Below are positions 1-64,000 of a stretch of 64,000 nucleotides of DNA, piece by piece; position 1 is the first letter of the stretch; every line of letters starts with the position of its first letter. The notes beneath the pieces are model-generated. The model ran no database searches, had not been told where the DNA came from, and worked only from the letters and a program-made list of their open reading frames with translations. The translations under genes and the position numbers were made by a program. Source of the stretch: Paenibacillus humicola (lineage in GTDB: Bacteria; Bacillota; Bacilli; Paenibacillales; Paenibacillaceae); assembly GCF_028826105.1 (NCBI RefSeq), contig NZ_JAQGPL010000001.1, positions 5,172,501-5,236,500 on the forward strand, given 5' to 3'.

Positions 1-182
1 TGGACTGCAGCAGTCTGGTACTGCGTTGGAGTTGTCCCGCTCGCGGTTTTTGCTCCTGAGACAGCAACGTAAGCAGTAACGGTTTGAGCACAATAATGAT
101 GTGTTGTTGCTGCCGAAGCTACAGAAGCAAATGATAAAATAAGAGATGCACCAATAATTATTGCTTTGAATTTCAATTTCAT
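1..182 (-). CDS. small exported protein, 3' end beyond window
   Basis: Only the first 60 codons are in the window. They start at ATG 182 after an AAGGATG ribosome site. The product begins MKLKF, then has a hydrophobic core (AIIIGASLILSFASVA) and a likely signal peptidase site ASA-A near residues 22-24, so it should be exported. The visible mature part is Thr/Ala-rich with one Cys (HHYCAQTVTAYVAVSG). I recognise no family. It lies 21 bp downstream of the gene at 204-779 on the same strand, so the two are probably co-transcribed. The AT-rich composition contrasts with the GC-rich core of the window. Confidence 0.7.
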   Translation of the reverse strand, partial: MKLKFKAIIIGASLILSFASVASAATTHHYCAQTVTAYVAVSGAKTASGTTPTQYQTAAV

Positions 183-203
183 TATAAACACATCCTTATT
201 ATT

Positions 204-779
204 TTATTGTGTTCTTTCAGTTCCAACTAATTCGCCTGTCTTTGGATCAAAATATAGCTTAGTAAGCTTGTGATTCTCATCTTGACCTACTACTGCAAAA
301 TGTACTCCTTGTTCATCTTTCTTAACTGTAAAATGATAACCTTTAGGCCATGTCTCTCCAGGCTTTAAATTATTTTTCTTTGCCTGATCCACCATATAAG
401 GTGAGTCTAATAATAGTTCACCTGGAGATATTAGTTCGGAGTCTTTAAAATTCTCGAGTACTGTTTTATTGATTACAATTTTACCATTTTTTATGTTAAG
501 TATGAGTACGCTCTTTTTTTCTTTACTTCCAAACATCATATTCCAAATAGATCTTTTTCCGTTGCTTCCAAGTGTAGTTGTTTTCTTGTCTAATTCATCA
601 ACACTTGTTATTAACATGAGTTTGGCATTTTTATCCCATGCTAACGCTTCTTCATTTCCTAGTTTATATGCCTCTAGTAAAGTTAGTTCCTTATCATGAG
701 TGAAGAAAAAATGATATCCAGCACCACCACACAACAATACTAAAAAAACTACGATAGCAAATAGATATCTTCTTTTCAT
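204..779 (-). CDS. membrane-anchored protein of unknown function, PepSY-like tail
   Basis: This encodes 191 residues. An N-terminal membrane segment (about residues 5-26, LFAIVVFLVLLCGGAGYHFFF) after MKRR makes it a probable type II membrane or secreted protein. The outside part is Lys-rich and ends LYFDPKTGELVGTERTQ, which resembles the strand-turn-strand of PepSY-type domains; that is only a resemblance. The start is supported by AAGGAGGG 13 bases upstream. It is the first gene of a likely two-gene unit with the exported protein at 1-182. No catalytic motif is visible and I do not assign a function. Confidence 0.7.
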   Translation of the reverse strand: MKRRYLFAIVVFLVLLCGGAGYHFFFTHDKELTLLEAYKLGNEEALAWDKNAKLMLITSVDELDKKTTTLGSNGKRSIWNMMFGSKEKKSVLILNIKNGKIVINKTVLENFKDSELISPGELLLDSPYMVDQAKKNNLKPGETWPKGYHFTVKKDEQGVHFAVVGQDENHKLTKLYFDPKTGELVGTERTQ

Positions 780-1429
780 ATATTAGTATGATGACCCTCC
801 TTTTTGTTTGCGCTTTCGCGTTTTGAAAAGAAAAGGAGAGTTAATTAATTCCAGTCGGCACTTAAATTCTAGCATGTGCCTGTATATTAATATATAGTAT
901 TTTTTTCCTCTTATAGTTTTTTCATGGAGCATTTTAACGGACAAAATCATTCATAAAAAGACATGAAATCTTGAAATCTATCGGACTTAGGGTTTAAAAC
1001 AAATACAATAGAACCTCTTCTTGCGTTGGGAAGGGCCTTTCTTCTCGGACATCTGTATATAAACCACTATTTTGTGCAATAGTCCGGCCCTTCCGGAACA
1101 TGGACCTTACAGCAAATCGAAGCAATTCGGCGAAAATGAAAAAACGGCCTTGTCGTCATCGATGCGAACAGAGGCCGTTTTTGGTTGTTGGTTCATAAAG
1201 CAAAATCGCCACTCATGACCAAATTTGGGCGAATATCAGGGTTGAAAATTCGCGTCTACGCGACCGGGGCCGTCGCAACGGCTTTGAGAGAACTAGGTGG
1301 TCAGTGCAACGTGGGATCTGGATTAAACGAAGTACCTGCCGTGGGACTCCTTACCGGGTTTAACGGTATATAATTCCAGTGATTGGGTGATATTAAATTA
1401 AAAAATCATGACTAAATGGAGGTTTAAAG
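780..1429. other. 650-bp gene-free AT-rich stretch with two hairpins
   Basis: No convincing gene is present. Two structured elements are: a GGAAGGGCC (1029-1037) / GGCCCTTCC (1086-1094) inverted repeat with a 48-bp interior, and an AAAACGGCC...GGCCGTTTT hairpin at 1141-1182. An open frame at 1185-1373 has no ribosome site and no recognisable product. The stretch also contains the upstream regions of the genes on both sides. It may be debris of a lost mobile element, but no transposase coding is left. Confidence 0.5.
1141..1182. terminator. hairpin with A and T flanks
   Basis: AAAACGGCCT pairs with AGGCCGTTTT around a 21-base loop, followed by T residues. The arrangement could work on either strand. 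No intact gene ends directly at it, so it may be left over from a deleted gene. Confidence 0.4.
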
Positions 1430-1933
1430 ATGTCTTCAAAAATAATCAGGTTAATTATTATTACAGGGTTGTTTTCAATTTTATTTCCAGGAGCATTATT
1501 TGCGTCTGGAAGGCAAAATATTGAGGCGTTTTCACTTGCAGTTCAGAACCAGTCCATCAAGCAAGCAGTAAATGAATTTCAAAAAAGGGTTGCTAAAAAT
1601 GTAAATTTGCCACAGGTCTCTCCATTCTCACCTACAAGTGCAAGTGGTTCGGTCAATGACAATATGCTTGAACTCGAATATATAAACGACACGACAAAAA
1701 GAATGTTAAAGGTTGTTGTTGGTACAGAGGAAAATAAACCACAGATAAGTAGTATACAAAAAAATGTAACTTTAAAAAATGGAATTGAAGCACACTATGT
1801 AATAAAAAGATCGTTTGTGCATCTGAATCTCGAAAAAAACGGATTGCACTACAATATTGGCCTTAGTAAAAATGGTGTTTCTGAAGAGGATACGTTAAAT
1901 GAATTAATGTTGGTTGCAGAAAGCTTAAATTAA
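1430..1933 (+). CDS. exported protein with DUF4367-like C-terminus
   Basis: This encodes 167 residues with a clear signal peptide (about residues 1-26: MSSKIIRL, hydrophobic core, ALFAS-G). The start ATG follows AAATGGAGG 10 bases upstream. The C-terminal half alternates strands: LKNGIEAHYV, then LNLEKNGLHYNIGLS, then NELMLVAESLN. This is the layout of DUF4367-type domains found in Bacillales sporulation and cell-wall proteins (family resemblance by eye). It converges with the exported protein at 1968-2399 and shares a terminator with it. The role is unknown. Confidence 0.75.
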   Translation: MSSKIIRLIIITGLFSILFPGALFASGRQNIEAFSLAVQNQSIKQAVNEFQKRVAKNVNLPQVSPFSPTSASGSVNDNMLELEYINDTTKRMLKVVVGTEENKPQISSIQKNVTLKNGIEAHYVIKRSFVHLNLEKNGLHYNIGLSKNGVSEEDTLNELMLVAESLN

Positions 1934-1966
1934 AAAGAAGGGGGTGCCTTAACCCCCTTCTTTTTT
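1932..1966. terminator. bidirectional rho-independent terminator
   Basis: GAAGGGGG pairs with CCCCCTTC over an 8-base loop, with an A-run before and a T-run after. It therefore terminates both converging genes, ending at 1933 (+) and 1968 (-). Confidence 0.9.
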
Positions 1967-1967
1967 A

Positions 1968-2399
1968 TTACCATGTCTCGAAAGTCCCTGTTCCCGCGCA
2001 TCTTCCGGATACTGTATCACCACATTTTGCAACTAACCGATAAGTTCCAGCTGAGCTTGTTGTATAGAAACCATAATTGGTACCACCCTTTTGTGCTGCA
2101 TTTTTGGGAGATGTAACCTGTGACCATGTATGAGATGTATCGTCATATCTTTCTAACCAAAAAGAAACATTAAAGAGACTATCACTTGTCGTTTGAAACT
2201 CATAATAAGTACTATAATTTTGATTTAGAGGCTGAGCATTACCTTTACCAATTAAGTCACCACTGTACATCGTAAGATAGGTACAAAATCCGGTACTGCC
2301 GCTACAAGAACCCGTTGTATACGCAAATGCAGGAGTAATAGTGAAGGAGAACACAATTAAAACGGCAACTAAAAAAGTCAGCAACTTCTTTTTAACCAT
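1968..2399 (-). CDS. small exported cysteine-containing protein
   Basis: The start is placed at ATG 2399 (MVKKKLLTF), because GGGAGG lies about 10 bases upstream of it. The upstream in-frame ATG codons sit on or before that ribosome site. The product has 143 residues with a signal peptide cleaved near ITPAFA-Y. The mature part (about 118 residues) has four Cys (SGSCSGSTGFC near its start, KCGDTVSGRC near its end), which could form two disulfides, and many Ser/Thr/Tyr. No transmembrane segment follows. I do not recognise the family; a small secreted toxin or matrix protein is possible but unproven. Confidence 0.75.
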   Translation of the reverse strand: MVKKKLLTFLVAVLIVFSFTITPAFAYTTGSCSGSTGFCTYLTMYSGDLIGKGNAQPLNQNYSTYYEFQTTSDSLFNVSFWLERYDDTSHTWSQVTSPKNAAQKGGTNYGFYTTSSAGTYRLVAKCGDTVSGRCAGTGTFETW

Positions 2400-2640
2400 T
2401 AATAACATTCCTCCCATTTATTCAATGTATTAAAAATACCCTTTAATTCCATGTTGTACCAGTTCCGATTCTCCTAAAATCTTAACTCACAATCTAGCTG
2501 TTCAGTATTATTAATTGAGTAGAGAATTCTAGTTGTTTCGAATCATGTTAGAAGAAACTTGTCGTTTCTACGTAGAAAAATATGGATTACCTTTTTTGCG
2601 GTTTATTTGGCTGCCGATTTGACGTGACCGCGGTACATTC

Positions 2641-3222
2641 TTATTCATGCTCTTCTCCATAAGCCGCCCGCAAACGGCTCTCATAATGTTCATCTATATA
2701 GTCTCGAACGAACCGGTCACGCGCTGCCGTATCTTCTTCTTTACGAAACCAGCCGATCTTTCGCAGCCGTTCCGCCTCGGGCTTAGTAGCCCATAATTCC
2801 AGTGCCTCTTGATTAAGTTGCTGCTGGATTCGCCGTTCGGTCAGACGGCTATTTAGAATTTCTTCCCGTTGTTGTTGCATTGCGATTACGAGTTGCCGTC
2901 GTCTTTCGTCATCCGCCGTCATCATAGTTTCTTGGACTTTCTGGATTTCATTTCGGATTTGGTCAGATGCGTTCGTAAACTGTTCGGCCAGCTGTTCAGT
3001 AGCGACCGATGCCTCACGGCGCGCCTCTACAAGTTCCCGTCTTAGTTCGTCATTCTCCGTCCTAAGCATAACAAGCGCCTGTTTAACAACCTCCATCTCT
3101 TCCGTTAGCTGCATCAAATAGGGCTTACCGTCGTCATCATCCGTCATCGGGACGATTATCTCCCTCACCACGCTGCGCAGTTGCTCGCGTATGTATTCCG
3201 GAGGTTCATTCGCGTCCTTCAT
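2641..3222 (-). CDS. coiled-coil protein, DUF3967-like C-terminus
   Basis: This encodes 193 residues. Residues about 35-135 form a long charged heptad-type coiled coil (ELRRELVEARREASVATEQ). The C-terminus reads LWATKPEAERLRKIGWFRKEED, which resembles the short DUF3967 motif seen at the end of plasmid and phage MerR-like proteins of Bacillales (from memory, not searched). No DNA-binding head is present in this copy. The ribosome site is weak: AAGGAT, about 16 bases upstream. It is divergent from the toxin-antitoxin pair. Its association with mobile DNA is inferred from the family and the surrounding island. Confidence 0.65.
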   Translation of the reverse strand: MKDANEPPEYIREQLRSVVREIIVPMTDDDDGKPYLMQLTEEMEVVKQALVMLRTENDELRRELVEARREASVATEQLAEQFTNASDQIRNEIQKVQETMMTADDERRRQLVIAMQQQREEILNSRLTERRIQQQLNQEALELWATKPEAERLRKIGWFRKEEDTAARDRFVRDYIDEHYESRLRAAYGEEHE

Positions 3223-3283
3223 TTTCGATATCAGACCGATCCTTTTAGGCAGATAGGTACTATCAATTTCCTATAAATCACTG

Positions 3284-3289
3284 TATAAT
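3284..3289 (+). promoter_or_regulatory. possible -10 box of toxin-antitoxin promoter
   Basis: TATAAT lies 64 bases before the antitoxin start in the divergent gap. The -35 candidate 17 bases upstream (TATCAA) is poor, so the antitoxin-toxin pair may need an activator, or the real -35 lies elsewhere. Confidence 0.35.
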
Positions 3290-3352
3290 AAAGAAGTAAA
3301 GAAACAAAGAAATTGAAAAAAAGGAATACGGCAAACAAAGGAGGGGTATACT

Positions 3353-3733
3353 ATGGCAATAGCACATGAGGCGGTGGAACGTATGGAATGGCGGCGTGCT
3401 CGTGTCTCTCAGAAGCGCCAAGTAACAATACCTCAGAAACTGTTTGAACAGGCCGGAATCAAAGACGAAGTTGAATTCAGTATTAAGGGCAACAACATCA
3501 TCATGCGTCCTGTACGTGAAAATATGGGCAGTGATTACTTTGCGGATCTCATTTTGGCTGATTTGATTAAAGAAGGATATACAGGTGAAGAACTGCTCGC
3601 TAAATTCCGCGAGAAACAAGGCGAGCTGCATGCAGCTGTAAAACAACTAATTGCCGATTCCGAAGAAGCCGCCCGCAACTTTAATGGCGTGAATGAAACG
3701 GAAGAATTATTTGGCGATGTAATGGGGGATTAG
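3353..3733 (+). CDS. AbrB/SpoVT-type antitoxin
   Basis: This encodes 126 residues. Residues about 16-52 form a swapped-hairpin AbrB/MazE DNA-binding domain (VSQKRQVTIPQKLFEQAGI, then IKGNNIIMRP). A helical C-terminus of about 70 residues should wrap the toxin. The start follows AAAGGAGGGG six bases upstream. The stop codon TAG abuts the ATG of the RelE-type toxin at 3734, so translation is coupled. In such pairs the antitoxin normally represses its own promoter. The pairing of an AbrB-fold antitoxin with a RelE-fold toxin is inferred from gene order. Confidence 0.85.
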   Translation: MAIAHEAVERMEWRRARVSQKRQVTIPQKLFEQAGIKDEVEFSIKGNNIIMRPVRENMGSDYFADLILADLIKEGYTGEELLAKFREKQGELHAAVKQLIADSEEAARNFNGVNETEELFGDVMGD

Positions 3734-4027
3734 ATGCTCCCCGTTACATACCTCGGCCCAGCAAAGCGCTATTTTAAAAAACTTGTTGAGAAGCCATTAT
3801 TAAAGGCGTATTGGGACGCTATAAAGGCTATTCGGCAAGATCCATCCATTGGAGAACAGAAGACTGGTGACCTCACAGGTGTTTATGGCTATGATGTATC
3901 TTACAAGGGTACGAATTACGAAATCGCCTATCGCGTAGAGGAAAATAGTGAGGGTGAACTCGTCGTTGTTATCTTAGCTGGGTCTAGAGAAAATTTCTAC
4001 GAAGAATTAAAGCGATATCTTAAATAG
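3734..4027 (+). CDS. RelE/ParE-family toxin
   Basis: This encodes 97 residues with the RelE/ParE outline: an N-terminal helix pair (PAKRYFKKLVEKPLLKAYWDAI), then three strands (GVYGYDVSYKGTNYEIAYRVE; LVVVILAGSRENFYEELKRYL). Family members cut mRNA at the ribosome or poison gyrase; which one cannot be told from sequence. The Tyr/Arg-rich C-terminal strand (GSRENFYEELKR) fits the RelE/YafQ/HigB side better than ParE. It directly follows the antitoxin with no gap. Length and position make it a complete, probably active toxin. Confidence 0.85.
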   Translation: MLPVTYLGPAKRYFKKLVEKPLLKAYWDAIKAIRQDPSIGEQKTGDLTGVYGYDVSYKGTNYEIAYRVEENSEGELVVVILAGSRENFYEELKRYLK

Positions 4028-4519
4028 CCTGTAATCGAGTCGGAGGGGGCGGCTAGCCCCCGATCTCTCACTACACCTAGCATGCGGGTCCATACTAGAC
4101 TTTTTCAAAAGGTTGACGAAGCTCAAGATAACGAGAAAGCAAACTTTTCAGCCCTTTCGCTCCCAGTGGGAAGTTGAGAGGGCGTTATTCATGTTCCGAG
4201 ACATCTCCCTGGATCGGGGCCTGTATAGTTTTTGCGAATTAATTGCTTTGAGCCGTGTCATGAGCTGGTAGCCCCATAAGGTAACAAAAAGCGAACGCAA
4301 CCTCGCTCTGCCGTGTGAATCCATGTAATTCTTCTCGACTGTTAGATACAGATGTCCGGCCATTGGCAGGCAGAATGCATAAAAAAACACCCCGGCTGGC
4401 ACAGCGTCCAGTTGGTCCCGACGAGCTTGTGAAAAAACTAAAGGTATATATTGTCTTATTTTAACAAATAATATTCCCGTAATTAACCAACGGTAGGTAC
4501 AGGGAGGATGTAAACAAAA
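4028..4519. other. gene-free gap after the toxin gene
   Basis: A GGGGGC-GGCTA-GCCCCC hairpin at 4045-4061 may terminate the toxin-antitoxin transcript, although no T-run follows. An open frame on the minus strand (4148-4531) has Leu-rich segments but overlaps the exported-protein start region and has no ribosome site; it could be a decayed gene. Nothing else can be supported. Confidence 0.4.
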
Positions 4520-4831
4520 TTGATTAAACAATTAAGTCGCTTTGGTGTCGCTATTGCCACAATTATGTTAGCAAGCTTACTCTTAATACAAACATCAAAA
4601 AGTTATGCATCTCTCGAATCAGTTCCTAATCATAAGTTAACCGAACAGAACATAAAAAAAATACAGGAAAATACAGACACAATATATATATATGACAGTG
4701 AATTTAAACGAGTAGCCTCAATCCCATCGGTGAGCTTTAGCGTAATAGCATATGGAAAAAGTTTGGTTAATTCACATACGAAAGTCTTAATTTTGAATTA
4801 TGGTATCTTCGTTAAAACCCCAGAATCTTGA
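4520..4831 (+). CDS. small exported protein, unknown
   Basis: The start is TTG at 4520, preceded by GGGAGG 12 bases upstream; the ATG between them is followed at once by a stop. The product has 103 residues with a signal peptide (MIKQLSRFGVAIATIMLASLLLI, cleavage near SYA-S). The remaining 70 residues have no Cys and no known motif (TEQNIKKIQENTDTIYIYDSEFKR). It is AT-rich like the other exported genes of this island. The short length could reflect truncation at the 3' end. Confidence 0.6.
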   Translation: MIKQLSRFGVAIATIMLASLLLIQTSKSYASLESVPNHKLTEQNIKKIQENTDTIYIYDSEFKRVASIPSVSFSVIAYGKSLVNSHTKVLILNYGIFVKTPES

Positions 4832-5273
4832 TTTTTATGATTAAAAGATAGCTTGCTAAAGCGAAAGTACGGCCTCAACCGAAGCCGGTACAGGGGCTTT
4901 GTCGGCTCAAAAACCTGGGTCGGCTTTGGAATCTGGGTTCATAACCTTAGAAAAGCCGCTCAAATGACCAAATAAGCCATTAAAATGAGCACTTAGTTTC
5001 ATAATTATGAAATCCCCATCCCGGCGGGATAGGTTCTGTACAAGAAAGTGAATTTATCAGGGGTAACTAATTAGCGTGCATCCGGTTCAGCTCCTCTGCT
5101 TGTGTTGCTTCTCTTACCCTTTAATGTGCTTGCACTCGATCCAAAATGGTCCGCGGGCGCAAAGAAGGCTCGATAATCCCTTATGGGCTTTCGTTTATCC
5201 GAGCCAACCGAATTGCCAAAATGTGCGAAATCAATCTAACGGCCTTTTTTAAATCGCTTAATTTTTCGATCAA
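4832..5273. other. gene-free gap with a 16-bp perfect palindrome
   Basis: The AT-rich to GC-rich transition of the window lies here. The one structured element is TTTCATAATTATGAAA at 4997-5012, a perfect 16-bp palindrome of operator size. Composition changes sharply near 5270, where the response regulator gene ends. No promoter or RNA gene is evident. Confidence 0.5.
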
Positions 5274-6863
5274 TCAACCCTTGTCACTATTGGCATTCCG
5301 GTATTCCGACGGCGAAACGCCGTACATCCGTTTGAATTTCGAGCTGAAGTAGCTCGGGTTGGAAAAGCCCGTCAGCTCGGCGATATCCCATAGCCCGAGC
5401 TTCGTCTCCTTCAGCAGCCGCGTCGCCTTCTCCATCCGCACGTCCGTCACGTACTGGATGAAGCTGGTCCCGACCTTGGCCTTGAACAGCTCGGAGAAAT
5501 ACGAGCGGTTGTAGCTGAACTTCTCGGCCAGCATGCCGAGGTTCAGGTCATACATATAATGCTGCTCGATAAACTGGCGGGCGTTCTCGATGACGGAGTT
5601 GTCCGGATCTTCGGCGTCGGCCTGATCCCGATAGATTTTGGTCCCCAGCCGCAGCAGGAACGCTTCCGCCTTCTGGACGGTATCGAGCGCCAGCACCGTA
5701 TCGGGGCGAATCCACAGCTGCTCTCCTCCGGAAAGCGGAACCCCTGCCGTCTGGGCCAGCGAATCGAGCAGAAAATAAAGGTGGGCGATCAGCTTGACGA
5801 AGCGCGCCTGCGAGGCGCCGAACGCGTCCGCAAGCTCGTTGTGCAGCGTCTGCCGGAAGGCGTCCAGCTCGCCGCGGAGCAGCTGGCGCTGAATCAGCTT
5901 CGCCGTGTCCTCGGTCAGCACCGGCTTCGGATCGGCCTGGTCCTTCGCCTTCATTTTGCCGCTTTCCGACATATTCCAATCAAGCAGCGACGAAATGCAC
6001 CCTTCCTTCCAGCGCTTGAAGCCGGCGACGGGCTGGCCGATGCCGATGAGCGGCTCGAACGCCAGCCGCTCCGCGATACAGCTCCGCAGGGCGGCGGTAA
6101 ACGAGGCGACCTCGTCCCCGGCGTCCTCGAGGATGAAATGCAACAGCCCGGGATAATGGTCGTCGCGGAATACCTGCGGACGCACGGGGGCGGGATAGGT
6201 CTCGGCGAATTCCCGGCACAGCAGCTCGAACGGCAGCCGGAATTTGTCCGGCGTCCGCCCGGCGCTTCCGTCGTATGCGGCCGACCGCTCCCGCAGCCCG
6301 GCCGTCACGAACCGCACCTGCTTCTCATGCCACGTCTCGAGTTCGAAATGCCCCGCGCGCTCGATCAGATCGCGCTCGCGCTCCGGCTCCTCCCGCACGA
6401 TGCGGCTGATGAAATGCTCTTTCATGTCCTTGAAATACTGGGAAAGCCGCCATTGGACGACCGCCTGCTCGCGCTGCTCCTTCCGTTCCTCGTCCAGCTC
6501 CGAAATGACCCGCTCCATGACGACCATCAGCTCGTCCTGCGTGACGGGCTTCAGCAGAAAATCTCTCGCCCGGTTTTTGACCGCCGCTTTCGCGTAATGA
6601 AAATCCTCGTAGCCGGTCAGGACAATCACCTTCACCCCGGGAAACCGCCCGCGGCACGCCTCCAGCAGCTCAACCCCGTTCATGACGGGCATATTCATAT
6701 CCGCAATCATAATATCGATCGGCTCGTTGTCCATAAAGTCCAGCGCCTCGGCACCGTTCGACGCCTCGCCCGCCGCTGTGGCGTTCAGACGGTCCCAGTC
6801 CACCTTCAGCTTCAGCCCCATTCTGATTTCCGGCTCGTCATCCACGATTAAGGTCCGGTACAT
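5274..6863 (-). CDS. YesN-type response regulator with AraC output domain
   Basis: Start at ATG 6863, preceded by AGGAGGGAT; 529 residues. The receiver domain (about 1-120) has the acidic pair VDDE at 8-10, phospho-acceptor Asp55 in IADMNMP (more often TDIRMP in this family) and Lys in FLLKPV. The middle is a variable helical linker. The AraC/XylS double HTH occupies about residues 425-525 (MLAEKFSYNRSYFSELFKAKVG ... SSKFKRMYGVSPSEYR). Its start overlaps the end of the kinase gene at 6838-8658 by 26 bp, so the two form one operon. There is no ABC transporter beside this pair, so its target is unknown. Confidence 0.9.
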   Translation of the reverse strand: MYRTLIVDDEPEIRMGLKLKVDWDRLNATAAGEASNGAEALDFMDNEPIDIMIADMNMPVMNGVELLEACRGRFPGVKVIVLTGYEDFHYAKAAVKNRARDFLLKPVTQDELMVVMERVISELDEERKEQREQAVVQWRLSQYFKDMKEHFISRIVREEPERERDLIERAGHFELETWHEKQVRFVTAGLRERSAAYDGSAGRTPDKFRLPFELLCREFAETYPAPVRPQVFRDDHYPGLLHFILEDAGDEVASFTAALRSCIAERLAFEPLIGIGQPVAGFKRWKEGCISSLLDWNMSESGKMKAKDQADPKPVLTEDTAKLIQRQLLRGELDAFRQTLHNELADAFGASQARFVKLIAHLYFLLDSLAQTAGVPLSGGEQLWIRPDTVLALDTVQKAEAFLLRLGTKIYRDQADAEDPDNSVIENARQFIEQHYMYDLNLGMLAEKFSYNRSYFSELFKAKVGTSFIQYVTDVRMEKATRLLKETKLGLWDIAELTGFSNPSYFSSKFKRMYGVSPSEYRNANSDKG

Positions 6864-8658
6864 CGCGCGATCCCTCCTGTACGGGTAAAATGAGCGTGAT
6901 CTTCGTTCCTCCAAGCTCGCTTCGTTCGATCGTAAAGCTGAACAGCGACCCGTAATACAGCCGGCAGCGAATGAGCACGTTGCGCAGCCCGATCTGGCTC
7001 GTCTCATTGTTCAGGACATGATCGAGCTGCACCGCCGCCGACTCGGCCATCAGCCGCTGCACCGTTTCCGGCGGAATGCCTGGGCCGTTGTCCGCCACGG
7101 ACATTTCCACCTGCCCGCCGGCGCGGCGGATGCGGATCTGAACGGCGGCCCGCTCCCCGTGCCGGAAGCTGTATTTGACGGCGTTCTCCACAAGCGGCTG
7201 CAAAATGAATTTGATGACCTCAAGCCGGTCGAGGCCGCCTTCCCGCTCTGTGACGATTTCCAGCCGGTCCCGGAACCGAATCCGCAGGATCGATACGTAG
7301 TGATCCAGATAGTTCAATTCTTCCGCCAGCGGAATGAGGTCCCGGCTCGCTTTCAGCGAAAACCGCATCATTTTGCCGAGCGATTCGATGACGTGAACGG
7401 TGTCGCGGGTCCGGCGCTGCATCGCCAGACTTGTCAGCAGCTCCAGCGTATTGAACAGAAAATGCGGATTGATCTGCATGAGCAGCGCCTTGTATTCCGC
7501 CTGCTGGCGGAGCAGCCGCAGCTCGAATTCGTTCTTGATATGCTCCCGGAGCCGGCTCACCATGTTGCGGAACGTTTCGGTGACGAATCCGACCTCGTTG
7601 CGGACGGCCCGTTTGGGCGGGATGCGGCTCTCCGCCATGTCGAAATCGCCCTTCTGAATCGACCGCATTGCGGAGGCGAGCCTCGATAGCGGCTTTGTGA
7701 TGCCGAACGACAGCCAGGTCGCGATCAGAATCGCGGCGATCAGCAGCAGAGCGGTGAACACGATGATGCTCGTCCGCAGCTTATACAGCTTGGCGTACAG
7801 CTCGCCCTCGGGAACGAAGCCGACCAGCAGCCAGTCGTAACGCTCCAGCTTTTTATAGACAAGCACGTCGACCTTTCCGTTCTTGCCCTTCATATAGACG
7901 ACGCCCTGCAGCGGATTGTTCTCCCGGATGCGCTCGACCTCCGCGATGGCGTCGGCATGGGAATTGTATTCGTCCTGCGACAAAATCGGCCTGCCGTTCT
8001 GATCGAGCAGAAAGATCGTGCCGCTTTCGCCCAAATGAATGCCCTTGAGCGGATCGAGCAGAAAATCGGACTTCACGTTGACCTTCATGACGCTTTTGGA
8101 CATGGTGGGCTCGAACGTGCCGATCGGCAGCAGCAGGCTGACGACGCGATAAGGCTTCAGGCCGCCCTCTTCGAACGGGTCGATATGCGCGGAAACCCAT
8201 TGGACGCCGTTCAGCTTGAAATTTCGGTACCAGTCCGAATGCAGGAAGGACGGATCATGGGTGACCTGGTTGTCCGCCCCAACCCTGAGCCCGTCCTGCC
8301 GGTAGATCGAAACGGACGATACGCTCGAGTAGCTGTTCGTCGCCTTGGTCAGAAATTGACTGAGGCTGATATTCGCAAGCATCTTCTCCCCTTCGCTGAG
8401 CGTCGGGTCCGCCATCGCGTTATTCCAGCTTTTCGTAATATCGCTGTTGAACACAATCGAGGACAAATCGTACACCTGCATGAGCGCCATATCGATAAAA
8501 GAACCGTATTCGTTCATTTTTTCCAGGGCCGACGATTCGATGTAGGAGCGGATGATCGACCGGGACTGATTAAAAAGCAGGACGGACATCGTGCCGGAGG
8601 AGAAAACGAGCAGCAGCACGAATATGGCGATCAAGCGGTTTTTAAAGGAATAAAACAT
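6838..8658 (-). CDS. YesM-type sensor histidine kinase
   Basis: Start at ATG 8658 after AGGAGCTGG; 606 residues. Membrane segments at about 8-30 and 290-312 flank a Cache-type extracellular sensor domain of about 255 residues. A HAMP linker follows, then the His_kinase dimerisation motif QINPHFLFNTLELL with the phospho-acceptor His, and a GHKL ATPase domain with VADNGPGIPPETV. This is the architecture of sugar-sensing YesM/LytS-like kinases of Bacillales. The partner is the overlapping AraC-type regulator downstream. The ligand cannot be read from the sequence. Confidence 0.9.
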   Translation of the reverse strand: MFYSFKNRLIAIFVLLLVFSSGTMSVLLFNQSRSIIRSYIESSALEKMNEYGSFIDMALMQVYDLSSIVFNSDITKSWNNAMADPTLSEGEKMLANISLSQFLTKATNSYSSVSSVSIYRQDGLRVGADNQVTHDPSFLHSDWYRNFKLNGVQWVSAHIDPFEEGGLKPYRVVSLLLPIGTFEPTMSKSVMKVNVKSDFLLDPLKGIHLGESGTIFLLDQNGRPILSQDEYNSHADAIAEVERIRENNPLQGVVYMKGKNGKVDVLVYKKLERYDWLLVGFVPEGELYAKLYKLRTSIIVFTALLLIAAILIATWLSFGITKPLSRLASAMRSIQKGDFDMAESRIPPKRAVRNEVGFVTETFRNMVSRLREHIKNEFELRLLRQQAEYKALLMQINPHFLFNTLELLTSLAMQRRTRDTVHVIESLGKMMRFSLKASRDLIPLAEELNYLDHYVSILRIRFRDRLEIVTEREGGLDRLEVIKFILQPLVENAVKYSFRHGERAAVQIRIRRAGGQVEMSVADNGPGIPPETVQRLMAESAAVQLDHVLNNETSQIGLRNVLIRCRLYYGSLFSFTIERSELGGTKITLILPVQEGSRDVPDLNRG

Positions 8659-8960
8659 AAGGCCAGCTCCTCTGGTTGCACCATCTGTAATCGGCGGCGA
8701 CACCGTTCGACAGCCCGTTTGTCGAAAACGCGCCTACGCCTATCTTACCGATTCCCTCTCCGGGGAGCAATGGCAGGCACTGGCCAAAATACGCATCGAA
8801 TTCGATCCCCGGGTTGAACCGGAAAAAAATATTTCGGGACGTTCAACGAATAAGCGAGCCGGGAGAAAAGGAAAAGACTTCCCCACGTTGAAAACGCGAG
8901 GAAGTCCCGATAATCGCTGCTGGAGCGCAGGTTCTCTCAAGATTTATCCGATGATCGTAT
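8659..8960. other. 302-bp gap between kinase and hydrolase genes
   Basis: It holds the terminator of the hydrolase operon (see 8864-8907) and must hold the promoter of the kinase gene, which I cannot place with confidence. A short minus-strand frame at 8740-8940 has no coding features. Confidence 0.5.
8864..8907 (-). terminator. rho-independent terminator
   Basis: Read on the minus strand, GACTTCC pairs with GGAAGTC with an inner CGCGTT/AACGTG stem, followed by TTTTCCTTTT. It ends the dioxygenase-hydrolase operon whose last stop codon is at 8961. Confidence 0.8.
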
Positions 8961-9575
8961 TCAACCGCCCGCGAACCGTTCCCTGAACCACGCGGCCGCC
9001 GCGCCGGTCTCGCCCGCCGTCAGCTGGTGGCCGTGCCGCTCCCAGTGAACGGATACATCGGCTCCTGCATCCGCCAATAGGCGGTGCAGCTCCTCCGTCT
9101 CGCTCACCGGACTAATGGGATCGTTCGTGCCGGCCCCGATCCAAACCGGGACACCGGTTAAGTCGGGGAGCGGCATGCCGCGCAGCGGCACCATCGGGTG
9201 ATGAAGGATCGCCGCCTGGAACGCGTCGGCGAAATGGAACAGCAGGCTGCCGGCGATATTGGCGCCGTTGGAGTAACCGACGGCAACGAACCGGCTGCGG
9301 TCGATCCGGTATTCGTCCGCCGCCTGCCCCAGGAAGCGGTACAGCTCGTGCGTGCGGAATTTTAAGTCCTCCTCGTCGAAGACGCCCTCCGCCAGCCGCC
9401 GGAAAAAGCGCGGCATCCCGTTTTCCGACACATTCCCTCTCACGCTCAGAACGGCCGCGCCCGGCGAGATCCGCTTTGCCAGCGGAAGCAGATCCCGCTC
9501 GGTTCCGCCGGTGCCGTGAAACAGCACCAGCGTCGGCGCGCCGGACCCGTGCCCCGGCTCGAAAAGATGCTTCAT
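8961..9575 (-). CDS. mhqD: MhqD-type alpha/beta hydrolase
   Basis: Start at ATG 9575, overlapping the upstream stop as ATGA; 204 residues, the size of Bacillus subtilis MhqD. The motifs fit a small carboxylesterase: LFHGTGGTERDLL (oxyanion loop), GYSNG with nucleophile Ser102, Asp152 in GTNDPISP and His183 in HGHQLT. In B. subtilis this protein sits with a dioxygenase (MhqE) and is induced by methyl-hydroquinone and catechol through loss of MhqR repression. The same gene order is seen here. The likely role is hydrolysis of ring-cleavage or quinone-adduct products in the cytoplasm; the true substrate is unknown. Confidence 0.85.
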   Translation of the reverse strand: MKHLFEPGHGSGAPTLVLFHGTGGTERDLLPLAKRISPGAAVLSVRGNVSENGMPRFFRRLAEGVFDEEDLKFRTHELYRFLGQAADEYRIDRSRFVAVGYSNGANIAGSLLFHFADAFQAAILHHPMVPLRGMPLPDLTGVPVWIGAGTNDPISPVSETEELHRLLADAGADVSVHWERHGHQLTAGETGAAAAWFRERFAGG

Positions 9576-10522
9576 CGCGATTCCGCCTCCGGCTCGCGAA
9601 CCGCGACCGGCTGCAGATTCGCTTCGATTTCCGCTCGACGGGGCTCGAACCAAGGCGGGAGCATCAAATTCGAACCGAGTGATTCGACGGCTTCGTCGTT
9701 TGCAAATCCCGGCGGATCCGTGGCGATCTCGAACAAAATGCCGCCGCCCTCCCGGAAATAAAGCGCATGAAAATATTGGCGGTCCAAAATTTGCGTCGCA
9801 TGATAGCCGGATTGCTGCACGCGGCTCTGCCACTGCTCGTGCTCGTCGAAATCTTTCGCCCGCCAAGCGATGTGGTGCACCGTTCCCGAACCGCTGGCGC
9901 CCCACTCGGTATTCGCCGCCGGCACGTCGATGAGATTGCCGAGCGGTCCGGATGCCCGGAAGCGGACGTAGCCTGCATCTTCGCCGATCCGTTCGAGGCC
10001 GAGTACGTGCTCGAGCGCTGCCGCCGTTTTGGCGGTATCGACGCTGAGCAGCACGGCGCCGCCGAAGCCTTTGATCGCCTTATCGGTAGGGATGCCGCCG
10101 AACGTCCATTCGCTGGCCGGTCCCTCTTCCCTCTCCACGATTTCGAGGCGCAGCCCCTCGCGGTCCGAAAATTGCAAATACGGTTCGGAGAACCGGACGG
10201 CTTTCGCGGCGGAAAGTCCGAAGCGCGCGAGCCGCTCCTCCCAGAAGCCGAGCGCTCCCGGCGGGACGACGAAGGTGGTGGTGCCCACCTGCCCGCCGCC
10301 GACCCGGCCCCGGCGGGACTCAGGCCACGGAAAGAACGTCATGATCGTGCCCGGATTGCCGGCCCTGTCGCCGAAGTACAGATGATAAACTTCGGGGGCG
10401 TCGAAGTTGACCGTTTTCTTGACGAGCCGAAGTCCCAGAACGCCCGCGTAAAAATCGATATTGGCCTGCGGGTCGCGGGCAAATGCGGTGATGTGGTGGA
10501 TGCCTGCCGTACGCAATGACAT
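9572..10522 (-). CDS. ring-cleaving dioxygenase (MhqA/MhqE/MhqO family)
   Basis: This encodes 316 residues with two VOC/glyoxalase modules. The N-terminal module begins GIHHITAFARDPQANIDFY, then LVKKTVNF and HLYFGD. The C-terminal module has VHHIAWRAKD and ends with ILFEIATDPPGF, which carries the metal-binding Glu. This is the sequence pattern of the extradiol-type dioxygenases controlled by MhqR in Bacillus, which open hydroquinone rings. It is the first gene of a two-gene unit with the MhqD-type hydrolase and lies 92 bp downstream of an MhqR-like operator. Which of the three Bacillus paralogues it matches best needs an alignment. Confidence 0.88.
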   Translation of the reverse strand: MSLRTAGIHHITAFARDPQANIDFYAGVLGLRLVKKTVNFDAPEVYHLYFGDRAGNPGTIMTFFPWPESRRGRVGGGQVGTTTFVVPPGALGFWEERLARFGLSAAKAVRFSEPYLQFSDREGLRLEIVEREEGPASEWTFGGIPTDKAIKGFGGAVLLSVDTAKTAAALEHVLGLERIGEDAGYVRFRASGPLGNLIDVPAANTEWGASGSGTVHHIAWRAKDFDEHEQWQSRVQQSGYHATQILDRQYFHALYFREGGGILFEIATDPPGFANDEAVESLGSNLMLPPWFEPRRAEIEANLQPVAVREPEAESR

Positions 10523-10613
10523 TTGAAATCACTCCTTGGGATTTGACTTAGTTTGGCACTTTGATCTCTCATTCATGAATGCCTTGGGGTTTTTCGTTTA
10601 TCTTGAATATTAA

Positions 10614-10631
10614 TATCTTGAATTAAAGATA
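10614..10631. promoter_or_regulatory. MhqR-type operator
   Basis: TATCTT-GAATTA-AAGATA is an 18-bp inverted repeat. It is very close to the MhqR site of Bacillus (TATCTCGAA-TTCGAGATA type, from memory). A further half site, TTATCTTGAAT, starts near 10599. Its position about 90 bp before the dioxygenase start suits promoter control. Confidence 0.7.
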
Positions 10632-10752
10632 ATTGAAATCAAGCGATTTGTCAACACGTTCTTTCGGCGGCGTACGGCGCTAACGAGCGAGCCGGGAGAT
10701 CAACCGCGGGCCGTTGGCCGCGGACTGCCGCCTATCCGCCTAATGCAAATCG

Positions 10753-10787
10753 AAAAGCCGGCCCGGATCGAACGCCGGCGCCGGCTT
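10753..10787 (-). terminator. terminator of the DoxX gene
   Basis: AAGCCGGC (10755-10762) pairs with GCCGGCTT (10780-10787); on the minus strand the stem runs into TTTT. It sits 27 bp after the DoxX stop codon and separates that gene from the dioxygenase operon. Confidence 0.7.
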
Positions 10788-10813
10788 ATCTTTTTCTTCC
10801 CTCAGGCTTTTTA

Positions 10814-11215
10814 TCACCGAACTGAACGTCCGGATAACAGCCTGCGAAAGCTGTCATTTCTCAGCCACAGCGCTCCCCAGGCCAGCACCGCCAAATAGAC
10901 GGGAAACAGAATGTTCCCGAACAGCGGGGCATCCACGCGAAAATTCGCCGCCATTGCGCCGCCGAAAAAGCCGGTTAACAGCAGCGCGCCCAGAAACGAC
11001 GTCCGGGGGACGGCGAACAGCACGGCCGAAATCAGCGCCAGCACGCCGATAAGCGCGATGTGGTGTTGGGCGAAGCCCAGCTTGAGCGTGCCTTCGACGA
11101 CCGGCTCTGGCTTTATCAATTTGGAGATGCCGTCAAACAGCATAAACAAGATGACGATCGCGCTCATGATCCGTGCCGCCCAAATGCGCCCTTTGGAGCT
11201 ATTCGTTTTATCCAT
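10814..11215 (-). CDS. DoxX-like membrane protein (MhqP-like)
   Basis: This encodes 133 residues with four membrane segments (about 15-33, 52-70, 74-92, 100-118) and the DoxX opening RIMSAIVILFMLFDGISKLI. Family members are quinone- or redox-linked membrane proteins. In B. subtilis a DoxX protein, MhqP, belongs to the same MhqR regulon as the dioxygenase and hydrolase found just downstream here. That neighbourhood supports a role in quinone stress (inference). It has its own terminator. I see no second MhqR-type site upstream, so separate regulation is possible. Confidence 0.8.
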   Translation of the reverse strand: MDKTNSSKGRIWAARIMSAIVILFMLFDGISKLIKPEPVVEGTLKLGFAQHHIALIGVLALISAVLFAVPRTSFLGALLLTGFFGGAMAANFRVDAPLFGNILFPVYLAVLAWGALWLRNDSFRRLLSGRSVR

Positions 11216-11327
11216 TTTCGATCAACCCTTCTTCGCGTTATTATCCGGTTATCCCGGCTTCTATAAAGGCGACGAACCGGCAGAGGTAAAATCGACACGT
11301 CTGCGAAAAAAAATTTTTTTCCGCACC

Positions 11328-11358
11328 TTGATGGTGACGCTGCGTCATTGTTTACAAT
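11328..11358 (+). promoter_or_regulatory. MerR-type promoter with 19-bp spacer
   Basis: -35 TTGATG (11328-11333), exactly 19 bp, then -10 TACAAT (11353-11358). The spacer contains the 13-bp dyad TGACGC-T-GCGTCA (11335-11347), and a second palindrome CATTGT-TT-ACAATG (11346-11359) overlaps the -10. The over-long spacer with a dyad inside is the hallmark of promoters that MerR proteins untwist to activate. It faces the MerR-ankyrin gene whose start is 54 bp downstream. Confidence 0.75.
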
Positions 11359-11411
11359 GAACATATGGGGATCATGGACATGACGACTTTAATGCCAAGG
11401 AGAGGATGCCT

Positions 11412-13109
11412 ATGCCGGAAAGCGACAAGCGGTATTACCGCACCGGAGAATTCGCCGCCATGGCCGGCGTGACCAAGCGGTCCCTCCAGTATTACGACCG
11501 CCTCGGCCTGCTGAAGCCCGGCCGCCGCAGCGATTCGGGCCAGCGCCTTTATGCGGAGGAAGACCTGGTGCGCCTGCAGCAGATCGTGACCTTGAAGTTT
11601 ATCGGCTTCTCGCTGGGGCAAATCCGCAATATTTTCGAAGCGCGCGACATCGATCTGGCGGCGCTTCTGGCCATGCAGCGGGAATGGGTGGAGGCGAAGC
11701 TGCGGCATCTGCGGGCAGCCGCCAAGGCGATCCGGGATGCGCAGCGATTCATCGAGCGTGGGGACGGCTACAAGGCGTCCACTTTCCAAAAAATTATCGA
11801 GGTGATTGAAATGCAGGCAAACCGCAACTGGCTGGACGAATTCATCGATGCAGCCACCTCCGGGCGCGAGCCGGCGGCAAGGGCGATTCTCGCCGCAAAT
11901 CCGGGGCTGCCCGGCGAGAGCATTCACGCCGCCGCCATCGTCGGCGACGTCGAAGCGATCCGCGCCATGCTGAAACGGGATGCGGCGCTGGCCACAAAGC
12001 CCGGCGGTTCGGAACAAGGCGAGCCGATCCTCCTGTTATGCTTCTCCTGTTTCTTGCACGCATCCGAAACCGGCGGGGACCGCTTTACCGAAGCCGCGCG
12101 GCTGCTGCTGGAGCACGGGGCGGACCCGAACGCGTTCATTCCGCAAAAGGACGATCCGTACGAACGGAACCTCAGCGCCCTGTACGGCGCGGTCGGCATC
12201 GCGGGCCATGCCGGCGTGGCGGAGGTGCTGCTCGCGGCGGGCGCGAATCCGAACGACGGCGAATCGATCTACCACGCCACCGAATTTCCCGGCTTTGTTT
12301 GCCTGGATCTGCTGTTTAAATACGGCGGGGACCTCAATGCGACGCCCGCCTTGTTCCACAAGCTCGATCTCGACGACGAAGCCGGCGTCCGATGGTTCAT
12401 GGAGCACGGCGCCGACCCGCTGCAGCTTCTCGGCCCGCTGCGCAATACGCCGCTTCATTGGGCCGTGTACCGCGGACGTTCCGCAGCCATCCTGAAGCTG
12501 CTGCTCGAGCACGGGGCGCCGATCGACGCCCGGCGGGCCGACGGCAAGACGGCGTATAGGCTGGCCGTCCGCTTCGGTCATACCGACGCAGCCGAGCTGC
12601 TGCTCGAACACGGAGCGGATGCCGGACTGGAACCGTCCGACCGGTTCTTCGGCGCCTGCGCTTTGGCGGACGAAGCGGGCGCCCGCGCCGTTCTCGCCGA
12701 AGATGCGTCGCTTGCTGCCGCCTTATCCGGGGAGGCGCAGGAGATGCTGATCGAATTCGTCGATCTCGGCAAAACGGACTCCGTCCGGCTCCTGCTGGAT
12801 CTCGGGTTCGGCCGCCATTCGACAAACATCAGGGAAACGGGCAATGCGCTCCATCACGCCGCCTGGTTCGGCCGGCCCGATCTCGTCCGCCTGCTCATCG
12901 AACGCGGGTTTTCGCTGACGGACAAGAACGAATACGGCGGCACGCCGCTCGGCAGCGCGATCCACGGCTCGATTCACTATAGGCAGGCCGGCGGAAATCA
13001 CGCCGCCGTCGCCCTCGCGCTTCTTCAAGCCGGCGCCGAGGTTCCGCCGAAAGCGGACGGGAGCCGCGAGGTATACGAGGTGCTGCGGCGGCACGGGGCG
13101 TCGGAATAA
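11412..13109 (+). CDS. MerR-family regulator fused to ankyrin repeats
   Basis: Start at ATG 11412, nine bases after AAGGAG; the ATG at 11406 lies too close to that site. 565 residues. Residues about 7-75 are a MerR winged helix (YRTGEFAAMAGVTKRSLQYYDRLGLLKPGRR, broken here for brevity), followed by the dimerisation helix to about residue 120. From about 140 to the end run repeated ankyrin units, e.g. AARLLLEHGADPNAF, VAEVLLAAGANPND, AILKLLLEHGAPIDARRADGKTA and DLVRLLIERGFSLTDKNEYGGTPL. Typical MerR proteins carry small-molecule domains, so an ankyrin sensor suggests that a protein partner is sensed (inference). The promoter at 11328-11358 predicts autoregulation. Confidence 0.88.
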   Translation: MPESDKRYYRTGEFAAMAGVTKRSLQYYDRLGLLKPGRRSDSGQRLYAEEDLVRLQQIVTLKFIGFSLGQIRNIFEARDIDLAALLAMQREWVEAKLRHLRAAAKAIRDAQRFIERGDGYKASTFQKIIEVIEMQANRNWLDEFIDAATSGREPAARAILAANPGLPGESIHAAAIVGDVEAIRAMLKRDAALATKPGGSEQGEPILLLCFSCFLHASETGGDRFTEAARLLLEHGADPNAFIPQKDDPYERNLSALYGAVGIAGHAGVAEVLLAAGANPNDGESIYHATEFPGFVCLDLLFKYGGDLNATPALFHKLDLDDEAGVRWFMEHGADPLQLLGPLRNTPLHWAVYRGRSAAILKLLLEHGAPIDARRADGKTAYRLAVRFGHTDAAELLLEHGADAGLEPSDRFFGACALADEAGARAVLAEDASLAAALSGEAQEMLIEFVDLGKTDSVRLLLDLGFGRHSTNIRETGNALHHAAWFGRPDLVRLLIERGFSLTDKNEYGGTPLGSAIHGSIHYRQAGGNHAAVALALLQAGAEVPPKADGSREVYEVLRRHGASE

Positions 13110-13260
13110 CCGGACGCCTCCCGCAGACATACGTGCCGAACCGGGTTATCCGTCGTCATGATCGTCTGCGAGACGATCGGAACCAAACCTTCGGGTGCGA
13201 GCGTTCCGCGCAGTCGCCTCCGAGCGGGGACAACGAAAAACACGCCCCCCCCCAAACCTC

Positions 13261-13408
13261 TCCGCTCTTGTCCGGGACTGCGAAACCACAAAAAGATTCC
13301 GCTCTTTCCCGGGATTTGCGAGGCCGCAAAAAAATGCCGCTCTTGTCCGAGGCAGCGAGACCGCAAAAAAACGCTCTTGTCCGGGACTGCGAAACCGCAA
13401 AAAAATGC
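13261..13408. repeat. four imperfect 35-39-bp tandem repeats
   Basis: Units start at 13261, 13298, 13337 and 13372. Each has the form (TC)CGCTCTTGTCCGGG followed by ACTGCGAAACCGCAAAAA. The GC-rich half and the A-run alternate, and each unit contains a small TGCGAAACCGCA hairpin. The array lies immediately beyond the iol operon terminator. Confidence 0.85.
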
Positions 13409-13435
13409 CGGCGCCGGTTGAACCGGCGTCGGCAT
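13398..13435 (-). terminator. terminator of the inositol operon
   Basis: On the minus strand ATGCCG-A-CGCCGGTT pairs with AACCGGCG-C-CGGCAT (one mismatch), followed by seven T. It lies 58 bp beyond the iolG stop codon and is the strongest terminator in this half of the window. Confidence 0.92.
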
Positions 13436-13492
13436 CACGATGCGTTTGGCTTGCATGAATCAGGGTTTAACGCACCTCGGATTTTCTCTGTA

Positions 13493-14515
13493 TCAGACGC
13501 CGGCAGCGGCAGCGGCTTCCTCCAGCCGGACCGGGCGTTTCTCCCGCAGCGAGATGCCCGCCGCGTACGCGATCAGCTCGGCCTGGAAGCCGTCGTTCGC
13601 ATCGACCGGCACGGGCGTGCCGTCAGTCACCGCACGCACGAACGCTTCGAGCTCCCGCACGTACGCTTCCTTATAACGCTCCAGGAAGAAATAAAGCGGC
13701 TGGTCGCGGCGCGCCCCGTCCTGCGTGACAATCTCCGCCGTGCTGGGCGTATCGTTCCGGATCGAAATCGTCCCTTCGGAGCCGAACGCCTCGACGCGCT
13801 GGTCGTAATAATGGGCCTGCCGGCTGTTGATCACGACGCCGAGCGCGCCGCTCCTGAATTTCAGCGTCGTAATCGCCGTGTCGATATCGCCGCATTCGGC
13901 GAACACGGGATCGACCAGAACCGTCCCCTGGACGTAAACCTCCTCGACTTCGCTTCCGGTCATAAACCGGGCCAGGTCGAAATCGTGAATCGCCATGTCC
14001 GCGAACAGGCCGCCGGAGCTCTTGATGTAGGCGGCCGGCGGCGGCGCCGGATCGCGCGAGGTGATTTTCAGCATATGCAGGGACCCCGCCCGTCCTTCCC
14101 CGAGCAGCTCGCGGATCCGGCTCATATTGTGGTCGAACCGGCGGTTGAAGCCGAGCTGAAATTTGACCCCGGTATCCAGCAGCAGGCGGCGGATGCGTGC
14201 CGTCTCGGCAACGCTCAGGCTGACCGGCTTCTCGCAGAAAATCGGCTTCCTCGCGCGCACGGCTTCCTCGATGATTTCGACATGGGTATCCGTCGGCGAA
14301 CAGATCAGGACGGCTTCGACGGCCGGATCGGCGAGCAGCTCCCTGTAATCCGCCGTTACCCTGCCGTACCCGCCGGCTTCCGCCCACTCACGGGTCTGTT
14401 CGACGAACGGGTCGGAGATCGCCGCGATTTCCGCGCCGCCAAGCCGCTTCAGGTTCTCGGCGTGAAGCCTGCCGATCCGCCCGGCGCCGATGATGCCCAC
14501 TCCCAGTTTGTGCAT
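13493..14515 (-). CDS. iolG: myo-inositol 2-dehydrogenase
   Basis: This encodes 340 residues of the Gfo/Idh/MocA fold. The NAD-binding motif GVGIIGAGRIGRLHAENL starts at residue 5, catalytic Lys96 is in the EKPVS motif, and the conserved dyad region reads DMAIHDFDLARF near 172-183. It oxidises myo-inositol to scyllo-inosose, the first step of the pathway, in the cytoplasm. It is the last gene of the operon, 43 bp after iolA. The family also includes scyllo-inositol and glucose dehydrogenases, so the exact polyol is inferred from the neighbours. The strong terminator follows. Confidence 0.88.
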   Translation of the reverse strand: MHKLGVGIIGAGRIGRLHAENLKRLGGAEIAAISDPFVEQTREWAEAGGYGRVTADYRELLADPAVEAVLICSPTDTHVEIIEEAVRARKPIFCEKPVSLSVAETARIRRLLLDTGVKFQLGFNRRFDHNMSRIRELLGEGRAGSLHMLKITSRDPAPPPAAYIKSSGGLFADMAIHDFDLARFMTGSEVEEVYVQGTVLVDPVFAECGDIDTAITTLKFRSGALGVVINSRQAHYYDQRVEAFGSEGTISIRNDTPSTAEIVTQDGARRDQPLYFFLERYKEAYVRELEAFVRAVTDGTPVPVDANDGFQAELIAYAAGISLREKRPVRLEEAAAAAGV

Positions 14516-14558
14516 GTCCGTTTACGCTCCTCTTCCATACGTTCGTATAAGACTTTGA

Positions 14559-16013
14559 TTAATAACGGGCAACGACCATTTTTTTGCGGGTATAAAATTC
14601 GACGCCGTCCTTGCCGTTCACGTGCAGATCGCCGTAAAACGATTTTTTATAGCCCGAGAACGGGAAGAAGGCCATCGGCGCGGGAACGCCGACATTAATG
14701 CCGAGCATGCCGGCGTCGATCGTATCGCGGAACTCGCGGACCGCCGCGTTGCTCGTCGTATACAGGCACGCGCCGTTGGCGAATTCCGAGCGGTTGGCGA
14801 TTCCGATCGCGTCCGCCAGGCTGTCCGCCCGCACGATCTGCAGCACCGGAGCGAAAATTTCGTCGTTCCAGATCGTCATGCCCGGCTTCGCGCGATCGAA
14901 AATCGTCGGCCCGAGAAAGCTGCCCGCGCCGGAAGCCGCTGCCGCGGCGCGCCCGTCGAGCACAAGCTCCGCCCCTTCGGCAACTCCTTTCTCGATATAA
15001 CGAATCGTCCGCTCTTTGTGCGATTCGCGAATAACCGGCCCGAGGAAATTGTCCTTCACGCTGCCGTCGCCGATCGTCAGCTCGCCGGCCGCCGCCGCAA
15101 GCCGCTTCACCAGCTCGTCGCCGACCCCGCCTACGGCCACGACGACCGATGCGGCCATGCACCGCTCGCCGGCGGAGCCGAACGCGGCATTGACGATTTC
15201 CTTTACCGTCAGATTCAGATCCGCGTCCGGCAGGACGATCGAATGGTTTTTGGCGCCGCCGAGCGCCTGCACCCTTTTGCCATGGGATGCTGCCGTCTTG
15301 TACACGTATTCCGCTACGGGCTGCGAGCCGACGAAGGAAATCGCCGCAATATCGCGATGCTCCAGCAGACCGTTCACCACGTCGCGGGAGCCGTGCACGA
15401 CGTTAAACACGCCGTCCGGCAGCCCGGCCTCTTTCAGCAGCTCGGCCAGCCGGCAGGCGAGGAGCGGCGTCCGCTCCGACGGCTTCAGCACGAAGGTGTT
15501 GCCGCAGGCGATCGCGAGCGGGAACATCCAGCACGGCACCATCATCGGAAAGTTGAACGGCGTAATGCCGCCGACGACCCCGACCGGGTAGCGGTACATG
15601 CCGGACTCCAGCCCCGTCGCGATGTCCGGCAGCACGTCGCCCATCATGAGCGCCGGCGCCCCAGCCGCGAATTCGACGCATTCGATGCCGCGCTGCACCT
15701 CGCCGTAAGCTTCGGCATAGTTTTTGCCGTTCTCCTTCGTAATGAGGCGCGCCAGCTCATCCCACGCATCGACGAGCAGCTGCTGGAATTTGAACAGGAT
15801 GCGGGCGCGCCGTGGCACCGGTACTCTGCTCCAGTCTTTAAACGCTTCCTTCGCCGCCGCGACCGCGCGGTCGACATCCGCCGCGGCCGACATCGGCACC
15901 CGGGCGATCGTCTCCCCCGTGGCGGGGTTGACGACGATATCCGTCGCGCCTGCGGAAGCTTCCTCCCATTGTCCGCCGATCCAGTTTTGCAAAATCTGTT
16001 CGTTTGCTGCCAT
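14559..16013 (-). CDS. iolA: methylmalonate-semialdehyde dehydrogenase (acylating)
   Basis: Start at ATG 16013; the long open frame upstream of it is out of keeping with the family. 484 residues, the normal size. The aldehyde-dehydrogenase marks are [33 protein letters not shown], the coenzyme-site loop [30 protein letters not shown] and the catalytic Cys in [12 protein letters not shown]. It converts malonate semialdehyde to acetyl-CoA and CO2, the last step of inositol breakdown. The 113-bp gap after iolC contains GC-rich inverted repeats that may trim or attenuate the mRNA. The alternative name is mmsA. Confidence 0.93.
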
Positions 16014-16126
16014 CGTATGACGTCCTTTCAAGGTTAATAATTTCCGTCCCGCAGCGGCTGCTGTCACCCGCACCGCCGCTCCGAGCGGCTTCCGCCATGA
16101 GACGGGCCGCGAAGGGCCCGGCGGCG

Positions 16127-17161
16127 TTAAGCCCGTTCTCCGCCGATCGTCGCGCTGACCTCGCCGGTCCAGGCATGGCTGCCGATAAACGCCTCGATTT
16201 GCGGGAGCGTCGGCATGGCGTCGGAGCAGTTGTGGCTCGAGACGACGATGGAGGCCGCCGCGCTGCCGTATTTCTGGCATTTCTCGATCGGCCAGCCCTG
16301 CATCAGGCCGTAGATGAAGGCGCCGGCAAAGGAGTCTCCCGCCCCGAACGTCTTGATGACGTTGTCCGCCGGGAAGATGCCCGCCTTGTGCCGCTCGCCC
16401 GTATTCGTGAACGCGACGGAGCCGGCGCCTCCGTGCTTGACGACGACCAGCTTCGCCCGGTGATCGAACCAGCGGCGGGCCGTCGCTTCATCGTCCTTTT
16501 CGGCAGGACCCGTCGTCAGCTCCATAATATCGAATTCCTCGCGCCCGCCGATGATGACGTCGCATTTCTCGGCGACAAGATTGCAATAAATCGACGTCTC
16601 TTCCTTCGATTTCCACGTGTAGCCCCGGTAGTCGAGATCGAAAAAAACGACGACGCCGTGCTTGCGCGCAAGGTGCAGCGCCTGAAAGACCGCTTCCCGC
16701 GACGGGCTCTGGGCGAGCGCCGTTCCCGAGATCAGCAGCGCCTTGCTGCCGCGGATATAGTCCTCGTCGATATCCCCCGGCTCCAGCTTCAGGTCCGCCG
16801 CGTTGTCGCGGTACATAAGGATGCTGCAGTCGCTCGGCGACTTGATCTCGGTAAACGCGAGGCCCGACACCGTGCCCGTCATGTCCGTAACCATGCGGCT
16901 CGTGTCGATGCCGTCCTTGCGGAAATAGTTCGTGATAAACCGGCCGAACTGATCGTTCGAAACCCGGCCGAAGAAGCCGGTCTTCGCGCCGAGCCTGGCG
17001 AGCGCGATCGTGATGTTCGCCGGCGAGCCGCCGACATATTTCGTGAAGGTGATCGTCTCCTCCATCGGCCGGTTGATTTCGTTCGCATTCAAATCCATGC
17101 AGGCGCGGCCGAGGCCGATAAAATCCAGCTCTCGCCCCTGCGGAAACTCGATCGTAAACAT
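16127..17161 (-). CDS. iolC: 5-dehydro-2-deoxygluconokinase
   Basis: This encodes 344 residues of the PfkB/ribokinase fold. The N-terminal signature [19 protein letters not shown] and the sugar site [17 protein letters not shown] are typical of IolC; the ATP and anion-hole motif with catalytic Asp is [16 protein letters not shown]. It phosphorylates 2-deoxy-5-keto-gluconate at C6. The product needs the aldolase IolJ to be split, and no iolJ is found in this window. It is 33 bp downstream of iolB. Bacterial homologues sometimes carry a fused aldolase domain; this copy does not. Confidence 0.93.
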
Positions 17162-17194
17162 CGCATCCGTCCTCCCGGCGGCATGGGGACCGCA

Positions 17195-18010
17195 TTATTT
17201 TTTCGGCGGCATTAACCATTCGTGATCGGCGTCGTTATGAAATTTCCATACGCGGGTCGGGCCCGCCATCACGTTCAGGTAATACAAATCGTAGCCCGGA
17301 GGCGCAGCCACCGGGTGGTAGCCCTTCGGCACGAGCACCGCGTCGCCGTCGCGGACGATCATCGTCTCGTCCAGCGAACGGTCGTCGGTGTAAACGCGCT
17401 GCACGGCGAAGCCGCCTCCGGCCGAGCTGACCCGGTGGTAATACGTCTCCTCCAGGTACGACTCGTCCGGCAGGTTGTCCCGGTCGTGCTTATGCGGCGG
17501 ATAACTGGACCAATGGCCGCCCGGCGTGAACACTTCGACGACGAGCAGGCTGTCCGCCGGCTCCGTTTCCGGCAAAATATTATGAATCTGCCGCTCGATA
17601 TTGCCGTAGCCGCGTGTTTCGGCGCCGACCTGCTCCGGCGCGATCAGCCGCGCCGCATGCCCGCCCTTGCCCGGAGCGGCGCAGACGGCCAGCTCGAGCT
17701 CGGTCACGGCGGTTACTTCGTACCAGTCGTCATTCGGCACGTATACGCTGTACGGCGGGATTTTCTCGAATACGGACATGCGCCGCCCGATATTCGCGGC
17801 CTCGAATCCGCTTGCGGCTACATCCGCCCGCCCGCTCAGCAGGACCAGGCAGACCTCACGGTCCCCGGTTTCGCGGCGGAGCTTTCGCCCCGGCTCCAGC
17901 CTGTACACCTCGAAGCCCACATACGTCCAGCCGGCCGATTCCGGCGTAATCGCGAGCACGTTCCCGTTCTCGTCCGACGCCGTCTTGCTCGGCACGATCA
18001 AATTCGGCAT
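17195..18010 (-). CDS. iolB: 5-deoxy-glucuronate isomerase
   Basis: This encodes 271 residues, a double-cupin protein. The metal site region is recognisable: WSSYPPHKHDRDN with the His pair, and Glu in YLEETYYHRV, with a later HPVAAPPGYDLYYLNVM strand. It isomerises 5-deoxy-glucuronate to 2-deoxy-5-keto-gluconate. The start ATG at 18010 follows GGAGGAAGC, and only 13 bp separate it from iolE, so the two are tightly coupled. The length matches the family. Confidence 0.93.
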   Translation of the reverse strand: MPNLIVPSKTASDENGNVLAITPESAGWTYVGFEVYRLEPGRKLRRETGDREVCLVLLSGRADVAASGFEAANIGRRMSVFEKIPPYSVYVPNDDWYEVTAVTELELAVCAAPGKGGHAARLIAPEQVGAETRGYGNIERQIHNILPETEPADSLLVVEVFTPGGHWSSYPPHKHDRDNLPDESYLEETYYHRVSSAGGGFAVQRVYTDDRSLDETMIVRDGDAVLVPKGYHPVAAPPGYDLYYLNVMAGPTRVWKFHNDADHEWLMPPKK

Positions 18011-18023
18011 TTTCGCTTCCTCC

Positions 18024-18938
18024 TTATCGGCTGCTCAGACCGCTTAGCAGCCCGTCGATATACTGTCTGGACAACTTCGCGTACTCGTACGGATTGGCGA
18101 CGGAAGGATCCTGCTCCGCCTCGATGATCATCCAGCCGTCATAGCCGGTATCGTTCAACGCGCGGAAAATCGGCCCGAAATCGATGCAGCCGTCGCCCGG
18201 AACCGTGAACACGCCGAGGATGACCGCATCCTGAAACCGGATCGCATCCCGTTTTACGCGCGCCAGAACATCCTGCCGGACATCCTTCAAATGGACATAA
18301 GGAATCCGGTTCCGGTGCTTGGCCAGCAGTTCCAGCGGATCGTAACCGCCGTAATAGGCGTGCCCGGTGTCGTACAGCAGATGGACGAGCTCCGGGTCGG
18401 TGGTCGCCGCCAGCCGGTCGATCTCCGCGGGCTTCTCGACGATCGTGCCGATGTGGTAATGGTACACGAGCTTCATGCCGTGCTCCCGGCATATTTCGCC
18501 CGCCTGCTGCAGGCCTTCCGTCATATGGCGCCACTCGTCGTCCGTCGGCGGCAGGACGTCCCTGACCCCCGCCGGCCGGCGCGGATCGCCGATAATCGAG
18601 CCGCCCAGCTCGCATGTCACCACATGCTCCGCGCCCATTTTTCGCAGAAAAAGCACATGATTCCGGTAGGCTTCCAGCTCCGCCTCGCGCCGGGAAGGAT
18701 CGGTGAACACGACGCCCTTCCACTGCGAGGTAAGCCGGATGCCTTTATCCGCAAGCGCGGCGCGCAGGACGGCCGGGTCCTTCGGGAATTTCCGGCAGTT
18801 CTCCGTCGCCCGGAAGCCGAGGGACGAGAAATCGGCAAGCAGGTCTTCGAAGGTGTAATGGTCGCCGAGCTCCAGCACGTCTTCGTTCACCCAGTTGATC
18901 GGCGATATGCCGAGCTTGGCATTTTGTGCGTTTAACAA
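18024..18938 (-). CDS. iolE: inosose dehydratase
   Basis: This encodes 304 residues, an AP-endonuclease/xylose-isomerase-like TIM barrel. The opening LGISPINWVNEDVLELG and RATENCRKFPKD are the IolE pattern; metal-binding residues lie in VYHYHIGTIVE, LLYDTGHAYYGG, YVHLKDVR and WMIIEAEQD. It dehydrates scyllo-inosose to the trihydroxycyclohexane-dione. It is 45 bp after iolD. The family also contains hexulose isomerases, but the operon context settles the call. Confidence 0.92.
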   Translation of the reverse strand: MLNAQNAKLGISPINWVNEDVLELGDHYTFEDLLADFSSLGFRATENCRKFPKDPAVLRAALADKGIRLTSQWKGVVFTDPSRREAELEAYRNHVLFLRKMGAEHVVTCELGGSIIGDPRRPAGVRDVLPPTDDEWRHMTEGLQQAGEICREHGMKLVYHYHIGTIVEKPAEIDRLAATTDPELVHLLYDTGHAYYGGYDPLELLAKHRNRIPYVHLKDVRQDVLARVKRDAIRFQDAVILGVFTVPGDGCIDFGPIFRALNDTGYDGWMIIEAEQDPSVANPYEYAKLSRQYIDGLLSGLSSR

Positions 18939-18983
18939 AGGAAGTGCGCCTCCTTGCGGCTGGATTGAAATGCGGTAAGCGGC

Positions 18984-20855
18984 TCAGTACGGCCTGACGG
19001 CCGAATCGACGATCGCTTTCGTTTCCCGGTAGGACGCTTCGACCTTCGGGCTTTCGGACACCTCCGCCACGCCGACCCGCCACCACGATTCGTAGTTGTC
19101 CGTGCCCGTGCCGGGCAGCACCTTGACGTCGATCAGCACGGACGCCGGCTCGTTCTTCGCCGCGGCCAGCGCTTCCTTCAGCTCCGTGAGCGTGCGCGCG
19201 GTAAACGATTTGACGCCCAGCCCCTTCGCCACCGCCGCGAAATCGATCGGCAAATAGCCGCCGGTCAGCCGGTTCGTCTCCGGCGAGCGGTAGCGGAATT
19301 CGTTGCCGAAGCCGTCCGAGCCGTGTCCGCGCTGCAGGCCGTGAATGCACTGGAAGCCGTTGTTGTCGAACAGCACGACGTTGATTTTCCGCCCTTCCTG
19401 CAGGCTGGTGACCAGCTCCGAATGCAGCATGAGGAAGCTGCCGTCCCCGACGAGGGCGTAGACCTCGCGGTGCGGGTCGGCCAATTTCGCGCCGAACGAG
19501 CCGGATACTTCGTAGCCCATGCACGAGAAGCCGTATTCCATGTTGTACGTATTCGGCCTGCTGCTCCGCCACAGCCGGTGCAGGTCTCCGGGAAGGCCGC
19601 CCGACGCGCAGACGATGACGTCATCCGGGCCGAGAAAATCGTTGACCGCGCCGATGACGCTCGTCTGTACGAGCCCGTCTTCCCTCTCGATCGCATACAG
19701 CCGGTCGACCTCGCGGTCCCACTCCGCCTTGAGTTGGCGAAGCTGCTCTGCATCGTAGGACGCCTTGTAGCCCGCTCCCTGCAGCGTTTCCGTCAGCCGG
19801 CCGAGCGCTTCCTTCGCATCGGCGACCAGCATCAGCGCGTTCATCTTCATCGCGTCGAAGCCGCTGACGTTAAGGCTCAAAAACTCGACGTCCGGGTGCT
19901 GAAACGCGCTCTTCGACGCCGTCGGAAAGTCGGCCATCCGCGTACCGACGCAGATGACGAGGTCCGCCTCCTTCGCCAGCCGGTTGGCCGCCAGCGAGCC
20001 TGTCGAGCCGATGCTGCCCATGTTCAGCGGATGGTCCCACGGAACCGCGCCTTTGCCGGCCTGCGTCTCTCCGAGCGGAATGCCCAGCGTCTCCGCGAAC
20101 CGCACCGTTTCCCGCCACGCCTGGGCGTAATGGACGCCGCCGCCGACGATCATGAACGGGCGCGCTTTGCGCTTCACCAGCTCGGCGGCGCGCTGGAGCG
20201 CCGCTTCCGAAGCCGGACGGCGGTCCATGTAATGGACGCGGCGGTCGAAAAAGTCCGCCGGGTAATCGTATGCCTCGCACTGCACGTCCTGCGGCAGGCA
20301 CAGCGTGACCGCACCCGTCTCCGCCGGATCGGTCAGCACCCGCATCGCCTGAAGCGTCGACGCCATAAGCTGCTCCGGGCGGGAAATGCGGTCCCAGTAG
20401 CGGCTGACGGGTTTGAAGGCGTCGTTCGCGGACACCGTATAGTCCGCCGGATTCTCCACCTGCTGCAGCACCGGATCGGGCTGCCGGCAGGCGAAAATGT
20501 CGCCGGGCAGGAACAGCACCGGAATCCGGTTCACCGTCGCCGTCCCGGCCGCCGTCACCATATTGAGCGCGCCCGGACCGATGGAGGAGGTGCAGGCGAA
20601 CATTTCGAGCCGGTTCTTCTGCTTGGCGTATGCCATCGCCGCATGCGCCATCCCCTGCTCGTTTTTGCCCTGAATAAACTGCAGCCCGCCGCGGTCATTC
20701 TCGAGCGCTTCCCCGATGCCCGTCACGTTGCCGTGACCGAAAATGCCCATGATGCCTTTGACGAATTTGCGTTCCTCACCGTCGACGCTGATGTACTGCC
20801 GGTCGAGAAAGCGGACCAGCGCCTGCGCCATCGTTAAGCGGATTGTCGGCTTCAC
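18984..20855 (-). CDS. iolD: 3D-(3,5/4)-trihydroxycyclohexane-1,2-dione hydrolase
   Basis: The start is GTG at 20855, 12 bases after GAGGAGG. 623 residues of the thiamine-diphosphate enzyme family. The N-terminal PYR domain has [16 protein letters not shown]; the C-terminal PP domain has the thiamine/Mg motif [13 protein letters not shown] followed by LFDNNGFQC. It opens the ring to give 5-deoxy-glucuronate. It is the first catabolic gene of the operon, behind a long leader (about 165 bases) that contains a LacI-type operator and a cre-like site. The GTG start and long spacing may limit expression. Confidence 0.93.
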
Positions 20856-20875
20856 AATGAAATTGATCCTCCTCT

Positions 20876-20889
20876 TGTAAGCGCTTTAG
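20876..20889 (-). promoter_or_regulatory. cre-like site (CcpA)
   Basis: Read on the minus strand, CTAAAGCGCTTACA matches the catabolite-response consensus TGWAANCGNTNWCA at all but the first two positions. It lies about 20 bp before the iolD start and far downstream of the promoter, so repression would act as a roadblock. Confidence 0.6.
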
Positions 20890-20999
20890 TAAACAATAAG
20901 TTCAAGGTTGTCCCGGGAGTCCCGGCCCGCACCCGGAATTCGTCTCCAAGCGCTTCGGCGGCCCTCCGCAAGACGGGATTCGAATCGTCCGTCTGCCAT

Positions 21000-21019
21000 T
21001 AGGGTAATCGGTTACCCTA
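21000..21019. promoter_or_regulatory. LacI-family operator of the iol operon
   Basis: TAGGGTAA-TCGG-TTACCCTA is a 20-bp near-perfect palindrome with the central CG of LacI/GalR sites. It begins directly downstream of the -10 box at 21027-21032, so it covers the start point. The LacI-family regulator gene is the next gene upstream. Confidence 0.8.
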
Positions 21020-21026
21020 CAACCGA

Positions 21027-21055
21027 ATTATATTCGATGAAGGTTTGTTTTACAA
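21027..21055 (-). promoter_or_regulatory. promoter of the iol operon
   Basis: On the minus strand: -35 TTGTAA (21055-21050), 17-bp spacer, -10 TATAAT (21032-21027). The -35 lies inside an imperfect palindrome AAGGTT...AACCTT (21040-21059) that could be a second regulator site. Confidence 0.75.
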
Positions 21056-21080
21056 CCTTTTTGTTTGCTTTTTACAGGAG

Positions 21081-21170
21081 GGAATTTGCGGCGGATCCGA
21101 CATTTCAGCCGGCATTCGGACACGCGGAATTTGCGGCGGATCCGACCTTCTCGGCCGCATTCGGGCATGG
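21081..21170. repeat. two 45-bp tandem repeats
   Basis: Two head-to-tail units (21081-21125 and 21126-21170) each begin GGAATTTGCGGCGGATCCGA and end with a GCATTCGG-type tail. They lie between the LacI gene and the iol promoter. Confidence 0.8.
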
Positions 21171-21277
21171 GGAAACCGCTTGCCGGATGCGGGTAAAACA
21201 AATCGTTTTCCCTCCGTACCCGTTAACCGCCGTTGCTCTCTTGGACCCCAGGCCTGAGCTGCGCGCCTCCCCCGTAT

Positions 21278-22282
21278 TCAGCCGTCGAACCGGGCTGTCG
21301 TTTCGCGGATCGATATCCCCGGCTGCATGCGGATCCGCTGCTTCGGCAGGCCCGCCTGTTCGATTTTGCGGATAAGCAGATCCATAATTTCCGTACCGAG
21401 CTCGCGGATCGGCTGGGAAACGGAGGTGAGGCCGGGACTCACGATGGTGCAAAGCGGCGTATCGTCGAAGCCGATGACCGACAGCTGCCGCGGCACCTCG
21501 ATGCCCCGCTTACTGGCCGCCTGCAGGACGCCGATGGCGAGCAAATCGTTGCAGCCGAAAATGGCGCCGGGCCTGTCGTCCCTGTCGAGCAGCTTCGCGG
21601 CGGCAAGCTCCGCCTCCGCGATGGAAGGTCCGCCGACCGCGATCAGGCTTTCGTCGCAGGGAATCCCCGCTTCGGACATGGCCTGCTTGTAGCCCCGGAT
21701 CCGTTCCCTGCTGCTGAAGGAATCCTCGCCGATCAGCCCGATCGCGGCATGTCCGAGCGAAAGGAGATGGCTGGCCGCCATATAGCCGCCCCTGTAATCG
21801 TCGACCGTCACGCTGTCGATCTCCACCTCCGGCCGTTCATGCGCAAGCAGAACGACGGGAAATTTTTCGCGGACCAGCTGCGCCAGCAGCTCCTCGTTCT
21901 GAAATTTCGACGCAATAATCAAGCCGTCGATGCGCCGCTGTTTCAGGATCGAGACATGCCGCTCCTCTTTGTCGGACCGGTTGTCCGTGGCGCACAGGAC
22001 AATGTTATAGCCGCGCTCCTGCCCCCGCTCCTCGATATGCTTCAAATACAGCGAATAAACCGGGTTGCTGATATCTGGAATGAGGAAGGCGATCTGGTAG
22101 GTGGACTTGCCCTTCATGGCCGAGGCGATCATGTTCGGACGGAAATTCAGCTCTTCCATAATCCGGGTGACCTTCTCGGTCGTCTTCGCGCTGATTCGTC
22201 CGGTATTGTTAATGACTTTCGAAACGGTTGCCGTCGAGACGCCGGCGATTCTGGCGACGTCGTAAATCGTTGGAGGATTCAT
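21278..22282 (-). CDS. LacI-family repressor, probable inositol-operon regulator
   Basis: The start is set at ATG 22282 (MNPPTIYDVARIAGVS), the usual LacI opening; an upstream ATG at 22306 would add eight residues, and neither has a clear ribosome site. 334 residues. The N-terminal HTH (TIYDVARIAGVSTATVSKVI) and hinge are followed by a periplasmic-binding-like core (IAFLIPDISNPVYSLYLKHI, VIGFDDTPLCTIVSPGLTSV). It is just upstream of, and in the same direction as, the iol operon, with a 20-bp LacI palindrome between them. Bacillus uses the DeoR-type IolR instead, so this is a regulator swap (inference from position). Confidence 0.88.
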   Translation of the reverse strand: MNPPTIYDVARIAGVSTATVSKVINNTGRISAKTTEKVTRIMEELNFRPNMIASAMKGKSTYQIAFLIPDISNPVYSLYLKHIEERGQERGYNIVLCATDNRSDKEERHVSILKQRRIDGLIIASKFQNEELLAQLVREKFPVVLLAHERPEVEIDSVTVDDYRGGYMAASHLLSLGHAAIGLIGEDSFSSRERIRGYKQAMSEAGIPCDESLIAVGGPSIAEAELAAAKLLDRDDRPGAIFGCNDLLAIGVLQAASKRGIEVPRQLSVIGFDDTPLCTIVSPGLTSVSQPIRELGTEIMDLLIRKIEQAGLPKQRIRMQPGISIRETTARFDG

Positions 22283-22390
22283 GAAGGAACGCTCTTTTCT
22301 GTTCATAATCAGGAGTGCGGGACGGCAGTGCCGCCCGCCTCATCATTATAAGCGAAACGGGGACCGGAAAGCGATGGCGCAGGGACGGCT

Positions 22391-22948
22391 TTATTCCGCC
22401 TCGGCCGTTCCGCCGGAGCGGGCCAGCTTGTCGTTAAGCTTCTCCGCCAGTTCCAGCAGCTCCAGCGGCTCGCCGATCGTATAGTCGGGACGCTCGCTGT
22501 CGTCGGCCGGCGCATGCGGATACCGCGGCGTCCAGCTGAGAAACACGCTTGTGATGCCGAGCGCGTTGGCGCCTTTCACGTCGCGGCTCAAATTGTTGCC
22601 CACCATCGCGATGCGGGCGAAGTCGTCCTCGCCCAGATCAAGCGCGCCGGCCGCCGCCTTGAACATGCGCGGGCTCGGCTTGACCGCTTTTATATTTTCC
22701 GAGTAAATCATCGCCGTAAAATAATCATAAAGCCCGAGCCGGGTATACATGTTTTTGAACGACTGCGCATCGCCGTCGGCCACGAGCGCAAGCGTGTAGC
22801 CCCGCTCGTGGAGCGTCTTCACCATCGTATCCGCGCCGGGAATCACCTTCGCGTCGATCACGATGCCTTGCTCGTCCCGGATTTCCGTCGACTCGTCGAT
22901 AATCGTATCGCCGCTGTCGATAAACAGGATCAGTCGCTTCTCGCTCAT
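22391..22948 (-). CDS. HAD-superfamily hydrolase
   Basis: Start at ATG 22948 after AAGGAGATG; 185 residues. Motif I reads FIDSGDTI, so the acid that normally follows two residues after the nucleophile Asp is displaced (DxGDT rather than DxDGT). Motif II/III region: KAVKPSPRMFKAAAGAL, and motif IV MVGNNLSRDVKGANALG. HAD proteins with DxGDT exist and many are phosphatases, but activity should not be assumed. It lies between the LacI gene and the glycosidase operon terminator, apparently as a single gene. Substrate unknown. Confidence 0.8.
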   Translation of the reverse strand: MSEKRLILFIDSGDTIIDESTEIRDEQGIVIDAKVIPGADTMVKTLHERGYTLALVADGDAQSFKNMYTRLGLYDYFTAMIYSENIKAVKPSPRMFKAAAGALDLGEDDFARIAMVGNNLSRDVKGANALGITSVFLSWTPRYPHAPADDSERPDYTIGEPLELLELAEKLNDKLARSGGTAEAE

Positions 22949-23042
22949 ATCGCATCTCCTTATCATTGAAAGGCGCCCGGGAAGAAGATCCGACGCCGCG
23001 GGTTTTTGCGGCGGCCCGAGCATCCCCTCACACCCGAAGCCT

Positions 23043-23072
23043 AAAAATAAGCCGCGCCGTCCCGGCGCGGCC
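23043..23072 (-). terminator. terminator of the glycosidase operon
   Basis: GCCGCGCC-GGGAC-GGCGCGGC stem on the minus strand, followed by TTATTTTTA. It lies 20 bp beyond the GH95 stop codon. Confidence 0.85.
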
Positions 23073-23090
23073 ACAATAGCTTCCGCTCGA

Positions 23091-25493
23091 TTACGCCTGC
23101 GATTGACGCGCAAGCCGGTACGTCCGGCCGGCCGCAGCCGCGAAGGTGACGGCGCCTTCCGCGGACCGCTCCGTTTCGACCGGAACGCCGTCGTGCGTGA
23201 CGGCGAAGCCTTCGGGAGCAAGCACGGCGCAGTTCTCGCCGCGGACGGACAAAATCTCCGCTTCCTGCAGCCTGCCGTTCTTCCAGCTCAGCTTCACTTC
23301 GAATCCGCCGCGGGCGCGCAGCCCGCTCGCTTCTCCTTCCGGCCAGCTGTCCGGAAGGGCCGGCAGCAGCTCCAGAAACGGCTGATGCGATTGCAGCAGC
23401 ATCTCGGCAATACCGGCCGTCGCCGCGAAATTGCCGTCGATTTGGAACGGCGGATGTGCATCGAACAGGTTCCCGTAAACGCCGCCGTGATGATAGTTGT
23501 CCGGTTCGTTGTCCTTGACGAGCCGCAGCAGATTGGAGACGAGCGCGAGCGCGCGGTTGCCGCTGCGGAACCGGGCCCACAGCGAGATTTTCCACCCGAG
23601 GCTCCAGCCCGTGCCGTCGTCCCCGCGGCGAATGAGCGACTGCTTTGCGGCCTCGAACAGCTCCGGCGTCACGAGCTCCGTCAGCTGTTTCCCCGGATAA
23701 ACGCCGAATAAATGGGACACGTGGCGATGATGAACGTCCTGATCGTCAAAATCCTTCGACCATTCCTGCAGCTGGCCGTGGCGCCCGATTTGCATCGGGA
23801 ACAGCTTGCCGCGCGCAGCGGCCAGCTCTGCGGCGAACGAATCGTCGATCCCGAGCTGCTTCGCCGCCGCGATGCAGTTCGTAAACAGCTCCCAAATGAG
23901 CGACATGTCCATCGTCGAAGCCGCGCTCAGGCCGAATTCCCCGTCAGCCGTCCGGAATTTATGCTCCGGCGAGGTGGAAGGCGATGTTATCAGCCGGCCC
24001 TCTTCGTCCTCGATCGGAAAATCGAGGCAGAACAGCGCCGCTTCCTTCATCACCGGGTAAGCCTGCTCGCGCAAATACGCCTCATCGCCGCCAAACGCAT
24101 AATGCTCCCACAAATGCTGGGCCAGCCATACGCCGCCCATCGGCCAGAGCACCCAGATCGGGTCGCCGTCCCCGTATTCGCCGACCGGGGCGGACTGCGC
24201 CCAGATGTCCGAATTGTGATGCGCCGTCCAGCCTCGGGCGCCGTAGTTCACCTGCGCCGTAACCGCGCCGGTCTTCGCAAGGTTACCGATAAACCGAAGC
24301 AGCGGCTCATGGCACTCCGCCAGGTTACAGGTCTCCGCCGGCCAGTAGTTCATCTCGGCGTTGATGTTCAGCGTCCAGTTGCTGCTCCAGGGCGGCTGAG
24401 TCGATTCGTTCCAGATGCCCTGAAGGTTCGCCGCCTGCGTGCCCGGCCGGGAGCTCGCGATCATCAGGTAGCGCCCGTAATGGAACAGCAGCTCCACGAG
24501 CGCCGGATCGGATGCGCCGTATTCGGCGATGCGCTTGTCCGTCGGCGTATCCGCCGGCGCAGCCGGCTTGCCGAGCCGCAGCCCGACGCGCCCGAACAGC
24601 GCCCGGTAATCGGCGGCATGCGCCTCTCTCAGCTCCCCATACCGCTTCGCTGCCGCGCGCTCCAGCGCGGCCGCTGCAAGCGCGCCCGCGTTTTTGCCGT
24701 CCTTGCCCGGAATCCGGTCGAAGCCGTTAAAGCTCGTCGCCGCGCTGAAGACAATCGTCGCGCCCGTGCTCTCGTACACATGCACGCCGTCCGCGTCAAT
24801 CTCGACGCGGCCGTCTTCGGCATGAGCCGCGACGCAGCCTTCGAACCGGATCGCCGGCGTCGTCTCGGGGTCGCCGTAGACCAGCTGCTTCTCGGCGCCG
24901 TAATAATTAGGAGCGGCATATTCGGGGGCGATGCCGCGAATGACGAACCGGCCGCCGTCAGCCGCCGTCTTGTGGCGCAGCGGGCTGTCCAGCCGGACAT
25001 GCACGTCCAGCATGCCGGGCTTGCTCGCTTCCAGCCGCAGCACGATCACCTGATCGGGATGCGAAGCGAACAGCTCGCGCTTGTACCGCACGCCGCCGAT
25101 CGTATACTCGACGGTCGTGACGCCGTTCTCGAGATCGAGCGTGCGCTTGTAATCGCGGAACGAGCTGCCATGGTCAAACCGGACATGCAGATCGCCGAAC
25201 GGCAAATAAGACTGCGTATACGGCCCCATCATTTCTTTGCCCAGCCGGTCCGCTTCCGCATAGCGGCCTTCCCGGATCAGCTTGCGCACCCGGGGCAAAA
25301 CCTCTTTGGCTCCCGGATTGTTCCAGTCTCTCGGATAGCCCGACCATAACGTATCCTCGTTCAGCGCGATCCGTTCCTTCTCGACCCCGCCGAACACCAT
25401 GGCGCCGAGCCGCCCGTTGCCGATCGGCAGCGCTTCCGTCCATGCCGAGGCCGGTCTGTCGTAAAAAAGCGTCGTAGCTTGCGACTTGTCCAT
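23091..25493 (-). CDS. GH95 alpha-L-fucosidase / alpha-L-galactosidase
   Basis: Start at ATG 25493 ([15 protein letters not shown]) after GAAAGGA; 800 residues, full length for family 95. Marks of the family: [19 protein letters not shown] and [12 protein letters not shown] at the N-terminus, the catalytic-site strand [12 protein letters not shown] near residue 373, and [19 protein letters not shown] near residue 671, which carries the conserved Asp. GH95 enzymes invert alpha-1,2-linked L-fucose or L-galactose. No signal peptide is present, so it acts in the cytoplasm on imported sugar. It is the last gene of the operon with the ABC transporter and the GH110-like enzyme. Confidence 0.9.
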
Positions 25494-25688
25494 CCTTCCC
25501 GTCCTTTCAAGAGCGTAACTCCCCGTACGATCCTGTATGATATCAGACATCTCTTCCATCCTAACATAAAACCGCGCTTATCGGGACAACATTATTGCCC
25601 TGAATTTTTACCCGTTTGCCCCGTCTTTCCCGCTGCCGCCTGCTCCGCTGCAGCCTGCTGCGCTGCCGCCGCCTTCAGCGATTGCAAG

Positions 25689-27458
25689 CTACAGCTCCGT
25701 TCCGTTGGAGACGGCATCCGGCGGCATATGGAACAGGCGCAGCGTCTTGTTAAGCCCATCGCCGTGAAACGCATTGCCCGCAATCGACGCTTCGCCGCAT
25801 GCGGTCAATCGGATCGCATCGTGACGGATAACCGAGCTTTTCCCGGTGTCCGGCATGGAGATGCGATTCCCTGAAAAGGTCAGCGCCCGCGTGCTTTTCG
25901 CCTCCAAAATCGTCGTATCGCACATCTCGAAGCGGTTGTTCTCGATGCGGACTTCGCCGTGGACGGGATTGTCCGCACGAACGTCCCTGTTCTCGGGCCG
26001 GATCAAAATGACGGGATGCCCGCCGTCTCCGCATTCGATGAACGCGTTGTCCCGGATGCGCACTTCCTCCGTCCTGCCCGACTCGAACCAGCTTCCCGCA
26101 TCGTCCGCGATCAAGACCGCGCTCATCGGCAGGCGGACGAACCGGTTGCCTTCAATGACGACCTTCCGCCGGGTCGTCGTCAGGATGCCGCGCGTCGGCA
26201 CGCCCGCAAATTCGTTGCCCGCGATTTCAACCTCCGGCGTCCAGGTCACATTCTCGACAGCATCGCCCGGCACGATGCCGACCGGCACGGCCGACTCCAG
26301 CGTCAGCAGCTGTTCGCGCGGATTCAGCCGCTTGGCGGAGGCAACGACGCCGGTCCCGTACGGGGTAAGCGATTCGCAGCGCACGAATTCGATCTCGTCG
26401 CCGGGATCGAACGCGTCGAAGCCGTACGTCTGCGAGTGCATGAACCGGACGCGGATCCGATTCGGCGACGGAACGTCCACAATGCGCAAATGCGTGCCGT
26501 GCACATTGATCGCGTCGTCATGGCTCCCGAAGAAGCGGCTTTCGGTCACCCGCAGCCTCCCTCTGCAGCCCGATACGTGCAGAAAATCGGCGAAAGCGGC
26601 GACCGTGCGACCGGTCTCCGGACGGGGGGCCAGCTCCATCCGCTCGAACGCCAAATGCTCGCTGTATTGGCACACGATGCCGAGCCCGTGCATAAAGTGC
26701 ATCCCGGCATCGGTCCATCCGACGTTCCGGCTCCGGGTAATGAAGACGCCAACCTGATCGCGAATACCGTCGCGCATTTGCAGCACGCGGCCCGGAGCTT
26801 GCTCCGGTGCGGAAGCAAGATGGAACCGCAGCCGGCCCGGACCGATTTCCTCGACCCGCTCGGCCTCAGCCGCAACATTATCGATCCGCCAGGTCGTCCG
26901 CGTGACGGGATCGTATTCCTGCATCGGACCATCACGGAAGCGCCACCCGTCGCCGATCCAAAACAGCCTGCCGTCCTCGATTTCATAGCTGGAATCCGGA
27001 TGCACCCGGACATCCATAAACCGCCCGCCGGTGCGCTCCACCGTCATTTCCGTTACGGTCGGCCGTTCGTAATCGGCATGGAGGTTATGGATACGAACGG
27101 ATTCGCATTCGTCGATGACGAACATCGTCTGTTTGCCATGGAAGATGAACAAAGCGCCGCCGCCGTCGAGCGTAACGTCCCGCAGCCCTTTCATATAAAT
27201 GCCGATCGTCTTCGTCACATCCGGGTTCTCGGCTTCGCTCGCCGTGTTGGAAATATAATAAGGCGCCTTCGCCGCCTGCCCGGGATAAAAATCGTAGCGG
27301 CCCTCGGCGCATGCCAGCACGACCGGGCCGCCGGTCCGGGCCGCCGCCTCGAGCGCGCGCCGCATCGCCGGCGCCGCATCCTCGCCGCTGTCCGGCCTCG
27401 CTCCGTAATCGGTCAGCCGGATAACGGCCGGCTCCCTAACGCGATCTTCATTATGCAT
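25689..27458 (-). CDS. GH110-like beta-helix glycosidase (alpha-1,3-galactosidase type)
   Basis: Start at ATG 27458 (MHNEDRV), 11 bases after GGAAGGG; a GTG eight codons upstream is less likely. 589 residues. The sequence is a right-handed beta-helix with runs such as LRDVTLDGGGALFIFHG, IHNLHADYERPTVTEM, SHDDAINVHGTHLRI and VIEGNRFVRLPMSAVLI. RYDFYPGQAAKAPYYISN and the HDDAINVHG turn resemble GH110 alpha-1,3-galactosidases from memory; a search should confirm. No signal peptide. It lies between the solute-binding protein and the GH95 gene, which fits breakdown of a fucosylated and galactosylated oligosaccharide in the cytoplasm. Confidence 0.75.
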   Translation of the reverse strand: MHNEDRVREPAVIRLTDYGARPDSGEDAAPAMRRALEAAARTGGPVVLACAEGRYDFYPGQAAKAPYYISNTASEAENPDVTKTIGIYMKGLRDVTLDGGGALFIFHGKQTMFVIDECESVRIHNLHADYERPTVTEMTVERTGGRFMDVRVHPDSSYEIEDGRLFWIGDGWRFRDGPMQEYDPVTRTTWRIDNVAAEAERVEEIGPGRLRFHLASAPEQAPGRVLQMRDGIRDQVGVFITRSRNVGWTDAGMHFMHGLGIVCQYSEHLAFERMELAPRPETGRTVAAFADFLHVSGCRGRLRVTESRFFGSHDDAINVHGTHLRIVDVPSPNRIRVRFMHSQTYGFDAFDPGDEIEFVRCESLTPYGTGVVASAKRLNPREQLLTLESAVPVGIVPGDAVENVTWTPEVEIAGNEFAGVPTRGILTTTRRKVVIEGNRFVRLPMSAVLIADDAGSWFESGRTEEVRIRDNAFIECGDGGHPVILIRPENRDVRADNPVHGEVRIENNRFEMCDTTILEAKSTRALTFSGNRISMPDTGKSSVIRHDAIRLTACGEASIAGNAFHGDGLNKTLRLFHMPPDAVSNGTEL

Positions 27459-27530
27459 CGGCTGAAATTCCCTTCCTGTCACAAATCGAAATGCTCCGCA
27501 AGCAGAAGCGCCTGCAGAACATTCCCCGTT

Positions 27531-29198
27531 TTATTTGTTGTTTTTGGCCTCTTCGGCCGTGACTTCGCTGATCGCCTGCTGCAGTCCTTTGCCGTCGTAG
27601 CCCTTCACGATTTGGTGCCACATCTGCACCGGGTCTTCCTTGCTCAGGATCATCCGGGTGAAGTCGTCGTCGAAGTTGATCGCCGACAATTTGTCCTTCG
27701 CCGGCGTGGACATCGTGAAGATGTCGAAGGCCGTCGGAATTGGCTTGGCGTTCTTCATTTGCCAGTTCAATTCGTCCTGCACGAACTGTACCTCTTTGTC
27801 GCCGAATGCCGCCCGGTTGGCCGGCGTATCCTCAAGCGACGCCGCATTTCTCCACATCGCCAGCTGCGAGATGACGTCCATGGACGGATATTCCTGCTTC
27901 AGATCGACGTAATGGCCGCTGGCGTCCTTCGGACGCGTAACCGTAACGGTGTCGCCGCTTTTCGTATAATCCTTGCCTTCGATGCCGTAGTTGAACAGCT
28001 CCTGCCCCTGAGGTGAAAGCAGCCAGTCGTAAATGCGGAGTATGCGGTCCAGCTTCGCATCGTCGACGTCCGCGTTAATCATCGATTCCGACCACCAGGA
28101 CGTCGTCGTGTGCCGGTAAATCGTGCCGTCCGCGGCTGGCCACAGGTGAAGCAGCTTCACGTGGTCGAAAAAGTTTTGGCCCGGATTGTTTTTCTCCCAT
28201 TCCGCTTTGACGCCGGTCGCGCCTTTGACCGAATCGACGCTGAACGCGAACGCGCCCGCTTTGTTCTGGTAAAACTTCTGGTTCGCCTCTCCCGCTTTCT
28301 CCACCGCGAAGTCCGGGTCGAGCGCGCCGTCCGTATACATTTTGCGGGCCTGGACGACGACGTTGTCCATCTGCTTCGAGGCGTAGAACGGAATCCATTT
28401 GCCGTCTTCCTTCAGCCAGCTTTGGTTGCCGAATTGCGGGAAGGTCGGCACGAATACCGATTTGAAATAACCGAGCGTATTCATCACGATGCCGGTCGTA
28501 TCCTTCTTGCCGTTGCCGTCCGGATCTTTGTCCGCAAACGCTTTCAGCATCGCTTCGAATTCGTCGAAGCTTTGCGGATCCTTGATGCCGAGTTTGTCCA
28601 TCCAGTCTTTGCGGACGAAGATTGCGCGGTCGACGGCCCACATATCGGTGTTCGGATACGTCATCCGCGGGATCGCATAAAGCTTGCCGTCGCGGTAAAT
28701 GCCCTGCACATCCGGCGCCTTCGCGACTTTCTCCACGTTCGGGTACTTGCTTAAATCGTCCGGCAGCGCATGAATGAGGCCTTGGGATACCCACTGATTA
28801 TAAGTTGCCGGATTGTCGTTCGTAATGCTGCTTGTGATGATGTCCGGCAGCTGCCCGGCGGCGGCCCAAACCTGCGATTTCTCCTTATAGTTATCCCAGC
28901 CGATATCCATCGGCTTCAAGGTGACGTTGAAATCTTTCTCCAGCTTCTGCAGCACTTCGTCGTGCTTCTGGAACGCAACGCCGATGCCCCACCATGAGAC
29001 GGAAATATCGAGGTGATCCTTGAACGGATCGTCAGCCGCCGTGCTGCCGGCGTCAGGTGCGGCAGGCTCCGCCGCCGATCCGGAGGATCCGGCCGAATCG
29101 CTCGGGGCCGCCTTGTCGCCCCCGCTGCAGCCGGACAGCGCCGCAGCGGTCAGCACGGTAAGCATGCACAATGTTGCGAGCGGTTTTATCTTCTTCAT
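27531..29198 (-). CDS. sugar ABC transporter solute-binding lipoprotein
   Basis: This encodes 555 residues. A lipoprotein signal ends in the lipobox LSGC with Cys24 as the lipidated residue, followed by a Gly/Ser/Ala/Asp-rich tether to about residue 60. The body is a large type of solute-binding protein (LplA/YtcQ-like), e.g. DHLDISVSWWGIGVAF and MTYPNTDMWAVDRAIFVRKDW. It is the third gene of its operon, after both permeases, whereas the protein gene normally comes first. An AATAAACTTAAGGGG ribosome region precedes it. The ligand is likely the oligosaccharide attacked by the downstream enzymes (inference). Confidence 0.88.
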   Translation of the reverse strand: MKKIKPLATLCMLTVLTAAALSGCSGGDKAAPSDSAGSSGSAAEPAAPDAGSTAADDPFKDHLDISVSWWGIGVAFQKHDEVLQKLEKDFNVTLKPMDIGWDNYKEKSQVWAAAGQLPDIITSSITNDNPATYNQWVSQGLIHALPDDLSKYPNVEKVAKAPDVQGIYRDGKLYAIPRMTYPNTDMWAVDRAIFVRKDWMDKLGIKDPQSFDEFEAMLKAFADKDPDGNGKKDTTGIVMNTLGYFKSVFVPTFPQFGNQSWLKEDGKWIPFYASKQMDNVVVQARKMYTDGALDPDFAVEKAGEANQKFYQNKAGAFAFSVDSVKGATGVKAEWEKNNPGQNFFDHVKLLHLWPAADGTIYRHTTTSWWSESMINADVDDAKLDRILRIYDWLLSPQGQELFNYGIEGKDYTKSGDTVTVTRPKDASGHYVDLKQEYPSMDVISQLAMWRNAASLEDTPANRAAFGDKEVQFVQDELNWQMKNAKPIPTAFDIFTMSTPAKDKLSAINFDDDFTRMILSKEDPVQMWHQIVKGYDGKGLQQAISEVTAEEAKNNK

Positions 29199-29248
29199 GT
29201 CTCTTGTCCCCTTAAGTTTATTATTATAATAAAAGCTTTACGCTTCTA

Positions 29249-30175
29249 CTATCCCTTAATCGAGCCGATCATCACGCCTTTGGAAAAATACTTCTGCAGG
29301 AACGGATACAGGCACACGATCGGCAGCGCGCTCACGACGAGCACCGCCATCTTCAGCATTTCCGGCTGCAGACCGGCGTTCTGCGATACCACCGAGCTGA
29401 TATCGATGCTCGTCAGCAGCTGCTGGTAGTTGGTAAGCAGCTCCCGCAGCAGCGCCTGCAGCGGCAAAAAACGCACATCGGTCATGAACAGGACGCCGAA
29501 CCACCATTCGTTCCAGCGGTCTACCGCGTAGAAGAGCGCGATGGTCGCGATCATCGGCTTCGAAATCGGAATGACGATTATGTAAAGAATTTGCAGCTCG
29601 TTCGCCCCGTCGATCTTCGCCGATTCCTCGAGCGCCGCAGGAAGCGTACGGAAAAAAGCGATGCAGATGATCATATAGAACGTGTTGACCGCTACCGGAA
29701 GGATCATCACCAGCAGGTTGTTGATCAGTCCGTAGTTTTTCATCGTCAGGTAGAACGGAATGAGGCCGCCGTTAAAAAACATCGTGAACAGAATGGCCGA
29801 CATGATCAGCTTCCGTCCGGGATACCCCTGCTTCGACAACGCATAAGCGCCGGTAACGGTAACGGTCATATTGACCAGCGTGCCAATGACCGTGACGAAC
29901 ACGGTGACGAGCAGCGCGTTCAGGAAGCGCGGTTCGTGAAAGATATAGCGGTAGGCCGAGAAATCGAATACGGTCGGAATGAGATATACGGCCTGCTTCG
30001 AAATCACGACCGAGCTGCTGAACGACATCAGAATGACATTATAGAACGGGAAGATCATGCCGATCGTCAGCAGGATGAGCACCGCGTGTATGATGACGTC
30101 TGCGGCACTGAATGTCCCTCGCCTCGTCACAGCCTGCTTAGCCGGCCGCTCCTGTCCGGACACCGCTTTCTCCAT
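29249..30175 (-). CDS. sugar ABC permease, LplC/YtcP type
   Basis: This encodes 308 residues with six membrane segments beginning near residue 28 (IIHAVLILLTIGMIFPFYNVIL). The EAA loop that docks the ATPase reads EESAKIDGANELQILYIIVIPISKP. The C-terminus LQKYFSKGVMIGSIKG is the LplC pattern. Its ATG follows the TAG of the LplB-type permease with no gap (TAGATG), so the two subunits are translated in step. No ATPase gene is in the operon. Confidence 0.9.
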   Translation of the reverse strand: MEKAVSGQERPAKQAVTRRGTFSAADVIIHAVLILLTIGMIFPFYNVILMSFSSSVVISKQAVYLIPTVFDFSAYRYIFHEPRFLNALLVTVFVTVIGTLVNMTVTVTGAYALSKQGYPGRKLIMSAILFTMFFNGGLIPFYLTMKNYGLINNLLVMILPVAVNTFYMIICIAFFRTLPAALEESAKIDGANELQILYIIVIPISKPMIATIALFYAVDRWNEWWFGVLFMTDVRFLPLQALLRELLTNYQQLLTSIDISSVVSQNAGLQPEMLKMAVLVVSALPIVCLYPFLQKYFSKGVMIGSIKG

Positions 30176-31084
30176 CTAGACCAGCCCCTCTCCGCCGAGC
30201 CGTTTCACCATGAAGTTGGCGATATAGAGCAGCGCGAAATTCAGTACCGCCTTGAACAGTCCGACCGCCGTCGTGACCCCGAAGCTGGCGCCGTCGGCGA
30301 ACGCCGAACGGTACACGTACGTATCGATGATATCGCCCGTCTGATAGACGCCCGGGTTGTACAGATTAAAGATTTGCTCGAAGCCGCCGTTCATTGCGTT
30401 TCCGACGGCCAGAATGAGCAGGATCGCCGCCGTTCCGCGGATGGAAGGCCATGTGATCGCACGCAGCTGCTGGAACCGGTTCGCGCCGTCGACGTAAGCC
30501 GCTTCATAGAGCTCCGGATTGATGCCGGCGATCGCCGCCAAATAAATGATCGCGCTCCAGCCGACTTCCTTCCACATGTTCGACAGAAACACGATCGGCC
30601 GGAACCAGCCCGGATCGGTCATGATCGCCTGCTTCTCCAGCCCGGCCGCCGCCAGGATCTGGTTCAGCACGCCCGCATCGCCGAGGAAATTCAGCATGAT
30701 GCCGCTGATGATCACCCACGAGATAAAGTGCGGAAACGTATATACCGTTTGGTAAAAGCGTTTCAGACGTTGTCTCGTCACTTCGTTGATCAGCAGCGCG
30801 AGCGCAATCGCCGCCGGAAACTCGATCAGAATCCGCCCGAGGCTGATGATAACCGTATTGTCGAACGCCTGCCAGAAATCGCTTTGGGCGACCAAGTCGG
30901 CGAAATTGTCCCAGCCGACCCAAGGACTGCGCAGGATGCCCGCTCGGATCCGAAACTCCTTGAATGCGAGCAAAATGCCGTACATCGGGACGTATTGAAA
31001 CAAAGCGTAATAAAGTACGGCGGGAAGGAGCAGGAGATATAAATACCTGTTTTTATACATTCCCTTCCCTATCGATTTGTACAT
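30176..31084 (-). CDS. sugar ABC permease, LplB type
   Basis: This encodes 302 residues, the first gene of the operon. The opening LYLLLLPAVLYYALFQYVPMYGILLAFKEF and the end ANFMVKRLGGEGLV are LplB-like; EAA loop EAAYVDGANRFQQLRAITWPSI. ATG 31084 follows GAGGGGG. A weak cre-like element lies just upstream. The next gene upstream is the response regulator at 31265 on the same strand, separated by a strong terminator, so this operon has its own promoter in 31085-31190. Confidence 0.9.
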   Translation of the reverse strand: MYKSIGKGMYKNRYLYLLLLPAVLYYALFQYVPMYGILLAFKEFRIRAGILRSPWVGWDNFADLVAQSDFWQAFDNTVIISLGRILIEFPAAIALALLINEVTRQRLKRFYQTVYTFPHFISWVIISGIMLNFLGDAGVLNQILAAAGLEKQAIMTDPGWFRPIVFLSNMWKEVGWSAIIYLAAIAGINPELYEAAYVDGANRFQQLRAITWPSIRGTAAILLILAVGNAMNGGFEQIFNLYNPGVYQTGDIIDTYVYRSAFADGASFGVTTAVGLFKAVLNFALLYIANFMVKRLGGEGLV

Positions 31085-31096
31085 GTCGAACCCCCT

Positions 31097-31110
31097 CGTA
31101 AGCGCTGCGA
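31097..31110 (-). promoter_or_regulatory. weak cre-like element
   Basis: On the minus strand, TCGCAGCGCTTACG shares the AGCGCT core of CcpA sites but misses four consensus positions. It borders the ribosome site of the first permease gene. Confidence 0.3.
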
Positions 31111-31190
31111 TTATTCCTGTCTTTTATTATGTTCTCCGCGCTTTGAACCGTCCATGTACACGATTTATCGTTTCCCGCTGAAAACAAAAA

Positions 31191-31215
31191 AGAAAGCTTT
31201 CAGCGAAAGCTTTCT
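31191..31215 (-). terminator. terminator after response regulator gene
   Basis: AGAAAGCTTTC-AGC-GAAAGCTTTCT hairpin; on the minus strand a TTTTTT run follows. It lies 49 bp past the stop codon at 31265. Confidence 0.88.
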
Positions 31216-31264
31216 TCTAAAAATCGTCTATACAAGGGCTAAAAATAAAGCATAGACAGCGCGA

Positions 31265-32683
31265 TTATGCTCGTTCGCTGCGGTACTGAGCAGGCGTTTT
31301 GCCCGTCACCTTCTTGAACAGCCGCGTAAAATAAAAATAGTCGCGGTAGCCGGTTTGTTCGGCGATGTCCTGGATGGAGCCGACTTCCTTCTCCAGCAGC
31401 TCGCAGGCGTAGGCGATGCGCAGCCGGGACAAATAAGCGGTCAGCGTCTCGCCGACCTCCTTCTTGAACAGCTGGCTGATATAGCTCGGATTCATATAAA
31501 ATCGGTCGGCCAAGTGCTGCAGCGAAATTTCCCCGCGGTAATGATCGGTTACGTACTGCAGAATCGCTCTGAACGTCTGGTTTTTCGTCTCGACCGGCGG
31601 CGTGCCCGCTTGCCCGAGGCAGCGGGCGGTCAGCGCCATCAGCTCCTCCAGCATCGCGAATACGTCGGCGTGGGCTTGGACGAGCTGCTCATAGCTGTAC
31701 AGCATCGTTTCCGACTGCCCCAGCTCGAACAGAAACGATACCGTCATGTTGTACACCTGAAAAGCGTGCCGGACGGACAGCGCCTTCTCCGCGAACAGCT
31801 GCCCGATCCGCTCGAATGCGAGCGCCGCCGCCGCATGATCCTTAACGCGGATCGCATCGCGCATGCCGCCGAGCAGCCGGTTCAATTCGTCCGTCTTGAA
31901 CGGCTGCCGGGCGGCGTAAATACCCGGCTCGAAAGTGACGAACGTTTGATGGGCCAGCTCGTCGGCGGCGTCAATCGCAGGCTTGATCGCTTTCGGACCG
32001 GCGATCGGCCCGCTGATGCCGATGCCCGTCAGGCCCGGCGGCAGCCCGCCCTCCCAGCGGATGCGCAGCGCGTCGATCTGCCGGCCGGTGAGCAAATAAG
32101 CGGTCTTGAACGTGCCCGTCTTCAGCTTGACGACCCGCCGGTCCATATCCGGCAGCTCGCGGGTACCGACGGCGACGACGGCCGCGGTCCGGTCCTCGTC
32201 CCAGTCCGCAAGGCCATGTGCTTTCAGCTGCTCCAGCAGCGCCTGCTCGCCGCCCGCTCCCGGGTCTTCGAGCAGATGGAGGAGCGGCGATGCTGCGGCA
32301 GGCCGGGCGGCGTCCAGCGTAACGCGGATTTTTCTCAGCACGCCGGATATTTCCGCCTCGTCGAACGGCTTCAAGCAGTAAGCGGCGGCCCCGTAGGCGA
32401 GCGCCTTCTGCGCATAGGCGAATTCCGCATACCCGCTCGCGACGACGAATTGAACCGGAAACGGCAGCGCTATGCCGCGCTGGATCAGCTCCAACCCGTT
32501 CATCTCCGGCATCCGGATGTCGGTGAAGACGACATCGGGCTTCAGCGCCCGTATCGATCCCAGCGCATCCATCCCGCTGTAAGCCTGCCCGGCCACTTGA
32601 AAGCCGTGCGCGTTCCAATCGATCAAATCCTTCAAGCTTTCGACGACCCAGCTCTCGTCGTCGACAAGAAGCACGTTATACAT
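31265..32683 (-). CDS. YesN-type response regulator with AraC output domain
   Basis: Start at ATG 32683 after GAGGGGGAA; 472 residues. Receiver: acidic LLVDDE at 5-10, Asp55 in FTDIRMPEMNG, Lys in YCLKPFDEAE. AraC domain at about 370-470 (LADRFYMNPSYISQLFKKEVG, then FYFTRLFKKVTGKTPAQYRSERA). Its start overlaps the kinase stop by 8 bp, so they are one operon. The GH95/GH110 transporter operon begins 180 bp downstream on the same strand and is a plausible target (inference). Confidence 0.9.
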   Translation of the reverse strand: MYNVLLVDDESWVVESLKDLIDWNAHGFQVAGQAYSGMDALGSIRALKPDVVFTDIRMPEMNGLELIQRGIALPFPVQFVVASGYAEFAYAQKALAYGAAAYCLKPFDEAEISGVLRKIRVTLDAARPAAASPLLHLLEDPGAGGEQALLEQLKAHGLADWDEDRTAAVVAVGTRELPDMDRRVVKLKTGTFKTAYLLTGRQIDALRIRWEGGLPPGLTGIGISGPIAGPKAIKPAIDAADELAHQTFVTFEPGIYAARQPFKTDELNRLLGGMRDAIRVKDHAAAALAFERIGQLFAEKALSVRHAFQVYNMTVSFLFELGQSETMLYSYEQLVQAHADVFAMLEELMALTARCLGQAGTPPVETKNQTFRAILQYVTDHYRGEISLQHLADRFYMNPSYISQLFKKEVGETLTAYLSRLRIAYACELLEKEVGSIQDIAEQTGYRDYFYFTRLFKKVTGKTPAQYRSERA

Positions 32684-34472
32684 GCTGCCGTTCCCCCTCG
32701 CCTGCAATCGTCAGCGTGACGACGCATCCGCCGCCCGCTGCGCTCTCGATGTTCAGGCCGCTGCCGCCGCCGCACATCAGCCTGATCCGGTTGTTGACGT
32801 TGACGAGACCGATGCTGGTTCGTTCTTCGGCGGCCGTCACGCTTTCCGGCGGCTCCGCCAGCATCGCCTGCAGTTCCTGCAGCCGCTCCGGCTCGATCCC
32901 CATTCCGTTATCCTCGACGGTGACGATCAGCGTCCCGTCGCCGCGAACGGCTCCCCGAACGATCAGGCGGCCGGGCTTCAGCGACGGCTCGAAGCCGTGC
33001 ACGACCGCATTTTCCACAAGCGGCTGGAGGATCATCTTCGGAACCGGATAGGCGCGCGCCTCCTCGGTCAATTCTTCGTGAATCGTGAAGCGGTCCGTAA
33101 AGCGGATTTGCTGTATGCGGACATAGGACTCGGTCACCTTCAGCTCGTCGGCCAGCGGAACGACGTCCGCTCCCTTGATGCTGTAGCGGAAGATGCTCGA
33201 GAGCGCCCGCGTCATCGTCTTGATTTTGCCCTGACCGCTTGCGGCGGCGATGCCGGTAATCGCCTCCAGCGTGTTGTACAGAAAATGCGGATTGATCTGG
33301 CTGCGCAGAAACGCAAGCTCGGACTTCTTCTTCTCCAGCTCCGTGCCGTACAGCCGTTTGTTCGTATCCAGCAGCCGCTGCGTCAGCTGCTCCGTCTCGT
33401 CCAGCAGACTGTTGAACTCGTCCGCCATGATGCTGATTTCCATATAGCCCTGCAGGGAAAGCCTTTTCCCGAAGGCGAGCAAATCGCGTCTCTTGGCGGT
33501 CGTCATAAAGAAGATCATTTTCTTCAGCGGGCGCAAAATATTATTCATGATAAACATGAACGGCACCGCCAGCAGCAGGAGGCACGCCGCCAGCACGGCC
33601 AGCTCCGTTCTGCGGATATCGAGCAGGTCGCGCAGCAGCTCGTCCTTGGGCGCGATGCTCAGGATGCTCCAGCCGATGTCCGGCAAATCGACCGTCTGCG
33701 CGACGTACGGCTTGCCTTCCCACCGGATCGTATGATCGCCGGGCGTCTTGAAGGCCGTAAGCGCAGCTGGCAGCCGGCTTCCCGCCTCCGTGTCCGTATT
33801 GCTCGAAATGACCTTGCGGCTTCGGTCGAGCACGTAAATTTGCGTACCGGTCTGCGCCATGCCGAGCGTCACCTTCTGGTCGCCGACAAGCGCCCGCGGA
33901 TCGAGAATAAAAAACAGCGTGCCGACGTTCGTGTTGAACCTTTCCCCCTGCTGCTTATAGGTAATCGTCGTGGCGAAAATAAGCGGCGCGGTGGAGCCGT
34001 ACAAACTCCCCATTTGCTTCATATCGACGTAATACGCGTTCAGTTTGCCTTTCAGGGCCGATTTTAACGGAGACACATACGGGTTGCCGCCGTTCACGTC
34101 GATCCACGCCCCGTTATTGCCGGAGATGACGATATCGAGAATTCCGTCCTTCAGCTCCTTCTGGCTGGAGATGAGCGTGCTGAGCTTCTTGAACCGGTCG
34201 AAGCGCTGCAGATGATTTTGTTCGACCAGGTAGCTCTGCACGTCCTCGTTGTACGAAATGTTCTGCATGAGCCGGAAGATGACGTCCCTGTTGGACGCGA
34301 CGTTCTTCTCGATCTCCGAAATCGTCTGATCCACGTATTCTTCGTGCCGCCTCGTGATCATGCCGGACATCATCGAATACGTGTGGAAAATGATGACCAG
34401 AATCGCCGCGATGGCGGAAGCCGCCAAAATCAGCAGCTGCGAACGAATCGATAATTTTCTTAAGAAGGCCAT
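32676..34472 (-). CDS. YesM-type sensor histidine kinase
   Basis: The start is set at ATG 34472 (MAFLRKLSIRSQ), nine bases after GGATAGGG; the ATG three codons earlier abuts that site. 598 residues. Membrane segments near 13-35 and 293-315 bracket a Cache-type sensor (VDVNGGNPYVSPLK, then TYKQQGERFNT). HAMP, then QINPHFLYNTLEAITGI with the phospho-acceptor His, then GHKL motifs VEDNGMGIEPERL and TSIGLVNVNNRIRL. It pairs with the overlapping AraC-type regulator. Confidence 0.9.
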   Translation of the reverse strand: MAFLRKLSIRSQLLILAASAIAAILVIIFHTYSMMSGMITRRHEEYVDQTISEIEKNVASNRDVIFRLMQNISYNEDVQSYLVEQNHLQRFDRFKKLSTLISSQKELKDGILDIVISGNNGAWIDVNGGNPYVSPLKSALKGKLNAYYVDMKQMGSLYGSTAPLIFATTITYKQQGERFNTNVGTLFFILDPRALVGDQKVTLGMAQTGTQIYVLDRSRKVISSNTDTEAGSRLPAALTAFKTPGDHTIRWEGKPYVAQTVDLPDIGWSILSIAPKDELLRDLLDIRRTELAVLAACLLLLAVPFMFIMNNILRPLKKMIFFMTTAKRRDLLAFGKRLSLQGYMEISIMADEFNSLLDETEQLTQRLLDTNKRLYGTELEKKKSELAFLRSQINPHFLYNTLEAITGIAAASGQGKIKTMTRALSSIFRYSIKGADVVPLADELKVTESYVRIQQIRFTDRFTIHEELTEEARAYPVPKMILQPLVENAVVHGFEPSLKPGRLIVRGAVRGDGTLIVTVEDNGMGIEPERLQELQAMLAEPPESVTAAEERTSIGLVNVNNRIRLMCGGGSGLNIESAAGGGCVVTLTIAGEGERQHV

Positions 34473-34613
34473 CGCCGTCATCCCTATCCCAAAATGAAAT
34501 CGCTGTCATGGCCTATTATTGGGTGTACCGGCGGCCAAAGTCAATTTAAAATAATGGGAGCCGCAAGCCCATCACGTCTTTGGCCTATTGCCGCGGGCCG
34601 GCGCAAAGCGAAA

Positions 34614-34641
34614 AACCGTCAGGGCAATTGCCCTGACGGTT
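34614..34641 (-). terminator. 28-bp perfect palindrome, probable terminator
   Basis: AACCGTCAGGGCAA joined to its exact reverse complement. On the minus strand it is followed by TTTTT, and it lies 30 bp past the stop of the decayed frame at 34672. It could also lie upstream of the kinase gene as an attenuator. Confidence 0.7.
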
Positions 34642-34671
34642 CGCGCCGCATCGTAGTCACGGCAGTACCAA

Positions 34672-35099
34672 TCAATTGTATCGCTCTGGCCCTGTTGGAT
34701 GCTTAAACGGAGCAAGCCGTACCGTGCTGGAAACGGCCATTCGTTTTTTCATTCCGAACGCCTCCGTGTAACTCACCGTGACGTGAATATTGAGGGAAGA
34801 TGTCTGCCGCATCCGAAAATCGCTCAGCTTTACCGGGGAAGCGTCTTATCCCCATTCAGCCGAAATAAAACATCCTGCAGAACTTCAGCCTGCAGACCGG
34901 CATCGTTAAAGTTCGCCACATAATAAGGCAGACTGTTCGGCTGCTTGAACAGCGTTCGTTCGCCTTCCTCCTGGTGCTGCTCGATGGCAGCTTTTAATGA
35001 AGAAACGACTTTGCCCCCGACCGCATTCCCCGCCCCGGTATCGTACGATTCGCATAAAAAGGAAATTCGAAGGCATCGGTAAATGTTTTTACTGCCCAA
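34672..35099 (-). pseudogene. frameshifted gene remnant, unknown family
   Basis: Two overlapping minus-strand frames together read like one protein. The first ends ...VLQDVLFRLNGDKTLPR-stop at 34830. The second continues from the same CCCC tract as PVKLSDFRMRQTSSLNIHV, TVSYTEAFGMKKRMAVSST, VRLAPFKHPTGPERYN and stops at 34672. One extra C in the run would fuse them (about 140 residues). The alternating strands in the last part look like genuine protein. No start with a ribosome site was found, so the 5' end is uncertain. A terminator palindrome follows directly. It is either a decayed gene or a base-calling error in a homopolymer. Confidence 0.45.
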
Positions 35100-35104
35100 T
35101 ACAA

Positions 35105-35160
35105 GAAAAACGAGCGCAGAAGGACCGCACCTTTTCGAAGATGTGCGTTCTTTTGCGCTC
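35105..35160 (-). terminator. terminator of second ABC operon
   Basis: GAGCGCA pairs with TGCGCTC, with an inner CGCAC/GTGCG stem; a TTTTT run follows on the minus strand. It lies about 85 bp beyond the permease stop at 35244. Confidence 0.8.
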
Positions 35161-35243
35161 GTTCCCGGCTTTTTTTGAGAGACGGCTTCATCCCATCCAA
35201 TCGCATCGGTTCTTTTTTCCAGGACGCTTTCGAGCGGTCCGCG

Positions 35244-36146
35244 CTACTCTTTCACACTGCCGAGCTGCAGGCCGTGCACGAAATATTTTTGCAGAAACGG
35301 GTACACGACGAGAATCGGCACGGACGCCACAATCGTGATCGACGCCCGGATCGACATCGGCGTGACCAGGTTGCGCGCCGCTCCCGGATCGGCTCCGTTC
35401 GTCACCGCTGCGCTGCTGTTCGAGTTCATCGACGACGAAATCAGCTTCATCAGCTCGTATTGCAGCGTGCTCAGGTTTTGCTTGGACGAAGCGAACAGGA
35501 ACGTATCGAACCAGGAGTTCCACTGTCCGACCGCGACGAACAGCGCCACGGTGGCCAGCACCGGCTGGCAGAGCGGCAGGATAACCGAAACGAACGTGCG
35601 GAAATCGCCTGCGCCGTCCACCTTGGCCGATTCGATCAGCCCTTCCGGCAGCGTCTGCATATAGGTGCGGATGACGATCATGTTGAAGGCACTGATCAGG
35701 CCGGGGACGACATAGACAAGAAAATGGTTCAGCAGATGCAAATCCTTGATCAGAAAATAAAACGGAATGAGCCCCGCATTAAAATACATTGTCAGCACGA
35801 TCAGGATCGTGACCGGCTTGCGGAAGACGTATTCTTTCCGGCTGACCGTGTAGGCGAGCATCGCCGTCAGAAAGACGCTGAGCACGGTCGACAGCACCGT
35901 ACGCGCAACCGACACCCAGAAGGCGTGGAACACCGTCCCTGTCGCAAATACCGCCCGGTAGTTCTGACTGGTCCAAATTCTCGGCCATAAATAAATGCCC
36001 CCGCGGATCGTATCGTTGCCGGCGTTGAGCGAAATGGCCAGCGTATTGAGAAACGGGTACAGCGTAACGACGGCCAGCGCGATCATGACGATCGCGTTGA
36101 ACGTATTGAAGGCGATCGGCTCCAGGCGATACGTTCTCGTTCTCAT
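35244..36146 (-). CDS. sugar ABC permease, LplC/YtcP type (set 2)
   Basis: This encodes 300 residues, six membrane segments, last gene of set 2. ATG 36146 follows GGAGGGCT. EAA loop: ESAKVDGAGDFRTFVSVILPLCQP. The end PFLQKYFVHGLQLGSVKE is the family signature. It follows the LplB-type permease by 13 bp. The insert SSSMNSNSSAAVTNGADPG between the last two segments is polar and should face outward or line the binding-protein contact. Confidence 0.9.
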   Translation of the reverse strand: MRTRTYRLEPIAFNTFNAIVMIALAVVTLYPFLNTLAISLNAGNDTIRGGIYLWPRIWTSQNYRAVFATGTVFHAFWVSVARTVLSTVLSVFLTAMLAYTVSRKEYVFRKPVTILIVLTMYFNAGLIPFYFLIKDLHLLNHFLVYVVPGLISAFNMIVIRTYMQTLPEGLIESAKVDGAGDFRTFVSVILPLCQPVLATVALFVAVGQWNSWFDTFLFASSKQNLSTLQYELMKLISSSMNSNSSAAVTNGADPGAARNLVTPMSIRASITIVASVPILVVYPFLQKYFVHGLQLGSVKE

Positions 36147-36159
36147 CCATAGCCCTCCT

Positions 36160-37155
36160 TCATATCAGCCTGTCTTCCCCGAACCGCTTGGCGATTGTGT
36201 TGGCCGCCACGATGAGGGTGATGCTGACGACCGTTTTGAAAATGCCGGCGGCGGTAGCAAGCGAGTAGTTGCCGACCTGCAGCCCGTATTTCAGCACGAA
36301 AATATCGATCGTCTGCGACCAGTCGATCACGACGCCGTTGCCGAGCAAATACTGCACCTCGAAGCCCGCTTCGAGAATCCAGCCGAGGTTCATGATCAGC
36401 AAAATGACGACGATCGAGCGGATGCCGGGCAGGGTGATGTAGAGCATTTTATGATACCGGTTCGCCCCGTCGATTTCCGCCGCCTCGTACAGCGAGGGGT
36501 CGATCGACGTAATGGCGGCCAAATAAATGATCGCATTCCAGCCGATTTCCTTCCAGACATGGGACGCGCCGACGATGCCCCAGAAATAATGCGGCTCGCT
36601 GAGCCACAGGACAGGGGAATGGATCAGCCCCAGCTTCATGAGCACCGTGTTCACGATGCCGTCGTCCACGGACAGCGAATTCGCGACGATGCCCGTCACG
36701 ATAATCCACGACAGAAAGTGCGGCAGGTACGAAATCGTCTGGATCGAGCGCTTGTACAGCTTATGCTTGATTTCGTTCAGCAGAATGGCGAACACGATCG
36801 CCGTCACGAAGCCGGACACCATGTTGATCAGGCTCATTCCGATCGTATTGCGCAGCACGCCGAGGAACGTATCGTCGCTGAACAGAAACTTGAACTGCTT
36901 GAAGCCGACCCATTCCTGCTGCGCGAAGCTTCGCGCCGGCTTGTAGTTCTGAAACGCCATCGTCCAGCCCCAAATGGGATAGTAGGAAAATAAAGCGACA
37001 TATATCAGGATGGGCAGCGACATCAGCATCAGCTGCTTCTGTCCCCGCATCCGCCTGAATAGGGACGTTTTGGGAACGGCCGCGAGCTCGGCCCCGATCT
37101 GCGCCGTCTGTGCCGTCTGCCCCGTCCGCCGTGCGGCTTTCGAAGCGCCTGCCAT
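36160..37155 (-). CDS. sugar ABC permease, LplB type (set 2)
   Basis: This encodes 331 residues. An N-terminal cytoplasmic extension of about 40 residues (MAGASKAARRTGQTAQTA) precedes the first membrane segment LMLMSLPILIYVALFSYYPIWGW. EAA loop: EAAEIDGANRYHKMLYITLPGI. It ends NTIAKRFGEDRLI. ATG 37155 follows GGAGGATCGGAGGAGAG. It lies 119 bp downstream of its binding-protein gene, a gap large enough for a differential-expression element, though none is clear. Confidence 0.9.
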   Translation of the reverse strand: MAGASKAARRTGQTAQTAQIGAELAAVPKTSLFRRMRGQKQLMLMSLPILIYVALFSYYPIWGWTMAFQNYKPARSFAQQEWVGFKQFKFLFSDDTFLGVLRNTIGMSLINMVSGFVTAIVFAILLNEIKHKLYKRSIQTISYLPHFLSWIIVTGIVANSLSVDDGIVNTVLMKLGLIHSPVLWLSEPHYFWGIVGASHVWKEIGWNAIIYLAAITSIDPSLYEAAEIDGANRYHKMLYITLPGIRSIVVILLIMNLGWILEAGFEVQYLLGNGVVIDWSQTIDIFVLKYGLQVGNYSLATAAGIFKTVVSITLIVAANTIAKRFGEDRLI

Positions 37156-37274
37156 GATTTCTCTCCTCCGATCCTCCGTCTAAGCGCACGTTGCAGCGCG
37201 AGCGGCGGAAAGCCTGCGGCGGCGATTCAAATCCGCTCCGCCGATTGCTTTCCGCCGATTGCGAGCCGAGACGC

Positions 37275-38978
37275 TTAGTTGTTCGACCAGTTCTTGATCC
37301 GCCACTGGATTTGGTCGTTAATGCGGTCCTCATAAGCCTTCACGTCGATTTTGCCGTACGCGTCGACGTATTCGTTCCAAACGGAGTCGAACTGGTCCGG
37401 CTTCGACATGACCGCTTTCGGCAAAAATTTGAGCGACGCGTCGTTCATCTTTTTGCTGGCAACCGAGGCGTCGGAGCCGTCGATCAGGTCGACCTGCCAG
37501 GCCGGATAATAAACCGGGTTTTCAGGCGGCGGCGAGAAGAAATCCGTCCACGTCTTGTGCTTGTAAGCCGCCAGCAGCTCCTTGTCCTGCGGCTTGAGCG
37601 ATTCGTAGAACTCCTCCGGCTGGCTGCCCGGATCGGTCGCGTTGCCGTCGCTGTAGGTGCCCTCCATCTTCGGCGCCGCTCCATAGAAGCCGTCCGCGCG
37701 GTTGGCCAGCTTCCAGGTCGGATCCTCCTGCTGCTTGCGCTGCTCCGGCGTCCGGTAAAACTTGCCGTCCTTGCCGACCTCGTAGTCGACGCCTTCCTCG
37801 CCCCAGCTCAGCAGCTTCTGGTATTTCTCGTCCATCAGCGCGTCCAGGAATTTGATGATGCGCACCGGATCCTTGGCGTCGACGCTGATGCCGAAGCCGT
37901 TGTTCAGGTTAATGACCGGCCGGTCGAGGTAATAATCCTTGATGCTCGAATCGTACGTCAGCGGGAAGCCGACGTAGGTCTGGCCGATTTTGTTCTGGGA
38001 GATGAGCGTGTCCTCCGCCGGCTGGAAGTTCCAGTGCTGGTCGAACATGCCGAGCACGCGGCCGGACGAGATTTTCGCCAAATACTGGTCGTAGTTTTGC
38101 ACGAACGCTTCCTTGTCCATCAGCCCGTTGTTATACAGGCCGTTAAGCACCTTGTAATACCGCTTGGCGATGTCTTTGTCCGCAAACACCGATGCCACGC
38201 CGTTGTCCACGACGACGCCGCCGTCGTTCGGATGGCCGGTCAGATGCTCCGGCGCATTGAGCAGCGGGAACGTCCGCCAGTCGTACGCCAGCGTCGTAAA
38301 GCCGATCGTCGGCTGGCCGTCCGGCGTCGTCGGATGCTTCGCCGCATAGTCGCTGATCAGCTTGATATAATCGTCGAGCGTCTTCGGCGTCGGATAGCCG
38401 GCTTCCTTCAGCACGTCCTTCTGAATCCAGAAGGCCGGGCCGGAGTAGTAGTTGATATGTACGTCGCCGGTATAGGCGCCGTAATTCGGCAGCCAGTAAA
38501 TGTGGGCGTCGCTCGGGTCCTTCATCCGGTTCCAATATTTTGCGTAATGCTCCTTCAGGTGCGGCGCGTATTTGTCGATCAGATCCTCGAGCGGAATGAC
38601 CGCTCCTGCCGACACCAGCTTCGGATCGGCCGTGATCAGGTCCGGATAATCGCCGCCGGCGATCATGACGCCGAGCTTCTGCTGCAGATCGCCGACGAGA
38701 AATTCCATATTCAGCGTGACGCCGAGCTCGTCCTTGATCTTCTTGTAAATCCGGTTGTCCGGCGTCGGCTGCTGGTTCGGCGTGCTGATAAAGGCCGAAA
38801 TCGTAATCGGTTTCGTATCGTCCGATGCCGAGGCGCCGCTTCCGCTGCCTGCGGACGAATCGCTCTGGTCCGCGGTTCCTTTGCCGTTATTGCCGCCGCT
38901 GCAGCCGACGATCGCGAGGCAGAGGGCCAGGATGAGCGAGAACGAAGCCCAGAGCTTCTTTTTTGATGTTACCCCCAT
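37275..38978 (-). CDS. sugar ABC solute-binding lipoprotein (set 2)
   Basis: Start at ATG 38978 (MGVTSKKKLW) after AAGGAGGAA; 567 residues. The lipobox IVGC places the lipid on Cys26, followed by an Asn/Gly/Ser/Asp tether. The body is of the large LplA type: NMEFLVGDLQQKLGVMIAGGDYPD, HIYWLPNYGAYTGDVHIN, DPVRIIKFLDALMDEKYQ. It opens the set-2 operon (binding protein, LplB, LplC). The regulator-kinase-regulator trio ends 105 bp upstream on the same strand and may control it (inference). Confidence 0.9.
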   Translation of the reverse strand: MGVTSKKKLWASFSLILALCLAIVGCSGGNNGKGTADQSDSSAGSGSGASASDDTKPITISAFISTPNQQPTPDNRIYKKIKDELGVTLNMEFLVGDLQQKLGVMIAGGDYPDLITADPKLVSAGAVIPLEDLIDKYAPHLKEHYAKYWNRMKDPSDAHIYWLPNYGAYTGDVHINYYSGPAFWIQKDVLKEAGYPTPKTLDDYIKLISDYAAKHPTTPDGQPTIGFTTLAYDWRTFPLLNAPEHLTGHPNDGGVVVDNGVASVFADKDIAKRYYKVLNGLYNNGLMDKEAFVQNYDQYLAKISSGRVLGMFDQHWNFQPAEDTLISQNKIGQTYVGFPLTYDSSIKDYYLDRPVINLNNGFGISVDAKDPVRIIKFLDALMDEKYQKLLSWGEEGVDYEVGKDGKFYRTPEQRKQQEDPTWKLANRADGFYGAAPKMEGTYSDGNATDPGSQPEEFYESLKPQDKELLAAYKHKTWTDFFSPPPENPVYYPAWQVDLIDGSDASVASKKMNDASLKFLPKAVMSKPDQFDSVWNEYVDAYGKIDVKAYEDRINDQIQWRIKNWSNN

Positions 38979-39023
38979 TGGAAATGTTCCTCCTTTTGAA
39001 ATGAATGTGCTGGCTCTGCTCTC

Positions 39024-39051
39024 ATTATGCCGGTTTGTATGCGTTTCCAAC
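39024..39051 (-). promoter_or_regulatory. possible promoter of set-2 ABC operon
   Basis: On the minus strand: GTTGGA (39051-39046), 16 bp, CATAAT (39029-39024), 46 bp before the start codon. It is the only reasonable candidate in the 105-bp gap, but both boxes deviate from consensus. Confidence 0.35.
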
Positions 39052-39083
39052 ATAATCAGATTAAAGCATTGTGCCCCCTTAAT

Positions 39084-40646
39084 TTAAGGTCGGCCATCCC
39101 GTTCCGCAGAAGGAAGCTTCCCGCCCGCCTGCTTGTAATCCGCCGGCTTCATCCCGAGCCGCCGCTCGAACTGCTTCAGGAAATGCTGGTAGTTCCGGTA
39201 GCCGAGCGATTCGGCGACCGTTCCCGAGGGCAGGCCGGTTTGCAGCAGGAGTCGCCTCGCTTCTTCGATGCGCAGGTCGTGAACGAAGTCGAGCATCCCC
39301 ATGCCGTATTTGCGGGCGAACAGCTGCCCCATATAGACGGGATTCATGTAAAAGCGCTCGGCGATCTCCTTGATCGTGACCGTTTCGCGGTAATGCTCCC
39401 GCAGAAATTCCGCGACCTTCGCCGCCGTGCCGCCAGTATGCTTCATCTGCAGCGCTAACGATGCGTCCTGGCATTTCCGGCAGAAGGCGGCCAGACCGGC
39501 TTCGATGGCCCGCAGGCTCCTTCGTCCCCCGCTTACAAGGAAATCCGCTTCCGTTAGCAGCGCATCGGGGTCGCCGCCGAGCTCCTTATATACCGAAACG
39601 CAGCGAAGCAGCGTTTCGGTCGCGAAGCTGTCGACCAGCTCCGGCACGGTCATGCGGGCTTCGAACGCGCGGAACGCCGCGCCGACGGCCGAAGCAAGCC
39701 GGTCCGGGTCGCCGCCCTCCATCGCGGCGGTAATCGCATCCGCCGCCTGCAGCGCGGACGTATCGCACGAAAGCGTCCTGTCCTTTACGTCTTCGTAATG
39801 GACGATGCCGCTCCCCCCGCTGAAAAAGAGAAACCGTCCGGCCTTCTCCGCGCAGCGGAAGGAGCGGTCCAGACCGCCGAGGTCCGTTACGCAGCCGACG
39901 GCGATGCCGGCCCGGCCGGCTGCCGCGCCCGCGGCCGTCTCATACAGGCGCTGGGCAAAACCGCGCAGGCCGCCGTCCCCGGATTCAAAGTCACCGCCGT
40001 AAACGAGCCCGAACGTTCCCCGGCCGCAATCGATCAGGCAGCAAAAGGCGAACGAATCGGCCAGCCGCTCGGCCGCTGCGCGCGCACGTTCCGTCTCCTG
40101 CGGGTCCGTCTCGATGTGAATATAAACCCATCGCTGCAAAGGCAGGTGAGACAGTGCGCGCAGCGCCTCCCGCTTCCCGGCCTCCTCCCCGCCGAACAAG
40201 AGCACCGAAAGGGCGTGCCGGACGGCGTATCGCCTTGCGCTGACGCGGATCGCCTGCTGCCGCTCCCGCTCGCGCAGCTCCCGCTGCAGGCGGGCGAGCA
40301 GCTCGTCAGCCTCCCCGCTCACGACCGGCTTGGTTAAATAATGCCGCACGCCGAGCCGCATCGCACGCCGGGCGTATTCGAAATCGTGATAACCGCTCGC
40401 AATAACGAACAGCGTGGAGCGATTGCCGAGCCGGCGCGTTTCCTCGATCAAGCCGAGCCCGTCCAGCACCGGCATCCGGATATCGGTGACGACGAGATCG
40501 GGCGGAGAGAGGCGAATGCGCCCGACCGCCTCCTCGCCGCTTCCGCAGCGTCCGTCGATGCGGAACCCCCGCTTCCCCCAGTCGATCATCAGCTCCAGCC
40601 CTTCGAGCGCAAGCGGCTCGTCGTCGACAAGCAGCACGTTGTACAT
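39084..40646 (-). CDS. YesN-type response regulator with AraC output domain
   Basis: Start at ATG 40646 after GGGAGGCG; 520 residues. Receiver Asp55 in TDIRMPVLDGLG and Lys in HYLTKPV. AraC domain at about 420-515 (IAERFYMNPVYMGQLFARKYGMG, then GYRNYQHFLKQFERRLGMKPADYK). It is the third gene of a regulator-kinase-regulator unit: the kinase stop is only 5 bp upstream. This is the conventional partner position. It precedes the set-2 binding-protein gene by 105 bp. Confidence 0.9.
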   Translation of the reverse strand: MYNVLLVDDEPLALEGLELMIDWGKRGFRIDGRCGSGEEAVGRIRLSPPDLVVTDIRMPVLDGLGLIEETRRLGNRSTLFVIASGYHDFEYARRAMRLGVRHYLTKPVVSGEADELLARLQRELRERERQQAIRVSARRYAVRHALSVLLFGGEEAGKREALRALSHLPLQRWVYIHIETDPQETERARAAAERLADSFAFCCLIDCGRGTFGLVYGGDFESGDGGLRGFAQRLYETAAGAAAGRAGIAVGCVTDLGGLDRSFRCAEKAGRFLFFSGGSGIVHYEDVKDRTLSCDTSALQAADAITAAMEGGDPDRLASAVGAAFRAFEARMTVPELVDSFATETLLRCVSVYKELGGDPDALLTEADFLVSGGRRSLRAIEAGLAAFCRKCQDASLALQMKHTGGTAAKVAEFLREHYRETVTIKEIAERFYMNPVYMGQLFARKYGMGMLDFVHDLRIEEARRLLLQTGLPSGTVAESLGYRNYQHFLKQFERRLGMKPADYKQAGGKLPSAERDGRP

Positions 40647-40651
40647 CGCCT

Positions 40652-42445
40652 TTACGCCTCCCTTTTCCATTCGTTCGATTCCAGCCGGGAGAGCGGGATT
40701 TGAAAGCCCGCCTCCGTCCCTGCACCCGGCTCGCTGCTCAGCAGAAAACGGACGTTGCCTTCGTAAAACAGCTCCAGCCGCCGGTATACGTTGCGAATGC
40801 CGACATGGCCCTCTGTTTCCCGCTCGGAACGGGCGTCCGACATAATCCTCCTGAGCGTTTCCCCGTCCATGCCGACGCCGTTATCGACGACGCCGATTTC
40901 AAGGGCGCGCTCCGTCAGCTTCGCCGAAACGCGGATCAAGCGGTCCCCTTTGCGCGCCTGCAGCCCATGCTTGCAGGCGTTCTCGACAAGCGGCTGGATG
41001 CTCATGCGCGGAATGCGCAGCGGGAGCGCCGCCGGGTCGACGTCGAATGCAAAATCGAACAGGCTGCCGAAGCGGAATTTCTCGATCTGCAAATACATCG
41101 ACGTGAACTGCAGCTCCTCCTTCAGCGGCACGAGGCCGTCCGCCCGGCTGAGCAGCTGCCGCATGAGCAGCGACAGGTTCTTGATAATCTCCGTGACGTC
41201 CGAATAGCCGTTCTTCGTGCAGACCACGAGCAGCGCGTTCAGCGTATTGAACAGAAAATGCGGATTCATCTGGCTCTGCAGCATCGAGAGCTCGGTGCGA
41301 ACCCGCTCCAGCTCCAGGCTTTTCTGCCGGATTTCCAGCTTGTAGACGTCGTTGATCAGGGAGGTGATTTTCCCGGTCATCATATTGAAGGTGCGGATCA
41401 GGCCGCCGATCTCGTCCCGCCCCTCCTGCAGGTCGATCGGGTCGAAGCGCTCGTTGCGTACCTTCTGCATATGCCGCGACAGCTTCTTCACCCGGTAATG
41501 ATACGAGCGCAAAATAACAAAAATGAGCAGCGACGGAATGACCGTGCTGACGACCGCCAGCCAAATAATGGAGCGGCGCGCATCGTCCAGCATGCCGTCG
41601 ACGCGCCGGGTATCCGCGGTCCCGATCAGCTTCCAGCCCTTGACGTAGCTGAGATTCCCGATTGTGCGCTCCATGACGGTATCCGGCTTTGCCGTCGCGG
41701 GCGGATTCGGCACGATCGGCGCGTTCTGCTGCTCGGCCCCGTCGCCGGTCGCCACGAGCCGGTTCTGCCCGTCGACGAGGCGCAGCTGCAGGCTGTCGAT
41801 TTCGCGGTTCAGGATGCCGTAAATTTTGCCGACGTTCAGGTCGATGCGCAAATATTTCTGGTAGGTCGCGTACGACGAATAGCTCTTCATTTTGCTCACG
41901 ACGCTGATCCGCTTGCCGGGGTTGAAACCGCTTTCCTCCTCGTAGGCCACGACCATGATGTTGTCGTCCGACTGCTGCAGCTGCCCGAGCCAGGGCAGGT
42001 CGCGGGAGACGCTGCCGATCACGTGGTAGCTCGCGCCCGTCTGGATCGTCGGGTTGTCCGTATAAATGCGGATTTCCAAAATATTCGGGTATGCGCCCAT
42101 ATAGCGCTTCAGCTTGTCCCGCAAATAGCTGTAATACTCGTCGTAGTATTCGACCGGCGAGCCGTACTGGCGGTCGAGCGCTTCGTAGAGCGAATCGTCG
42201 CTTGCGATCGAATGGCTGAGCGCAACGCTTTCGTCGATCATGCCGAGCAGCTCGCCGGAGGCGCGCTCGATCGATTTGCGCAGGTTGTCCTGCTCGCGGA
42301 TGCGGATGTTGGCCGAATTTTGCTGGTAGAAGAACAGGTTGATCGTCATGATCGGCAGCAGCACGCACAAAAAATAAATCAGGAGAAATTTGTATTTCAG
42401 CGGAATATCGTTCACATGGTGAAAAAACGGCCTTCCGGTCCGCAT
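40652..42445 (-). CDS. YesM-type sensor histidine kinase
   Basis: This encodes 597 residues. Membrane segments near 16-38 (YKFLLIYFLCVLLPIMTINLFF, shortened) and 295-317 flank a Cache-type extracellular domain. HAMP follows, then QMNPHFLFNTLNALLVV with the phospho-acceptor His, and VDNGVGMDGETL for ATP. ATG 42445 follows AAGGGTGAT and lies 6 bp after the preceding regulator's stop. It sits between two response regulators, so it may phosphorylate both. Confidence 0.9.
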   Translation of the reverse strand: MRTGRPFFHHVNDIPLKYKFLLIYFLCVLLPIMTINLFFYQQNSANIRIREQDNLRKSIERASGELLGMIDESVALSHSIASDDSLYEALDRQYGSPVEYYDEYYSYLRDKLKRYMGAYPNILEIRIYTDNPTIQTGASYHVIGSVSRDLPWLGQLQQSDDNIMVVAYEEESGFNPGKRISVVSKMKSYSSYATYQKYLRIDLNVGKIYGILNREIDSLQLRLVDGQNRLVATGDGAEQQNAPIVPNPPATAKPDTVMERTIGNLSYVKGWKLIGTADTRRVDGMLDDARRSIIWLAVVSTVIPSLLIFVILRSYHYRVKKLSRHMQKVRNERFDPIDLQEGRDEIGGLIRTFNMMTGKITSLINDVYKLEIRQKSLELERVRTELSMLQSQMNPHFLFNTLNALLVVCTKNGYSDVTEIIKNLSLLMRQLLSRADGLVPLKEELQFTSMYLQIEKFRFGSLFDFAFDVDPAALPLRIPRMSIQPLVENACKHGLQARKGDRLIRVSAKLTERALEIGVVDNGVGMDGETLRRIMSDARSERETEGHVGIRNVYRRLELFYEGNVRFLLSSEPGAGTEAGFQIPLSRLESNEWKREA

Positions 42446-42451
42446 ATCCGA

Positions 42452-44299
42452 TCACCCTTGCGTTTGTTTTTTGTAGGCCGACGGCAGCTGTCCCGTAAGC
42501 GCTTTAAATTTTGCGGTAAAATATTCGGCATCGTGGTAGCCGAGCGTCCGGGCGATCGCGGATACCTTCATGTCCGTACGGCGGAGCAGCTTCTTCGCCT
42601 CCTCGATCCGGAGACGGTGGAGGTAATCGTTAAAGGGGAGCCCCGTTTCCCGTTTGAACTGCTGGCCGAAATAGACGGGATTGAAGCCGAATCGTTCGGC
42701 AAGCTCCTGCAGCTGGATTTTATCGCGAAAATGACGCTTCAGGTACAAGACCGCTCCGGTCACGGCCGGATTGCCGGTACGCGCCGCTTTCCGCTGCGCC
42801 AGCAGCTCGGCGGCCCGCACGCACTGACGGGCGAGCGTTCCGGCCGTCCAGCTCGCCGCGTCCGTCAGGCCGTCCTCGCGCAGCAGCTCCTCGAGACCGG
42901 CTGCGCCTCTCTCGGCAGGCGCTGCGAATTTGCGCAGCAGCTCGCCGCGAATATATCTGGCGGCGAACTGCGCCCATTCCTCCTGTGCGTCCGCCCGGGC
43001 AAGCAGGACGAGCAGGCCGCGGGCCGCTTCGCGGATGCCGTCCGCGCCGCCCGTCTCGATCGCCAGGAGCAGCTTGCCCGCGCTGTCCGTCACATCCTCC
43101 AGCCGGCACGGCGCAGCGGGCTCCGCCTGGCGGTACGCATAAATACCGGCCCGTCGGCCGAGCAGTGCCCGGCTGCGTGCCGCCATCGCCTGCCGGTACA
43201 GCTCCGGCAGGGACGAGAACCCGCAGCCGCTGCCGCTGCAATAAATCGCCTGCCCCTGCAGCGGCCAGTCCGGCCGCCCGGCTGCTTCCGTCAGCCGGGC
43301 TTCGAATTCGGCGCCGCCGGCTTCCTCGCCCCAGACGAGCAGGCCGGCGCGGCCCGGCGCTTCCTCGAACGGGCAGCAGCGCAGCCGGTTCCCGAAGGCG
43401 GCCTCGACGACCGCACGCAGCTTCGCGGAGCCGCAGCCGAAAGCGGCAGCAGCCGGGCCGGCCGGGCCAATTGCAGCGGCCGCCGCCAGGCCGGTTGGGC
43501 CGATTGCGGCGGCTCCCGCCGCTGCCGAGCCGGCTAGGCCGATTTCTCCCGCCGCCGGGCCGGCTGGTCTGTTTGCCGCCGATGCCGGGTCGGCCAGGCC
43601 GTTTGCTGCGGCCGTCGGGCACGCTGGGCCAATTGCAGCAGCCGGCGAGCGCGTTGGGCTGATTGCCCCCGCCGCTACCGAGCCGACGGTCTCGCCGATA
43701 GCCGCCGATGCCGAGGCGGCGGCAGCGTCAATGCCGGCGGGCGCCGCCCCGCCCGGGAGCGGCTCGGCCAGCAGCAGCCGGCAGCGCGCTTCCCCGTCCG
43801 CGCCGAGCATGCGGGCAGCTTTCGCGGCCGCCGCCTGTCCCCCGTCCTTCAGCGCCTCGACGATCGCGGCGGCCGCAGCGGCTTCGCGGTCCCGGCCGGC
43901 CTGCGCTTCCTCCAGCCGCCGTTCGTCCAGCGTTTCGCTCAGCTCCGCCAGCAGCCGGTGAATCTCCTCCGCCATGAGCGGCTTCAGCACATAATGCTTC
44001 ACCCGGTAGTGAAGCGCCTGCCGGGCATAGCTGAATTCCGAGTAAGCGCTCACAATAACCGTGAGGGGAACCGCGCCGAGCTGCTCGTTCATCGCCCGGA
44101 TCAGCCCGATCCCGTCCAGCACGGGCATCCGGATATCGGTTACGACAAGATCGGGCATATCCTGCCGGACCTGCGCAAGCGCCTCTTCGCCATCCGTTGC
44201 CGTACCGCTCAGCTCGAATCCGTAAGCCGCCCAGTCGACCATCGTTTTCCAGCCTTCCAGCATAAACGGCTCGTCGTCCACTACAAGCACTTTATACAT
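42452..44299 (-). CDS. AraC-type response regulator with Ala/Gly/Pro-rich insert
   Basis: Start at ATG 44299 (MYKVLVVDDEPF) after GGGAGGATC; 615 residues, about 90-100 longer than its neighbours. Receiver Asp55 in TDIRMPVLDGIG; Lys in HYVLKPL. Residues about 186-286 are a low-complexity segment built of AAAIGPAGP-like units (LADPASAANRPAGPAAGEIG). The AraC domain is the last 100 residues (LAERFGFNPVYFGQQFKRETG, then AKFKALTGQLPSAYKKQTQG). The insert separates the receiver from the output domain. It is the first gene of the regulator-kinase-regulator operon. Confidence 0.88.
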   Translation of the reverse strand: MYKVLVVDDEPFMLEGWKTMVDWAAYGFELSGTATDGEEALAQVRQDMPDLVVTDIRMPVLDGIGLIRAMNEQLGAVPLTVIVSAYSEFSYARQALHYRVKHYVLKPLMAEEIHRLLAELSETLDERRLEEAQAGRDREAAAAAAIVEALKDGGQAAAAKAARMLGADGEARCRLLLAEPLPGGAAPAGIDAAAASASAAIGETVGSVAAGAISPTRSPAAAIGPACPTAAANGLADPASAANRPAGPAAGEIGLAGSAAAGAAAIGPTGLAAAAAIGPAGPAAAAFGCGSAKLRAVVEAAFGNRLRCCPFEEAPGRAGLLVWGEEAGGAEFEARLTEAAGRPDWPLQGQAIYCSGSGCGFSSLPELYRQAMAARSRALLGRRAGIYAYRQAEPAAPCRLEDVTDSAGKLLLAIETGGADGIREAARGLLVLLARADAQEEWAQFAARYIRGELLRKFAAPAERGAAGLEELLREDGLTDAASWTAGTLARQCVRAAELLAQRKAARTGNPAVTGAVLYLKRHFRDKIQLQELAERFGFNPVYFGQQFKRETGLPFNDYLHRLRIEEAKKLLRRTDMKVSAIARTLGYHDAEYFTAKFKALTGQLPSAYKKQTQG

Positions 44300-44498
44300 T
44301 CGATCCTCCCGCCGAATCAAGTTTTTATGTACAAGTATGGCATTGGTTCGAAAAAACGACAATACCGCCCGGCCGAAAGCCTCGGGCGCTGGACGGGGCC
44401 GGAATTCAATGCGATGTTTGCCGAACCCGTTTTTTTGCGAGGCCGTCACCCAATTTGTGGTAATATGGATTATAGTAGCAAAAGGGAGGCTCCTGTCT

Positions 44499-45125
44499 AT
44501 GTCACAAACCATCATTCCCCGAGCCGCCGTGCAGGGCACGGCAACGGGCGTTCTCTTCATGGCGTTTTTCGGCACGTTGTGGGCGGGAATCGGAGTCGGC
44601 GGGCTGGAGGGCTGGGGATTCGCTTGGCTGCTCACGCTATCTCTGCTGATCGGGGTTGCGCTGCTGCTAGCCGGATTGTTGCTGATCCGGGCCGCCCGCG
44701 GGCTGTCGAACGAAATGACGGAGGAGGACGCCCGAAGGGAGCGGACTTGGAGGTTATTCGGCATCATATTCGGTCTCGAAGGCGTATTCATCGGCGCAGC
44801 AGGTGCAATTTGCAACGCTGCAAATCGCTTTGATCTGTTTTTCTCCGTGATGGCGATCATTGTCGGCGCGCATTTCTTTCCGCTGGCGTATCTGTTCCGT
44901 GTCAAGGTCCACTATATCGCCGGCACGCTCCTGTGTCTCCTCGCCGTCGTCGGCCTGCTTCTCGTTCCGTACGACACGGTTCTCGGCCAGCATCAGATCG
45001 AAATGCGATCGGTCGTCGTCGGCTTCGGCTCAGCCATCATCCTGTGGGGAACGGGAGCGTCGGTTTGGATGATCGGCCGCCGGCTGCTGGACAAGGCGCG
45101 AAACGGCTCCGGAGCCGGTCTTTAA
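44499..45125 (+). CDS. multi-pass membrane protein, unknown (DUF7010-like)
   Basis: Start at ATG 44499 (MSQTIIPRAAVQG) after AAAGGGAGG; 208 residues. Six hydrophobic segments: about 14-32, 38-60, 88-106, 112-128, 134-152 and 170-188, with a charged cytoplasmic loop NEMTEEDARRERTW between the second and third. The layout resembles DUF7010-type membrane proteins (from memory). No transport or catalytic motif. It is a lone plus-strand gene between minus-strand operons. Function unknown. Confidence 0.75.
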   Translation: MSQTIIPRAAVQGTATGVLFMAFFGTLWAGIGVGGLEGWGFAWLLTLSLLIGVALLLAGLLLIRAARGLSNEMTEEDARRERTWRLFGIIFGLEGVFIGAAGAICNAANRFDLFFSVMAIIVGAHFFPLAYLFRVKVHYIAGTLLCLLAVVGLLLVPYDTVLGQHQIEMRSVVVGFGSAIILWGTGASVWMIGRRLLDKARNGSGAGL

Positions 45126-45257
45126 CGAGAGGTCCCCGGTTCAACAAACGCGCGCCCCGGCCCGGAACACTCAGATCGCCAGAGCCCTGTCCTCGGGTCG
45201 CGATCGGATCGCCATCGCCGGCTGCAATGCCCCCTCGCAAAAACGGTAATACGCAGC

Positions 45258-45288
45258 AAAGCGGGGCCGCCTCCAAGGACAGCCCCGC
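45258..45288 (-). terminator. probable terminator of third ABC operon
   Basis: GCGGGGC pairs with GCCCCGC across 14 bases; on the minus strand TTTGCTG follows. It lies 150 bp past the binding-protein stop codon, beyond the AGCTTTG repeats. Confidence 0.6.
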
Positions 45289-45300
45289 TTCCGGATATCA

Positions 45301-45420
45301 TTTTGTTTTACGAGCTTTGCTTTGCCTTACGAGCTTTGGTTTTGTTTAGCTTTGGCCTGACAAGCTTTGCATGATAATCTTTGCTTTACAGGATTTGCTT
45401 TGCGGGTCAAGCTTTTCCGG
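45301..45420. repeat. degenerate AGCTTTG-type repeats
   Basis: ACGAGCTTTG occurs twice (near 45310 and 45330), followed by TTAGCTTTGG, ACAAGCTTTGC, ATCTTTGCTTT, ATTTGCTTTG and, at the end, CGAGCCTTGC. On the minus strand this is a CAAAGCTCGTAA series downstream of the binding-protein gene. Confidence 0.6.
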
Positions 45421-45438
45421 GTTCTCTACAGTTTTGTC

Positions 45439-47172
45439 TTACGAGCCTTGCTTACGCTGCGCGAACACCTTCTGCGTCTGCTCCGCCTGCCATTTGACGA
45501 GATCGTCGTAGCCGAGACCTTTCGCTTTCGAAATCATTTCGTCTTTCAGCTGGTTGAACTCGCTATCGTTTTTCGCGAAAACCATTTTCCAGGAGTACTG
45601 CTTGATGACCGTGGCCACCTGGTTCAGCTTCTGGTTCAGCGTCTGATCCATCACCGCCGCCGGCTCGGGAAGCGCCTTGTTGATCGCAAGCTGGTTGTTT
45701 TTCTGCAGCAGCTCGTGCGGCGTCAGTGCGCCTGTCGTTTCGCGCCACGATTTGTCGACCGGGTTCGGGTTATCCTTCAGGACCGACGACCAGCTGTTCC
45801 AGTCATACGGCTCGCCCGTGTTCGGGTTGATATTGCTGATTTTGAGCGTCGTGTTGTTGATCTGGTTCGTGCCGTCCTTGTACTGGCCGCCGCCCCATTG
45901 ATCGGGCACCTGCGTCGTACCGTCCCGGAGCGCCTTCTTGCCGAAATCGGTCAGCACGGCCTTGCCGTCCTTCATCTCCCACGTCAGCCCTTCCGGCCCG
46001 TTCGTCATCGTCATGACGCCTTCGGGCGTATACAGCCAGTCGATCAGCTGCATCAGCTTCTCCGGATGCTTCGCCTTCGAGCCGATCGACCAGATGCGGT
46101 TGCCGCCGTACGGGTTCTGCCCGTAGGAATAAATGCGCTGCTGGTCGAAGCCGACCATTTCGAAGCCTTTGCCCTGATCGGTATGGTTCGGCGTGTTGTA
46201 CGCGCTGTCCAGCCACGGGAACCAGGAGAACAGCACCTGGCCGTCGCGGTATTTGTTGCTGACGTCGTCAAATTTCTGCGTCAGGGAGTCCGGATCGACG
46301 AGCCCCATCTGGTTCGCGTCGTAATACAGCTTCAGCGTCCGCAAATAAAAGCCGTCCGCGTCCAGCAGCCCCTGGTATTTATCCTGGTCGGCCGAGACGA
46401 GCAGCATGTTGCTCTCATCGTAGCCGTACATGCAGGCGAACTGCTTCGCCAGCGTCATCATGTTGCCGTCCCAATCGGACCAGAGCGAGAATCCGTACGT
46501 CGGCCGGCCGCTGTCGCTTTTCGGCTCGAGCTCCTGCATTTTTTTCAGGACCGGCAAAATATCCTCCATCGTCTTGATTTTCGGGCTGCCCATCTTCTGG
46601 TACAGGTCCCAGCGCATGTCGAGCTGATAGGTCATCGTGTTGCCTTCCGACGGACCGGATGCGCCGTTCGCCGCCGCATCGAAGCCGATGCCGTAGACGG
46701 ATTTGCCGTCGCCGTAAAATTTCTTCTGCTTATCGATCGCTTGCGGCAGCGTCTTCACAATATCCTGCCCGTATTTATCCAGCAGTCCGTCCTTGGTCCA
46801 ATCCAGCAGCGCGCCGGCCTTGATCGCGTCGAGATAATCCTGGCCGTCCGTGCCGAATACGACGAGGTCGCCGAGGTTGCCGGACGCCATCTGCGTCGCG
46901 TACTTGTTCGCCCCGCCCTCCAGGTTTTGCGAAATAATGTTCATTTCGATCCCGAATTTGTCCTTGATGACCTTGGCGAACCAGCCGCCCTGCTTGCCGG
47001 AAAAATTCGCGAGCTGGGAATAGACGTCGATTTTGTAGACGTCCTTGGAATCGTCCTTTGCCCCAGAGCCCGTGCCGTCCGCCGTGCTGCCGCCGCCGGA
47101 GCAGGCCGCCAGTCCGGCCAGCAGGACCGACGACATTACGACCGCCGGCGCTTTTTTGAATATGCTTTTCAT
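45439..47172 (-). CDS. sugar ABC solute-binding lipoprotein (set 3)
   Basis: This encodes 577 residues. Lipobox LAAC with lipid on Cys24, then a Gly/Ser/Thr/Lys tether. The body (YKIDVYSQLANFSGKQGGWFAKVI, KYATQMASGNLGDLVVFGTDGQDYL) is of the large LplA-like class; the C-terminus ends LVKWQAEQTQKVFAQRKQGS. It is the last gene of set 3, after both permeases, as in set 1. ATG 47172 follows AAGGGAGGTCAAGGC. Its ligand differs from the other two sets, judging by overall dissimilarity (by eye). Confidence 0.88.
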   Translation of the reverse strand: MKSIFKKAPAVVMSSVLLAGLAACSGGGSTADGTGSGAKDDSKDVYKIDVYSQLANFSGKQGGWFAKVIKDKFGIEMNIISQNLEGGANKYATQMASGNLGDLVVFGTDGQDYLDAIKAGALLDWTKDGLLDKYGQDIVKTLPQAIDKQKKFYGDGKSVYGIGFDAAANGASGPSEGNTMTYQLDMRWDLYQKMGSPKIKTMEDILPVLKKMQELEPKSDSGRPTYGFSLWSDWDGNMMTLAKQFACMYGYDESNMLLVSADQDKYQGLLDADGFYLRTLKLYYDANQMGLVDPDSLTQKFDDVSNKYRDGQVLFSWFPWLDSAYNTPNHTDQGKGFEMVGFDQQRIYSYGQNPYGGNRIWSIGSKAKHPEKLMQLIDWLYTPEGVMTMTNGPEGLTWEMKDGKAVLTDFGKKALRDGTTQVPDQWGGGQYKDGTNQINNTTLKISNINPNTGEPYDWNSWSSVLKDNPNPVDKSWRETTGALTPHELLQKNNQLAINKALPEPAAVMDQTLNQKLNQVATVIKQYSWKMVFAKNDSEFNQLKDEMISKAKGLGYDDLVKWQAEQTQKVFAQRKQGS

Positions 47173-47316
47173 GCTTGCCTTGACCTCCCTTAAAAATGTG
47201 AAATGATTTCGTTGACGTTTACGTCATGCTATCGGTTGCCGCGGTTTTCGCATTAATCGCGCTGCCGTTGCCGCATCATCTCCTTTCAGTTGCGAACGGC
47301 CTCCGGCCGAATGCCG

Positions 47317-48219
47317 TTACCCTTTGACCGCCCCGATCATGATCCCCTTGACGAAGAAGCGCTGGAAATACGGGTACACGAGCAAAATCGGGAACACGAC
47401 GATCATCGTGACCGTCGTCCGGATCGAAGTCGGCGTCTGCACCTTGGACAGGTCGATCGCCTGCGTACCGCCCTGCGAGTTGCGAATGATCGCAGCCAGC
47501 GAGTTGGCCTCGTTCATGTATTTCCACAGCACAAACTGCAGGGTATAGAGATTCGGATTGGACATCAGAAACAGCGTATCCGTAAAGGTGTTCCACTGGC
47601 CGACTGCCGAAAAAATCGCGATCGTCGCGAGAATCGGCGTAATAAGCGGCAGGACGATGCGGGTGAAAATGATCCAGTAGCCCGCGCCGTCGATCTGTGC
47701 CGATTCCTGCAGCACGCCCGGAAGCGATTCGACAAACGTCTTGACCAGGATGACGAAAAACGGCGAAACGATCGCCGGCAGGACGTATGCGGCGAAATTG
47801 TTCGTCAGGTGCAGGTTCATCATCGTGATATACCACGGAATGATGCCGGCGTTGAAATACATCGTGATAACGACGAACCGGTACCAGAACCTGCGTCCCC
47901 ACATCTCCTGCTTCGTAAACAGGAAGCCGAGCAGAGCGGAGCCGGCGACTGTCAGGGCGGTGCCGAGCACGGTGCGCAGGACCGAAATTAACGCCGCTTG
48001 CGCCAGCCCCGGAAGGGTCAGCACCTTCACGTAGTTGTCGAAATGAATCCCTCTCGGCAAAAACGTGATCATTCCCCGGCTGCTGAGGTCGTTGTTGCTG
48101 ATCGTGTTGATCAGCAGATAATAGAACGGAAACAGGCAAATCAGCGTGAACAGGGCGAATACGACATAATTGACCGTGTGAAACGCGATGTCGCCCGAAC
48201 GCATTTTTTTAAGTGGCAT
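47317..48219 (-). CDS. sugar ABC permease, LplC/YtcP type (set 3)
   Basis: This encodes 300 residues with six membrane segments (first: VNYVVFALFTLICLFPFYYLL). EAA loop: ESAQIDGAGYWIIFTRIVLPLITP. End: YFQRFFVKGIMIGAVKG. ATG 48219 follows AAGGAGGAG; 36 bp separate it from the LplB-type gene. The downstream gap to the binding-protein gene is 144 bp. Confidence 0.9.
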   Translation of the reverse strand: MPLKKMRSGDIAFHTVNYVVFALFTLICLFPFYYLLINTISNNDLSSRGMITFLPRGIHFDNYVKVLTLPGLAQAALISVLRTVLGTALTVAGSALLGFLFTKQEMWGRRFWYRFVVITMYFNAGIIPWYITMMNLHLTNNFAAYVLPAIVSPFFVILVKTFVESLPGVLQESAQIDGAGYWIIFTRIVLPLITPILATIAIFSAVGQWNTFTDTLFLMSNPNLYTLQFVLWKYMNEANSLAAIIRNSQGGTQAIDLSKVQTPTSIRTTVTMIVVFPILLVYPYFQRFFVKGIMIGAVKG

Positions 48220-48255
48220 GAAGGTGCTCCTCCTTGATTTTGACGTGCTTGCGAA

Positions 48256-49233
48256 TTAAACGATACTTTCGCCGCGGATCGTTTTGGACAGGCCGTTCGC
48301 GACGAACAGCAGGAACACGCTGACGACCGATTTGAGCATGCTGATCGCCGTGGCGAAGGAGAAGTTGGAACCCAGCAGTCCGATGTTGTATACATACAGG
48401 TCCAGCACCTCAATATGGTCCTTGTTGATTGCGTTCTGGAAAACGAAATACTGGTCCAGCCCGTTGTTGATGAAGTTTGCGATCGTCAGCAGCAGCAGGA
48501 CGAAGTAAGTCGGCATGATGCCCGGCACCGTTATGCTCCACATCGTGCGGAACCGTCCCGCCCCGTCGACCCGGGCCGCCTCGTACAGCTCCTGGTCGAT
48601 GCCGGTGATCGCCGCGATGTACATGATCGCTCCCCAGCCGAGTCCTTTCCAGACGCCCCAAACTGTCATCGTCAGCCACGTATGATCGTCCGACGCGAGA
48701 AAGTTGACCCCCCGGTCGATCAGCCCGAGATTCATCAGCAGGTGATTGATAAGCCCGTTATCGACGGAGAACAACATGAACGCAAACGAATATACGAGCA
48801 CCCAGCTGATGAAGTTCGGCAGCGTCGTCAGTACCTGGACGATCCGCTTGAACCGGTCCGAACGCATCTCGGACAGAAACACCGCGAAAATGACCGGCAG
48901 CACCGAGGTGACGATGCCGAGCGAGCTCATCGCGATCGTATTGCGCATAACCCGGATGACCTCCGCCGTCTGCGTCGGGTTGCTGAAGATCGATTTGAAC
49001 CACTGCAGCCCGACGAACTCGGTTTCGGACAGCGGAATGCCCGGCCGGAAATTGTAGAACGAGTAAATCCAGCCGTACAGCGGGATATAGGAAAACAGGA
49101 ACACCAGAATCAAAAAAGGAAGCGCCATCAGAAAAAGCTTGTATTTGCCCGGTAAACCGGCTTTTTTCTTCTCCTGCGCCTGCAGAATCGAAATCGTTTT
49201 CGAACTATCGTTTACTTGAACGGAATCCGCCAT
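48256..49233 (-). CDS. sugar ABC permease, LplB type (set 3)
   Basis: Start at ATG 49233 (MADSVQVNDSSK), ten bases after AGGTGAG; a GTG five codons upstream is less likely. 325 residues. First membrane segment LFLMALPFLILVFLFSYIPLYGW; EAA loop EAARVDGAGRFRTMWSITVPGI; end NGLSKTIRGESIV. It is the first gene of set 3. The upstream gap of 880 bp must contain the promoter. Confidence 0.9.
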   Translation of the reverse strand: MADSVQVNDSSKTISILQAQEKKKAGLPGKYKLFLMALPFLILVFLFSYIPLYGWIYSFYNFRPGIPLSETEFVGLQWFKSIFSNPTQTAEVIRVMRNTIAMSSLGIVTSVLPVIFAVFLSEMRSDRFKRIVQVLTTLPNFISWVLVYSFAFMLFSVDNGLINHLLMNLGLIDRGVNFLASDDHTWLTMTVWGVWKGLGWGAIMYIAAITGIDQELYEAARVDGAGRFRTMWSITVPGIMPTYFVLLLLTIANFINNGLDQYFVFQNAINKDHIEVLDLYVYNIGLLGSNFSFATAISMLKSVVSVFLLFVANGLSKTIRGESIV

Positions 49234-50112
49234 AGCTTTTGATCTCACCTATCCTCGCATTTGACATAATCTCGCCTCGTTCGCGCTCGCCGACGCATTT
49301 TTTTGACAAAATGCGCACGGAATTCGCAGCCGGAAGCAGCGCCGGCCCTGAACGGCCGGCTTTCGTCTTCTTCTATTAAGCTGTTTTTCCGAAATCGGTT
49401 TCGAAAATGATTTCAAGAGCTGTTTTCGAAGGGAAAAGCGTTCGTTTGCCCGATTCCAACCGATTTTCGCTTGCCCCTCCCCCTTTGGCCCGTTCTAGTC
49501 GTCCCCGAATCGGCCGGCTGTCTTCCTTGCACACCCGCGCGGCAGGCGGTAAGCGTATTCAACAGCGCCTTCTAACGATCCGTTTTTCGGCAATGAAGTC
49601 GTCGCCTCTCAGCTGTATACGATGTCAAAATTATGATACCGAATATCAAAAAAATTATACGATCCGGAAAGGCTGCGGATAACTCTAAAATAACAAGGCA
49701 GCCGCTTGATGTCAATACTTATCCGGTTAGTTGCTTACCTTTACGAAGAACTGCAGACGGTCTCAAACGAGTAAAGATTCTTTTCCCGAAAGCATGATAA
49801 GGGCAAAATAACAACATTTTTAACTGTTCAGTCATCAGGCAAAATAGACCGGAAAGGTGCGCTCCGGCCCGCTTCCGGCAAACCTGCTCGAAGCAGTCCC
49901 TCGGCTTCAGCGTCTTCCGGGTCCAAAGGTTCATTCTGCATCCTTTGCCTTCGACAACCGGACCACGCGAAAGGAAGGCGAAGCATAGGCTCGAATTTTG
50001 TCCTCCTATACGGAAACGCAGCCGGATTTCCATGTTGACGAAAACGCTTCCATATGGGAAAATCTCTCATAATAAGTTGAAGGATTTGTCGAAAGGAGCG
50101 ATCCAGCCCGTC
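49234..50112. other. 879-bp gene-free region between divergent operons
   Basis: This is the largest gene-free stretch in the core. The left part is GC-rich; from about 49370 it contains repeated TTTTCGAA / TTTCGAAAATGATTTC elements, and near 49620-49690 an AT-rich block with GATA-CCGAA-TATC (49635-49647). Open frames on both strands (49407-49682, 49719-50033, 49828-50373) lack ribosome sites and protein-like composition. It must carry promoters for set 3 (-) and the DUF3311/symporter pair (+). A regulatory RNA is possible but nothing specific is supported. Confidence 0.5.
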
Positions 50113-50322
50113 ATGACCGGTGAGCAAAAAAGCAAAAAAGCAAGCAGCTGGTGGTACATTCTTCTGCTTGCGCCGTTCGTTGGGACGCTGTGGCCGGCTT
50201 TCTATTCGTACGACGAACCGAGATTGGCCGGCATCCCTTTTTTTTACTGGTATCAGTTTCTGTGGGTCATTATCAGCGCCGTGCTGACCGCCGTCGTGTA
50301 TGTCGCGACCAAGCGCAAGTGA
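50113..50322 (+). CDS. DUF3311 small membrane protein, symporter partner
   Basis: This encodes 69 residues (MTGEQKSKKASSWWYILLLAPF). Two membrane segments (about 13-31 and 42-62) with the DUF3311 pattern WYILLLAPFVGTLWPAFYS and FFYWYQFLWVI. The ribosome site AAAGGAG is 14 bases upstream, which is long. DUF3311 proteins are regularly encoded just before MctP/YhjB-type symporters and are thought to be accessory subunits; here the symporter follows after 111 bp. Confidence 0.8.
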   Translation: MTGEQKSKKASSWWYILLLAPFVGTLWPAFYSYDEPRLAGIPFFYWYQFLWVIISAVLTAVVYVATKRK

Positions 50323-50433
50323 AGCCGCCGTCCGGGCGGCCGTACCTGACCGGTGCATCGGAAAGGAGGACATTAGAGCCGAGTTTGCGCCTTACGCTTA
50401 CGATCTCATCCCATTGACCAAAAGGAGTACATT

Positions 50434-51948
50434 ATGAATGTAAATTGGTCCGCTTTTGCCGTGTTTCTGTTCTTTTTCCTGCTCGTTACGGTTATCGGCT
50501 TCTATTCGGCGCGCTGGCGCAGGGGCAATCTGGAGCTGCTGGACGAGTGGGGGCTCGGCGGGCGCCGCTTCGGGACGCTGATTACGTGGTTCCTTCTGGG
50601 CGGCGACCTGTATACGGCCTATACGTTTATCGCCGTGCCGGCGTCCATGTACGGAAAAGGCGCGCTCGGCTTCTTCGCGGTGCCGTATACGATCATTATT
50701 TATCCGTTCGTCTTCGTCGTCATGCCCCGCCTGTGGTCGGTCGCCAAAAAGCACGGCTACATCACCGCATCGGATTTCGTGCGCGGCCGTTTCGGCAGCG
50801 GAACGCTTGCCTTGGCCATTGCCGTGACCGGCATTCTGGCCACGATGCCCTACATTGCGCTCCAGCTGGTCGGCATGCAGGCGGTTCTTGACTCGATGGG
50901 CTTCACGGGTACGGGCTTTATGCACGACGTACCGCTCATCATCGCCTTTCTGGTGCTTGCGCTTTACACCTACAACAGCGGCCTGCGCGCACCGGCGGCC
51001 ATCGCGATCGTCAAGGATTTGATGATCTACATAACCGTCATCGCCGCCGTGTTCTATATCCCGTATAAACTCGGCGGCTTCGGCCCGATTTTCGACGCCG
51101 CGGCGAAGAAAACGACCATCGTGCCCGGCCCGAACGGCTATGCTCCGTATGCAACGCTGGCGCTGGGCTCCGCGCTCGCCTTGTTCCTGTATCCGCATTC
51201 GCTGATCGGGATATTCAGCTCCAGCAGCCGGGCGGTTATCCGGCGAAATTCCGCGCTGCTGCCGGCTTACTCGTTCGTGCTCGGCATTATCGCCCTGCTC
51301 GGCTTCATGGCGATCGCAGCCGGCATTACGACCAAGGACGGCAACGCCGCGATACCGGAGCTGTTCCTGCGGATGTTCCCGGACTGGTTTGCGGGCTTCG
51401 CCTTCGCCGCCATCGGCGTCGGCGCGCTCGTACCGGCCGCGATCATGTCGATTGCCGCCGCCAACCTGTTTTCGCGCAATATTTATAAGGAATATATCAA
51501 CCGGAATGCGACCGATGCCCAGCAGTCCAAGGTCGCCAAGTGGATTTCCCTGATCGTCAAGGTCGGCGCGCTGCTGTTCGTGTTTCTGATGAACAAACAG
51601 GATGCGATCAATTTGCAGCTGCTCGGCGGGATCTGGATTTTGCAGACGCTGCCGGCGGTCATCGTCGGTCTGTATACGACCTGGCTGAACCGCTGGGCGC
51701 TGTTCGTCGGATGGCTGGTCGGCATGGTATACGGCACCTATATGGCCGCCTCCACCGGGTACGGCAACCAGTATCCGCTGCCTTTCGGGCTCTCGGGCGG
51801 TTCGACGGTTTATTCCGCCTTATATGCGCTCGCGCTCAACTTCCTGGTTGCCATCGTGCTGACCCTGATTTTTCGCGCGGCGGGGATCAAGAACGGCAGG
51901 GACGAAACGTCGCCGGACGATTATCATTTTGAAGGAGCAAACGAATAG
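50434..51948 (+). CDS. sodium:solute symporter, MctP-like
   Basis: This encodes 504 residues with 12-13 membrane segments. ATG 50434 follows AAAAGGAG. The SSF pattern is clear: LDEWGLGGRRFGTLITWFLLGGDLYTAYTF, SDFVRGRFGSGTLA, GIFSSSSRAVIRRNSALLPAYS and ALVPAAIMSIAAANLFSRNIYKEY (each shortened where needed). With the DUF3311 gene in front it resembles monocarboxylate/amino-acid uptake permeases (MctP). The actual solute is uncertain; short organic acids are likely. A bidirectional terminator follows. Confidence 0.85.
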   Translation: MNVNWSAFAVFLFFFLLVTVIGFYSARWRRGNLELLDEWGLGGRRFGTLITWFLLGGDLYTAYTFIAVPASMYGKGALGFFAVPYTIIIYPFVFVVMPRLWSVAKKHGYITASDFVRGRFGSGTLALAIAVTGILATMPYIALQLVGMQAVLDSMGFTGTGFMHDVPLIIAFLVLALYTYNSGLRAPAAIAIVKDLMIYITVIAAVFYIPYKLGGFGPIFDAAAKKTTIVPGPNGYAPYATLALGSALALFLYPHSLIGIFSSSSRAVIRRNSALLPAYSFVLGIIALLGFMAIAAGITTKDGNAAIPELFLRMFPDWFAGFAFAAIGVGALVPAAIMSIAAANLFSRNIYKEYINRNATDAQQSKVAKWISLIVKVGALLFVFLMNKQDAINLQLLGGIWILQTLPAVIVGLYTTWLNRWALFVGWLVGMVYGTYMAASTGYGNQYPLPFGLSGGSTVYSALYALALNFLVAIVLTLIFRAAGIKNGRDETSPDDYHFEGANE

Positions 51949-51971
51949 CAGGCCCCTCTTACATCGAAAAA

Positions 51972-52003
51972 AAATCCCCGATGCGGATAGGCATCGGGGA
52001 TTT
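51972..52003. terminator. bidirectional terminator
   Basis: AAATCCCCGATGC-GGATAG-GCATCGGGGATTT. A-run upstream and TTTCGCTTTT downstream serve the symporter gene (+) and the converging gene at 52009-52353 (-). Confidence 0.9.
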
Positions 52004-52008
52004 CGCTT

Positions 52009-52353
52009 TTAACTGCTTAAATGAAATTCAAATCGGCCGCTGACCCGCTGTTCCAGCAGGCGTCTCGCTTTACTGATGTCGTCCTGATGAATTTCGATGA
52101 TAATCCTGACGTCGACGGGTTCGGCGATAGCCGTATTCGCAATGCCGGAGTTCGCGCCCGAATGCATCGGCTTATTGCGCACGCGGCAGCGGATTCCGTT
52201 ATCCTGCAAAATGGCGAGCTGGTCGGATGCCTTCTCCGTCAGCTCCGGGCCTTCGTACACGACTGACCAGGCCTGCTGTTTGCGTCTCCAGAGCAAGAAG
52301 CCCACCAGCAGCACAACGACGACACCGATGACAATGATCGGAAAACCATTCAT
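52009..52353 (-). CDS. small membrane-anchored protein, DUF2007-like
   Basis: Start at ATG 52353 (MNGFPIIVIGVVV), nine bases after AAAGGAG; 114 residues. One N-terminal membrane segment (about 5-24), then a soluble domain of about 85 residues: VVYEGPELTEKASDQLAILQDNGIRCRV ... VRIIIEIHQDDISKARRLLEQ. The alpha/beta pattern resembles DUF2007-type signal-transducing domains (by eye). It is a single-gene unit sharing a terminator with the symporter. Function unknown. Confidence 0.72.
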   Translation of the reverse strand: MNGFPIIVIGVVVVLLVGFLLWRRKQQAWSVVYEGPELTEKASDQLAILQDNGIRCRVRNKPMHSGANSGIANTAIAEPVDVRIIIEIHQDDISKARRLLEQRVSGRFEFHLSS

Positions 52354-52731
52354 GAAGCAACACTCCTTTACAGAATTTGCTTTTCGTTTGGATTTTCTGA
52401 TCCTACTATGGCGCATGAATTGGCAGATCGAATTGTTCCGTATGACAGGCGCTTGCGACCACGGGGCGCCCGTTAATCCTATTTAACACCAGGCGAAGCC
52501 GGATGAAACACTTTAAGCGGAATTTCTCCGCTTTGTGCCGCTCCAGCGTACGGTATAACGGGCACTGCCTGCGGTATGCGGACCCGTTTTTTCTTCGTTT
52601 GCCCCGCAGATAGCCGGAGGATCTCCATAAATAATCGTCCTATACGCCCGCCGGACCGGCGCGGTACAGGACGATGATGAAGCGGCTGCTTCTCGGATGA
52701 ACGGGCACATGCTGTCTCTCTCGTCTCTTGG
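52354..52731. other. 378-bp gap before trxA end
   Basis: It contains the promoter region of the small membrane protein gene and a long hairpin (52633-52677). A minus-strand frame at 52479-52829 overlaps trxA and is not protein-like. Confidence 0.5.
52633..52677 (-). terminator. long hairpin, possible trx operon terminator
   Basis: ATCGTCCT pairs with AGGACGAT, with inner TAC/GTA and GCCGG/CCGGC pairs. On the minus strand TATTTATGG follows, a weak T-tract. It lies 55 bp past trxA. Confidence 0.5.
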
Positions 52732-53058
52732 TTACGCTTCGGCCCGGCTGTCGATCCACGCTTTAAGCTCGGCTTTCGAACGGAAGCCGACCGTTTTATC
52801 GACAGCGGCGCCGTCCCGGAATAAGACAAGCGTCGGAATGCTCATGATGCCGAGCTGCTCGGCCGTTTGCGGATTATCGTCGACATTGACCTTTGCCACC
52901 CGATACCGGCTCTCCGACTCGGCTTCAAGCTCATCCAGGATCGGGGCGAGCGCTTTACAAGGACCGCACCAAGGCGCCCAAAAGTCGACCAGCACGGTTC
53001 CTTCCTGTCCTTTTACCGAAGTCCCGAACGTTTGATCCGTCACGTGTGTAATCGCCAT
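52732..53058 (-). CDS. trxA: thioredoxin
   Basis: Start at ATG 53058 (MAITHVTDQTF), eight bases after GGAGGAA; the TTG two codons upstream is too close to that site. 108 residues, normal for thioredoxin. FWAPWCGPCKALAP with active-site Cys31 and Cys34, and the cis-Pro loop MSIPTLVLFRDG. It reduces protein disulfides in the cytoplasm using TrxB. It is the last gene of the trxB - CPDC thioredoxin - trxA unit, 40 bp after the preceding gene. Confidence 0.95.
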   Translation of the reverse strand: MAITHVTDQTFGTSVKGQEGTVLVDFWAPWCGPCKALAPILDELEAESESRYRVAKVNVDDNPQTAEQLGIMSIPTLVLFRDGAAVDKTVGFRSKAELKAWIDSRAEA

Positions 53059-53098
53059 ATTCAATTCCTCCTCTTATATTTCGCTGCAGCCGGCAGCT

Positions 53099-53416
53099 TT
53101 ATTCAACCGAGTCGAGATACTCGCGCACCTGTGCGGGCGTCTTCGCAAACCGGCTGTGCAAATGCCCGAGCTTGACGCCGTTCTTGTAAACCAAGAGACT
53201 CGGTATTCCGCGAACCTCGTTCGCTTCCGCAATATCGGGAAGCTGCTCCACATCGAGGGCATAAAATTGTTTATCCGGGTTCTCGTCGATGACGGGCCCG
53301 ATAAACCGGTCCAAGTTTTTGCAGTCGGGACACCACGTGGCGTCAAATTTGATGACCGTGTACTGGTCCCGGTTAATCAGCTCTTGAAATTGAGTTTCCT
53401 GTAGAATGCGTTCCAT
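53099..53416 (-). CDS. thioredoxin-like protein with CPDC active site
   Basis: Start at ATG 53416 (MERILQETQF), preceded by AGAAGGAGC; 105 residues. The active site is WCPDCKNLD (Cys29, Cys32) instead of WCGPC, and the cis-Pro loop is RGIPSLLVYKNG. YtpP-type proteins of Bacillus have this form. The change from GP to PD should alter redox potential and may favour disulfide, bacillithiol or persulfide substrates (inference). It lies 54 bp downstream of trxB and 40 bp upstream of trxA. Confidence 0.85.
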   Translation of the reverse strand: MERILQETQFQELINRDQYTVIKFDATWCPDCKNLDRFIGPVIDENPDKQFYALDVEQLPDIAEANEVRGIPSLLVYKNGVKLGHLHSRFAKTPAQVREYLDSVE

Positions 53417-53470
53417 GCGAAATCCGCTCCTTCTCATTTATGTGAATTTAAAACGTTCTGCCATGTAGTT

Positions 53471-54415
<945 letters not shown>

Positions 54416-54447
54416 GTTAAACATCTCCTTAAATATTGATTAAAATA

Positions 54448-54467
54448 AAATTGTTCACAATCAATTT
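54448..54467. promoter_or_regulatory. OhrR-like operator before trxB
   Basis: AAATTG-TTCACAAT-CAATTT is a 20-bp palindrome with an inner ATTG-TTCA-CAAT. The 12-bp core TTGTTCACAATC recurs exactly in front of ohrR at 54983-54994. OhrR sites in Bacillus have the same AATTGT/ACAATT look. Confidence 0.6.
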
Positions 54468-54497
54468 GCCGAAAAAAATTTGCTCTGCAAGCCTCTC

Positions 54498-54926
54498 TTA
54501 TTTGCCGATGGCACGAACGACCTTTTCCGATAAATCGTTAATCGATTCGGTCAGCCGCACGATTTCCTCGGTTGTCATTCCGCTGGCGGTCAGAAGCGAC
54601 ATGGGGATGCAATCCGCTTCCTCCTTCAATGCCGCGCCCGTCTCCGCCAGCTTGACGACCACGACGCGTTCGTCTTCCTTCGAGCGCTCCCGAACGATCA
54701 GCTTATTCGCTTCCATACGTTTCAGCAGCGGAGTGAGCGTTCCGGAATCCAGATCGAGCGCTTCCCCCAGTTCCTTCACCGTACTCTCGCCATGCTCCCA
54801 CAGCACCATCAGGACCAAATATTGCGGGTATGTAATACCCATGTTTTCGAGTAACGGACGGTACATGCGGGAGATCGCCCTGGAGCAGGCATACAGCGAA
54901 AAACAGAGATAATTTTTCGGGTCCAT
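54498..54926 (-). CDS. ohrR: organic-peroxide-sensing MarR-family repressor
   Basis: This encodes 142 residues. Closely OhrR-like: LCFSLYACSRAISRMYRPLL, ITYPQYLVLMVLWEHGESTVKELG (winged-helix start) and LDSGTLTPLLKRME. Cys8 in YLCFSLYA matches the peroxide-sensing Cys15 of B. subtilis OhrR, and the Tyr residues of the sensing pocket (Y23, Y34 region) are kept. Extra Cys13 and Cys104 make it a possible two-cysteine type. Oxidation by organic peroxides would release it from DNA. It sits directly upstream of trxB, not beside an ohr gene. Repeated DNA motifs suggest it controls itself and trxB (inference). Confidence 0.88.
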   Translation of the reverse strand: MDPKNYLCFSLYACSRAISRMYRPLLENMGITYPQYLVLMVLWEHGESTVKELGEALDLDSGTLTPLLKRMEANKLIVRERSKEDERVVVVKLAETGAALKEEADCIPMSLLTASGMTTEEIVRLTESINDLSEKVVRAIGK

Positions 54927-54982
54927 CGCCCTCCTCCTCCCACGTGTCCAACTTGTTTCAAACTTAATTTTAGGTAATTGCG

Positions 54983-54994
54983 TTGTTCACAATC
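54983..54994. promoter_or_regulatory. OhrR-like motif before ohrR
   Basis: TTGTTCACAATC, identical over 12 bp to the site before trxB; another partial copy, ACACAATCA, follows at 55002. It lies about 60 bp upstream of the ohrR start. Confidence 0.55.
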
Positions 54995-55072
54995 TAAATA
55001 TACACAATCATTTCAGGGATGTCAACTGTTTTTTCCATGTTCCGTTTGTCGTTCCATAAAGGGAAAAACGTG

Positions 55073-55138
55073 CCTTACAAAAAAAAATCGCCCCTGGATC
55101 GCGCAGCGCCTTCTTTGGGCTTGCACCATTCAGGGACG
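55073..55138 (-). terminator. terminator of the tetR gene
   Basis: On the minus strand CGTCCCTG...CAGGGGCG forms the outer stem, with GC-rich inner pairing, followed by nine T. Confidence 0.65.
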
Positions 55139-55271
55139 AAAGTTTAACTGAACAATCCCTCCCGTACCTTATCCGTTGTTCTTATGTGGCATCTGCAGGC
55201 AGTATCGGTTCTTATGACCAATGCCGGCCGCAGGCCGCAAACCATGATCCGCTTCGTGATCTGGCGGCACT

Positions 55272-55901
55272 TCAGACCAGGAATGTGCGAATATGGGCGA
55301 GCATCGCATCCATCACGGATTCGAGCGGACTCGTTTCTTTGCGCACCTGCGTGAGAAGCAGGCCGCCTTGAAGAGCGGTCAGCAGCGCCAGCGCGAGGCG
55401 GTCCGGATCGGCATCGGCCTTCAGCTCGCCGCGCTCCTTCATGGCGCGCAGCCCATTGCGGATCGCGGTTTCCCATCTCAAAAACCCGTTCTCGAGCTCG
55501 AGACGAGCCGCCGGCTCCGTGTCCGCCAGCTCGCTGCCGAGCGAGCCGATCGGACACCCCCCATGGCATTGCCGCTCGATCTGAAGCTGCACGATCGCGT
55601 CGCGCCATGTTTGCAGCGCCTCCATGCTGTCCAAATGACTCAGCAGAGGCTCCTGGGCGCTTAGCACTTGGTCGGTTTGATATACAATCACCGCCAGAAC
55701 GAGCTCCCGCTTTTCCTTAAAATAATGGTACAGCTGCGATGCGCTTACTTTGGCCTCCCGCTGCACATCGTCCACGCTCGTGCCCGCAACGCCGCGTTCA
55801 AACATCAGTTTGGCCGCGGCGGCGACGATTCGCGCGCGCGTCTCTTTACCTTTTTTCGTCAGCCGCTGCTCTTGTTTGTTGGTATCCATCGTCGTATTCA
55901 T
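55272..55901 (-). CDS. TetR/AcrR-family repressor
   Basis: 209 residues from ATG 55901 (MNTTMDTNKQ). Residues about 20-66 are the HTH (ETRARIVAAAAKLMFERGVAG, then SASQLYHYFKEKREL). The ligand core contains HGGCPIGSLGSELADTEPAAR, as in TetR proteins of the YfiR/AcuR-like group, with Cys in GGC a possible sensor. No ribosome site precedes the start, and a -10 box ends seven bases before it, so the mRNA may be leaderless; ATG 55889 is an alternative. It is divergent from the peroxiredoxin-like gene, with two repeated sites between them. Confidence 0.85.
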   Translation of the reverse strand: MNTTMDTNKQEQRLTKKGKETRARIVAAAAKLMFERGVAGTSVDDVQREAKVSASQLYHYFKEKRELVLAVIVYQTDQVLSAQEPLLSHLDSMEALQTWRDAIVQLQIERQCHGGCPIGSLGSELADTEPAARLELENGFLRWETAIRNGLRAMKERGELKADADPDRLALALLTALQGGLLLTQVRKETSPLESVMDAMLAHIRTFLV

Positions 55902-55907
55902 ATTTCT

Positions 55908-55913
55908 AGTATA
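55908..55913 (-). promoter_or_regulatory. extended -10 box of tetR
   Basis: On the minus strand TGTTATACT, an extended -10. The predicted start point falls on or next to ATG 55901. Confidence 0.55.
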
Positions 55914-55920
55914 ACAAAAA

Positions 55921-55936
55921 TGGAGTTGACAATCCA
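55921..55936. promoter_or_regulatory. TetR-type operator site 1
   Basis: TGGAGT-TGA-CAATCCA, with TGGA/TCCA dyad ends. It overlaps the -35 box of the peroxiredoxin promoter and lies just upstream of the tetR -10. Confidence 0.6.
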
Positions 55937-55953
55937 TAAATTTATCGGTATCA
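55925..55953 (+). promoter_or_regulatory. promoter of peroxiredoxin-like gene
   Basis: -35 TTGACA (55925-55930), 17-bp spacer, -10 TATCAT (55948-55953). A near-consensus sigma-A promoter, 56 bp before the gene. Confidence 0.75.
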
Positions 55954-55971
55954 TGAATTCACGACCAATTA

Positions 55972-55987
55972 TGGAGTGTTCAATCCA
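55972..55987. promoter_or_regulatory. TetR-type operator site 2
   Basis: TGGAGT-GTT-CAATCCA, identical to site 1 except for the central three bases. It lies in the leader of the peroxiredoxin-like gene. Confidence 0.6.
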
Positions 55988-56008
55988 AAATATAAGGAGC
56001 GATTGATT

Positions 56009-56659
56009 ATGTCTTTAAAAGAACAGTTGGATAAAGTGAAAGAGTCGTTTATTGCTTCTGCGCCGGAGGAAGCCCAAACGGAAGTGTTTCGGCTGATTCG
56101 GGAACAGCAGGAGTCGGGTATCCCCTTCGGGCTGAAGGCAGGCGACAAAGCCCCGGACTTTACGCTGGCCAACCCGCTCGGCAAGCCGGTAACCTTGTAC
56201 GACGAGCTTTCGAAAGGACCTGTAGTTTTAACCTTCTACCGCGGCGGCTGGTGTCCCTTCTGCAGCCTGCAGCTCCGCAGTTACCAGCAGCTACTTCCGG
56301 AGATCGAGAAGCTCGGCGGCCGATTGATCGCCGTTTCGCCGCAAAGCCCCGACAACTCGCTGTCTCAACAGGAAAAGGAGGAGCTGACCTTCCAGGTGCT
56401 GAGCGACCCGAACGGGCAAACGGCGGAAAACTTCGGCGTCTTGTACGAACTGCCCGAATCGCTTCAGCAAATTTTCAGCGGTACTTTAGGCCTCGATTTA
56501 ACCGTGTTTAACGCCTCCAACCGCTGGGTGCTGCCGATTCCGGCAACGTTCATTATCGGCCGGGACGGCATCGTCCGCCGCGCGCACGTCGATCCGGACT
56601 TCACGGTCCGCTTGGACCCGCAGGAAATTGTTCATGAGCTGAAATCGCTGCAAGCCTGA
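56009..56659 (+). CDS. peroxiredoxin-like AhpC/TSA protein with CPFC motif
   Basis: Start at ATG 56009 (MSLKEQLDKVKES) after AAGGAG; 216 residues. The N-terminal helix of about 40 residues is followed by an AhpC/TSA thioredoxin fold: GDKAPDFTLANPLGKPVTL, RGGWCPFCSLQLR (Cys82, Cys85), RLIAVSPQSPDNSLS, PIPATFIIGRDG. The CxxC pair in place of the single peroxidatic Cys marks the peroxiredoxin-like rather than classical Prx group. It probably reduces peroxides or disulfides with thioredoxin supplied by the nearby operon. It is divergently transcribed from the TetR regulator. Confidence 0.88.
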   Translation: MSLKEQLDKVKESFIASAPEEAQTEVFRLIREQQESGIPFGLKAGDKAPDFTLANPLGKPVTLYDELSKGPVVLTFYRGGWCPFCSLQLRSYQQLLPEIEKLGGRLIAVSPQSPDNSLSQQEKEELTFQVLSDPNGQTAENFGVLYELPESLQQIFSGTLGLDLTVFNASNRWVLPIPATFIIGRDGIVRRAHVDPDFTVRLDPQEIVHELKSLQA

Positions 56660-56868
56660 TCGCAAACTGATTTGTGTACGGCTTTAAAACGGAGATTGGC
56701 CGAACGTCACGCTCGTGATGTTCGGTCTTTTTTCGGTGCGGACAAGAAGGAAACGTACCGGCCGATAATTTAGAAAATGTTTCGCGTTTGTTTAGATGCG
56801 GTTCATCTTTCGGCGTTAAAGTGAATATCGGGCATTCACCGCCCGATCTGCTCCGGGAGGGAAGCGCA

Positions 56869-57525
56869 ATGAAACGAACAAAAGCGATCAAACCCGGCCG
56901 GTCGCTCACAATTTTAGCCATTCTGTCGCTCGGCATCATGATCCCGTTCTCCGTTCCGTATTTGACGTTAAACCCTGATGCCAGCCGCCTGCCGATCGCT
57001 TCGCAGATTCAGTTCCTGCTGCTCGTCGCGCATATCGGAACCGCTTTGCTCGCGCTGGCAGCCGGATTCCCGCAGTTTTACGCGCCTGTTCGCACCGCAA
57101 GGCCGCGCCTTCATCGGTTAATCGGATACGTCTATGCGGGAAGCGTCGGCATAAGCGGCTTTCTTGCGATCGCGCTGCTGGCGTATGAACAGCAGTTCGT
57201 TCGTGCCTGTTCGTTTCTCACGCTCGACGCGCTGTGGCTGTTCACGACGTGGAAAGGCTGCCGCGCGGCGGCCGGCCGCAACTTCCGGGCCCATCGCGTA
57301 TGGATGATCCGCAGCTTCGGCATGACCCTGGTTGCCGTCAGCGCACGCGCGCTCGTTCCGCTCTTGATCCTGCTCTATCTGGCCCTCAACCGTTTTACCC
57401 TGCCGGACGGGCGAGCCGGGATGATCGATTCGGTCCTGACAGTCAATATATGGGCCGGGCTTGCGGCTGATTTTATAATCGTGGAATGGGTGTTGTTTAG
57501 AAAAAACGGCGAAAAGTGTGGATAA
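56869..57525 (+). CDS. DUF2306 membrane protein
   Basis: Start at ATG 56869 (MKRTKAIKPGRS) after GGGAGGGAAG; 218 residues. Five to six membrane segments. Family pattern: LHRLIGYVYAGSVGISGF, NFRAHRVWMIRSFGMTL with conserved His and Arg that could bind heme or quinone (inference). It is alone on the plus strand and ends at the composition change to the AT-rich right flank. Function unknown. Confidence 0.82.
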   Translation: MKRTKAIKPGRSLTILAILSLGIMIPFSVPYLTLNPDASRLPIASQIQFLLLVAHIGTALLALAAGFPQFYAPVRTARPRLHRLIGYVYAGSVGISGFLAIALLAYEQQFVRACSFLTLDALWLFTTWKGCRAAAGRNFRAHRVWMIRSFGMTLVAVSARALVPLLILLYLALNRFTLPDGRAGMIDSVLTVNIWAGLAADFIIVEWVLFRKNGEKCG

Positions 57526-57742
57526 AACTAAAAAGTTGAGTCTTACTGAAATTAATACACCCCGTCAGAACGGAGAAGTTACTGTCGATAAAGTCGAAGG
57601 AGATACGGTTTATTTAACAGCAAAAGATGGAACGACTTTGGGTCACCCGCAGTCCAAAAGACTTAGGGTGGCCCTTTTACCTGGCATTATGCGGGTAACT
57701 TTCAGTATTAAGAAAAAAGTTCTTTACTTCTTCATCCTTTAA
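57518..57742 (+). other. possible gene remnant, AT-rich
   Basis: An open frame from GTG 57518 reads TEINTPRQNGEVTVDKVEGDTVYLTAKDGTTLG in two short blocks, then runs into a terminator-like hairpin (GGGTCACCC...GGGTGGCCC, 57640-57673) that is translated in frame. The first half looks like protein; the second does not. I treat it as a truncated remnant, not a gene. Confidence 0.25.
57640..57677 (+). terminator. terminator-like hairpin
   Basis: GGG-T-CACCC-GCA-GTC pairs with GAC-TTA-GGGTG-G-CCC and is followed by TTTT. It probably ends the DUF2306 transcript, 115 bp downstream of that gene. Confidence 0.6.
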
Positions 57743-57822
57743 GCTAATAGTGTAGTTACAGAAAACAAACCAGTTGTATTAATCTTGTGATTTAAAGACC
57801 TCAAACAACAATTGATAATTGT

Positions 57823-59064
57823 TTGTCACGGAAGCAGGTGTTTTCAATTCGTCTATATAACCGATCGATCCTATCGAGTCTTATTTTGTGTCTTATCCTT
57901 ATACTAATCACAGCCGGATGTGATCAGGTGGAGACCGCAGATTCTTTAAACAAAAGCGGTGAATCTGATTCTCATACGGTCATCAAGCACAAAGATACTG
58001 GTACCTTAGAAAAGAGCGCCGTCAAAACGGGTAAGTTAGAACCAAAGCCGTATCAGAGTCCGAAGAAATCGTCAACCGCCAGATTAGTCGCTTACAATGG
58101 TATTGTCGAGCATATATTTTTCCATCCGCTCATCGCCTATCCACAGCTTGCCTTCGATAATGATTCGCTGTCGAAAGGGTATAACGACTGGTTTACTACC
58201 ATTCCCGAATTTAAACGTATTCTCGGATCGCTTTACAAAAATGACTTCATCCTGATTCATTTGGAAGATGTCTATGAGGAGAAGACGGTTGATGGTAAGA
58301 AAATCATGATTAAAAAAAACCTTATGCTCCCAAAAGGAAAGAAACCGCTCGTGATCTCCATCGACGACTTGAACTACTATTCGTATATGATTGAAAACGG
58401 TAATGTATACAAGTTGGTTCTTGATTCCGAAAGCAACGTCGCATCCTACTCCAAAAACCCGCAGGGGGAGGAAATCGTATCCAGAGACAACGAAATCATT
58501 CCGATCCTGGACCGGTTTGTGGAATCTCATCCCGACTTTTCGCTGGATGGGGCAAAAGGAGTCATTGCATTAACGGGCTACGAGGGCATCCTTGGTTACC
58601 GCACACAATCGGGTTCGCCGAACCGTGAAACTGAAAAGATCGAAGCACTTAAGGTTGTGAACAGACTTAAAGAAACCGGATGGACGTTCGGCTCTCACAG
58701 TTATGGTCATATCGATGTCAGTTCAGTGACCCTGAACAAGCTAAAGCAGGATACCGCCCGATGGAAGAGAGAAGTTGAACCTTTAATCGGTCCGACACCT
58801 CTGTATTTTTATCCGTACGGTTCAAGGGTGGATTACGGAAGCGCCAAGTTCAACTTTCTCGTGAACAGTGGCTACAAAGTCATTTCGGCCGTCGGTCCGA
58901 CCTCGTATACGAAGGTGATCGATGGTGCATATACGATGGATCGCCGACACATGGACGGAATCGCGATTATTCAACAGCCGAAAACGGTGCGCGATCTGTT
59001 TGATGCCGGGTATGTTTTGGATAAAGAGAATCGTCCAGCGATGTATTGGCGGCAATATAAGTAA
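57823..59064 (+). CDS. deacetylase-like lipoprotein with atypical NodB motif
   Basis: The start is uncertain: TTG 57823, or GTG 57838 in frame, both without a clear ribosome site. About 413 residues. Lipoprotein signal with lipobox LITAGC, then a Ser/Lys/Thr tether to about residue 85. The fold follows polysaccharide deacetylases: metal motif 1 reads VISIDDLNYYSY (the Gly of the usual DDG is replaced), motif 2 is intact as SHSYGH, motif 3 is YFYPYGS. About 100 residues lie between motifs 1 and 2, longer than usual. AT-richer than the core. Enzyme activity is plausible but not certain. Confidence 0.75.
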   Translation: MSRKQVFSIRLYNRSILSSLILCLILILITAGCDQVETADSLNKSGESDSHTVIKHKDTGTLEKSAVKTGKLEPKPYQSPKKSSTARLVAYNGIVEHIFFHPLIAYPQLAFDNDSLSKGYNDWFTTIPEFKRILGSLYKNDFILIHLEDVYEEKTVDGKKIMIKKNLMLPKGKKPLVISIDDLNYYSYMIENGNVYKLVLDSESNVASYSKNPQGEEIVSRDNEIIPILDRFVESHPDFSLDGAKGVIALTGYEGILGYRTQSGSPNRETEKIEALKVVNRLKETGWTFGSHSYGHIDVSSVTLNKLKQDTARWKREVEPLIGPTPLYFYPYGSRVDYGSAKFNFLVNSGYKVISAVGPTSYTKVIDGAYTMDRRHMDGIAIIQQPKTVRDLFDAGYVLDKENRPAMYWRQYK

Positions 59065-59114
59065 CGAACCTTTTGTACCAGCAACTGAAGGGCCGGTGAA
59101 CGTTGCCTCTGCTG

Positions 59115-59282
59115 CTACCCAACGCTGTTCCGATCCGTGGACGGGCTATAGTAGGCCCAGCCGGAAGCGATATCAACAAGCGGCGCGTCCTTGTATGCTT
59201 GACAGATGTGCCCGGCCTCCTCGATGGGGTCATGTTCAAACGTTTGATCGCTCCGCTTGCTTTGTAACCCCTCGCATTGCAT
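59115..59282 (-). CDS. short protein-like frame beside the intron, unknown
   Basis: 55 residues from ATG 59282 (MQCEGLQSKRSDQ), with protein-like composition (HDPIEEAGHICQAYKDAPLVDIASGWAYYS). No ribosome site. The group II intron ends within a few bases upstream, so this is probably the 3' part of a gene or element that the intron entered, with its 5' part no longer visible. I do not recognise it. Confidence 0.3.
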   Translation of the reverse strand: MQCEGLQSKRSDQTFEHDPIEEAGHICQAYKDAPLVDIASGWAYYSPSTDRNSVG

Positions 59283-59357
59283 GTTAATATCGTAGGGTAA
59301 GCGCCCGGCGCCTTTCCATATTTTTATGGAAGGTTTCCAAACACTCCCCCCCCCCCC

Positions 59358-59391
59358 GAACCGGACGTACACCTCTCAGCGTATCCGGCTC
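59358..59391 (-). ncRNA. group II intron domain V
   Basis: 34-nt hairpin with the AGC catalytic triad in GAGCCG, the two-base bulge region and the GUCCGGUUC closing strand. This is the catalytic heart of the ribozyme and looks intact. Confidence 0.85.
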
Positions 59392-59400
59392 TCCACCTAC

Positions 59401-61208
59401 CTAATCTAATCTTCCTGCGTGAAGATCATCATGGCAATTGATGCATAGGGCCATTGTTTTTCGTCTTCTTTCGATCATTTTCCGTTCCCAATTATTTTTG
59501 CCTTTTAAATCCTTCAGTTTCCTTACGTGATGCATCTCCAAAGGCAACCCGGAGTTTCCACACCATTCACAGGTTTCGGCAACCAATCTGCTGATGATGC
59601 TGCTTTTTCCTTTAAATGCCCATGTATTTGCTACATAATCTACGGCCAAGTCTTTTTGAACATTATTCAAATTCTGTCGAAAACCTTGGTCATAGAGTGT
59701 GGAGGCCTTTACTCCTTTTTTGGTTCGGTAATTGATCGTGAAGACACCATTGACTTTGCACTTGTTTAGAATCTTATTGACGGAGGTTCTATATTTGCTT
59801 GCAAATGTCTTATACATACTGAAGCTCATAATGTAGTGAAACTTGCTAAGTACAGAGACGTTATTTGCAAGCATATAGTAGTTGTAAAGGCCTCTTATTT
59901 CCGCGTTGTAGATCGACAGGATTTCTAGATCGTCTAATGGCTGTAGGCCTCTGTGAAGTATTTTCCATTTTCCGTTGTTGTCGATCTTTAACGCTCCGAG
60001 ATTCTTTACTTTATCAACCCATGTTTCTTTAGGAACGAATAACCTGATGTGTCCATTTGCAGTTCTTCTCTTGATCCCGAATTTGTCCTCATAAATTCTT
60101 GAGTTCCAGCCCACTGTCATTTCATACCCTAGAAATTTCACTTTGTCTTTTCCGCTGGTGATAAGTGTCTTCTCTTCCGACAATTCCAGGCTTAGCTTAT
60201 CGGTTAGGAATTTTCCAATGTCTGCTTTGACTTTTAAGGCATCCTGTTTGCTACCGATGATGCCTATAATGAAATCATCAGCATATCTAACATACACCAG
60301 CCTTTTATAATTCTCGTCCATAGGATCGAAGGTCGGAAGCTCTCTTAGAAGTTTGATTTTCCCCTTATATTCCCTGATGTAATTCTTTTTCTGTTCATCA
60401 GTTAAGTTCTCATCTTTAAGTTGATTTTTGACTTTCTTGATTAGATAAAGGGTATTGTTGTATTCCTTTCCACGTCCTCTTGTATTGCCCTTGTTGAATT
60501 CTTCTTGATACTTATTCATGTACCGATCGAATTCATTTAGGTATATGTTGGCGAGTATAGGGCTAACAATCCCACCTTGTGGTGTTCCGCTGTATGTGTT
60601 GTGGAATTTCCAATCCTCCAAATACCCTGCTTTTAGAAACTTCCAGATGAGTCTAATGAACTTCTCGTCTTCGATCCTTCTTCTGAGTATGTTAATTAGT
60701 ACCTGGTGGTTTATTTTGTCGAAGAAGCTAGAAATGTCACCTTCAATGAACCATCTCGACCCTTTAAACCTACCTTTTATTTCCATTATCGCAGTATGAC
60801 AGCTTCTATGGGGTCTGAATCCATGTGATTGATCAGAAAAGACAGGCTCGTATATTGCTTCTAGGATACTTCTCACAGCTTCTTGGACAAGTTTGTCGTT
60901 GACTGCCGGGATGCCAAGAGGTCTTAATTTCCCGTTCTTTTTTGGGATGTATTTCCTTCTTGCTGGTTTGGGTTGATACGTTTCGTTCTTGAGTGAATTA
61001 ATGATTCCCTTAATTTCTCGAGACTCATTCCGTCAATTGTTTCTCCATCAGTACCCGGTGTCATATTTCCTTCTTTGGCATAGATATTGGCATATGCACC
61101 TAGGTAAAATTGGGGATTGTAAAGATTCCTGTACAGTCTCTGGAATTTGTACCCTGCATCCTTTGCCTTGGAAGCTAGATTGCCTAATACATCACTTGGA
61201 TTTCTCAA
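59401..61208 (-). pseudogene. ltrA: intron-encoded reverse transcriptase/maturase, frameshifted
   Basis: The frame starts at TTG 61208 (ribosome site GGAGCGGAGG) and reads MRNPSDVLGNLASKAKD through GTDGETIDGMS. Near 61015-61020 a one-base shift is needed to continue as SREIKGIINSLKNETYQPKP. From there the protein is complete: FIEGDISSFFDKI, the RT active site VRYADDFIIG, thumb/X domain, and a C-terminal HNH nuclease (CEWCGNSGLPLEMHH, CINCHDDLH). Without the shift only the part downstream of a chance start would be made. It would splice and mobilise the intron if intact. Confidence 0.85.
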
Positions 61209-61943
61209 GAGCCTCCGCTCCTTCCTTGTTTTGTATAAGCTTTGGTAAGCTGTCCTCCTTCGCCATGTGATGGGCTTTCCCTTGGGGCCGCCGCCCCTTC
61301 GGGTGGTATCTGTTATGTCGCCATAGAGACCTTATTCCACCCTACCATCTCGGACTACTATGAGGACTCCGTTGCCATATCAGGTATTCAGAGGCCATAT
61401 CAGTTTCCCGATTTTCCCTCATAGCTTTACATTGTCTAGGCATCCTAACTTAGGCAATCCCCGTTTAGCGCAAAAAAGTTGGCCTGTCATAGTGTCGGCT
61501 GTGTCGTTCACCCTTTAACTTCTGATCGAAGCGCCCTACCCTTGGACTGCCTGAGCATGAAGCTTTTCAATTCATTCCATGCTCTTTAGAGGATACCGTG
61601 ATTGATGATATTCTCTCACGAGTAGCATCACGGTTTATAACCACTTTACGTGAAGGAGTACACTATCTCGGCTCGGGCTGACATTCAAGTAATCCAACCT
61701 TCAACCTTGTCTATGACGTTTACCTTGCCGTTCAGTCGTGAGTTAGCGGTTACTCAACTTACGGCGTTACCACCATGCTGCACTCCCCCTCTGGTTTCCC
61801 TTCAGGATAAGGTGGTTGGTTTATAAGGGATAAGTGGCAATCACCCCTAGCGCTTGCCAATGCGCGAACTTTATAGCACCTTACGGGCGCACAAACACCG
61901 TGTAGTAGCGTAAGAACCTGAACCAAGCGCACCCTGAACCAAA

Positions 61944-61977
61944 AAGCAAGCCGGCTCCCGAGGGAACCGGCTTGCTT
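61944..61977 (-). terminator. terminator of the SLH gene
   Basis: AAGCAAGCCGG-TTCCCTCGGGAG-CCGGCTTGCTTTTTGG on the minus strand, 21 bp after the stop codon at 61998. The intron lies about 50 bp further on. Confidence 0.9.
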
Positions 61978-61997
61978 GTTTTAAGGCTGTAACTGCT

Positions 61998-64000
61998 TTA
62001 AATGAGATCGGCCGCAGTGAGCAGGCGCAGCGTCATGGCCGCCGCTTCCGCCCGGGTCAGATTGGCCTGCGGATGGAGGAGCTGCCCGCTGCCCAAGACG
62101 ATGCCCTCTTGCACGCAATAGGCCGCCGCTTCCCTCGCCCAGGAACCGACGTGCGAAGCGTCCTTAAACGGGCCGAGAAGCTGCTGCTGCTGAGCGGCCG
62201 ATAACGAGACCGGCTGTCCGGCCAGCTTTGCCGCACGCGCCATCATCAGCATGGCCTCTTCGCGCGTAACGGCTTCGTTCGGTTTGAACGTATGGTCGGC
62301 ATAACCCGAAATCAGCTCGTATTCAAGGCCCACTGCGACGGAATCGTAATACCAGGCGGATTTGACGACATCCGTGAAGTCCGGCGTATTCGTATAGCTG
62401 GCAAGCCCCATCGCCCTGGCGAGGATCGCGATGAATTCCGAACGGGTGACGGTGCCGTCCGGATCGAAATGCGTATCGTCCTTACCGCTGATAATCAGCC
62501 GCGAGGCCATATTGTTCACCGCATCCTTGGACCAGTGACGTTCCACATCGGGAAATGCCGCCGCGTGATAGACAACTGCATAGGTACTGTTCGTCAAGCT
62601 GTGAATTTCCGCTTCGTAATGCCCGTCGACGGCCGTCACTTTAGTAGGGACGTGATGGAACGTTCCGTCCTGCGTCCAGACGACGCCCGTCGTGATTTTT
62701 GCCGGATCGACATCGCCCGGGATGATAAAGGTCCGGCTTACATAAGCGTCAAAGCGGTCAATTTCGATCGTTTTGTCCCCGTTCGTCGCCGTAATTGAAA
62801 AAGTTATCGGCGGCGCGACCTGGGCAAGATGCGCTTTCGTCTCCTGCTCCGCTTCAAGCTTCGCCTCTCCGTCCGTCAAATTCGCGATATTGACGAAAAC
62901 GTTCATTTTGTTCGGCGAGCCGTCTATGCCAAGCTGATGCATCACACGATCCAGATTCAGCTGCCGGATCGGAAGCGTGTACGTGACAGACTTCGTCTGG
63001 ATGCGCAGAACGGCACCCTGCAGCCCCATTTTGCTGACGATTTGTCCGTTCACCGAAGCGATAATTTGACCGAACGGATCGTCCACGGGAATCGTTACAA
63101 CCGCATTCGGCCCTTCTTGATCCAGCTTTTCGCTCAGCTTGCCTTCGTCAAGCGTATAGGTAATCCGCGTTTGACCGTTCGGCGCCGTGTCCTGTACAGC
63201 CGTACCGATTTGCCCCTCAACCTGTCCGTTCACCACGATATCGACACTGGAGCCGGGCGGATTCGGATTGCTTGGAGTGCTCGGAGTGCTGGGGCTGTTC
63301 GGCCCGCCCGGCGTGTTGCCGGACGGGTTGTTCCGCCAAATGTCCAGACTGTAGGTTTTCGTACCGCCGCTCGGCGAGGTGACAATGACATTCAATTTAT
63401 TTCGGCCGACATGAAGCGGAACGTCTTCCGTCTGCTGTCCGGCCTGAGCTGCCGCGCCGTTAATGCTGACCGTCGATGCATGGTCATCCGCTGCCGCCGT
63501 CACCGTTACGGACGACACGGAGTTTTTAACCGTTACGTCGTATCCGGTAACGGACGGCGAAAAGGCCGGACTTAACGTGCCGGAAGAGAGCGTTAGCGAG
63601 CTTAAGTCCGCATTCGCGCTCAGCGGATTGACAACGACGTTAACGGTTGCGCTGTCCGTTCCGTAAACGGCTTTCACGACGGTACTGCCGGCTTGTTCGC
63701 CGGACAGTACTCCAACCGACGGGATGCTTGCTATCCCTTCGGGATTAAACGTATAGCTGCTGCTTGCCGTGACGTCGACCGAGCTGCCGTCCGAATAATT
63801 CATCGCAACCGAGAACGGGATCGTCTGATGGAGCTGAACGGTATATTCCGTTGCGTTGAAGCTCAGCCCGAGCGGCTTGGCAATGACATGGACCGTCCGG
63901 GTTTTCTCGGCCGCTGCGTTGCCGGCCAAATCCGCAGCCTGATAATGAATCACGTAATTGCCGAGCGTATGCGTATCTACGCTGCCGACGGCCGTCGCCT
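61998..64000 (-). CDS. S-layer-homology surface protein, 5' end beyond window
   Basis: At least 667 residues; the frame is open through the window edge. In order: an HYR/Ig-like domain ending GNYVIHYQAADLAGN, a Big_2-like domain, a cadherin-like beta-sandwich (SLTLSSGTLSPAFSPSVTGY), a Pro/Ser/Asn linker (GGPNSPSTPSTPSNPNPPG), a domain of about 240 residues without known motif, and three SLH modules at the C-terminus (FPDVERHWSKDAV; FTDVVKSAWYYDSVAVG; FKDASHVGSWAREAAAYC). SLH modules attach the protein to pyruvylated cell-wall polymer. The front part outside the window probably carries the catalytic or binding function. Confidence 0.92.
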   Translation of the reverse strand, partial: ATAVGSVDTHTLGNYVIHYQAADLAGNAAAEKTRTVHVIAKPLGLSFNATEYTVQLHQTIPFSVAMNYSDGSSVDVTASSSYTFNPEGIASIPSVGVLSGEQAGSTVVKAVYGTDSATVNVVVNPLSANADLSSLTLSSGTLSPAFSPSVTGYDVTVKNSVSSVTVTAAADDHASTVSINGAAAQAGQQTEDVPLHVGRNKLNVIVTSPSGGTKTYSLDIWRNNPSGNTPGGPNSPSTPSTPSNPNPPGSSVDIVVNGQVEGQIGTAVQDTAPNGQTRITYTLDEGKLSEKLDQEGPNAVVTIPVDDPFGQIIASVNGQIVSKMGLQGAVLRIQTKSVTYTLPIRQLNLDRVMHQLGIDGSPNKMNVFVNIANLTDGEAKLEAEQETKAHLAQVAPPITFSITATNGDKTIEIDRFDAYVSRTFIIPGDVDPAKITTGVVWTQDGTFHHVPTKVTAVDGHYEAEIHSLTNSTYAVVYHAAAFPDVERHWSKDAVNNMASRLIISGKDDTHFDPDGTVTRSEFIAILARAMGLASYTNTPDFTDVVKSAWYYDSVAVGLEYELISGYADHTFKPNEAVTREEAMLMMARAAKLAGQPVSLSAAQQQQLLGPFKDASHVGSWAREAAAYCVQEGIVLGSGQLLHPQANLTRAEAAAMTLRLLTAADLI

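Follow-up and report, generated by a model that had tools for sequence, protein, structure and literature searches.

Which signal does a MerR-type regulator read when a long array of ankyrin repeats, a protein-binding module, stands in the place of its ligand domain, and how would such a gene be switched? The question arises from one gene in a 64,000-nucleotide stretch of the Paenibacillus humicola genome (the window). Our answer, to which we give somewhat better than even chances, is that the gene is a self-regulating one-gene MerR switch built like TipA, with ankyrins replacing the TipAS domain and with two products.

The gene (11406..13109, forward strand; an ATG at 11412 could alternatively be the true start) encodes a protein of 567 residues, as judged from the open reading frame, Pfam and an AlphaFold2 model. 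Residues 11-79 (11436..11642, +) form the MerR winged-helix head (Pfam MerR_1; PF13411 with 8e-19 and PF00376 with 1.2e-12), followed by a coiled coil and linker helices at about residues 84-151 (11655..11858, +; low pLDDT) and by the ankyrin array at about residues 155-567 (11868..13106, +), where ankyrin families of Pfam match much of the non-head part (best 3.4e-30). The protein therefore has the features of the MerR family, a winged-helix head with a coiled-coil helix after it, as well as tandem ankyrin repeats. The preliminary description had joined the head to about 420 residues of ankyrins; the fusion is real, but the array comprises about 410 residues and begins after the coiled-coil linker. 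It does stand, as claimed there, where the relatives carry their ligand domain, and the linker resembles that of MerR-TipAS and MerR-methyltransferase relatives. The AlphaFold2 model, built on an alignment of two sequences, has a mean pLDDT of 72.6. Values are merely 40-70 over the head and the coiled coil, where a long helix is placed at residues 84-118 with low confidence, and block means are 65-94 from residue 171 onward except for residues 471-480 (51). The nature of the repeats had been left to a structure prediction, and both the model and Foldseek, in which all of the best 50 entries listed are ankyrins or DARPins, give an ankyrin fold. The TipAS domain PF07739 has no match in the window protein (Pfam, E <= 0.01). 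Just 3' of the gene, a 37-bp unit is repeated 4.1 times with 76% matches (13262-13410), and it has no other copy in the genome.

The promoter faces its own gene and can be read directly from the sequence just as it had been described. It spans 11328..11358 (+) and consists of the -35 element TTGATG (11328-11333), a spacer of 19 bp (11334-11352), and the -10 element TACAAT (11353-11358). The perfect dyad TGACGC-T-GCGTCA (TGACGCTGCGTCA, 11335..11347, +), the operator, lies inside the spacer, and a dyad within a promoter spacer of 19-20 bp is the arrangement that characterises the MerR family. MerR proteins are described to kink and under-twist the DNA at the dyad between the -35 and -10 elements (PMC9909328). 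The 19-bp layout (TTG-N22-TA...T) is found upstream of all ten fused genes, the window gene and its nine orthologues, and starts 69-94 bp upstream of the match. The full TnACG-N3-CGTnA dyad is retained in eight of the ten, and L012 and L057 have each lost one position. In an alignment of eight genes the dyad has the consensus TGACGTTACGTCA, and the promoter block stands out against poorly aligned flanks. The DNA layout as such is nearly certain.

The promoter had also been regarded as a special feature of this gene, which it is not. In 22 genomes of the genus, TTGNNNNTNACGNNNCGTNANNNNNTANNNT has 74 occurrences, spread over 21 of them, and its reversed pattern none. At 26 of the 34 sites that were examined for the downstream gene, a MerR gene follows directly. 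Five of these are ankyrin fusions, and the other MerR genes run through Pfam encode a TipAS domain, a methyltransferase or RCC1 repeats after the head, or no additional domain. With the same layout in front of all these types we rejected the reading as a special promoter; the layout is generic for this MerR group in the genus. The remaining eight sites comprise five before RibD_C (dihydrofolate-reductase-like) genes (L052 assigned by Pfam; L023, L029, L030 and L033 by likeness) and single ones before an amidohydrolase gene (L027), a GalE-like gene (L036, by eye) and a gene without clear assignment (L040). RibD_C genes with a MerR-type promoter are thus present in five genomes, including that of the window. 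Of the six exact sites in the window's own genome, five precede MerR genes, counting the present gene, and the sixth a RibD_C gene. Two further sites have one mismatch, and one of them stands immediately in front of the MerR-TipAS gene of L002. This genome has the exact 13-mer operator at two places, the other being the promoter of a MerR-methyltransferase gene.

The gene resembles the TipA class (TipAL/TipAS, including SkgA and AlbA) by its MerR head, coiled-coil linker, self-facing promoter, and start codon at the junction. The TipA class is portrayed as a minimal system that regulates itself, the roles of sensor, activator and neutraliser being filled by two translation products of one gene; the two start codons of tipA yield TipAL and TipAS (PMC7762955); AlbAL and AlbAS have been assumed by analogy (PMC6078987). 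In contrast to that class, the window protein has its ankyrin residues instead of TipAS, and the second product is predicted only. Furthermore, the ligand of TipA is an antibiotic, which is bound and neutralised, whereas that of the window protein is most likely a protein or peptide. The gene would work like TipA but falls outside the TipA class, since the TipAS domain that defines the class was looked for and is absent.

Two products are nevertheless likely, judging from the signals at the junction of head and ankyrins. A predicted internal ribosome-binding site (GAGGTGAT, 11799..11806, +) pairs with -13.4 kcal/mol with what we take to be the tail of the 16S rRNA. It is followed by a predicted start codon, Met136 (11811..11813, +), from which an ankyrin-only product of 432 residues (11811-13109) would be translated. 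Each of the ten fused genes keeps a start codon here (eight ATG, one TTG in L014, one GTG in L058), and just upstream of it all ten have a purine-rich site ending with TGAT. In nine of them the pairing energy is between -9.9 and -13.4, and none of their 96 other in-frame ATGs reaches the same strength (none of four in the window gene). In L018 the site is weak (-5.7) and two of 11 other in-frame ATGs are equal. Synonymous shuffling gives a modest signal. The strength of the real site is reached by 15% of the shuffles in the window gene and by 1.8-22% per gene, with less than 5% in only two of the ten genes. The signal is weak in each single gene and has the same direction in all ten, and the counts are not independent because the genes are related.

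The genus also encodes MerR-TipAS, MerR-methyltransferase and MerR-RCC1 paralogues, whose heads are related and whose promoters share the 19-bp TnACG-N3-CGTnA form; they differ from the window gene in the C-terminal module. For the comparison of their sites, the junction window was set after the first examples were known, and it included nine ankyrin fusions (without L018) and the TipAS types without L038. The best junction site was between -5.1 and -13.0 in 12 TipAS-type relatives and at -9.5 or better in 11 of these, L024 (-5.1) being the one without the junction site. In 14 methyltransferase-type relatives it was between -3.3 and -8.6, and none is as strong as the weakest ankyrin site. Ankyrin and methyltransferase values hence do not overlap (one-sided Mann-Whitney 4e-5, ignoring kinship). 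The internal site is accordingly shared with 11 of the 12 TipAS-type paralogues and the RCC1 one, and missing from the methyltransferase type. The methyltransferase label was given by Pfam for five of the 14 (L028, L045, L047, L074, L088) and by likeness for nine, and the TipAS label of four of the 12 (L002, L024, L041, L071) is based on weaker matches above the cut-off of Pfam. The start is placed 92 residues behind the anchor motif in the eight canonical TipAS types and 106-108 residues behind it in the long-linker types, namely L002, L041, L071, and nine ankyrin fusions.

In a tree of the heads (29 rows, including eight of the ten ankyrin fusions, without L015 and L018) the eight ankyrin heads form one clade (93/97), placed in an unresolved group with the TipAS types L041 and L071 and most methyltransferase types. 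The RCC1 head is found apart from this clade, unresolved among the canonical TipAS types. Because the ankyrin and RCC1 heads lie apart, the tree suggests two separate effector swaps. The RCC1 protein has 482 residues (L026:1542-2987, +; G006) and fuses a MerR head to RCC1 (beta-propeller) repeats, another protein-binding repeat carried by this chassis. A 19-bp promoter of the same kind faces its gene, and the junction has a candidate internal start (-10.3), although a later GTG scores equally.

Fused genes are rare. They are present in eight of 394 genomes of the family (including those of the window and L018) and in two of 104 genomes of a second family of the order, and headless genes in one genome of each. 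The search for further MerR-ankyrin fusions, which the preliminary description had proposed, thus yielded nine orthologues, all with the 19-bp layout and with proteins 53-60% identical to that of the window; one relative is from Cohnella sp. REN36, a member of the same family but of another genus. The orthologue in L018 (G039) has a TAA within the ankyrin part and the weak internal start noted above, and is possibly decaying. Outside the order, the survey of 398 genomes of the phylum, with at most three candidates scored per genome, revealed six matches besides the window's own (E <= 1e-25), all to the head alone. In line with the statement that no example has been described, we found no paper on a MerR-ankyrin protein in the open-access literature, which does not prove its absence. 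A phage or plasmid origin was rejected: the 121 viral_contigs stretches fitting a pattern contain no relatives, and not one of the 256 matching plasmid records covers 80% of the query.

A conserved neighbour or target operon was rejected as well. The six neighbours compared in the window (DoxX-like, glyoxalase-like, GFO/IDH/MocA, aldehyde-dehydrogenase-like, kinase-like, and histidine kinase) have no counterpart (E <= 1e-8) in the other 11 neighbourhoods, except the histidine kinase (25% identical, in L099). Within 3 kb on either side, clear common neighbours among the 12 neighbourhoods are found only in the two close pairs L094/L096 and L095/L097, and there is one weak match besides (L096/L099); hence there is no linked target operon. 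Beyond 3 kb, a few large families recur at variable distances. By eye, no MerR-type promoter facing the DoxX-like gene was seen. On the other strand, the MerR-ankyrin gene is followed by possible inositol-use genes (13493-17161, -), among them the GFO/IDH/MocA oxidoreductase (Pfam) and the aldehyde-dehydrogenase-like and sugar-kinase-like proteins (by eye).

L019 and L059, the two orthologues without a head, consist of the ankyrin part only. Their ATG occupies the position that corresponds to Met136 and is preceded by GAGGTG or GGAGTG (pairing -13.0 and -10.4); L019 has other possible start codons a few codons upstream. The full TnACG-N3-CGTnA dyad was not found near the headless genes in L019, L059, L100, and L103, the sole such dyad in these being about 5 kb upstream in L103. 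The family tree, which leaves out L018 and in which the Variovorax outgroup raises a long-branch warning, places the headless genes within the headed clade (95/98), although their position there is poorly resolved, and a single clade of the nine headed rows is rejected (p-AU 0.0067). An ankyrin-only ancestor that later gained the head is therefore not favoured. Because of this nesting and the lack of a nearby dyad, the headless lineages have apparently lost both the head and the operator but retained the ankyrin protein. This in turn suggests that the ankyrin part is probably useful alone and able to start at the Met136 position. About 0.7 kb downstream of its headless orthologue, L103 (G516) has a MerR gene that is TipAS-like by eye, so that a separate regulator is possible there and might replace the lost head.

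Standalone bacterial ankyrin proteins (L060-L070, L072, L073, and Variovorax QRF61231.1) have similar arrays, about 29-38% identical where aligned, but unlike the window protein they have no MerR head. That of Variovorax paradoxus (L105:2833-4500) is 33% identical over most of the array, and this ankyrin arrangement thus exists beyond the phylum of the window. Three of 13 loci have the standalone ankyrin gene directly beside a MerR gene, which is either of the MerR-methyltransferase type or a short form that has the same dyad (L104, which is the wider L070, G518; L067; L068), and the other ten have no MerR gene within about 1.5 kb.

Taken at the level of sequence, the head, the dyad, its spacing, the ankyrin fold and their conservation are well established, and ankyrins were apparently swapped into a type of self-switching, antibiotic-binding regulator. 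In the switch that we propose, a dimeric MerR head would sit on the dyad in its own promoter, inside a spacer that is over-long at 19 bp, and the ankyrin array would bind a ligand, most likely a protein or peptide. Binding would cause the head to untwist the DNA and to turn on its own gene, as untwisting is the established MerR mechanism. The mRNA would then give rise to two in-frame products, the full regulator and, as predicted from the conserved signals, the free ankyrin protein starting at Met136, which we infer to be a bulk binder or effector. The matching head, operator, and internal start support the TipA plan, together with the absence of a linked target. A protein as ligand is plausible by analogy with the MerR-family regulator GlnR, which has no ankyrins and in which a short C-terminal tail is involved. 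GlnR is reported to bind the feedback-inhibited glutamine synthetase (PMC9249791) and so, like the regulator proposed here, responds to a protein. With this pair already known, a protein-reading member of the MerR family is not unprecedented.

The internal signal could also be a relic of a TipAS-type ancestor, which speaks against the two-product reading. The gene would then encode one product, a plain self-regulating MerR protein whose ankyrins sense a partner and tune the level of the regulator itself, with the inherited start signal idle. Promoter and head demand nothing further, the TipAS types L041 and L071, which are among the closer heads, have the same GAGGTGATG-type site, and the synonymous-codon signal is modest. 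However, the start codon is retained in all ten genes at 53-60% protein identity, the ATG having been swapped only for other starts, and the ATG of the headless orthologues sits at the same place, so that we regard a single product as unlikely.

It is improbable that the protein is a tether instead of a sensor, a scaffold that recruits the partner it binds either to the promoter or to genomic targets unlinked to the gene. Ankyrins are generic binders and no ligand pocket is known in the window protein, but the exact operator has just its two genomic places, the looser pattern is almost confined to MerR genes in the counts given above, and the conserved 19-bp spacer favours activation by untwisting over recruitment. 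The same spacing, by favouring activation, makes it highly improbable that the head is a pure repressor silencing an ankyrin effector gene, with relief not by a ligand but for example by proteolysis of the linker. Such a role would agree with the low confidence of the linker in the AlphaFold2 model and with the repression described for MerR proteins in the resting state (PMC9909328).

Returning to the switch with two products, the MerR/TipA plan and the protein-reading GlnR are known, and the ankyrin module on such a plan is apparently new. More tentatively, and with considerable doubt, the gene could be a TipA-type sensor and sponge for a macromolecule. The full-length protein would sense a protein or peptide (e.g. 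a peptide antibiotic, a toxin, or a phage protein) through its ankyrins and thereby activate its own transcription; the ankyrin-only product from the internal start would be made in excess and capture the ligand. Protein-binding repeat domains would have been swapped onto the TipA chassis at the internal start codon, and this chassis might be a general platform because MerR-RCC1 would be a second, independent case. If true, the TipA design, with sensor, activator, and sponge in one gene, would not be limited to small drugs; its sensing module would be exchangeable for protein-binding repeats, the exchange point being the internal start codon. Bacterial switches that respond to macromolecules would have a natural template open to testing, and the built-in reporter promoter would give a route to the ligands of orphan bacterial ankyrin proteins.
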